Shown in pieces: positions 1-64,000 of a stretch of 64,000 bases of DNA. The position numbers and the translations under genes were made by a program. The DNA is from Lachnospiraceae bacterium (GTDB lineage Bacteria > Bacillota > Clostridia > Lachnospirales > Lachnospiraceae), in contig JAAWEL010000089.1 of NCBI GenBank assembly GCA_022794255.1, forward strand, positions 24,757-88,756, given 5' to 3'. The notes under the pieces were generated by a model that had not been told where the DNA came from, ran no database searches, and was given only the letters and a program-made list of their open reading frames with translations. Position 1 is the first letter of the stretch. Each line of letters begins with the position of its first letter.

Positions 1-117
1 CCTCAAGTACTGAAGAGCTCCGTCAAAAACCAAAAAAAAAGAACAGATTCCGTTACTGTTCAGATACACATCTAATACTTTATAGTTTTCTCCTGGTTTT
101 AAAATCGTTTGATCCAT
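1..117 (-). CDS. partial CDS, unknown product; next gene of operon A, runs off the window
   Basis: Minus-strand reading from ATG at 117: MDQTILKPGENYKVLDVYLNSNGICSFFLVFDGALQYLR..., open to the window edge. Confidence 0.5.
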   Translation of the reverse strand, partial: MDQTILKPGENYKVLDVYLNSNGICSFFLVFDGALQYLR

Positions 118-125
118 AATACCTC

Positions 126-2135
126 TCAAATTTTCTCTGGAATAAGCCTTATTATCTCAGAAAATGGCATTAACATATTATCACATTCCATTGCCCTGTG
201 ATTTTCCAATATTGTCTCCGCCGCTTTCCTTATTGCTGGTACTGTGGCGCGCATAAGCTGATTTGCATAAATAACCACATTGATCCCGCGCTTTTTAAAT
301 TCCTCTTCTGTTACTGAATTAAAGCTGGTAGGAACCACTACTATGGGTGTGTGTTTATCACTTTTCCTGAATTTCTCAACAAAATCAAAAATTTCATCCG
401 GTTCCTTTCTGCGGCTGTGAATCATAATGGCATCTGCCCCGGCTTTTACGTAAGCATCCGCTCTTTCTAAAGCATCCTCCACACCTTGTTCCAGAATCAA
501 ACTTTCAATTCTTGCACAAATCATAAATTCTCTCGTCTTCTGTGCCTGTTTTCCAGCTGATATTTTTTCGCAAAAATTTTCAATACTATCCTGTAGCTGT
601 ACTACATCGGTTCCAAAAAGGCTGTTTTTCTTCAGTCCTGTCTTATCCTCAATGATAATCATAGATACACCCATACGTTCTAAGGATCGAACTGTATAGA
701 TAAAATGTTCTGTTTTCCCACCCGTATCGCCATCAAAAATAATCGGCTTGGTAGTCACCTCCATCAAATCTTCAATCGTTCTAAAACGTGATGTCATATC
801 AACCAATTCAATGTCCGGCTTTCCCCTCTCTGTGGAATCACACAGGCTTGATACCCATATAGCATCAAATTGGTGTCCTCCCCCGTTTTGATGCACCACC
901 GTGTTCTCAACAATTAATCCTGACAAGCCATCATGTGCCTCCATTGCTGTAATAAGTCCTTTAATCCCTATTTCTCTTCTCAGTCTTTTTCTCCTCATAT
1001 CTGGCATTGAAAGTTCCGATTTGGCTCTTGCCTCAAGCTCTCTATATTTTTGATCCCCGGCATATGGATATTCAACCAGTGTTCCTCCATATGAAGCCAG
1101 AATAGATGTGACTTCATCCCTGATAGGTTTTTGAAATCCAATTTTCCAGTCATCGCCATGCACCACATAATCTGGTCTGAATTTTCCCAGATTTTCTTTA
1201 TAGCTAAGGGTTTTCTGTTGTACTACCTTATATACACCAGCAATACTTTCAAACATAGCTTTACGATCTTCATATGGAAGCAAGGGATATCGCTTATAAG
1301 AAGCAATTGCCTCGTCAGATAGCACACCGATAATTAGTTTGCCCAGTTTCTGCGCTTTCTGTATGATAGCAATATGACCTCCATGCAATATATCTGTACT
1401 AAAGCTCATATAAACCATCTTATTTTCTATTTCATGAAGTCTGTTTGATACAATAGCCAGATCTTTCGTATTATCAATTTCATTGCATAAACGATTTTTA
1501 ACATCCAATGGATATATATGACATTGTTTGGATACTTCATTAAAAGCATTCTCTGCATAACATTTCCGATTGCCAGACTGACAGAATAAAACTATACGGT
1601 CTAGCCATACTTTCCAGTCTTTTTCCAAAAGCTTATAAAATGGTTGAGCTGATACCGCCTCACTAAAAAACTCAATACCGATTGAGCAAATCCTTCCATT
1701 ATTTAAAACTGCCTTGAAATCCTTTTCTGGTAAACAAGATGTGGAGCTTACTGTCATACAGGAATGTTCCATATTCATCACATCTTCCAATACGCTATTC
1801 TCTATTACCATATCACCATGTATGAGAAGAATATCCCCTTCCAGATACTCCCGGGCACAGTAAATCGAATAAATATAATTCGTTTCTGAAAAATCCGGAT
1901 TTTTTACAAATGTTATATTAAGTGGAAGTTCCAGACTCTGGCAATAATTCACCAATACATTATCATAATAGCCTGTTGTTATCACTACATCTTCAATCCC
2001 TGCTTTTAACAGCATATTCAGTTGCCTTGAAAGAATTGTTTCTTTGTATGATATTTCTGTCATACATTTCGGCTGTTCTGAGGTAAGAACTCCCATACGT
2101 GTTCCCATTCCTGAATTAAGTATTACTGCTTTCAT
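126..2135 (-). CDS. three-domain protein: sugar-type NTP transferase + cytidylyltransferase + phosphoenolpyruvate phosphomutase (phosphonate biosynthesis)
   Basis: N-term MKAVILNSGMGTRMG (NTP transferase); middle MSFSTDILHGGHIAIIQKA...VVHGDDW (cytidylyltransferase HxGH-like); C-term AHDGLSGLIVEN...DGDTGGKTEHF (PEP mutase/isocitrate lyase superfamily). Confidence 0.9.
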   Translation of the reverse strand: MKAVILNSGMGTRMGVLTSEQPKCMTEISYKETILSRQLNMLLKAGIEDVVITTGYYDNVLVNYCQSLELPLNITFVKNPDFSETNYIYSIYCAREYLEGDILLIHGDMVIENSVLEDVMNMEHSCMTVSSTSCLPEKDFKAVLNNGRICSIGIEFFSEAVSAQPFYKLLEKDWKVWLDRIVLFCQSGNRKCYAENAFNEVSKQCHIYPLDVKNRLCNEIDNTKDLAIVSNRLHEIENKMVYMSFSTDILHGGHIAIIQKAQKLGKLIIGVLSDEAIASYKRYPLLPYEDRKAMFESIAGVYKVVQQKTLSYKENLGKFRPDYVVHGDDWKIGFQKPIRDEVTSILASYGGTLVEYPYAGDQKYRELEARAKSELSMPDMRRKRLRREIGIKGLITAMEAHDGLSGLIVENTVVHQNGGGHQFDAIWVSSLCDSTERGKPDIELVDMTSRFRTIEDLMEVTTKPIIFDGDTGGKTEHFIYTVRSLERMGVSMIIIEDKTGLKKNSLFGTDVVQLQDSIENFCEKISAGKQAQKTREFMICARIESLILEQGVEDALERADAYVKAGADAIMIHSRRKEPDEIFDFVEKFRKSDKHTPIVVVPTSFNSVTEEEFKKRGINVVIYANQLMRATVPAIRKAAETILENHRAMECDNMLMPFSEIIRLIPEKI

Positions 2136-2148
2136 TCATAATTCCTTT

Positions 2149-3660
2149 CTACGTTTTACGTCTCAGCAATAAAAAAATTTGTTTCCACCTGGTTCCCTGA
2201 AATATTAAATTAAATACGAAAGCAACGATAAATGCTATAATCGTCACTTTAATGCCCATAATTATCCAGCCATAATAAGTAATTTGTATCATACTAATAG
2301 ACAATTTATTGCAAATAAAAATCACTACAACTAAAATAGCGATATCAACCAAAAAAGTCTTTATTAAACTTTTCAACTCCAGATATACAATATGCCTATG
2401 CAAATAGAAAACACAATATAGTAAACTAAAAACTGCAGATGCCAAGGTCCCCATTGCGGTTCCTGCAAGGCCATAATTTATCACTAACACAACCGAAAAG
2501 ATAATGTTAATAATTGCAGAAATAAAAATTCCAACCTGTGTTTCCCTAAAATGTCCTGCTGCTTTAATTAGCAAAAAGTATGGGATTCTTATACATTCAA
2601 TCGCATATGCCATGCTAAGAATAAACCCAAAAATGGGTATAATATATTCAGTATCCGTGAATCCATATGTATACACTTCAACAAATGGAACTATCATGAT
2701 TAAAGTGATGGTAAAAATAACGGTAACAATCCCATGAATGAATACCTGAATGCAAGAAAAACTTTCTTTTAAAAAATCATTTTCATCTCTGGCTATTACA
2801 CTACCAAAAAAAGCTTCAAAGCCGATTAGCGTAGCATTTATCATACCATTAATTCCATTTACAACTGCATAATAAATAGAATAAACAGATAGATTGCTTA
2901 GTGTAGAAAATAGGGTGAGTACAGCAGCATCCACATTCAAATTAATAACCGATGCAAAATGTTGAGAAAAGCCATTCCATTTTTGCTTCAGTGGCTCAAC
3001 CTTATATTCCACATTTCTTTTCAACCCATAGTGGTGTGTAACAAAAAAACATAAAAGTAAAGCACGGATTATAAAAACCAAGGAGGAACACAATTTAACA
3101 ATCTGTATCGGCAAACCACGCTTCATCAAAATAACAGCAATCAATGTATTTAAAATCAAGGTTGCAACATTTAGCAGTTGATTTACATATACCTTTTGAT
3201 CTGCATCCAAGATCAACTGATATGTGATTCCCAAAAAATATTGTGCTAAAGTGCTCAATGATATAACCAAAATCAGACTGCGTGAAAAAAATGGTTCAAA
3301 CTCTGAATTGATATATTTCGGAAAAATAAAAATCAATACACATATATACACCAAAAATACAATACCAATCCTCTTAAAAAAACGACTGGCTGCTTTGGCT
3401 ATCATACTAATCTGTTCTTCATCCCGTCCAGCTAAAGGCTTATACAAATTTGCCCGAACTACAGAGCCTACTCCCATTTCCAAAAATGAGATAAATCCAA
3501 GAAAATGTGTAACAGATGACACAAGTCCATTGGTAGCAGAACCATAATAGGTAATCATAAACCGAGGTATGATAAATCCACAGCTTAAAGTTACGATTTG
3601 TGATAGCAGACCAATGATTGAATTAATTAATAAATTTTTCTTTCTACTCATTTTTAACAT
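2149..3660 (-). CDS. polysaccharide flippase (Wzx/MATE-like)
   Basis: 503 aa polytopic protein, N-term NLLINSIIGLLSQIVTLSCGFIIPRFMITYYGS typical of Wzx-family exporters. Confidence 0.85.
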   Translation of the reverse strand: MLKMSRKKNLLINSIIGLLSQIVTLSCGFIIPRFMITYYGSATNGLVSSVTHFLGFISFLEMGVGSVVRANLYKPLAGRDEEQISMIAKAASRFFKRIGIVFLVYICVLIFIFPKYINSEFEPFFSRSLILVISLSTLAQYFLGITYQLILDADQKVYVNQLLNVATLILNTLIAVILMKRGLPIQIVKLCSSLVFIIRALLLCFFVTHHYGLKRNVEYKVEPLKQKWNGFSQHFASVINLNVDAAVLTLFSTLSNLSVYSIYYAVVNGINGMINATLIGFEAFFGSVIARDENDFLKESFSCIQVFIHGIVTVIFTITLIMIVPFVEVYTYGFTDTEYIIPIFGFILSMAYAIECIRIPYFLLIKAAGHFRETQVGIFISAIINIIFSVVLVINYGLAGTAMGTLASAVFSLLYCVFYLHRHIVYLELKSLIKTFLVDIAILVVVIFICNKLSISMIQITYYGWIIMGIKVTIIAFIVAFVFNLIFQGTRWKQIFLLLRRKT

Positions 3661-3689
3661 AATACGCCAGTAATCCTTATAAAATTATT

Positions 3690-4706
3690 TTAAAAAACCT
3701 CATTCGTCCTTTGTAAAACATCCGGTTCTTTAAAAGGGTATAACCACTGGCTTAGACTGCTCTCAATCTTTTCAATGTTTTTCCTTTCATTATCATATAA
3801 TCGGAATAGTTGGGTATTCTTTACGGATATATGAGGATCAAATCCCTTGGACGGAAAACCTGTCGTTCCAGCAAAATCTTCTATTTTTTTCACAGTAGTG
3901 CTATAGTTATATATTAAATCCTCAAATCGAATTTTCAATATACGATTGTCCTCTATTTCATTACTTCGCATTTGAGAATAATACCTAATAAAGTGTTCTG
4001 CCGTATCAACAGGAATCCAGTTTGCTATATTGGGATAATAATATTTTGCTGTAATATAAACATCCCTCGGATCCCTATCTACTATAATCGCATATGGGTC
4101 TTCAAAATATTTAAAGCATTGAATTGGGTTATCTGCTGGAAACGGTTGATTAATCGCTATAATTTCATTATTCTCACAGGTCATTTCTAATAAATCCATT
4201 ATATATCTTTTTGTAATTTCTTCAAAATTTTCTGTATTATAAGAAAAAAACAAATCTGTATATGGAATAAAATGAATTTTCTTATGTAAATGACGATTAA
4301 CGATTCCTTCTGCAAGTCCGAAGATTTTAAAATATAATAATCCGGCAATCCCTTTATTGCGGAAACTAAAGGGTCGGCTTCCACGCCATTTTACTTGTGT
4401 TATGTCTTCAATGTATCTCATGGAACGTTTTCTGAAATCCGTTCTCAAATTGCTTTTTGACAATTTATTAATTTTTAATCCGTCAAATTGAATAATATCA
4501 AAATATCTTCGTATTGAGATATCTGAACTCATAAATCGTCTCGGACATATCATCAAATCATATTCCAGGTCTAATATCCCATCCGGCGTGTACACATATA
4601 TAAACTCCTGTCCATCCCATGCAACACTTACATTGCTATATCCATTAATTAGATCCATAACTGCTCCGGATCCAGAATAACCATATCCGCATATTCCTAA
4701 TACCAT
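3690..4706 (-). CDS. sulfotransferase-family protein
   Basis: N-term P-loop-like GYGYSGSGAVMDLI; later VDRDPRDVY motif typical of PAPS sulfotransferases. Confidence 0.7.
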   Translation of the reverse strand: MVLGICGYGYSGSGAVMDLINGYSNVSVAWDGQEFIYVYTPDGILDLEYDLMICPRRFMSSDISIRRYFDIIQFDGLKINKLSKSNLRTDFRKRSMRYIEDITQVKWRGSRPFSFRNKGIAGLLYFKIFGLAEGIVNRHLHKKIHFIPYTDLFFSYNTENFEEITKRYIMDLLEMTCENNEIIAINQPFPADNPIQCFKYFEDPYAIIVDRDPRDVYITAKYYYPNIANWIPVDTAEHFIRYYSQMRSNEIEDNRILKIRFEDLIYNYSTTVKKIEDFAGTTGFPSKGFDPHISVKNTQLFRLYDNERKNIEKIESSLSQWLYPFKEPDVLQRTNEVF

Positions 4707-6001
4707 TCATTGTACCTCATCGTATGTATAATTTGTTTTTGCTTTTTTACAATCTTATGGACTATAAATATAAGCAGCAAATCAAAAACCGCCATATAAC
4801 TCACACTTCCGATATGGCAGAACAACAGACAGCTTATACAGGCAAATGCAAGACTGTTCAAAGCGTTTTTCTTCTTTTTTAATTTTATTAAAGAAACAAA
4901 ATTACCTATCGGATAAACATAATACAAAATAAATCCCACAAATCCGAGGCCGGATAAAATCTCAATATATGAATTATGAGAATACATCCCATCAAAGGAT
5001 GCTATTTTACTAAAACAAGCTGCCCCCCATCCGAATATTGGCCGTGCGATCCATAACTTTAATCCTTCTATGATCATTCCTGCCCTGTCGCTTGTACTGA
5101 TGTCAATATATCCTTCTCTTTTGAATAAATAATTAAATAAACTAGCAAAAGACTTATAGAATAAGACATTCAGCATTTCCACTTTATGAACTGCATAAAA
5201 TAACCCTATTACAGCAATGGGAACGAGCATTATATAAAAAACTCTCATTTTTATTTTTGAATACGTAAACATAAATAATGTGGTTCCCATTATAGTCAAG
5301 ATCACTCCCATCTTGGAGCCACAGCGAACAACTATATATAAAAATACAGACCCTATTACAACATGTAGCAGCCAGTTCCTTCTTTTCTCCCTTAATCGGA
5401 CTAAATAGTATAAATTCAGCAGAAATCCAAATGCAGACTGAACAGCCAAAAGAGTTATTATATTTCCAAATTTCTCACTAGCGCCAAGTCTTGCTATCCC
5501 TTCTGTTTTTGGAGTGGCATAAACTACATATAAACCGCTCATTAAACATGCGATAATAATCGCATAAACTATACTGTCTATATCCTTCGTTGTTTCCATG
5601 CGGCTTTGTACCATAAATACTATATAAAAATTGAGTACATAAGTAAAAACAGAATACAAGGTTGTATTTATATTAAATGACCAAAAGGCAGACGCAAAAA
5701 AAAGCATTATAAACAAAATAGACATTATTAGCTGCATATCTACTTCTACTTTATAATTTTTCTTTTTTAATATTTGTATAAAATAATAACTTGATGAATA
5801 CAGCAAAAATGACAATGTTATTCCATGCCTCATTTTTGTATATGCTACATTCCATCCAAGTGCCACATGTGAGAAAAGATAAAAGATAAGAAGTGTATCA
5901 AAAAACAACTTTGACCACTCCTTTTTGTTAGTAATTCCCTCATTAGGCAATTTTATTTTCAATACTTTTGTTTTCATCATAAAATAAGTACTTTCTCCCA
6001 C
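4697..6001 (-). CDS. O-antigen ligase/polymerase-like membrane protein (Wzy-like)
   Basis: Polytopic; GWGAACFSKIASFDGMYSHNSYIEILSGLGFVG resembles the Wzy_C/WaaL signature. Confidence 0.85.
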   Translation of the reverse strand: MGESTYFMMKTKVLKIKLPNEGITNKKEWSKLFFDTLLIFYLFSHVALGWNVAYTKMRHGITLSFLLYSSSYYFIQILKKKNYKVEVDMQLIMSILFIMLFFASAFWSFNINTTLYSVFTYVLNFYIVFMVQSRMETTKDIDSIVYAIIIACLMSGLYVVYATPKTEGIARLGASEKFGNIITLLAVQSAFGFLLNLYYLVRLREKRRNWLLHVVIGSVFLYIVVRCGSKMGVILTIMGTTLFMFTYSKIKMRVFYIMLVPIAVIGLFYAVHKVEMLNVLFYKSFASLFNYLFKREGYIDISTSDRAGMIIEGLKLWIARPIFGWGAACFSKIASFDGMYSHNSYIEILSGLGFVGFILYYVYPIGNFVSLIKLKKKKNALNSLAFACISCLLFCHIGSVSYMAVFDLLLIFIVHKIVKKQKQIIHTMRYNEWY

Positions 6002-7086
6002 TGATTCAATATCCTTTTGTAATCGAATTTACTTCGAACATAGGTTGCATTCTTACCCAGTCTTTTTTTCAATTCATCATTCTCTACAATACTTTTTAAT
6101 GCCTGATACATTTGGTAATAATCACCCACCGGAACCAGGATGCCATTCTCATGATCTTTTATCAGATACCTTGCTCCCCCTACTGGGGCATCGGTACAAA
6201 CGCACGGCAATCCAAGTCCCATTGCCTCTAATATTGAATTGGATATTCCATCATATCTGGAGCTGGATATAAAAACAGATGCATTTTTTATCTTCTCATG
6301 CACATCCGAAACAAATCCCGGTAAAGAAACCCTGTCTTTAAGGTCGGAACAATTCTCTATATATTCTTCAAGTTTATCCCTTTCTATACCATCTCCATAG
6401 ATCACAAGTCTATAATCTTTATTTTCCTTTGCCAATAATTCAAATGCTTTTATACCTGTCATCCAATCCTTTTGATCCGATAGAGATCCCACTCCAACAA
6501 TTACCTTTTCGCAAACCCCATAATATGGTTCTGGCAATGTCGGCGTCAATGCATTTGGAATAATCATTCCTTTGTTTCTGATTGTCTCTGGAAAATAATC
6601 TCTTGCTTCCTCTGTTTGAAATACAATTCTTTTTGGTAAATGGTATAAAATATTTCTCAATATAACTGCCAATCTGTTGTCCGGATGCTTTGATGGATCG
6701 GTTCTTTCTGACACAACAATATCGATTTTATGCATTCCCCTTGCTATGATTGTCATCATGTTCGGAATTGCTGATAAAGTGAGAATATAATCTGGTCTAA
6801 AATCAATAATATTTTTCCGTATCTCTTTTATTCTGTACAGAACTCTTTCAACCGTATGTTTTTGCCCTGCTATAATCGGATAATACTCTACCCCATCTTT
6901 CAATTTATACTCATTATCACTGGGAGCTGATGTTACAACTCTGACATCATACCCCTTATCAAAAAATCCATTGACCAGCATTGCTGTTACTCTTTGCGCA
7001 CCACCATCGCCAATTCCATGTGACACAATCAAAATTTTTTTATTCTCTGTTTTTGCGTTCATAGAGTGATTCATTTGCTTTCTCAT
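5977..7086 (-). CDS. glycosyltransferase family 4
   Basis: VSHGIGDGGAQRVTAMLVNGF... and SSSRYDGISNSILEAMGLGLPCV. Confidence 0.9.
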   Translation of the reverse strand: MRKQMNHSMNAKTENKKILIVSHGIGDGGAQRVTAMLVNGFFDKGYDVRVVTSAPSDNEYKLKDGVEYYPIIAGQKHTVERVLYRIKEIRKNIIDFRPDYILTLSAIPNMMTIIARGMHKIDIVVSERTDPSKHPDNRLAVILRNILYHLPKRIVFQTEEARDYFPETIRNKGMIIPNALTPTLPEPYYGVCEKVIVGVGSLSDQKDWMTGIKAFELLAKENKDYRLVIYGDGIERDKLEEYIENCSDLKDRVSLPGFVSDVHEKIKNASVFISSSRYDGISNSILEAMGLGLPCVCTDAPVGGARYLIKDHENGILVPVGDYYQMYQALKSIVENDELKKRLGKNATYVRSKFDYKRILNQWEKVLIL

Positions 7087-8044
7087 AATTTCCCTTATAT
7101 ATATACTTATATATTCTTTTCAGTCTTTGAAAGTATTGTTTTGCTTCTTTTTCTTTTAGTGAATAAAAGTAGAACCAGCCAATATTCATCAAATAAATTA
7201 CTATTTTTTGCAATATTGTTATTCGTACATATTTGCATAAAAGAAGGTATTCACTTATGCGATAATAATAGTAGATAAAAGGCATTCCCCGTTTCTTCGT
7301 TGTTACAGAATGATTATGGAAAACCATTGCCTTTGGTACAATCATACATTTCTTATTGATTTGTTTCATTTTATATGCAAGCACATCTTCTTCATTATAT
7401 AAAAAGAAGTCTTCATCAAATAATCCAATTGTCTGAAAATCTTTTGTACGCACTATAAAAAAACAGCCTGCAACGGTCCCTTCAAAAATAAAATCACCTT
7501 TTCCCTCCCACTCAATATCCCGCATGTATTTTTGCGGCCAAAAATGAAAAAACCGAAATGGTGCTTTTGATATAATTGATTTTTGAAAAGTATAATACGT
7601 TCTTGCAAACTGTCCCACTCCATTTGGCTGATCAAGTGCGGGTCCTGCAATACCTACCTCTGGATTTTGATCAAGTGCATCTGTCAAAATGGATATTGCT
7701 TCATTTTCTAAATAAATATCTGGATTTGCGATCACCACATAATCCATTTTATCCTGAATGGCCTGTTTAATACCAATATTATTTCCGTATGAATAACCCC
7801 CATTTTTTTTAGATTCCAACAGTGTTACTTTATCAAAGCAATTATACGTTTTCTGCAAATTACAGAATGAATCATCATTTGACGCGTTATCCACAATATA
7901 TATTTTGTAATTATCATTTTTTTCATTTTTAAGAATGGATTGTACACATCTTAAAGTGCATTCAAAAGAATTATAGTTTAAAATAATAATTCCTGTCATT
8001 TTTTTCATCTTTGCAATACACCTCTTATTTACACAAATACTCAA
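7040..8044 (-). CDS. glycosyltransferase family 2
   Basis: IIILNYNSFECTLRCVQSI...YIVDNASNDDS. Confidence 0.9.
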   Translation of the reverse strand: MSICVNKRCIAKMKKMTGIIILNYNSFECTLRCVQSILKNEKNDNYKIYIVDNASNDDSFCNLQKTYNCFDKVTLLESKKNGGYSYGNNIGIKQAIQDKMDYVVIANPDIYLENEAISILTDALDQNPEVGIAGPALDQPNGVGQFARTYYTFQKSIISKAPFRFFHFWPQKYMRDIEWEGKGDFIFEGTVAGCFFIVRTKDFQTIGLFDEDFFLYNEEDVLAYKMKQINKKCMIVPKAMVFHNHSVTTKKRGMPFIYYYYRISEYLLLCKYVRITILQKIVIYLMNIGWFYFYSLKEKEAKQYFQRLKRIYKYIYKGNYEKANESLYERKNRE

Positions 8045-8921
8045 TATAATCTTTAATGCCTTCCTGAACTCCTCTAATTCTCCCCTGATATATAGAACGT
8101 ATCCGGCTGTTATCCAGAATAATATCTTTAACGTCTATATCCCGCTCTTTAAAATAAGAAATTTTTAATTTCGGGATATATTCTGAAACAATATTTATGA
8201 TATCATTTTGGCTTGTCCCAAAATTAGATGATACATTAAAGGTTCTAAACTTTCCATTGTACTTCAAAAGTTCCACCAGCATCTCACATGCATCTTCAAT
8301 GTAAATATAATCTCGAACGATATTCCCCTCTCCAAATATTTCTATCGTTTTTCCTGCAAGCCCTCTTTTAATCACCGCGTCTATAAACCCCACACCCTTT
8401 GCGTAATCCTGACCTGGCCCATAAACATTTGATATTCTGGCTATTATAATATCTGTTCCCTGCTGTTTAAAAAATGTTCTATATGTATTCTCTGTACAAA
8501 GCTTTAAATTTCCATAATGATTAATTGGGTAAGGCAAGGTTTCTTCTGCAATGGGCATATGGGTTTGTATTCCATAAACCGTCCCACCAGAAGAAATAAA
8601 TAATAATCTCTTTTTATATCGCGTACACAGTTCACATAATTCAATGGATTGCAGCAAATCATTATGATATGCATACATGTACTTTTCATTAGAAGTTCCT
8701 GGATTTATTGTACATATTGCATGAATCAGAATATCGTTCTGTTCAACCAATGATTCAAGCATTTTAAGATCAAAAAAATCTCCTTCAACCCAGGTTATAT
8801 TCTCTTTGGTATATTTTTCAAGAGAACGGTCAAATGCTGTAACATGAAAAGATTTCTTTAATAAAGCATGAACCAGGTTTCTTCCTATAAATCCATTTGC
8901 ACCAAGCACTACAACATTCAA
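8025..8921 (-). CDS. NAD-dependent epimerase/dehydratase
   Basis: MNVVVLGANGFIGRNLV Rossmann motif; YGNLKLCTE. Confidence 0.9.
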   Translation of the reverse strand: MNVVVLGANGFIGRNLVHALLKKSFHVTAFDRSLEKYTKENITWVEGDFFDLKMLESLVEQNDILIHAICTINPGTSNEKYMYAYHNDLLQSIELCELCTRYKKRLLFISSGGTVYGIQTHMPIAEETLPYPINHYGNLKLCTENTYRTFFKQQGTDIIIARISNVYGPGQDYAKGVGFIDAVIKRGLAGKTIEIFGEGNIVRDYIYIEDACEMLVELLKYNGKFRTFNVSSNFGTSQNDIINIVSEYIPKLKISYFKERDIDVKDIILDNSRIRSIYQGRIRGVQEGIKDYIEYLCK

Positions 8922-8932
8922 TTTTTAATCCT

Positions 8933-9967
8933 CTATCTGATTTTTAAGTTTTGCAAATCATTTAACAATAGGTCAACGGCTGAAATTATATTATATTTCT
9001 CTGCTTCCATCCGGCAGTTTTTTCTAAAGGACAAAATATCTGTATCATCATCTGCAATTCTATTCAGTATATCAATCAGCTCTTTTTCTTCATGATATAG
9101 AAATCCTGTCTTACCATTTGTAACGATATAAGGTAAATACGCTATATCAGAACATATAACCGGAACACCTGCCTCGTAGGAATCTACAATTGCACCTGGT
9201 ACTCCTTCCAGCTTATGTCTGCTGGGAAAAACCATAAATAAGTACTGACTTAAAACGTGAACGGTTTCTTCCCTTTTTATCGTCCCTTTAAAGCATATAT
9301 AATCTTTTCCATCGCATAATGTTTGCAGCTCTCTCTTTTCTGTCTCCGCAAAAAAACCATATACATCTAACTGGTATTTTTTGCTTTCTTTATTCACTTT
9401 ATCTAAAGCAGCAACAATCGTATCAAAGCCTTTTCGATAGGAAATCTCTGAATAATAACAAATATGTTTTATTGTCTGCGCTTGATAATCTATATCCGTT
9501 TCCTGAATTTTTTTGCAATTCGACAGAAAACCAGCTTTTATATCTTTACCAATCCGGTTTTTCATTTCGTCCACTTCAAAATAATAACAATCCACATTCC
9601 TTAATTTAGAAGATGAAAATCCCGAAAGATAATCAACCTGATTTCCTACTATAAGAAAAACAACTTTCCTTTTTAATATTTTTTTCAAGAATGATACTGC
9701 TTCGATCATAAACCTGGTTCCACGGTTTGATGTGATAACCACAATAGAATCATTTTTAAAATAGTGAAAAACAAAATGCATAATCATCTTTATGCCAGTA
9801 CCAAGCTCAAACATATTGCAAAATGTCAAGTCAACATTTCTCGTTCTCAACTCATTATAGACATTTTTCGTTTTTTCAAGTTGTCCACCGATTGTGTTTC
9901 CGCTTAAGTCTGCAGTTCCAACCAAAAGTATTTTCATCTCTTTTTTTTCGATAACATTTTCTTTCAT
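8933..9967 (-). CDS. glycosyltransferase family 4
   Basis: Two-domain GT-B with VFPSRHKLEGVPGAIVDSYEAGVPVI. Confidence 0.85.
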   Translation of the reverse strand: MKENVIEKKEMKILLVGTADLSGNTIGGQLEKTKNVYNELRTRNVDLTFCNMFELGTGIKMIMHFVFHYFKNDSIVVITSNRGTRFMIEAVSFLKKILKRKVVFLIVGNQVDYLSGFSSSKLRNVDCYYFEVDEMKNRIGKDIKAGFLSNCKKIQETDIDYQAQTIKHICYYSEISYRKGFDTIVAALDKVNKESKKYQLDVYGFFAETEKRELQTLCDGKDYICFKGTIKREETVHVLSQYLFMVFPSRHKLEGVPGAIVDSYEAGVPVICSDIAYLPYIVTNGKTGFLYHEEKELIDILNRIADDDTDILSFRKNCRMEAEKYNIISAVDLLLNDLQNLKIR

Positions 9968-10698
9968 TTATTGATTATCCTATTTTTAATGTAACGTCTG
10001 AAGCTTACTGGAAATAATTTTAAAAAGAACTGATAAATCTTTGTTGTTTTGATTCTTTTGATTTTCCAATATACCCAGTTGTGTTCTTTTCTTTTCAATT
10101 TTCTAAAATTTTTCACTTTTTCTATTTGAAGCGATTCTTCATCAGTGTCTATCTCATTATAAAAAGCGCCTATATTCTTTGCTGAATGTGCATCACTTCC
10201 AACCATTGTAACTAAATGATTATATTTTTTTAATATATCATCCATTTCCTTTGTATTGCCATATTTATAGTTTGCCTGTTCAATAAAACTTGCGTTTAAT
10301 AAAACATATTTGGCATCTATTTCTTTTATATTGGTATTGCCGATTACTCCAGTAGAGTGATTTGGATGGGGTACAATAATCACAGCATTTTCTTCTGACA
10401 AACGATCCACAAGCCTTCTTGCAGAATAACTTCCTCTTTCTTTCTCCAACTTCTTTATTTCATCCGATACTCCGATTATGTGGACGCCTTCAGAAGTTGT
10501 AAACTCAATTCCTTTCATTAATTGAATCTTATTCGATTCAAACATCCTTTCATCTTCTCTTGTTAAACCATAGACATCATGATCACATATAACAATTCCG
10601 TTAATTCCCTGCTTTTTACATTGATTAACAATTTTTCTTATTGGAAGTGATGAATCGATCGAATAGCATGTATGGCAATGTGACTCAACTCGTATCAT
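9964..10698 (-). CDS. PHP-domain phosphoesterase
   Basis: VESHCHTCYSIDS...VICDHDVYG...GSDAHSAKNIG. Confidence 0.85.
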   Translation of the reverse strand: MIRVESHCHTCYSIDSSLPIRKIVNQCKKQGINGIVICDHDVYGLTREDERMFESNKIQLMKGIEFTTSEGVHIIGVSDEIKKLEKERGSYSARRLVDRLSEENAVIIVPHPNHSTGVIGNTNIKEIDAKYVLLNASFIEQANYKYGNTKEMDDILKKYNHLVTMVGSDAHSAKNIGAFYNEIDTDEESLQIEKVKNFRKLKRKEHNWVYWKIKRIKTTKIYQFFLKLFPVSFRRYIKNRIINK

Positions 10699-11990
10699 TT
10701 TTCACACCTTACAAACGCAAGCTTTTTTCCTTCTCCGCTTCTTATAGCTTCTTTTCCATTGCTTATAAAAAACTCTATGTTTTTTGGCAATCGAGATACA
10801 AATTCCTCTTGCAGCTTGAATTTTATTTCATCATTGACTCGTCTTTCAATGATTAGTTCCACCCGGTCCATTCCATGTTGAACAATCTGCCAGGAGAACA
10901 CGGTTGGATAATGTTCCATTATTGTATAAAAATTAGTTAAAGGAATATTTCTGTCTTTTAATTTGATTGCCATATTGTTTCTTCCAATAACATTTTTTAT
11001 CGTCCTGAAAGAATGGCCGCAAGATATCTCATTACTTGCAATCTCTGCCAAATCATTGGTCTCATACCTTAACAGGGGCATCGCATAATTGTTCAAGTTG
11101 GTTCCCACAATTTTTTTTTGACTGGCATCACCGGTTTCTAAAAACTCCATATAACCATATTCTTCAAACACATGAAGCCCTTGATGCTTTCCACAATCTC
11201 CGGCAGCCACAATGCATTCAGCCATTCCATAATAATTTGAAATCTTTGCCTCAAAGGCACCCTCTATTTTCCGCCTTGTATCATCGCTTAACACCTCAGA
11301 AGCTGTAAATATGCCTTTGAGCTTTGGTATCTTATGACCACTTTTTGTGACATAATCAGCCAATAGTTCCAATGATGAAGGATATCCTCTGAGAAACTTA
11401 ACCTTATTTTTTATCATATGATTAAGATATTTTTCCATATTACTGTCCGTCATATCGTATGGACTATAATAGATAAAGTTTCTTATCTTATCATATTTAA
11501 TTATTTTTTTTGCCCGTTCGTTTTTAGGCGCATAGGAACGAACGATTGCCATTCTATCCCGAAAACGATAGCCAGCCCATTTCCATTGTCTCCAGACGGT
11601 GGCTTGCTCCATAATCCATTGTTGTTTTGATACCAATACCTCCAAAGGATTACCTGTAGAGCCGGATGTTTGTTGAATCAGCGCCTTTGTCTTATATTTA
11701 GGATTTATAAACTGGCTGTGATATTTTCTTACATCCTCTTTTCTTGTTAATGGAATTTTCTCAATATCTTTTAATTCTTTAAAATCCCGGTCCACGTCAA
11801 AATTTATTTTATGAAATAATTGTCTATAGTAGGGAATCTGGTTTTGACAAATTTTCAGCAATTTTTTTAATTTTCTTTTTTGATAATCCTCTATTTTTCC
11901 TCTTGAAAATTTGCATGATCTCATCAAAAAAAACTTACAATAAAAAATCCCTTCTGCTGACAGCATTAAATCTTTTATTTTATCAAACAC
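10695..11990 (-). CDS. CapK/phenylacetate-CoA ligase-like AMP-binding protein
   Basis: QQTSGSTGNPLEV AMP-binding motif; GTG start preceded by GGAGG. Confidence 0.85.
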   Translation of the reverse strand: MFDKIKDLMLSAEGIFYCKFFLMRSCKFSRGKIEDYQKRKLKKLLKICQNQIPYYRQLFHKINFDVDRDFKELKDIEKIPLTRKEDVRKYHSQFINPKYKTKALIQQTSGSTGNPLEVLVSKQQWIMEQATVWRQWKWAGYRFRDRMAIVRSYAPKNERAKKIIKYDKIRNFIYYSPYDMTDSNMEKYLNHMIKNKVKFLRGYPSSLELLADYVTKSGHKIPKLKGIFTASEVLSDDTRRKIEGAFEAKISNYYGMAECIVAAGDCGKHQGLHVFEEYGYMEFLETGDASQKKIVGTNLNNYAMPLLRYETNDLAEIASNEISCGHSFRTIKNVIGRNNMAIKLKDRNIPLTNFYTIMEHYPTVFSWQIVQHGMDRVELIIERRVNDEIKFKLQEEFVSRLPKNIEFFISNGKEAIRSGEGKKLAFVRCEK

Positions 11991-12038
11991 CGTATTTAGC
12001 CTCCATTTATCTCTGCTTCTGTTCTCATCCGTAATATC

Positions 12039-12485
12039 TTAGCTGGCACCCCCCCCCACGACTGCCCGGGCTGGTACATCCTTTATGACTACAGCATTTG
12101 CTCCTACAATTACATCATCACCAATTACGATCGGACCAAGAATTTTTGCTCCTGTTCCTACATGAACCCGGTCTCCAATAACTGGCACAATACTGCGAAT
12201 ACTGTCATATTCCGGAATTGCTTTATTGCTTTTTCCTGCCCCTCCTCCAATCGTAACATTGGTTCCAATCATACAGTCATTTCCAATTTTTGCTTCGCTG
12301 TGAATCACCAGACCAATCCCTTTATATCCGAATTCTGTTCCTCTTCCAATTGTACAAGTATATGGAACATACGAATTGTGAATGAAATAAATCCAGCTTC
12401 TGATAATCCAGGCAACCGGTTTCAAATGATGAAGATAGCACCATCGCTCTAATCTATATTTATTGATTGCACTCATTTTACTCAT
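12039..12485 (-). CDS. serine acetyltransferase-like hexapeptide acetyltransferase, C-terminus frameshifted in a G9 tract
   Basis: Left-handed beta-helix repeats IGNDCMIGTNVTIGGGAG...VGTGAKILGPIVIGDDVIVGANAVV; ends AVVGGGAS* where one G fewer gives VGGVPAKILR... Confidence 0.85.
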   Translation of the reverse strand: MSKMSAINKYRLERWCYLHHLKPVAWIIRSWIYFIHNSYVPYTCTIGRGTEFGYKGIGLVIHSEAKIGNDCMIGTNVTIGGGAGKSNKAIPEYDSIRSIVPVIGDRVHVGTGAKILGPIVIGDDVIVGANAVVIKDVPARAVVGGGAS

Positions 12486-12502
12486 AAATATTCACCATCC
12501 AA

Positions 12503-13762
12503 TTATAAGCGATAACATGAGCCATTATAAATGCAGCGAGTGTCCAACACGATTTTATCATTCAATTCTTTTAGATTTCTCTTTATTTCATCATGGCCAA
12601 CCATAATCACTACGAAATCTATATTTTCTAAAAAATCATTTAGATCATGATATTGATTTTCTACCACATCATCCGTGATATATGGATCGTAAACGTTCAG
12701 TGGAGTGCCTAAATGTTTCTTTTGTGATTCCAGCAGCTGCAGCGTAGGTGATTCCCGCATATCGTCCACATTTTCCTTATATGTCAGCCCATACAATCCA
12801 ACACGGCTGATATCTTTAAGTCCCTCTTTCCTCATGATCTCATAAATCCGGTTTAAAACAAAATCTGGCATCCCGTCATTCGTTTTCATCGACTCATCAA
12901 TAACCTTTGCCAGGCTGGGATAGTCTCCCACCAAAAACCAGGGATCCACTGATATGCAGTGTCCTCCCACTCCCGGTCCCGGCTGAAGGATGTTGACCCT
13001 GGGATGCATATTACAGATCTGGATAATCTCATACACGTCCATGTTGTCATGTCTGCATATCTTGGCCAGCTCGTTGGCAAAAGCTATATTTACTGCACGG
13101 TAAGTGTTTTCCACAACCTTTGTCATCTCAGCCGTGCGAATATCCGTAATTACAATTTCTCCCTGACAGAAGGACCCATAGAAGCCTTTCACCCGCTCTC
13201 CCACTGCCCTGTCATCGGCTCCGATTGTACGATTATTATGGATCAGCTCATAAATCATATTTCCTGGTATGATCCGCTCCGGGGCATGTACAAGATGCAC
13301 ATCGGTTCCGATTGTAAAACCTGTATCTTCAATTACGGGCCTTACAAATTTGTCAATGGTTCCTGGTGAAACCGTAGATTCTATGACAATCACAGCTCCT
13401 TTTGGAGCCACTTTTAATACATTCCTAACTGCCTCCACCACATAACAGGCATCAACCTTTTTACTAAATTTGTCATAAGGGGTTGGGACAGAGACAATAT
13501 ATGTGTCTGTAACCTGATACTTCGTTGTAAAGGTAATGCCCTCCGCCACTGCTTCTTGAAACAATTCATCCAGTCCACTTTCTTTAAATGTTGTATGCCC
13601 TTCGTTCAACATACATACCAGCTGTTCATTATAATCCGTGCCAACCACCTCTACTCCATGGGAGGCCATCATCAAAGCCGTGGGAAGTCCAATATATCCT
13701 AATCCTATTACATTAACCATTTGCTGCTTTTCTCCTGTTTTACTCAGTTTGTGTTTACTCAA
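12503..13762 (-). CDS. nucleotide-sugar dehydrogenase (WecC/UDP-ManNAc dehydrogenase-like)
   Basis: VIGLGYIGLPTALMMASHG...GPGVGGHCISVDPWF. Confidence 0.9.
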   Translation of the reverse strand: MSKHKLSKTGEKQQMVNVIGLGYIGLPTALMMASHGVEVVGTDYNEQLVCMLNEGHTTFKESGLDELFQEAVAEGITFTTKYQVTDTYIVSVPTPYDKFSKKVDACYVVEAVRNVLKVAPKGAVIVIESTVSPGTIDKFVRPVIEDTGFTIGTDVHLVHAPERIIPGNMIYELIHNNRTIGADDRAVGERVKGFYGSFCQGEIVITDIRTAEMTKVVENTYRAVNIAFANELAKICRHDNMDVYEIIQICNMHPRVNILQPGPGVGGHCISVDPWFLVGDYPSLAKVIDESMKTNDGMPDFVLNRIYEIMRKEGLKDISRVGLYGLTYKENVDDMRESPTLQLLESQKKHLGTPLNVYDPYITDDVVENQYHDLNDFLENIDFVVIMVGHDEIKRNLKELNDKIVLDTRCIYNGSCYRL

Positions 13763-15530
13763 AATCCCCAGTCATTATCTCAATTTCTATATGTACCTGG
13801 CCTTTATTTTTAAACGGTGTTCGGATCTCTAACACCTGTTTCTTTTCATACTTTCCAAATTCTTCGGCATAAGTTGTAATCACTCCATCTTTATGAATCA
13901 GACAATCACTTTTATCGGGAAGAAAAATCAAGGCTGCTAACCGTTGTTTTTCTTTTATGCTGATCTTCCCCCCATCTCTGCCATATTCATAACCAGGAGC
14001 CAGATGCAGAAGCTCTTTTGCCATGTGTATGCCTTGATCATGAGCTGTAAAATCATCAATTATAACCAGTCTGTTCTTATCTTTCCATTTCAGAATCCTT
14101 CGGAATGTGTCCCCTAAATAACTTCTGAAGCTTCCCTCAATCTCATTTTCTCTTTCAGTGCCACAAATCTTTGTCAGCCGCCGTGCTGCTCTGTGCTCTC
14201 CCCACAGCTCGGATTGCTCTCGGTCATCAATCATTAAAGTATTATGGGCCGCCGTACTCCGGAAGAAGGCGCGAAGCCCTCCCTGGTACTGTCCTGTTCC
14301 GGAATTTACAAACATCATTTTTCCTTGTACACTCAATTCAAAGCTTAGGCAGTCACAATGTCCATGTCCCCCCATATAAGAAGGGCCGATCTCTCCGCAA
14401 TCAAAAAGGAGCTCTATATCCTTAGTGGAAAGCTTATAATAACCAGACTTTCTGATCCTTCTCTTTAAAGCTGCCTCATCTTCAAGCCTGCAAATCCCCG
14501 CTGCTGCTTTATACAGCTCCCTTTTTCCCTTTGCCACATTATTTCCCGCATCATTAAAAAGGGGGATTCTACCATCGAACCCCTTTTCCAGCTCCATCAT
14601 TCTGGATGCCATTTTCTTGATTGCCGAAACCAGCTTCTCTCCATCGCCTGTATACTCTAAACTATTTAAAGCTTTATGCACCCGCAATATATCTTCTAAA
14701 ATAATTCTATGGTACATAAAGCTCAACTCAAAATGAAAACCATCGGAAAGAATCTGTTCATGAATCTGTCTCAGAAACAACTTAAAATATTTCTCATACA
14801 CTTCCCGTTCCTGAAAAAAGAGACTGGCTATTACAATCGCTTTTAAATTTTCAAAATAATGGTTAGCTAAAAGCGACAGCTCCTGGGTATAAATCAAATA
14901 CCGGTATTGCTGATACAGAGAGGTAAGAAGCCTTTTTTCCAAGGCAGTAGCATGAAGCTCCTCCTGAAGCAATTCCATACAAATCAGCATATTGGGAATC
15001 CTTAAGGATATGGTATATGGCTCTAAGCTATCTCTGGAAACTTGTCTTAGCCAACTTTCCATCAGCTCTTTCCATTTAAAGAAATATGGTTTCTCTGATG
15101 TTCTGCGATACTCCACAGCCAGTGGAATCAAAAACTCCAGATAATGCAGATTATAGTTCCATAGATGTGAAGCCTCAGGAATCTTCCAGGTATCCGCTAT
15201 GACATAAACCTCATGAAGAAGTTCTACCTGGTTATTCAAAAGATTATTCACATGAAATCTCTGTAAATAAGCATCTTCACAGTCCAGTTCAGGAATCAAG
15301 AGCTTTAATTTTCCTGCATCTACAGTCTCCGGAGCAGACAATTGCTTAACACTTTTTAATAACTTCCTTTCTGCTCCTTTTGCTGTTCTCTTTTTTATCT
15401 GATGTTTAATCTGTATCCATTTAAGACTTTTGACCGTATTCCAGTAAAGCCATATCTTCTCTGCTTTTTTCACAAATCTTACCTCTGCCGATTCCGTCAA
15501 TCCTATCCTCTGCTGATCTTCTTTAATCAA
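13755..15530 (-). CDS. heparinase II/III-family protein
   Basis: 591 aa; GHGHCDCLSFELSVQGKMMFVNSGTGQY...RSTAAHNTLMIDDREQSE. Confidence 0.85.
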   Translation of the reverse strand: MIKEDQQRIGLTESAEVRFVKKAEKIWLYWNTVKSLKWIQIKHQIKKRTAKGAERKLLKSVKQLSAPETVDAGKLKLLIPELDCEDAYLQRFHVNNLLNNQVELLHEVYVIADTWKIPEASHLWNYNLHYLEFLIPLAVEYRRTSEKPYFFKWKELMESWLRQVSRDSLEPYTISLRIPNMLICMELLQEELHATALEKRLLTSLYQQYRYLIYTQELSLLANHYFENLKAIVIASLFFQEREVYEKYFKLFLRQIHEQILSDGFHFELSFMYHRIILEDILRVHKALNSLEYTGDGEKLVSAIKKMASRMMELEKGFDGRIPLFNDAGNNVAKGKRELYKAAAGICRLEDEAALKRRIRKSGYYKLSTKDIELLFDCGEIGPSYMGGHGHCDCLSFELSVQGKMMFVNSGTGQYQGGLRAFFRSTAAHNTLMIDDREQSELWGEHRAARRLTKICGTERENEIEGSFRSYLGDTFRRILKWKDKNRLVIIDDFTAHDQGIHMAKELLHLAPGYEYGRDGGKISIKEKQRLAALIFLPDKSDCLIHKDGVITTYAEEFGKYEKKQVLEIRTPFKNKGQVHIEIEIMTGDFE

Positions 15531-16833
15531 AAAGTACCTTCAGCATCTGATCTGCCAAGACCTCCACCCGCCGATTGTTCCTAATATATTTTCTCCCGTT
15601 CCACCCATATTGCTTCCGCTCATCCTTCGGCATATGGTAAACGCTTTCTATTTTCTCAGCCAGGTCAAAGGCATTATAGGGTTCAAACACCATGCCGCCC
15701 CCGCTTGTTGCCACTTCATCATCCTTATAGAGAAAGCCATACAGAGTACAGGAGCCTGAATACAGATATTCATTCACCTTATTCTTGGAAACACCATATT
15801 TATAAACCTCTTTATGCCCCTTCACTTCCAAGTGAGCCATGCAGATATCACTCTGGCTTATTAATGCTGGTACTGCTTCTTTTAGAATGCGGTCACAGAC
15901 AAGAGCATTTTTAAGTTTATTTGAGCGGATAAACTCCAGCATCCCCTCTTTTTCCTGCCCACTTCCCACAAATACCATTTTGATTGGCATCCCCTTTTGC
16001 TCCAATATTTTCAAAGCCTCCAGCATGACATAAACGCCCTCATATGTCATGTAATATCCTGCAAAAGAACAAATAAATCCATCGGAAATAAATTCCTGGA
16101 TTCTTTCCGGAAGAAGCTCTTTCTTTTTTGCATTTTCATCAAACCGTTCACAATCCATGGGCTGTCCAATCAGCGCTGTTTTGCTCCTCGGTATGCCTAA
16201 TTCTCCACAAATATATTTATCTCCGTGAGCCATTGAATAGATGACCTTATCTGCCTTTTGAAATGCCCATCGCTGGATCCATCCAAAAAACAACACCATA
16301 GGATCATAAGGCTTTTTTTCACCACTAACCACCCAGATGCGCGGCCAAAAATCTCTGACCTCCGCACAAAAACGGATTTTGTATTTCTTTGCCACCTTAT
16401 ATGCGGCAACCCATGCCAATGGATGAACCGAACAACCGGTAACAACATCCGGCTTTCCGTATTTTTTTGCAATAGCTGCTTCACAACGAAGAACCTTGTG
16501 CATAAAATCAAGCATATTTTGGGCCCGAGCCAAACCGTTGTTTGTTTCATAGCTGCTGGTTTTCAGATAAATATAGAAAATGTTATCTGCTGGTCTGTTT
16601 ACAAAAATATTCTTTTCTGATATATATTTATGGGTAAAATGAGAAAAACCAGATGCCACAACAACAACCCTATATCCTCTTTTTCCCAGCTCCTTTGCAA
16701 AATCAAACTGTCTTGATATCCCACCATATTGAGGTTCTGATGAATAATGGTCTATAATCCAGATTGTTTTCATCCTTTTCGTCCTTTCCTGGTTCCTTAC
16801 AGTTTTGATACCTTCTCTTTGGCCCTGGTACAT
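15523..16833 (-). CDS. glycosyltransferase family 4 (WbuB-like)
   Basis: IIDHYSSEPQYGGISRQFDFAKELGKRGY... Confidence 0.88.
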   Translation of the reverse strand: MYQGQREGIKTVRNQERTKRMKTIWIIDHYSSEPQYGGISRQFDFAKELGKRGYRVVVVASGFSHFTHKYISEKNIFVNRPADNIFYIYLKTSSYETNNGLARAQNMLDFMHKVLRCEAAIAKKYGKPDVVTGCSVHPLAWVAAYKVAKKYKIRFCAEVRDFWPRIWVVSGEKKPYDPMVLFFGWIQRWAFQKADKVIYSMAHGDKYICGELGIPRSKTALIGQPMDCERFDENAKKKELLPERIQEFISDGFICSFAGYYMTYEGVYVMLEALKILEQKGMPIKMVFVGSGQEKEGMLEFIRSNKLKNALVCDRILKEAVPALISQSDICMAHLEVKGHKEVYKYGVSKNKVNEYLYSGSCTLYGFLYKDDEVATSGGGMVFEPYNAFDLAEKIESVYHMPKDERKQYGWNGRKYIRNNRRVEVLADQMLKVLFD

Positions 16834-16847
16834 CGTTTCCCAAATAA

Positions 16848-18548
16848 CTATCCCAAATCGCTCCTGCTATCCGCACCATCTGCACTAGTGATTTTTCCTT
16901 CCGAGAGAACAATGGACTCGTTTAAGTCAACCACCTGGTAATGAAGCCCATGATGCTGTGAAAGCCTCTGATCGTATAGGAGATTCCCAAAAGCCTTATC
17001 TGCCAAGTCTCCAATCTTCCCAGGAATGTGGGAAGCAAATGCCACAACACCATTAAGCATTTTTGTCGTATGTACTTTCCTTCCCCCGGCTGACGCAATG
17101 ATTCTGACTAACTCAGATGTATCCGAGTATTGTGCATTCTGAGGAAAATACACGCCACCCTCCCCCGATAATACCAGCAAGCACAAAAACTCGCACAAAT
17201 TATCAATATAAAGCATCGATCGCTGATTATTCACATCAGGAAAAAACGGAAGCTTTTTGGCCAGCTTTGAAAGCGCCGGATAATTTCCCTTACTCCCTCT
17301 CCCATATATCATAGGCGGGCGAAGCACCGCCACATGGAACCTGTCATCTCCCAACTTTCTCACGCCCTGATCTGCTTTCCATTTACTATCCCCATAAAAA
17401 TTAGCTGGCGATGGAATTGTGGTTTCATCAATCACTTTTTTCTTTCCATAGGGCGCCGAATCCCCATACACAATGATAGAACTCATAAGAATAAACTGTT
17501 TTACTCCACTTTCCTTCGCTATTTTTGCTGTTTCAATTGCAAGCTCTGTATTGACAGCATAATACCTGGCTTTCTCCTCATTCCCTACAGCTCCTATATC
17601 TGCATGGGCAATACCCGCCACATGAAAAACCACATCATAAGAAGAAAAATCAAACGCTCTCCATGAATGTTTCATCATATCGATTGTATCTATTTTAAGT
17701 TTAGGATAGTGAACATTTGCATAAGACTTAAAGCTTTCACCAATATAGCTATTTGCCCCTGTGATTAAAACATTTTTGTGACTTGTTTTATCAATAGAAA
17801 ATCTTTTCTTATATCCATAATCCTCAAATCCAGCGTCTGAATCCTTTAAAGATCTTTTATGCTTTCTTTTTATTGGCATTGTTTTAATCAAATTTCTCCC
17901 TTTGTACCGCTCCTCCCCTAAAAGCACTACTCCGATTGTACGGATCAGAATCCTGATATCCAATAGCAAAGAAAAATGTTCCACATAATATACATCCAGG
18001 CGATATCGATCCTGAAGTTCTAGATAGATATTCCCGCTCACCTGTGCAAGCCCTGTCATCCCTGGTTTCATATCCAACCGTTTTGCAATAAAAGGTGTAT
18101 AATCTTCCAGAGAAGCAACTCTTTCCGGCCGGGGTCCAACCAAACTCATTTCCCCTTTTAGAACATTAAGAAGCTGAGGCGTTTCATCTAATTTCGTTCG
18201 TCTTAAAAATCCGCCGATTTTCGTGATTCTTCCATCATTCTTTAATACCTCAACCCCTTTTTCCATCTTTTCACTTCCCTGATGCATGGTTCGAAACTTA
18301 TAAATCTTAAATATCCTTTTTTTATATCCAGGCCTGTCCTGTAGGAAAAATATGGGGCCTAGTGAAGTCATTTTAATCAATAATGCAATCAACAGCCAAA
18401 TCGGTAATAAAAACACAATCCCTGTGATCGATACGATTATGTCAAACTCTCTTTTTAATCTTAATTCTCTTTGTTTCTTTCTGCTATATCCCATTGTCGC
18501 TCTCTTTTTCCTGAATAATCTCATATTCAATTGGCCGAATATATCCAT
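16848..18548 (-). CDS. hybrid initiating sugar transferase + NAD-dependent epimerase
   Basis: N-term KREFDIIVSITGIVFLLPIWL...KFRTM...DETPQLLNVLKGEMSLVGPRPE; C-term VLITGANSYIGESFKSY. Confidence 0.9.
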   Translation of the reverse strand: MDIFGQLNMRLFRKKRATMGYSRKKQRELRLKREFDIIVSITGIVFLLPIWLLIALLIKMTSLGPIFFLQDRPGYKKRIFKIYKFRTMHQGSEKMEKGVEVLKNDGRITKIGGFLRRTKLDETPQLLNVLKGEMSLVGPRPERVASLEDYTPFIAKRLDMKPGMTGLAQVSGNIYLELQDRYRLDVYYVEHFSLLLDIRILIRTIGVVLLGEERYKGRNLIKTMPIKRKHKRSLKDSDAGFEDYGYKKRFSIDKTSHKNVLITGANSYIGESFKSYANVHYPKLKIDTIDMMKHSWRAFDFSSYDVVFHVAGIAHADIGAVGNEEKARYYAVNTELAIETAKIAKESGVKQFILMSSIIVYGDSAPYGKKKVIDETTIPSPANFYGDSKWKADQGVRKLGDDRFHVAVLRPPMIYGRGSKGNYPALSKLAKKLPFFPDVNNQRSMLYIDNLCEFLCLLVLSGEGGVYFPQNAQYSDTSELVRIIASAGGRKVHTTKMLNGVVAFASHIPGKIGDLADKAFGNLLYDQRLSQHHGLHYQVVDLNESIVLSEGKITSADGADSRSDLG

Positions 18549-19329
18549 CTGCTACCTTGATCCCATCAAAATCCCCTTTTTCGGCAGACCAGATTCTCCA
18601 AAGCTCCCTTCCTCGTCTGAAAAATGCCCCCGGATAAGGATGCGTCACCGCACGAATCAATCTCAGGGACTCTTCAACAGACATATGCCCAAATATCTCC
18701 CCGTCCTCCGGCTTACGTTCTGGCCATTCCGTTGCCTCTCGCTCATCCTGTTTGATAAAATCAACCTGCCCTCTTAACAGCCGTTCCCAATTATTTTGTA
18801 TCAATAAGATATGAGCTTCGTTTACTCTCTGATATAATTCCGTTGCGGTTATGGCAGGTTCTAAAGGAATCACTACCTGGTCTATAATATCTCCTGTATC
18901 CACTCCCTCGTCTAAACGGAACAATGTCACTCCTGTCTCGCTTACATTCTTTAAAATCGCCCATGGAATCGATGCACGTCCCCTTCCCTTAGGGAGTAAG
19001 GTCGGATGCATTCCAATACATCCTATCTTTGGCATCTCTAAGACTTCCTTTCCTGCAATCTGAGACCAACCAATGATAAAAAGCCAATCAAGCTCCAGTT
19101 TCCTGCCTATCTGCTCAACAGTTCCGTCATTGATATGTCTGATTTTCACAAGAGGGATTCTATATAAATCAGCAAAACCATCCAGATAGATTCTTCCTGA
19201 CTTATTCCGTGCATACCGATCCTCCAAAGTAAAAATAACCTTCAGCTCACCCCCAAGACGATAAATCTCTTCTATACAACTCATTCCCAACTGGACACAT
19301 GTGACAAAACCAATCCTTTTCATAGCCAC
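18484..19329 (-). CDS. sugar/methionyl-tRNA formyltransferase-family protein
   Basis: GCIGMHPTLLPKGRGRASIPWAILKNVSETGVTLFRLDEGVDTGDII. Confidence 0.88.
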   Translation of the reverse strand: MAMKRIGFVTCVQLGMSCIEEIYRLGGELKVIFTLEDRYARNKSGRIYLDGFADLYRIPLVKIRHINDGTVEQIGRKLELDWLFIIGWSQIAGKEVLEMPKIGCIGMHPTLLPKGRGRASIPWAILKNVSETGVTLFRLDEGVDTGDIIDQVVIPLEPAITATELYQRVNEAHILLIQNNWERLLRGQVDFIKQDEREATEWPERKPEDGEIFGHMSVEESLRLIRAVTHPYPGAFFRRGRELWRIWSAEKGDFDGIKVADGYIRPIEYEIIQEKESDNGI

Positions 19330-20012
19330 TCCTTATCAATTCTGCGAAACACACTTTCAAATGCCTCTGCATATTCCAAGCCACATTGGGCTCCCCGAAA
19401 AGCAGCCAGCCCTCTTAAAGCTTCCTGGCTTCTGGGATGAGGGTAATCTCTCATTACTCCTTTATATCTGGACAGTGCCTCAATCTTTTTTACAAGGCAC
19501 TTCTCTCCAATCCCTATAAATGTGTTTGGTCTAAATAGGTTTTCGCTGCTGTTTAAAGCCCACTCAGTAGCTGACGGGACCTCCATAAACAAAAAATCTC
19601 TCAAAGGACGAATGTCCTTGCGCCTTTGAAACATTCTAACTGCCGCCTGACAGGCTAGGGATGTTTGGACATGATCATTATTTAAATCAGATGGGTGATG
19701 GGTAAATATAACATCTGCTTTTGTCTGAACAATCGCCTTCTCTATGAACTGCACCAATTCCAAATGAGGAATGGTATTAAACTGAATATTGGGAAAATCG
19801 CCATAGATTACTTCCTGAATCCCCAAAAGACCCGCGCTTTCCTCTGTATCTCTTTGCAGTTCCATCACACTGGGACGAAAATTTCTGGCCTCTGCTTGTG
19901 AACACATAATACATACATGAACCCTGTTTTTCTCTTGTGCAAGCTTACAAATGGTTCCGCCTGCTCCCAATACCTCATCATCCGGATGGGCTACCACAAT
20001 TAAATATGACAT
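19320..20012 (-). CDS. PIG-L/LmbE-family deacetylase
   Basis: VVAHPDDEVLGAGGTI...FTHHPSDLNNDH. Confidence 0.92.
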   Translation of the reverse strand: MSYLIVVAHPDDEVLGAGGTICKLAQEKNRVHVCIMCSQAEARNFRPSVMELQRDTEESAGLLGIQEVIYGDFPNIQFNTIPHLELVQFIEKAIVQTKADVIFTHHPSDLNNDHVQTSLACQAAVRMFQRRKDIRPLRDFLFMEVPSATEWALNSSENLFRPNTFIGIGEKCLVKKIEALSRYKGVMRDYPHPRSQEALRGLAAFRGAQCGLEYAEAFESVFRRIDKEWL

Positions 20013-20059
20013 ATTCCTCTCCTATGTCTGATTTTAATTTTTCATCTCTTTAAATATTT

Positions 20060-28349: not shown

Positions 28350-30195
28350 CTGTATAACGGTCTATAAGATAGTATCCATTTTCTTGTAACTGATGTATAA
28401 AATACTGATAAGCAGTAGCTTCATCTTCAAATTGTTTGAATTTTTTTTGGAATATATGTTTGTCAGATGGATTAATAACTATAAAATCAGAAGCATATAT
28501 ATCATCCTCATCTGCTATAGAAATATCAATTAATTCATTATGGTTTGATAGCTGTGTTGTATACCGGTAATATACAGCAACCGATGATTCTTTAGGTATC
28601 CTATTTAGCACTTCCCGCATTTCTTCATATTTACTATGGTTAAGTACATAATCATTATAATATCTTTCAAATCTGGGGATTATTTTCTTATAAAATGACC
28701 AGACCGAAATTATGCACATTACTACTATGATAGCCCGTGAAAAAACAGCATGATTATGCTTTTTTAAAGAAACAGCCACATCGTCATAATTTATAATTGC
28801 TAAATACATAATTAATATTGCTGTTCCAAAATTATACTGATAATACAGACTATGCTGAGAAGGATTATAGGTCATTAAATTGATTGCAATACAGGGAAAA
28901 AAGAGAATAAATCTTTCAAATCGTCTGGTCAACACGGGCATACACGCTACCGGTCCTATTAAATAAAAGATATAGTTTATCCTGTCCTTACAGCTGCATT
29001 CATATATTAATTTCATTGGTAAAAGCATTATGGTTTTGATTATTTTTGCTATAGAAGCTTTTTCTCCATATGCTAAATTAGCATAGCGGAATGACATAGC
29101 CCCCTCTCCGAACAAAGACAAATAACATAGTGCTCCTCCAAAATAGATACATGCCATAAGCAGCAGGTATAGGTTCTTCTTTAACATTAACCAAGAGTCA
29201 TGATAAATGATACTTGAAAACATCATCCATATGGAAATACAGATAACATAGATTGGGGCATCTTCTTTAACCATACATACCAAGAACCCAAAAATGAATA
29301 TTCCTGTAGTATTTTGTTCTTCAATACAATACAACATCCAGCATATAAACAAAGCCAGAAAACAATTCTCATGAAAGTCAAATCCAATTCCACCTATCAA
29401 GAGAGGATTAATACAAAATGCCAAGCATAAAAAAAATGCTTCCACCTTTGTGGCCACATGACGGATTATAATTAAATACAAAGGAACCATGGAAGATGCA
29501 ACTATTACACTCTGCAATATTTGTAATGTTATCGGTGACGGAAACAAATGATAAACTGGCAAAAGCAAATAGTAAACTGGTGATATATGAATGCTGAAAT
29601 GCGATGTCAGCTCATTTCTCGCAAGCGTAGTTGCCATCTTTCCAGTTTTGTCTGCCCAATGGTACATCTGAGAAAACCAGCCAAGGTCTAGAGTATGTGT
29701 ATTATAGGTCAACACCCGCAAAACAGACCACATCGAAAGAAACACTGAAAGTGAAATGCATAGGAAAATTGGTATTAAAAAATCCTTCCGGATTATTTTT
29801 AAAGTACCTTTTCTTAATATATTAGAAACATCTTCATTCTGCCCGATTATAGCATACATTAATATATATCCAAAAACAATCAAACATGTAACCGTAAAAT
29901 ATGTACTTTTTGTATAAAAGGCAGATAATCCTCCCAAAAAAATAAAAAGAACTGTAAATAACAGCTTTTCTGCTTTGTAAAATGTTGGTATCCTCTTTTC
30001 GATATATAATAGCGCCATATATGCTGCTATTATATATATTACTCCCACAAGGTTAATATCCGATATTATATTTGTACCTTCTAAGCCTCTATTTTTAACT
30101 GGAATCATGCAATATATAACGACAGCTCCAAACATCCAGGCAACTAAGAATCTTAATATTAACCCTATTCTATTTTTTTGAATATAATTAATCAT
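28324..30195 (-). CDS. DUF2079-like polytopic membrane protein (possible GT-C enzyme)
   Basis: GIGFDFHENCFLALFICWMLY...KEDAPIYV and many TM helices. Confidence 0.75.
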   Translation of the reverse strand: MINYIQKNRIGLILRFLVAWMFGAVVIYCMIPVKNRGLEGTNIISDINLVGVIYIIAAYMALLYIEKRIPTFYKAEKLLFTVLFIFLGGLSAFYTKSTYFTVTCLIVFGYILMYAIIGQNEDVSNILRKGTLKIIRKDFLIPIFLCISLSVFLSMWSVLRVLTYNTHTLDLGWFSQMYHWADKTGKMATTLARNELTSHFSIHISPVYYLLLPVYHLFPSPITLQILQSVIVASSMVPLYLIIIRHVATKVEAFFLCLAFCINPLLIGGIGFDFHENCFLALFICWMLYCIEEQNTTGIFIFGFLVCMVKEDAPIYVICISIWMMFSSIIYHDSWLMLKKNLYLLLMACIYFGGALCYLSLFGEGAMSFRYANLAYGEKASIAKIIKTIMLLPMKLIYECSCKDRINYIFYLIGPVACMPVLTRRFERFILFFPCIAINLMTYNPSQHSLYYQYNFGTAILIMYLAIINYDDVAVSLKKHNHAVFSRAIIVVMCIISVWSFYKKIIPRFERYYNDYVLNHSKYEEMREVLNRIPKESSVAVYYRYTTQLSNHNELIDISIADEDDIYASDFIVINPSDKHIFQKKFKQFEDEATAYQYFIHQLQENGYYLIDRYTDEVEIYGR

Positions 30196-30274
30196 ATATG
30201 GAATATCTCTTCATTTAAGAATATAGTCATCACTTTTTATTTGAATCCCTAATCTGATGTTGTACAAGCTCCTC

Positions 30275-31993
30275 TTATAAATATAATTTATATATAGCTA
30301 AAAGATTTACTACCTCCAGCTTGCCAAATGCATTTCCCTCTTGAAATAATTGCATTAAATCGTCTTTCATTTTATTGTCCATTACTCTATTTATATTATC
30401 AGCATAATAATTGTCGAGATAACTTCTCAGACTTTCACTATTACGATACCATGTATTTACAGGATTCATCTCCTGTTTTCTATATAACTGATAATTAATT
30501 TTTGCTATTCTCAACACCTTATTTAAAAATCTCTTTGCATAATCTTCAGCATTAAATACCCCTCGCCCTATCTTTTGGGCTAGTTTTACGTCATCATTTA
30601 CTGGAGATCCTGTATGCTGCCAGATATATTGTGTTGATTTTGGATATTTTACAGTCATCCATTTTTTTACATAACCATAATTTGCTCTCCACCTCAATGG
30701 AACTTTGTATATAAAATCCAGGTAGTCAACATCTATAAATGGTGAGGATACCTCTACTTCCTGCTGTCTTACCAATGCACTGAGAAGATACATATTTGCA
30801 CTATGCTCATATAAATTCATCTGTTCATAATTCTCATATTGTTCCATGTTCTGCTCAGATATATTTAATTTGAATAGGTGTGTTCTCAGATCCCTATCAT
30901 AATACCCGGGAGCAGTATGATAATCAGCACTCTCTATCCAATATGCATTCTGCAATTCTCCCAATAATCCGGTACACATACATCCAAGATTTTTGTTTCT
31001 TGCAGCATCTAGTGCTTTTAGTGCCCCAGTACAGACAATATAGTCTACCTGTCCGCCAAATAGCTCAACTTTACGTTCCCCATCCTCAAAAACACTTCCA
31101 TCCATCGGAATAAACAGATAGCTATTTCCCAAATCCTCAGCAATTTGTTTCGACACAGTATGATCCAAATTTCCCTCAACACAATAACAGATGTTCAAAA
31201 CATCTTTATATCCAAGGTCATGTGCTACCCATGTAGCCATACGACTGTCGAGCCCCCCTGACAAATCACATTCACACTGGTATCCATATTCCACGTTTTT
31301 TCTGAAAATTCGATCCACTGCCTGACGAAATAGCCGGTCGCCTTCATTAATACATTCTTCTAAAGAAAAGGAATGTTCTGGTATATTCCTAAACATATGA
31401 TAAAACTCATTGCGAAGTATCTTGTTTGCATAAACCAATCTTTGTCCCGCAGCCAGCCGATATACACCATTAAAGGGGGTTTTCCCAAATAATATTGACC
31501 CTGTAATCAACAACTCATAATGGGCCTCTCTACATGGTTCTAATTTTTTTCCTATATTCTTATAATAATTACGGAGGAAGCTGCAATGGCTTGTTATTAT
31601 AATTCTTCTATCCATCTCTGTATAATAAACTGTCCGCTCTCCAGAATGGTTGGTAAATGCAATTATCTTATCATTCTTTTTATACAGAACAACTCCGCAG
31701 AAACTGCCCCGGAGCGAATCCATAAAATAATCTTCGTTTTTTTTCAAAAGATTTTCAAATGTATGTTTCCAATCTTTATCGAAACGGGAACAAAGTTCTT
31801 GCTTATTGAATACAACACCATCTAATAATACAATCTTTTCATTATCTTCAAAAAACAATTTATCATCTTTAAACTTATTCATCGGATTATATAAGAAAAT
31901 ATATTCTTTATATATAATTGATTTACAATTTCCCATCCATCCAATGTCATTATTATCATTTATCGTATTTTTAATAACAATCCATCCAAACAT
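30275..31993 (-). CDS. asparagine synthetase-like protein, Cys2 nucleophile absent
   Basis: CDLSGGLDSRMATWVA PP-loop; N-term MFGWIVIKN instead of MCGI. Confidence 0.85.
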   Translation of the reverse strand: MFGWIVIKNTINDNNDIGWMGNCKSIIYKEYIFLYNPMNKFKDDKLFFEDNEKIVLLDGVVFNKQELCSRFDKDWKHTFENLLKKNEDYFMDSLRGSFCGVVLYKKNDKIIAFTNHSGERTVYYTEMDRRIIITSHCSFLRNYYKNIGKKLEPCREAHYELLITGSILFGKTPFNGVYRLAAGQRLVYANKILRNEFYHMFRNIPEHSFSLEECINEGDRLFRQAVDRIFRKNVEYGYQCECDLSGGLDSRMATWVAHDLGYKDVLNICYCVEGNLDHTVSKQIAEDLGNSYLFIPMDGSVFEDGERKVELFGGQVDYIVCTGALKALDAARNKNLGCMCTGLLGELQNAYWIESADYHTAPGYYDRDLRTHLFKLNISEQNMEQYENYEQMNLYEHSANMYLLSALVRQQEVEVSSPFIDVDYLDFIYKVPLRWRANYGYVKKWMTVKYPKSTQYIWQHTGSPVNDDVKLAQKIGRGVFNAEDYAKRFLNKVLRIAKINYQLYRKQEMNPVNTWYRNSESLRSYLDNYYADNINRVMDNKMKDDLMQLFQEGNAFGKLEVVNLLAIYKLYL

Positions 31994-32013
31994 TATAAAA
32001 CAATCTCCTTTTA

Positions 32014-32586
32014 TTATTCGTCAATATATTTTTCTATCCCTTCAATCCAGACTGCATACCCATTCCCATTTAAATGAACACCATCTGTTGAATATAATTC
32101 TGTTATTATTGCACCATCTTCCTCAAATAAGTCATGTAAATCAATATATGTAACTGCCTCATATTCATTACAGATTTTCTGATAGCTTGCATTTAGCACT
32201 TCTACCTTTTCATCTGGAACATTTGCTGCCGGAAAAACACTTATTATATATATTTTGCAGTCCTTTCTACTTCCTGAAAGTATAGCGTCAATCGTTTTTT
32301 TCAGATATAACATTGTATCATCACCTGGTACATTCCGGCCCAGATCATTAATTCCTATATTAATAAATATTTTACCTGGATGATGGCTTAAGACTTCATT
32401 GATCCTGTGATAAATACCCTCTGCTGTATCTGATCCGATTCCACGGTTAATAACGGTTCCTTTATCCGGAAAAAATTCTTCAAATCTCCCGCCTAATGTA
32501 ATACTGTCGCCGACAAATGCTATTTCCGCATCTCCTATTTTACTGTTACTAAACATACTAACGTATGCATCATACTGGGGATTCAT
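32014..32586 (-). CDS. SGNH/GDSL hydrolase; true start may be upstream at 32705 across a G9 tract
   Basis: EIAFVGDSITLGGRFEE...INIGINDLG...STDGVHLNGNGY. Confidence 0.88.
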   Translation of the reverse strand: MNPQYDAYVSMFSNSKIGDAEIAFVGDSITLGGRFEEFFPDKGTVINRGIGSDTAEGIYHRINEVLSHHPGKIFINIGINDLGRNVPGDDTMLYLKKTIDAILSGSRKDCKIYIISVFPAANVPDEKVEVLNASYQKICNEYEAVTYIDLHDLFEEDGAIITELYSTDGVHLNGNGYAVWIEGIEKYIDE

Positions 32587-32679
32587 TGAATAATTATATT
32601 CCCCCCCCCACCCACTTCAACAATTTCTTTATTTTTATGGTGATCTAATAGCGAAAAAATTAAAAACAATAAGCTGATT

Positions 32680-33285
32680 TTAATAATCCAAGCACTCTTT
32701 TTCAATCATCTCACCATCCAATCGTTTTATTAATTTCGCAGGATTTCCTGCAATAATACAATTTCCATCCGGATAACTATGGGTCACTACAGCTCCAGCG
32801 CCAACAATCGTATGATCCCCCAGTATAACTCCTGGTAATATTACAGAGTTCATTCCGATCCAACAGGATTGTCCCAAAACCACAGCCTTCCCTTCCTGAT
32901 GTTTATCCAAATTGTAAATATTATGGTTTGTAGTAATAATCCCTACATTTCTTGCTATCCTGGTTCCTTTTCCAATAACAATATGAGCATTCAAGGTCTG
33001 AAAATAATTGCCAGTTCCCATAAAATTATTCAAATCATCTACATCAAACAGGATATTATTCCCGTATGAACTATATGGCGAAACAGGCCATTTTACTGAT
33101 TTATTCGTCTGAAACAACATACGGTGCAGAATATCATTAGCTGCCCACTTCCATCCTTCACTGTTTATCTTTTTAAACCAATGTCCTTTTAAATACTGGC
33201 TGTCATAATATAACCAACGAAACATTTGTACAAAAGTCCATGTGAATAAGATAGATGGGATTTTTCTTAATTTTTTCATAATCAA
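32680..33285 (-). CDS. hexapeptide-repeat acyltransferase
   Basis: QSCWIGMNSVILPGVILGDHTIVGAGAVVTHSYPDGNCIIAGNPAKLIKRL. Confidence 0.92.
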   Translation of the reverse strand: MIMKKLRKIPSILFTWTFVQMFRWLYYDSQYLKGHWFKKINSEGWKWAANDILHRMLFQTNKSVKWPVSPYSSYGNNILFDVDDLNNFMGTGNYFQTLNAHIVIGKGTRIARNVGIITTNHNIYNLDKHQEGKAVVLGQSCWIGMNSVILPGVILGDHTIVGAGAVVTHSYPDGNCIIAGNPAKLIKRLDGEMIEKECLDY

Positions 33286-33323
33286 CTTTTTTCATAAATA
33301 ATGAATTTAATTCGTTTATAGAT

Positions 33324-34562
33324 TCAAGGTTCAGCAAAAGATGTATCCTGCATTTTTGTTATACTTAAATGCAGATAAAAAGTAGCCATAGCTGCTGCTA
33401 TTATTTCAACCAATACAGTCGCATAGGCGGCTCCATACATGCCAAATTTGATAATCAACAAATAATTGAATACCACCTCTGAGACAATCTGTATCGCACT
33501 AATAAACAGATTGTAATGTACTTTCTTTAGCCCGGCAAGAATGTTGACACTCAGATCCCGGAAAGTTCCTGTCAAAAAAAATCCAACCAGATGAATTCTG
33601 AATAAACCTACTGCCTCTATATACTGATCTCCAGAAATCAGAAGAATAATCACTTTAGAAAAAATAAATAGTATGAAAGCAATCGAAAAATTAACCATAC
33701 CTGAAAAAAAATAGAGCTTTTTTACATTGGATTTAAGCCATCTCTTTTCTCTGTTATGGCCCACAATATCTGGCAAAAAGCACATAATAATGCTACTGGG
33801 GATAAACATCAGCGCATGTGGTATCATAGTGGATACCTTGTATATTGCTATTTCTTCTGTATTACGTATCAACTGGGCAATCATTGTCACATCAATTAGG
33901 TATAAAGATCTGTTGAATGCGGAACTGACTCCTGTAAAAATCGTATAATTCCATAATTCCGTAATTTGTTTAAGCTCTAACATACTTGCTGTCAGAAGAT
34001 TCTTTAGGTCCTGTCGCATAACACAAATGATACTTGCCAATGATAAAACTCTTGCACAATATTTTCCGCCGATCACTCCCGGAACCCCCCAGCAGGCTCC
34101 TACACAAGTGGCAACTGCTATCAGGACTGTATTTATATTAGTGATTTTTGCGTAGGTTTTTATCCGATTACTGCATCTCAGCATAATAGAAAAAATATTA
34201 ATCAAATATTCAATAATCAGGACAGGCAAATATATTTTTATATATAAGCCAGAATTTTCTATTACCAGCTCTGTAATATGGATATAAAAATAGAAAACAG
34301 CAATAATAACAATGTTAATAATTAATCCTATATTGAGACAATATTTATAATATCTATATGCCTCTCCTTTTCCCTTATTTTCCGCCCCAAACTGAAAAGC
34401 TCCTGAATCCAATCCAAGTCCGGCAATCAATGATGCATAAGAATATATATTTAGAATATATCCCCACATTCCAAAATCAGATCGGGTTAAAATACGAGTT
34501 ATAACCATATTGCTGATCATAACCACGATTTTGTTAATCACATTCGCACTTAACAACTGCAA
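33324..34562 (-). CDS. polysaccharide flippase (Wzx-like); start uncertain
   Basis: LSANVINKIVVMISNMVITRILTRSDFGMWGYI; polytopic. Confidence 0.85.
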   Translation of the reverse strand: MQLLSANVINKIVVMISNMVITRILTRSDFGMWGYILNIYSYASLIAGLGLDSGAFQFGAENKGKGEAYRYYKYCLNIGLIINIVIIAVFYFYIHITELVIENSGLYIKIYLPVLIIEYLINIFSIMLRCSNRIKTYAKITNINTVLIAVATCVGACWGVPGVIGGKYCARVLSLASIICVMRQDLKNLLTASMLELKQITELWNYTIFTGVSSAFNRSLYLIDVTMIAQLIRNTEEIAIYKVSTMIPHALMFIPSSIIMCFLPDIVGHNREKRWLKSNVKKLYFFSGMVNFSIAFILFIFSKVIILLISGDQYIEAVGLFRIHLVGFFLTGTFRDLSVNILAGLKKVHYNLFISAIQIVSEVVFNYLLIIKFGMYGAAYATVLVEIIAAAMATFYLHLSITKMQDTSFAEP

Positions 34563-34689
34563 AAGCCCCTGTCTTGTTTTTTTCCATGCTTGGGTTAAAA
34601 CAATCTTAAATTTTTTCTTTTTTGATTTAAATGTTTCTATCGTTTTAATATTCCTTTCCTGTCTGTAATCTATATAGTTGCATAGTCTT

Positions 34690-35841
34690 TTAATTACTTA
34701 AAATTCTCTCAAATTCAGTTTTTATATTTTCCTCCAAAAACAGACACATGACCTTTTCATAGCCCATTTTTAAACAAATGCGTTCTTCAACCGACATTTC
34801 CAAAGCTTTTCTAACTCCTAATGAAAAATCCTCTTTCGTTTCCACCGTATTAAATCCATCAATCGATAGATAATTGGAACTGCAATTCGCAACAATGGGA
34901 AGCAAGTATTTCATATAACGGATTATCTTTCTTGTATATCCATAACGGATATTATTCTTTTTATTAAATTCTTTCTGGGTCATTGGAGCAAGTGCTACAG
35001 AAGCCTTGCATAGAATCTTCTCAAATTCTATTTCTGTCATACTTCCACAATAAATCACATTATCATGTGATTTATTGTGGAATGGCCCTATAACAAAAAA
35101 ATCTGTTTCCGGATTGTTCCTTGCAGCATATTCAATATATTCAAAATTAACAAATGAAACTCCAAGATAAACAGCAGCTTTTCTCATTCCGATTGGTATC
35201 ATCTCAGGAGTGAAATTTTTCATGAAATCAATCTCCTCTTTTTTGCAAAAAGGATTTCTCAAAATGCTTAATTTTTCCGGAGAAATACCATTTTTTAGAT
35301 AGTATTCTATCATGCACTCATCAACACACAGCACATGATCCGAAATATCAATCATTTTCTTTTCATACTCAATGGTATTACTTAAGGTGGAAAAAGTTCC
35401 CATTATATCAGATATCCGAAAAATGATTTTTGCATTTGGATAATCTTCACGAATATTCTCTGCATACTGGCAATTATTTCCTTCTACAAGAATTACCTGG
35501 TATTGATCCTGTAACTTTTTTCTAAGCCATTTCCAGGAGGGCCAATATTTATTTCCTAATTTCATGTGAAAAAGCTTCGCTATTCTTGCCGGAATAAGAA
35601 CTGGCACAGCAAAATTTCTAATCGTGATATCATTCTTTCTCTCTTCAATTTCTTTACACAGATCAAAAAAATTGCGCGGGTTTTCACGGTCATTTCTATT
35701 TACAAGCCAGCTGATGCTTATAGGGTTTGTCAGCCAGTCCACATCATAGGATAATTCGCTTAAAAATCTGATAAAATAATGGAAACCGCCAACTCTTTTA
35801 CAATTCTTTACATGGTATGTCATTACCAGTGCTTTTTTCAT
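34690..35841 (-). CDS. glycosyltransferase (GT-B-like)
   Basis: MKKALVMTYHVKNCKRVGGFHYFIRFLSELSY (ORF track starts at 35853; MKKAL more plausible). Confidence 0.75.
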   Translation of the reverse strand: MKKALVMTYHVKNCKRVGGFHYFIRFLSELSYDVDWLTNPISISWLVNRNDRENPRNFFDLCKEIEERKNDITIRNFAVPVLIPARIAKLFHMKLGNKYWPSWKWLRKKLQDQYQVILVEGNNCQYAENIREDYPNAKIIFRISDIMGTFSTLSNTIEYEKKMIDISDHVLCVDECMIEYYLKNGISPEKLSILRNPFCKKEEIDFMKNFTPEMIPIGMRKAAVYLGVSFVNFEYIEYAARNNPETDFFVIGPFHNKSHDNVIYCGSMTEIEFEKILCKASVALAPMTQKEFNKKNNIRYGYTRKIIRYMKYLLPIVANCSSNYLSIDGFNTVETKEDFSLGVRKALEMSVEERICLKMGYEKVMCLFLEENIKTEFERILSN

Positions 35842-37276
35842 CAATGCCTGCACCTGCCTTTATCTTAAATCTCTCTGTATCGGTATTTCCTGCTGCCGAC
35901 CGGGCTGTTATAATCTTATACCAGTTATCAAAATATATTAAAGCATTATATAACCCGCCAAAAGTAAGCATATAATAATATAAATGTTCCATCTGATACG
36001 CAATAATATATACTGACATTGATAATGTCAAATAATTATATATCATCCGTTTTACTGTCGACTGTGTTCTTCTTGACCGAAAATCCATCGCAACAAAATA
36101 CTTTATTACAGGAATGTAAAGCAATGGTCCCAATATACCAAAATACTGGATAGAACCAATCATCGGTGGGGTCCATACGGATGCTCCTGGAATTATTTTT
36201 CCTAAGTAATTTACGATTTCTAGCGGATGATACAGCCCTGTCAACAGAAAGCTGTTGTTAAAAAGACGTTTGATAAAAACCATAGGGCCCTGCTGATAAT
36301 TATCAGCTATATATGCTCCTATGGCTGTAAGCGCAGGTCCTGCAAAATATATCTGAAATTTCCGTGCAATTCTTATGCCTGTATTTTCTCCATAAAAACA
36401 GTAAACTACAGTCATAATCGTCAAAATCATGAGAATCAAATATATGATTCGTTTTTCCAGCTTTGTTCTTAAACTATATAATATTTCTAGCATACACACT
36501 CCACCTGCCAGAATTGATAGGATTCTGCGATCTGATACTATAAGAATATTAAGAATACTAATCAGAATTGCTAAACCATATCGGATCTTTGTTTTTCTTT
36601 TAAGAGCAATGCTGACAAGCGTAATTACCACTATAGGTTTAGCAAATACCTCAAGCATAATAAACAGATAATAAGCTGGTCCTCCAAATGATATGCTTTG
36701 TTTTACAACTGCCTTGTTTTTTAATAAAAACCTAAATCTCAAAGCAATCGTTGGGTTTTTCAATAAAATAAAAATACTGATTATTACCGCAATGATCGCA
36801 AATACTAAGATAACAGAATTATTTTCTTGATATTTTTGCGTTATCGTATATGCTTTCCTTGCTTTCCTGGTATAATATGAAAAAATCCCAAACACATACA
36901 AATTCTCAAAGCACATCAGCAATATGGCTTCAGGATAATAATTGATATATAGATTTTCTGGAACACCGCTATAAAAATTTCCACACGCACAAATAACAGG
37001 CAGCAAACACATTCGAAATCCATAAGCCAATACAAATAAGGTACTGCCTATACCTTTTAAATTATATTTCCGGATAAAGAGAGTCACTGCCATCATGTAT
37101 ACCATTGGAAGAATTGCTGTAATTCGATATTTTGAGTCATAAGCTGCCCCAATTAAAAAAACAAACGAAAAACATCCCATAGCATACATAGCTATACGGA
37201 TAGTATTTTCTTTTATGTACCGATTCCGTTCAACGATCCATTCTTCCCTAATATTTCTTCCATTTGTGTTATTCAT
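35798..37276 (-). CDS. O-antigen polymerase-like membrane protein (Wzy-like)
   Basis: 492 aa polytopic protein in the Wzy position. Confidence 0.7.
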   Translation of the reverse strand: MNNTNGRNIREEWIVERNRYIKENTIRIAMYAMGCFSFVFLIGAAYDSKYRITAILPMVYMMAVTLFIRKYNLKGIGSTLFVLAYGFRMCLLPVICACGNFYSGVPENLYINYYPEAILLMCFENLYVFGIFSYYTRKARKAYTITQKYQENNSVILVFAIIAVIISIFILLKNPTIALRFRFLLKNKAVVKQSISFGGPAYYLFIMLEVFAKPIVVITLVSIALKRKTKIRYGLAILISILNILIVSDRRILSILAGGVCMLEILYSLRTKLEKRIIYLILMILTIMTVVYCFYGENTGIRIARKFQIYFAGPALTAIGAYIADNYQQGPMVFIKRLFNNSFLLTGLYHPLEIVNYLGKIIPGASVWTPPMIGSIQYFGILGPLLYIPVIKYFVAMDFRSRRTQSTVKRMIYNYLTLSMSVYIIAYQMEHLYYYMLTFGGLYNALIYFDNWYKIITARSAAGNTDTERFKIKAGAGIDEKSTGNDIPCKEL

Positions 37277-37283
37277 GTATCAT

Positions 37284-38360
37284 CTATTCCCAACTTTTAA
37301 TATATTGGATCATGTCCTGACGCAAATCTTCTTTACTATATGCTTTATTAAATGTATCCACTGCACCTTGCTGGTACTTTTTCTTCCTATTGCTGCTGAA
37401 TGCAAGTTTTACAAGGGCCTTTCCCATCTTGTGATAGTTTTTGTTATCAATTAAGAATCCATTATACTTATTTTTAACACTATAAGGAATCGCACTGTTA
37501 TTGAAACATATTACAGGTACACCCCTTCCCATCGCCTCCATAATGACAAGCCCATATCCTTCTAAAAGAGATGGGTACAAAAATATTTCCGCATGTGAAT
37601 AATAATCATCCAATCGTTCATCATCTACACGTCCCAAAAAAGAGACTGCATTTTCCAAATGCAGCTTTTTAATTATCCTATTTAATTTTTTATAGTACCT
37701 GTCACTTTCTTTATAGTTTCCTATAATTAAGTATTTATATTCTTTATCTTTTTCATATAAATAGCGAAACGCTTTTATTCCATAATCCAACCCTTTCCTG
37801 TATTGAATATTTCCAACAAACAATACTTGCTTACTGTCAAGGGAACTGACTTTATACTTTTTCTTTTCTAACGCTGTCCTTAAAAAGATAATGTTAAATA
37901 TTTTGTGATGTATTCTTAGCTGTTCAGCCACATACTGATTCGGTATCACTAATTCATCCGCTAAATGCAGCATTTTCAGTTCTAAATATTTATGTATCTG
38001 AAATTGTAATCCAGAATGATTCATATAATTATTATGATGATGCATCATAATAATGCGAAGATTTGGGTATCGTCTTTTAATCTCTTGATTATTTATAAAA
38101 AGGAATCGAGTATACAACCGTGAATTTAAAATAAGAATATCAGCGTTAAAAATTCTGTCCAAATTATCTCTGTAAATTTTTGAAAAGGAAAGAAATGATT
38201 TGCTCTTCCCATGTAATAATGTCTGATCATCAATTAAAGTAATATTATTATGGATCTCTTTTATCATTCCGTAAAAAGATTCATCATATGCAGCTCCCCC
38301 TGTCTTATCATTGAGGGATGTTGTTAAATAATTTATTTTCATTTCATGTTCCTTTTTCAT
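37284..38360 (-). CDS. glycosyltransferase family 4
   Basis: FVGNIQYRKGLDYGIKAF...FLYPSLLEGYGLVIMEAMGRGVPVI. Confidence 0.92.
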   Translation of the reverse strand: MKKEHEMKINYLTTSLNDKTGGAAYDESFYGMIKEIHNNITLIDDQTLLHGKSKSFLSFSKIYRDNLDRIFNADILILNSRLYTRFLFINNQEIKRRYPNLRIIMMHHHNNYMNHSGLQFQIHKYLELKMLHLADELVIPNQYVAEQLRIHHKIFNIIFLRTALEKKKYKVSSLDSKQVLFVGNIQYRKGLDYGIKAFRYLYEKDKEYKYLIIGNYKESDRYYKKLNRIIKKLHLENAVSFLGRVDDERLDDYYSHAEIFLYPSLLEGYGLVIMEAMGRGVPVICFNNSAIPYSVKNKYNGFLIDNKNYHKMGKALVKLAFSSNRKKKYQQGAVDTFNKAYSKEDLRQDMIQYIKSWE

Positions 38361-38371
38361 TCAGGCTTTTA

Positions 38372-39346
38372 TTATTTAGTCATTTCCAGGTTTTTTATCT
38401 GAAGTTCTTGTTCTCTTTTAAGAATCTCCGGTTCAAAGACCTTTCGGATCCGATAATATGTTCTAGGTACTCCACCAAATTCCTTATATGTATGGTAAAT
38501 TCTTTTTATTACGCTTCCTTCAAAATCAAATCTTAAACCCTTTTCACCAGCCATCTTAATTCCCTCATCCATTAATGCTGAATAAGTTTCCAAAGACGAA
38601 AATTCTGGAATATTGCCTCCAAGAAGAAAATATACACATTGTTCATCAAATACCAAAAAGATGAGACTCATAATTCTTTTTTTCTCATCCTCTGACGCTA
38701 TTATTTTGCAGGCATTATGTTTTGTACATGCCTCATGTAAACGATCCCATAATTCATAGGAGAACGGGCACGATAATCCCTGCTTTTCGAAAATTTTTTT
38801 ATGTTCATTATAAAATATCTTTTTATCAACATCCACAAGTCTGTGAATGCTCTCTCTTCCCTTTCGGACCTTTCGTCTTCTATTTACAGTATAATTGTTA
38901 TAGACGGTATCATAATTTTTTGTATCCTCTATAATAAAAGAAATTCTCGGAATCACAGAATATCCATGCCACATGAATGGAATCCAGTTATGAAAGGTTG
39001 TCTGATATTGCTGCTCATATACGCCTAATCCCAAGGTATTTATATATCTGCATGCTTCATCAATTACCTTTTCTTCAAATCCTAACTGAGTCGCTTTTTT
39101 TCTGTCTTTGCCTTCTATAAATATTATGCCATTATTTTGCGTCAAGGGTGCTTTTGTAATATATTTATATCCATTTCTTTCCTCAAGGTAATATGGCATA
39201 GCTGCTAATATTTCGTTTCCACTATAATAAAGCCAGACATCCCAATTATCTCTGCCACAGACAGCATCCATCCACCATGGTTTTGAATATATTGGGATAT
39301 ATGTACTATGCCCCCATTCTATATACTTTTCCTTATTATCTGCCAT
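38372..39346 (-). CDS. FemAB/GNAT-like acyltransferase
   Basis: MADNKEKYIEWGHSTYIPIYSKPWWMDAVCG...; RFDFEGSVIKRIYHTYKEFGGVPRTYY; start moved from 39409. Confidence 0.7.
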   Translation of the reverse strand: MADNKEKYIEWGHSTYIPIYSKPWWMDAVCGRDNWDVWLYYSGNEILAAMPYYLEERNGYKYITKAPLTQNNGIIFIEGKDRKKATQLGFEEKVIDEACRYINTLGLGVYEQQYQTTFHNWIPFMWHGYSVIPRISFIIEDTKNYDTVYNNYTVNRRRKVRKGRESIHRLVDVDKKIFYNEHKKIFEKQGLSCPFSYELWDRLHEACTKHNACKIIASEDEKKRIMSLIFLVFDEQCVYFLLGGNIPEFSSLETYSALMDEGIKMAGEKGLRFDFEGSVIKRIYHTYKEFGGVPRTYYRIRKVFEPEILKREQELQIKNLEMTK

Positions 39347-39424
39347 TCCTTTCCATCCTCTATTGCTGCCAGATCTACCCTCAGCGGATAAAGAGACACA
39401 CTTGTCCACTGAGGACAGACTCTC

Positions 39425-40165
39425 TTAATTAAAAAATCCCTCTGCCTTGATAGGAAACTTATATCCGTCCTTGATGAAATAAGCCCCTTCATATCCCGGA
39501 CAATAGCATGCCCTTATTCTTCGGATTATTTCTTCACACGAATAATTCATTTCTATCCTTTTTAATTCTTCAAAATCATTGCGGCTAAAATAATGCCCAT
39601 TACCTGTTTGAGATATTCCAACAGGCATATTGCTATCAGAAAATTTTGATATCATCTCAAAAGTTAATTCATATGCCTTTTTTTGACTCATATCTTCCAG
39701 TTTTGCAACCGTAATTGTCTTTGGATCAATTGAAAACTCCTCCGTGCCTATGATTGCTCCGTCATCAAAAAATTCATTTACATAATGTGCCGTTACTCTC
39801 CATTTGTTTTCCTGATAATAAATTCCCCAATTATACATAAACATACCTTTATATTCGGGGAGCGGCGCGCAATGAATATTAAATATTCGTCCTTTTAATT
39901 GTTGAATCGCTTCCTTTTTTATCCTTTTTCCAAATGTATTTGAAATGCCAAGATCATATTTATTTCTTTCAAAAAATCCATCACAATATATTTCTTCATG
40001 AAAATATTGTCGAATACCATTTTGTCTGCATATTTCTGACATTTCTGAATCTTTTCCTGATTCTGGTGACTTAAATACCACGTCCACTTGATGGCCATCT
40101 TTCATCATTTTTTCTAATGCTTGAATGGTATATTTTTTACTTTTTGTGAAATAAAGTATCCTCAT
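39425..40165 (-). CDS. formyltransferase-family protein
   Basis: GRIFNIHCAPLPEYKGMFMYNWGIYYQENKWRVTAHYVNEFFDDGAII. Confidence 0.8.
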   Translation of the reverse strand: MRILYFTKSKKYTIQALEKMMKDGHQVDVVFKSPESGKDSEMSEICRQNGIRQYFHEEIYCDGFFERNKYDLGISNTFGKRIKKEAIQQLKGRIFNIHCAPLPEYKGMFMYNWGIYYQENKWRVTAHYVNEFFDDGAIIGTEEFSIDPKTITVAKLEDMSQKKAYELTFEMISKFSDSNMPVGISQTGNGHYFSRNDFEELKRIEMNYSCEEIIRRIRACYCPGYEGAYFIKDGYKFPIKAEGFFN

Positions 40166-41244
40166 CCTCTTTCCTCTTCAAATCGTCCTTTAAAATCTGT
40201 TGTAGAACAATTTTTTAATGGCAATTTTATCGCCCTAGCTTCTGCTGCTGACTTGTATATTGCAAGCACTAACTCCAAAGCTCTTTTTCCTGCTTCTGCA
40301 TTCACATAAGGCTCCCGGTTATTATTTATAGCCTCAATCATATCTGCATAAAGAGGATTATGGCCAAAACCATAAACATTCGGTGGGTTTTCAGAAAATT
40401 CAGAAATTACTGTTTCTGGTTCATCTAAAGCATCGGAAAAATTCCATTCCTCAATCCTGTTAACACTTTGTCCGCCAGCTTTAATCGTACCTTTTTCACC
40501 GAATAAATAGAGTGTTTCCTCTAAATTTTTAGGATATATATCAGTAGTTCCTTCTATAATTCCATAAGAACCATTTTTAAACCTCACAAGTGCCATTCCC
40601 AAATCTTCTGCTTCTATATAATCATGATTTAATCGATCCGTCATTCCTACTACTTCATCAACCTCATCTCCCATCATCCAACGTAAAAGATCGATATTAT
40701 GGATACACTGATTCATTAATGCCCCACCATCTTGCTCCCATGTTCCTCTCCATTTCGCTCTGGAATAATATTCCCAGTCCCGGCACCATCGAATGTGTGC
40801 AGTTCCATAAAGCATTTGGCCAAAACGATTTTGTTCTAATGCTTGTCGGATTTTTTGTATTGACTTATTAAAACGGTTTTGATGACTTGCACAGACTTTC
40901 ACCCCTTTATTTTTAGCACAAGTAATGATTTTATCTGCATCAGCAATTGATAAAGCAATAGGCTTTTCAATAATAAGATTGCACCCATAGTCAATACAAT
41001 CTAATGCAATTGAAGCATGCTTTCCACTTTCTGTAGCAATTGCCACAAGCTCTGGTTTTTCTTTTCTTAACATTTCATGGTAATCTTTATATTGATGAAC
41101 CATGCCAAGATCAAATTTCAATACTTTCTCTTTTAGCATCTTTTCATCAATGTCACAAAGACCTGCAAACTCTAAATTATTATTTTTTGCGGCCACAATA
41201 TGATTGGGTGATATCCTTCCACAACCGATTAGCGCATATTTCAT
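40162..41244 (-). CDS. Gfo/Idh/MocA-family oxidoreductase
   Basis: YALIGCGRISPNHIVAAKNN...IIEKPIALSIADAD. Confidence 0.92.
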   Translation of the reverse strand: MKYALIGCGRISPNHIVAAKNNNLEFAGLCDIDEKMLKEKVLKFDLGMVHQYKDYHEMLRKEKPELVAIATESGKHASIALDCIDYGCNLIIEKPIALSIADADKIITCAKNKGVKVCASHQNRFNKSIQKIRQALEQNRFGQMLYGTAHIRWCRDWEYYSRAKWRGTWEQDGGALMNQCIHNIDLLRWMMGDEVDEVVGMTDRLNHDYIEAEDLGMALVRFKNGSYGIIEGTTDIYPKNLEETLYLFGEKGTIKAGGQSVNRIEEWNFSDALDEPETVISEFSENPPNVYGFGHNPLYADMIEAINNNREPYVNAEAGKRALELVLAIYKSAAEARAIKLPLKNCSTTDFKGRFEEERG

Positions 41245-41278
41245 TTATTTTCTCCCATTTCATTCCAATATCGCTTCT

Positions 41279-42607
41279 TTATAGCACCTCAATATTGTCG
41301 CGATTTTTTATATTTGCCATAGCATTTTTTGTGTCAAATATCATACTTGCATTTTTCTGCACCATTTCATAATCCACATTCTGATGCGCTGTTGTAATCA
41401 TTACTAAATCAGCTGCTGCAACTACCTCTGATGTAAGGCTCTTGATACTCTTCGCGCTTTGTCCGTACATGTTTATAAATTCTGGTACCCAAGGATCATA
41501 GTACTGAACATCTGCTCCGACTTTGCGCAATTCTTTCATTACCCGTATTGCTGGTGATTCGCGATAGTCATTAATATCTTGTTTATAGGAAACTCCAAGC
41601 ATCAGTATTTTTGCTCCATTAATTGCCTTTTTGCGGCGATTTAAAATATGAATTGCCCTGTTCACACAGTATTGAGGTTGGGAATCATTAATTACCATTG
41701 AATTTTCAATCAATGTTGTATGAAAACCATATTCCCGTGCTTTCCAAGTAAGATAATATGGATCTAAAGGAATACAATGTCCACCAAGGCCGGGGCCTGG
41801 ATAAAAAGGCTGAAATCCGTAAGGTTTGGTCTTCGCTGCATCTATAACCTCCCAAACAGAAATCCCCATCTCATTGCAAAGACGACCGATCTCATTAATT
41901 AAGCCGATATTTACATTACGATATGTATTTTCAAGTATCTTTTCCATTTCTGCCACTGCAGGAGAGGATACAGTGAACACTTCTCCGTCAAGAACAGCCC
42001 TATACATTGCACTTATAACCTCTGCACCATCAGAACTACATGCACCTACAACTTTTGGAGTGTTCTTCGTCTTATATAATAAATTCCCTGGATCGACTCG
42101 TTCTGGGCTAAAACCCAAATAAAAGTCCTGACCACATATAAGACCAGAACCTTCTTCCAAAATTGGTTTTATTAATTCTTCTGTTGTGCCAGGATATGTC
42201 GTTGATTCTAATACAACCATTGACCCCGTTTTTAGGTATTTGGCCACGGATGTCACAGAATCTCTGACATAGCTGATATCAGGTTCTTGATGTGCATCAA
42301 GAGGAGTAGGCACACATATTGCAATGAAATCAACGTCTTTTATAAAAGAAAAGTTTGTAGTAGCACTTAGTCTCCCTACTTTTACTAATCGCTCCAAATC
42401 AGCATCTACTACATCGCCAATATAATTGTGTCCCTCATTTACCATATTCACCTTTAAAGACTGAATATCAAAACCAATTGTCTTAAATCCGGCTTTTGCT
42501 TTCTCTACAGCAAGCGGTAGTCCCACATACCCTAACCCCACCACACCTGCAATAATGGTCCGATTTTCAATTTTTCTTAATAAGTTTTCTTTTATCATGT
42601 TGATCAC
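41279..42607 (-). CDS. nucleotide-sugar dehydrogenase (WbpA-like)
   Basis: GVVGLGYVGLPLAVEKAKAG...FSPERVDPGN...GPGLGGHCIPLDPYYL. Confidence 0.92.
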   Translation of the reverse strand: MINMIKENLLRKIENRTIIAGVVGLGYVGLPLAVEKAKAGFKTIGFDIQSLKVNMVNEGHNYIGDVVDADLERLVKVGRLSATTNFSFIKDVDFIAICVPTPLDAHQEPDISYVRDSVTSVAKYLKTGSMVVLESTTYPGTTEELIKPILEEGSGLICGQDFYLGFSPERVDPGNLLYKTKNTPKVVGACSSDGAEVISAMYRAVLDGEVFTVSSPAVAEMEKILENTYRNVNIGLINEIGRLCNEMGISVWEVIDAAKTKPYGFQPFYPGPGLGGHCIPLDPYYLTWKAREYGFHTTLIENSMVINDSQPQYCVNRAIHILNRRKKAINGAKILMLGVSYKQDINDYRESPAIRVMKELRKVGADVQYYDPWVPEFINMYGQSAKSIKSLTSEVVAAADLVMITTAHQNVDYEMVQKNASMIFDTKNAMANIKNRDNIEVL

Positions 42608-42615
42608 CTTTACTT

Positions 42616-43236
42616 TTACTCATTATTAACAATCTCTATTTCAACATTTTCCCTTTTTAATAAAAATAATAGTTGATTTATTTTTTTTTGCTCATACTCT
42701 ATCCTGGTATGCAGATTTGATGTTTTTAATATTTGAGTAAATTCATTTCTGCTTAATAATCTTCTTTCTATAGTGTCTGCACTCGCATACAAAACCTTCA
42801 CCTTATTGGGCAAACCAAAAATTCGTTTTATATTTAAAATATCCTGCATATTCATTTCCTGCTTGCTTCTCAAATATATTGCCCATAAGTATTGCAATGC
42901 GCCTTCATCAAAGAGATATATGTCATCAGGATTCTTATTAAATGACAACATTTTTTTCAGGAAAATGCCATTAAATAAAAGCGTATATGTATCCTTTTTA
43001 TTTGGAATATGTGCATCTAAAAAATCTCTATATTCTATAACCCACTTTAAATGATTAACAGAATACAACAGAACATGTCCTGCCTTTATAATATTCCGTA
43101 TTAGCCATCCCCTATTTTTATATAAATCTTTTGAATACCAATATACACATTTTCCACCTTGTAACAACTTAGTATAGTCTTTCTCCGCCAAAGTTGTTTT
43201 TCCAACCCCGGAGATACCTAAATATTCAATGACCAT
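42616..43236 (-). CDS. P-loop NTPase/nucleoside kinase-like protein
   Basis: IEYLGISGVGKTTLAEKDY. Confidence 0.75.
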   Translation of the reverse strand: MVIEYLGISGVGKTTLAEKDYTKLLQGGKCVYWYSKDLYKNRGWLIRNIIKAGHVLLYSVNHLKWVIEYRDFLDAHIPNKKDTYTLLFNGIFLKKMLSFNKNPDDIYLFDEGALQYLWAIYLRSKQEMNMQDILNIKRIFGLPNKVKVLYASADTIERRLLSRNEFTQILKTSNLHTRIEYEQKKINQLLFLLKRENVEIEIVNNE

Positions 43237-44302
43237 TTTTCACCGCATGCTCGATCGCCTGAATATACAAGCTTATATTCTCATCAAAATTATAATGTTC
43301 TTTCACGTGTTCAACCCCTGCTTTTCCCATTGCAATACGATCTTTTGGCGAAAGCAAATACATCCTTTCCATAGCATTTGCTAATTCACCAATATCTCCT
43401 TTAGGAACAATCAATCCGGTTTTTTCTCTTTCAACAACTTCCATGAAACCATCTGCATCAGAAACAATTACAGGCACTCCACAAGCCATCGCTTCCACCG
43501 CTGCCACACCGAAGCTTTCGGAATAACTTGGAAAGCAGGCCACATCTATATTGGCTAAAATAGTTGGCACCAATTCATTTTGAACAAATCCTTTGAATTC
43601 CACTATTTCAGAAACGCCTAAATTCTCTGCCAATTTACGATACTCATCCAAAGCTTTTCCTCTTCCAAATATATATAAGCGCACATTACCGTAGATAGCA
43701 GATAATTTTGCAAATGCTTTAATCAAGACATCTATCCCATATCCATGCTCTATCTTTTTAATAATACCAAAGCAGAAAAAATCTTTCTCTACCTTTTCTC
43801 TTGGATAAAACAGATTCAAATCAACTCCGAAGGGAGTAACATAGATTTTTTTGTCCTTTTTATAAAATTCTTCTATTTTACTTTTCATAACATGGCTTGT
43901 TGATGTCAATATATCCGCTGCATCAAAATTTTTAATAATTCTGTACATATTTCTTTTTGATTTAAACGGATAAATAAAAACATCTGTCCCTAAAACCGCC
44001 AAAACAAAAGGGTGTACATGGATGATACGTGCTAATGTGCCGTAGCCACTTGCATAGTGACTATTTATCAAATTGTATTTACCCTCTATAATCTTTTTCT
44101 TTAACCATATACAATTTAGAAAATAGCCCTTTTTCCCGCTTATTGGCATATTAACAATAACGATTCTTTTGTCAAAATCATCAATCAATTTATTATGATC
44201 AGGCAAAGTGAATAAAGTGATATCATATCCTTTATTTACTAATGCATTTGCAATTTTTTTGACGTGTATTGAATTTCCTGATGATATAAAAGCGATTTTC
44301 AT
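43226..44302 (-). CDS. glycosyltransferase family 4
   Basis: Start at MKIAFISSGNSIHVKK (44302) rather than 44392; FPSYSESFGVAAVEAMACGVPVIVSD. Confidence 0.9.
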   Translation of the reverse strand: MKIAFISSGNSIHVKKIANALVNKGYDITLFTLPDHNKLIDDFDKRIVIVNMPISGKKGYFLNCIWLKKKIIEGKYNLINSHYASGYGTLARIIHVHPFVLAVLGTDVFIYPFKSKRNMYRIIKNFDAADILTSTSHVMKSKIEEFYKKDKKIYVTPFGVDLNLFYPREKVEKDFFCFGIIKKIEHGYGIDVLIKAFAKLSAIYGNVRLYIFGRGKALDEYRKLAENLGVSEIVEFKGFVQNELVPTILANIDVACFPSYSESFGVAAVEAMACGVPVIVSDADGFMEVVEREKTGLIVPKGDIGELANAMERMYLLSPKDRIAMGKAGVEHVKEHYNFDENISLYIQAIEHAVKNGH

Positions 44303-44310
44303 ATAATTTC

Positions 44311-45804
44311 TTAAATAGCCTCCCAAATAGCTCTTTTTATATTTAGCCATACAGTTTCTTGAGACTGTCCGGAATCTATCTCTGTACAGCAAGTCCTGTC
44401 TGAGAATTTAATATGTTTCACTCTTTCCGTTAAATTCCTGCTGGTTTCAATATCAATTTCTCCTGGTTTTCGAGCGACTGCTATTTCTGGCGGAACAATC
44501 ATTTTTATCGCCAGGTCCGGAGGACACATTTCTGCAATCCGAAAACATTTCTCCTCCATCTTTTCAGAAATCCCTCCTTGTTTACGCAATCGTCTGCCGT
44601 CACACAGTCCATCATATTCATTCTGCGGATACCGATCTGTCAAAACTATAAATCCTCTCATCCTGCATCTGCTTGCTGCTTTAAGCTTTCTTATTCTCTC
44701 TTTAGACAATGTATAGACCCAAAGTTTTCGCATTCCCACTAATTTTTTATTTTCAACTGCAGCCAATTTTTCATTATTAAAATTATTTGACTTTTTTACA
44801 AATCCTTTTTTTTGAGCAATTTTCAAAAGAAATTTGAGAGGTTTTCTTAAAACAGAGCTTCTCCCATCTCCACTTCCCAAATAAAAAAATCTGACATCCA
44901 TGAACTGGAATAACCAATTATAAATTTCCTTAATTGCGGTACTTTTTCCTGCCCCATCACTTCCTAAAAATGCAATGATTACTCCACCTGTTGCCGGTCT
45001 TCTTCTTGTTAATATATTTTTTGCTTTTAAATATCTTTTTTCAATTTCAAGTATTATTCTCAATAATTCTCGATAATTTCTTCTTAATGTGTTATAGCTC
45101 TTATTCCCTTGGGAATAAGGTGCTAAATCCTTATATAAAAGACATTTAAGCCTATTTGCATCGTTCCATGTGGCAATTTCTGTGATATATATTTTTTCTA
45201 TTCTATTAGCCAGTCTTTCCGTTAACCAGGTCTGTTCTTTTAATGAACTGCCAAACTCTACGCATTTATCTTTTAACCATAGAAACTCATCTTTTGTTGT
45301 TCCTGATAATAAATTATTTTTAATAATATCTCTTTTTCTTGTTTTCATTCCTGTTCGGATTATAAGAAGAAGTAATTCATCAAAATAGGATGATAAATAT
45401 GCTCCATATTTATCATCCCATCTGCGATTTTTTAATATTCTCTGTTCAATCGGTAATAAAAATCCTTTTAAATGTTTTTCCCCAATAACCAATTGACTAT
45501 GTAAATGTAAATGAACTAATTTCCCTGTTTCATAGTCAAAGCCCAGATAATCTTCAATGCCAATATAACTTCTTGCATTTGGTACATAAAATCTTTTAAA
45601 CTTCAGCTTTTGCAAAATGTTGACTAGTTGTCCATATTGTGACCGATTTATCAATATATCTAAATCATCTTTTCCTGTCAGCGCATCTTTAAAATGTTCA
45701 TTGCTTTTCCAATGACAATATAAAATATTGTTATTTAACTCATTCAATAAATTTCGAACGATTTTTAATTCTTTCATTTCCATCTTGTTCCTGTCCACCA
45801 TCAT
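44311..45804 (-). CDS. nucleotidyltransferase-like + thymidylate kinase-like fusion
   Basis: CHWKSNEHFKDALTGKDDLDILI and GVIIAFLGSDGAGKSTAIKEI. Confidence 0.8.
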   Translation of the reverse strand: MMVDRNKMEMKELKIVRNLLNELNNNILYCHWKSNEHFKDALTGKDDLDILINRSQYGQLVNILQKLKFKRFYVPNARSYIGIEDYLGFDYETGKLVHLHLHSQLVIGEKHLKGFLLPIEQRILKNRRWDDKYGAYLSSYFDELLLLIIRTGMKTRKRDIIKNNLLSGTTKDEFLWLKDKCVEFGSSLKEQTWLTERLANRIEKIYITEIATWNDANRLKCLLYKDLAPYSQGNKSYNTLRRNYRELLRIILEIEKRYLKAKNILTRRRPATGGVIIAFLGSDGAGKSTAIKEIYNWLFQFMDVRFFYLGSGDGRSSVLRKPLKFLLKIAQKKGFVKKSNNFNNEKLAAVENKKLVGMRKLWVYTLSKERIRKLKAASRCRMRGFIVLTDRYPQNEYDGLCDGRRLRKQGGISEKMEEKCFRIAEMCPPDLAIKMIVPPEIAVARKPGEIDIETSRNLTERVKHIKFSDRTCCTEIDSGQSQETVWLNIKRAIWEAI

Positions 45805-45847
45805 AACTTATTGTAAGTCCTTGGCATAGTCGTGTTATGTAAAAATT

Positions 45848-46612
45848 CTATATTGTTTTTTCATAAACTGTTTTTTTCAATACTCCATAAACCAGGTTCT
45901 GACACGCATACCAAAATGCAATAAAAGCATTTTTTTCATCGCACATATGAAATAAGTCATAATGACTCCTTAACTTCTTACTTAATTTATCATGTGAAAT
46001 AGATTTCTTTCTGACTCTATATTTTGCTAAATTTTCTTTTAATAAATAGCAGTTTGCCTTTTTACATAATTGTAATAAAATCGCATAATCATTATTTTTC
46101 TTAATGTCTTTTATTTGAATCAAACCCATTACATTAGCATTATACATAAAGGTTAAGCATCCTGGATAACCGTAATTATACATTTTTCTTTTTGTAACAA
46201 TCTTTGGCCCCGAAACATAAACATTTAATGATTCTGAATTTTCGTTTATCTTTTCGTATTCATGATATGAAAATACATACCTATTTTTTTTCATGAATCG
46301 GATCTGTTTTTCTAGTTTTTCTGGATCCCAGACATCATCCGAATCCAAAAAGGCGATCCATTCCCCCTTCGCCTCACGCAAGGCTTTATTTCTAGTCAAT
46401 GCTGCTCCGCAATTCTTCTTGTTTTTAAAATATCGAATTCTGTTATCATGAAAAGCTGCTACAATATCATCGGTATTATCCATGGAACAATCATCAACAA
46501 TAAGAAGCTCCCAGTTTTTGTAGGTTTGGTTAATAACTGATTGAATCGATTCCGCTATAAATTTGTCTGTATTCCATGACGGCATAATAATTGACACCAT
46601 CTCATCTGTCAT
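45848..46612 (-). CDS. glycosyltransferase family 2
   Basis: VSIIMPSWNTDKFIAESIQSVINQTYKNWELLIVDDCS. Confidence 0.93.
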   Translation of the reverse strand: MTDEMVSIIMPSWNTDKFIAESIQSVINQTYKNWELLIVDDCSMDNTDDIVAAFHDNRIRYFKNKKNCGAALTRNKALREAKGEWIAFLDSDDVWDPEKLEKQIRFMKKNRYVFSYHEYEKINENSESLNVYVSGPKIVTKRKMYNYGYPGCLTFMYNANVMGLIQIKDIKKNNDYAILLQLCKKANCYLLKENLAKYRVRKKSISHDKLSKKLRSHYDLFHMCDEKNAFIAFWYACQNLVYGVLKKTVYEKTI

Positions 46613-46618
46613 AATTTT

Positions 46619-47326
46619 TCACCTTATTACTGCCAAAATAGTTCTTATCATAATCCCAATTTCTTTTATAAAGCTATAATTCTTAAGACTTTCAAGATTA
46701 TATTTCATCTTTTCCGGCAATATTTTATTTATATAAACATCTTTTACGTTTCTCGTTGATTTCAGTAGTCGTTCCTCATCCTTATACTGTATGCTTGCCT
46801 CACTCGTCACGCCAGCGGGCAGCAATAAAGTTGCCATCATTTCCTGCGAATATGCCTGTACAAAACATGGAATTTCTGGACGAGTTCCACAAAAACTCAT
46901 ATCTCCAAGAATGATATTAATAAGTTGAGGCAGTTCGTCTAAACGATATTTTCGCAATATCTTCCCGATTTTCGTTATCCGAAGATCACCTTGCACTGTA
47001 ACAGGATTCCCTTTTTTCTCATTATTGGCGATCATTGTCCGGAACTTTAATATTTTAAATCGTCTCCCATACTGTGTAACTCTCTCTTGTAAAAAAAACA
47101 CCCCACCCTTTGAATCTATCCCAATACCAATAGCGATGCCAATCATAGCTGGCATCAAAATTATCATCATTAATACTGCAACCGAAAAATCGAACCATCG
47201 TTTCAATATAAGACCAATGGTTTTCTTTTTCAATCCATCATAATATGGACGCACTGCATCTGTCCTCATATACTCTGGCAGGTTATCCCATCTTTTCAAC
47301 ATATCGTTTCGCTCCATAACAAACAA
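46619..47326 (-). CDS. initiating sugar transferase (bacterial sugar transferase family)
   Basis: KRWFDFSVAVLMMIILMPAM...KFRTM...YRLDELPQLINIILGDMSFCGTRPE. Confidence 0.93.
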   Translation of the reverse strand: MFVMERNDMLKRWDNLPEYMRTDAVRPYYDGLKKKTIGLILKRWFDFSVAVLMMIILMPAMIGIAIGIGIDSKGGVFFLQERVTQYGRRFKILKFRTMIANNEKKGNPVTVQGDLRITKIGKILRKYRLDELPQLINIILGDMSFCGTRPEIPCFVQAYSQEMMATLLLPAGVTSEASIQYKDEERLLKSTRNVKDVYINKILPEKMKYNLESLKNYSFIKEIGIMIRTILAVIR

Positions 47327-47343
47327 AATCTACGCCGGTTTTC

Positions 47344-48573
47344 CTAAACTGCCTGTGTCATAGATACCTCAATCAACATTTTTAATGTTGCTGCCACATA
47401 CTCGGCCTGCTCGTCTGTCAGGCAAGTATGCAATGGTAATGTGATTTCATTTTCATATTGGTGGTAAGCATTTGGATAATCCTTTATATTAAACCCCATA
47501 TTTTGATAAGCTGTATGCATTGGCAATGGCTTATAGTGGACATTCGTTGTGATTCCAAGTTCTGCCATCTGGCTGATTAATTTATTGCGCTCTTTATAAT
47601 GATATCCTTGTATCCTTACCAGGTACAAATGTCCACTGGAACAGTAATCTTCTGTGAAATGCTTCAAATATTGGGCAGCTATCATTTCATCACAGGCTTT
47701 ATCATAAATCTTTATAATCTGCTTCCTGCGTTCTAGCAGCTTTGGATATCGCTCCAGCTGTGCCAGTCCTATTGCCGCCGCCAAATCTGTCATATTACAT
47801 TTGTAATTGGGAGCCAGAATATCATACTCCCATGCCCCTTTTTGTGTCTTTGCCAGTGCATCTTTTGACTGACCATGTAGGGAAAAAAGCATATATTGAG
47901 AGTATATCCATTCATCCTCTATCCCTGGAACAGTATTCCATACCACAGCTCCGCCTTCAGCTGTAGTCAGATTTTTTACTGCATGAAAAGAAAAGCTGGT
48001 AAAATCTGCCGCTTCTCCACACATCTTCCCATTTCTTGAAGCACCAAATCCATGGGCAGCATCTGCCAATACAACAATTCGACCAAATGCATTCTGAATT
48101 TCATTCTTTGCATGAAACAAATGTTTTTTCTTTTTAACTATCTCGAAAATTTGGTCGTAATCGCACATAACTCCAGCTAAATCCACAGGAATAATTACTT
48201 TCGTGCGTTCTGTAACAGCCTTTTCCAGCTTCTGGTAATCCATCTCATAGGAATCAGGAGCCGTATCTACAAGAACAAGTTTTGCGCCTACATGACATAC
48301 AACACTGGCACTGGCAGTATACGTATACGCGGAAGTAATCACTTCATCTCCCTCACCTACTCCCAGCAATCGCAATGTCAGCTCCATACACGCAGTCGCC
48401 GAATTTAAGCATACAGCCTTTGGCCTATGTACAAACTGGGCAAGCCGTTGTTCAAATTCCTTCGTCCGGGGACCTGTAGTAATCCAGCCAGACTGCATTA
48501 CTGCTATTACTTCCTGAATTTCCCTCTCCGTAATGTCCGGAGGAGAAAATGGTATCTTCATAACAATCTCCAT
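47344..48573 (-). CDS. DegT/DnrJ/EryC1 aminotransferase (PglE-like)
   Basis: IPFSPPDITEREIQEVIAVMQSGWITTGPRTKEFEQRLA. Confidence 0.93.
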   Translation of the reverse strand: MEIVMKIPFSPPDITEREIQEVIAVMQSGWITTGPRTKEFEQRLAQFVHRPKAVCLNSATACMELTLRLLGVGEGDEVITSAYTYTASASVVCHVGAKLVLVDTAPDSYEMDYQKLEKAVTERTKVIIPVDLAGVMCDYDQIFEIVKKKKHLFHAKNEIQNAFGRIVVLADAAHGFGASRNGKMCGEAADFTSFSFHAVKNLTTAEGGAVVWNTVPGIEDEWIYSQYMLFSLHGQSKDALAKTQKGAWEYDILAPNYKCNMTDLAAAIGLAQLERYPKLLERRKQIIKIYDKACDEMIAAQYLKHFTEDYCSSGHLYLVRIQGYHYKERNKLISQMAELGITTNVHYKPLPMHTAYQNMGFNIKDYPNAYHQYENEITLPLHTCLTDEQAEYVAATLKMLIEVSMTQAV

Positions 48574-48609
48574 TCTGCCACTGAAGGCTCATAAAATATT
48601 CTTTGGGAC

Positions 48610-64000: not shown

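Follow-up and report, generated by a model that had tools for sequence, protein, structure and literature searches.

A poly-G tract as a candidate phase-variation switch in a putative membrane-anchored O-acetylesterase gene of a Lachnospiraceae bacterium

In a stretch of 64,000 nucleotides from a Lachnospiraceae bacterium (the window), the end of a small signal-anchor reading frame overlaps the start of a GDSL-type hydrolase gene, and a run of nine guanines lies shortly before the overlap. The question is whether these are two coding sequences or the two parts of one gene, and, if they belong together, what the run of guanines does to the protein. The features of the locus are collected in Table 1.

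Table 1. Features of the esterase locus and its surroundings, in window coordinates.
Feature	Position	Strand	Remarks
G9 tract	32601..32609	-	C9 on the plus strand; in the linker that joins membrane anchor to catalytic domain
Signal-anchor ORF	32583..32705	-	TTG start, 40 aa at G9; 5' part of the esterase gene
Shine-Dalgarno-like GGATGGTGA	32711..32719	-	5 nt 5' of TTG 32705; computed anti-SD duplex -10.9 kcal/mol
ATGA overlap	32583..32586	-	Anchor ORF ends and short GDSL ORF begins here
SGNH/GDSL hydrolase domain, called from the internal ATG	32014..32586	-	190 aa; Pfam PF13472 4e-23, full model
GDSL frame at its full open length	32014..32616	-	200 codons, extends 5' of the tract; includes conserved YxY residues before the ATG
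Hexapeptide acetyltransferase, intact	32680..33285	-	Pfam Hexapep; 51% identical to the G303-locus acetyltransferase
Wzx-type polysaccharide flippase	33324..34562	-	Pfam Polysacc_synt; 24% identical to the G303-locus flippase
Asparagine-synthase-like protein, GATase_7 domain	30275..31993	-	Directly 3' of the esterase
DUF2079 membrane protein	28324..30195	-	Same operon as the esterase
GumK-like glycosyltransferase	34690..35853	-	Same operon as the esterase
Family-4 glycosyltransferase	37284..38360	-	Same operon as the esterase
Second G9 tract of the window	12049..12057	-	Close to the 3' end of an acetyltransferase gene of hexapeptide type (serine-acetyltransferase-like)

The TTG at 32705 has a stop codon immediately 5' of it, and is therefore the sole start upstream of the hydrophobic stretch. 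As the initial annotation had proposed, it follows a good ribosome-binding site and opens a signal-anchor ORF on the minus strand, which in the G9 state encodes MKKSAWIIKISLLFLIFSLLDHHKNKEIVEVGGGGNIIIQ*, traverses GGGGGGGGG (32601-32609) and is closed by the TGA at 32585-32583. With about 14-16 residues, the anchor has a short hydrophobic core (MKKSAWIIKISLLFLIFSLL). The frame of the GDSL part also remains open 5' of the tract (SGWGGEYNYS-MNPQYD...). When the length of the tract was varied in silico, G7 and G10 gave fused proteins of 229 and 230 aa, which agrees with the annotation; G8, G9 and G11 gave no fusion, and translation stopped at 36, 40 and 37 aa. A change of one unit in the tract switches the reading frame of a conserved gene, and it is the fused form that agrees with the homologues. 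The internal ATG at 32586 is preceded by an AT-rich stretch, and the only Shine-Dalgarno-like sequence near it is the poly-G itself, badly placed at about 14 nt. With no Shine-Dalgarno sequence at a suitable distance from this ATG, the short GDSL form would be fed only by termination and reinitiation at the ATGA.

Homologues were used to find out which form of the protein is the native one. A protein-only scan of the genome contigs with the fused sequence gave no match; a scan of the named genomes with an alignment as query succeeded; it returned 184 relatives, and the analysis went on with the best 80. In each of the 12 Lachnospiraceae homologues examined (L103-L112, L114, L116) a hydrophobic transmembrane segment stands at the N-terminus, followed by a common junction motif, [YF]-x-Y-x-x-N-x-[QS]-Y. 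The codons for the Y-x-Y of this motif lie 5' of the internal ATG, with Tyr38 and the preceding aromatic residue standing before Met40, and in the alignment of the fused reading with the family Y38, N41 and Y44 are invariant. Met40 itself is absent from all 12, and no homologue examined starts there, so that the family does not begin uniformly at MNPQYD without an anchor. Among the more distant homologues in the best 80 of the 184, 31 of the 40 that could be parsed have a transmembrane or signal-like segment. Because the homologues keep both the anchor and the junction residues upstream of the internal ATG, they support a fusion of anchor and esterase as the native protein, with anchor and catalytic domain probably encoded by one gene. 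The anchor or signal in most homologues also suggests a substrate outside the cell. Extra glycines in the linker between the anchor and the domain should be tolerated.

The hydrolase part matches the Pfam family Lipase_GDSL_2 over the whole domain (profile positions 1-178 of 178, 83.2 bits as compared to a cut-off of 32.9). The SGNH blocks GDSIT, NRGIGSD, IGINDL and DGVH are all present, providing the Ser (GDSI), Gly, Asn (GxND) and Asp-x-x-His of the family, and their key residues are invariant in the alignment of homologues. With the short ORF as query, the closest solved structures were those of PvSAE, the sialic acid acetylesterase of Phocaeicola vulgatus (7pzg/7pzh, 6njc; E about 1e-23), and phmmer comparisons with PvSAE gave 2e-23 and 4e-23 across residues 5-190, again the whole domain. 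PvSAE is exported by a signal peptide and takes O-acetyl groups off sialic acids (PMC9063846). The match to this enzyme, together with the adjacent intact acetyltransferase, the Wzx-type flippase and the glycosyltransferases of the operon, makes an extracytoplasmic carbohydrate O-acetylesterase the most likely function of the putative enzyme. The similarity to PvSAE is distant, at about 30% identity, and an acetyl ester is accordingly to be read as the presumed substrate.

All genes of this surface-polysaccharide operon lie on the minus strand, and the 3' end of the hexapeptide acetyltransferase gene overlaps the anchor ORF by 26 nt. The initial annotation had paired the esterase with the acetyltransferase that carries the second tract of the window, where G9 shifts off the last ~16 codons. 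This pairing, over a distance of 20 kb, is speculative, the one point in its favour being that both genes are acetyl-related. The adjacent acetyltransferase is the likelier and more natural partner, since it is directly upstream, is intact and has a counterpart in a related locus in another genus.

It is of importance for the interpretation whether the tract belongs to a special class. The source genome is a 3.42 Mb draft of 90 contigs, 87% complete, with the window on contig C63. Counted over both strands it has 39 runs of G7, 5 of G8, 16 of G9 and none of G10 or longer. The hump at G9 is non-monotonic, 16 observed as compared to about 1 expected from the decay of run lengths. A first-order Markov model expects 48, more than was seen, and the raw count alone is unremarkable; we dropped this expectation as the main significance test since it is too model-dependent. 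The case for a special class rests on the hump, the location and the effects on reading frames, and not on raw counts. Eleven of the 16 tracts are found on contigs C35, C52 and C63, which make up 5.3% of the genome (binomial 3e-11, with the contigs picked post hoc), and 12 are inside substantial ORFs, the rest being non-coding or 5' of genes. Nine tracts split genes. Three of these encode acetyltransferases, two on C52 and the one affected at its C-terminal end at window position 12049, and the other six are a hypothetical transferase on C35, a GtrII-like, a DUF6056-like and one further membrane protein, a LytTR response regulator and the present esterase. In three further genes the frame stays open across the tract; they encode a GT2 protein, a large membrane protein and an AlgX-like SGNH protein. 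By Pfam assignment, most of the coding tracts interrupt surface-glycan genes or lie within them, some in an ON and others in an OFF frame, and about a dozen, the esterase tract among them, are candidate poly-G switches.

Some of these tracts deserve mention by themselves. In the LytTR-type response regulator (L009, C64:112846) the G9 falls between the receiver and the DNA-binding domains, and in the related genome G003 a G9 is found close to the end of an ORF resembling this regulator (L088); a switchable LytTR regulator would alter many genes together. The in-frame tract of the AlgX-like protein (L005:2280-2288, C52:19780) makes this a second tract-bearing gene of SGNH type, and of acetyl handling. 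A further G9 (L002, C5:10549) is located right at the ribosome-binding site of a membrane-protein ORF of ~620 codons.

Runs of G9 are present in all 24 genomes of the genus, and many in some of them. We examined 44 tracts of at least eight guanines outside the source genome, mainly in the genus relatives G003-G005 and two in other genera. They were 8-14 G long, and most lay in ORFs the size of a gene, some of them frame-shifted and others not; in G003-G005 the genes concerned were similar to those of the source genome. The length of the tract differs between species at sites that look orthologous, in a flagellin leader and in a promoter-like spacer. A flagellin-like gene (MIIQHNIAAI) has in its 5' leader a G9 in the source genome (L010, C64:129588) and a G11 in G005 (L102, C212:52766); the 3' end of the latter forms one arm of a perfect hairpin (GGGGTAGAAC...GTTCTACCCC), and it is possible that the control of flagellin depends on the length of the leader tract. 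In the other case the tract lies in the 15-nt spacer between TTGACA and TAAAAT upstream of a MacA/HlyD-like membrane fusion protein, with G9 in the source genome (L012:1994-2002, C90:23893) and G10 in G004 (L097:2074), and is a candidate for promoter-spacer contingency. Taking the source genome and the loci of the relatives together, the sequence after the tract begins with TA in 38 of 60 tracts of at least G8, and the base before it is T or C in most.

No homologue of the esterase was found in the 23 other genomes of the genus that were searched, and hence the tract itself has no orthologue among them. A matching polysaccharide locus with flippase, acetyltransferase and esterase is present in another genus (G303, CAOKOL010000022.1). 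The esterase of that locus has an in-frame G9 of its own, near the DxxH block and in a different position from the tract described here. The G303 genome has 16 tracts of 9-12 G, as compared to 0, 1, 0 and 0 runs of nine in four genomes with tract-free esterases. It appears that the esterase family has gained tracts independently in tract-rich genomes.

We consider it probable that the esterase gene is a contingency locus, in which slipped-strand mispairing makes a membrane-anchored SGNH carbohydrate O-acetylesterase phase-variable, and that it was sequenced in the OFF state. Mispairing at the poly-G of the glycine-rich linker would alter the tract by one G. At G7, G10 or G13 a full-length anchored esterase would be made (ON), and at other lengths translation would end 36-40 codons in (OFF), as predicted for the sequenced G9. 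The anchored enzyme would face outward and probably remove acetyl groups like those that the neighbouring hexapeptide acetyltransferase attaches. In the OFF state a cytosolic remnant could be formed only through weak reinitiation at the ATGA, as a by-product and not a purpose. Other surface-glycan genes with tracts, in this genome and in the genus, support switching by slippage. A far wider scheme can be imagined, a genus-wide poly-G system that switches O-acetyltransferases, glycosyltransferase-like membrane proteins and an anchored de-acetylase independently, giving each cell its own acetylation and glycan pattern, and in which an ATGA-coupled OFF state sends the esterase to the cytosol as a localisation switch; this we regard as doubtful.

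Another explanation is that the place of the enzyme is toggled and not its presence, with the leader at G9, perhaps also at G8, stopping on the ATG or shortly before it, so that a functional cytosolic esterase arises by reinitiation. The stop of the leader and the start of the short ORF do overlap, at G8 the leader stop is 7 nt before the ATG, and the short form holds the complete Pfam domain with all catalytic blocks. The poor ribosome-binding context of the ATG, the lack of conservation of Met40 in the homologues examined, none of which starts there, and the outside substrate implied by the anchor or signal of most homologues make this unlikely. The initial annotation had suggested that the length of the tract decides between an anchored and a cytosolic or absent esterase; the setting of the frame in the linker stands, while a working cytosolic form at G9 finds no support in either the Shine-Dalgarno placement or the homologue starts. 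A tract of fixed length could also yield a mixture of anchored and terminated protein from unchanged DNA, by a ribosomal -1 shift or by transcriptional slippage at G9. A -1 shift on the run of guanines gives exactly the fused frame, and GGG GGG re-pairs perfectly, but there is no downstream RNA structure beyond chance at the tract that would stimulate a frameshift (z = +0.22), and other tracts of the source genome need different shifts or are ON. Furthermore, orthologous tracts and tracts of the same class vary in length between species, as slippage of the DNA predicts. Programmed slippage is thus quite improbable.

The OFF assignment itself should be held loosely, since the assembly consensus may misstate tract lengths. 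All 16 tracts of the source genome are called as exactly nine and none as ten or more, as compared to 8-14 in relatives, for a reason that is technical or biological, and the assembly is an incomplete draft. The esterase gene could then be constitutively intact, or stably of another length. Runs of A and T in the same genome also fall steeply, from 235 of length 7 to 43 of length 8 and 4 of length 9 in 463 kb, and only about 3 A10/T10 runs are expected; that none occurs in the genome is no evidence of a cap, and we rejected a general homopolymer cap at nine as unsupported. A mixture of ON and OFF frames is, in addition, what would be expected of real contingency loci, and a wrong length seems to us rather unlikely. 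That the gene is a decaying pseudogene, the hydrolase being disused and the frameshift a fixed loss, is very improbable. It is true that this is one frameshift in one sequenced genome, but both halves are otherwise open and conserved, the catalytic residues are retained, and the frameshift coincides exactly with a tract that belongs to a non-random class.

If phase variation of the esterase is true, the surface glycans of these commensals and their acetyl decorations would vary stochastically from cell to cell, which would bear on strain typing, on resistance to phages and on recognition by the immune system. Many genes of such draft genomes that look broken would then also be switchable and not dead. 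The best-known cases of phase variation through slippage at homopolymers come from Gram-negative pathogens of mucosal surfaces, and the Lachnospiraceae are a dominant family of the gut; in the literature that we searched, with partial coverage, we found no report of homopolymer phase variation in this family.

The esterase can be compared to several known systems. It shares the SGNH hydrolase fold family with PvSAE, an exported enzyme acting on O-acetylated sugars (PMC9063846). PvSAE differs in having a cleaved signal peptide and not an anchor, in having no known tract, and in its block I, which is GNSI in the deposited sequence and GDSI in the esterase; it is a sialic-acid-processing enzyme and, unlike the esterase, not part of a polysaccharide biosynthesis operon. 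The survey by Orsi et al. 2010 (PMC2831843) described homopolymer frameshifts near the 5' end of genes as reversible inactivation, and the esterase tract is of this kind, except that it is poly(G) and the survey stresses poly(A)/(T). In Campylobacter jejuni, poly-G contingency loci such as cgtB and Cj1295, the latter for the flagellin glycan, change frame and alter the glycan through the gain or loss of one G (PMC6437147, PMC3068675). The tracts there are 8-10 long, and as in the present case they are mononucleotide G tracts within surface-glycan genes. The host of the esterase is, unlike C. jejuni, a Gram-positive member of the Lachnospiraceae, and the gene encodes a membrane-anchored hydrolase with the tract in the anchor-domain linker, where variation in length is predicted. 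In Bifidobacterium breve, maximum-depth sequencing demonstrated a replication-slippage switch at G10-G12 tracts of sortase-pilus genes (PMC9187656). The esterase differs in that the genes are glycan genes, the tract is G9 and the switch is a candidate; the two systems have in common a gut Gram-positive commensal and an intragenic G tract whose length sets, or for the esterase is predicted to set, the expression of a surface structure.
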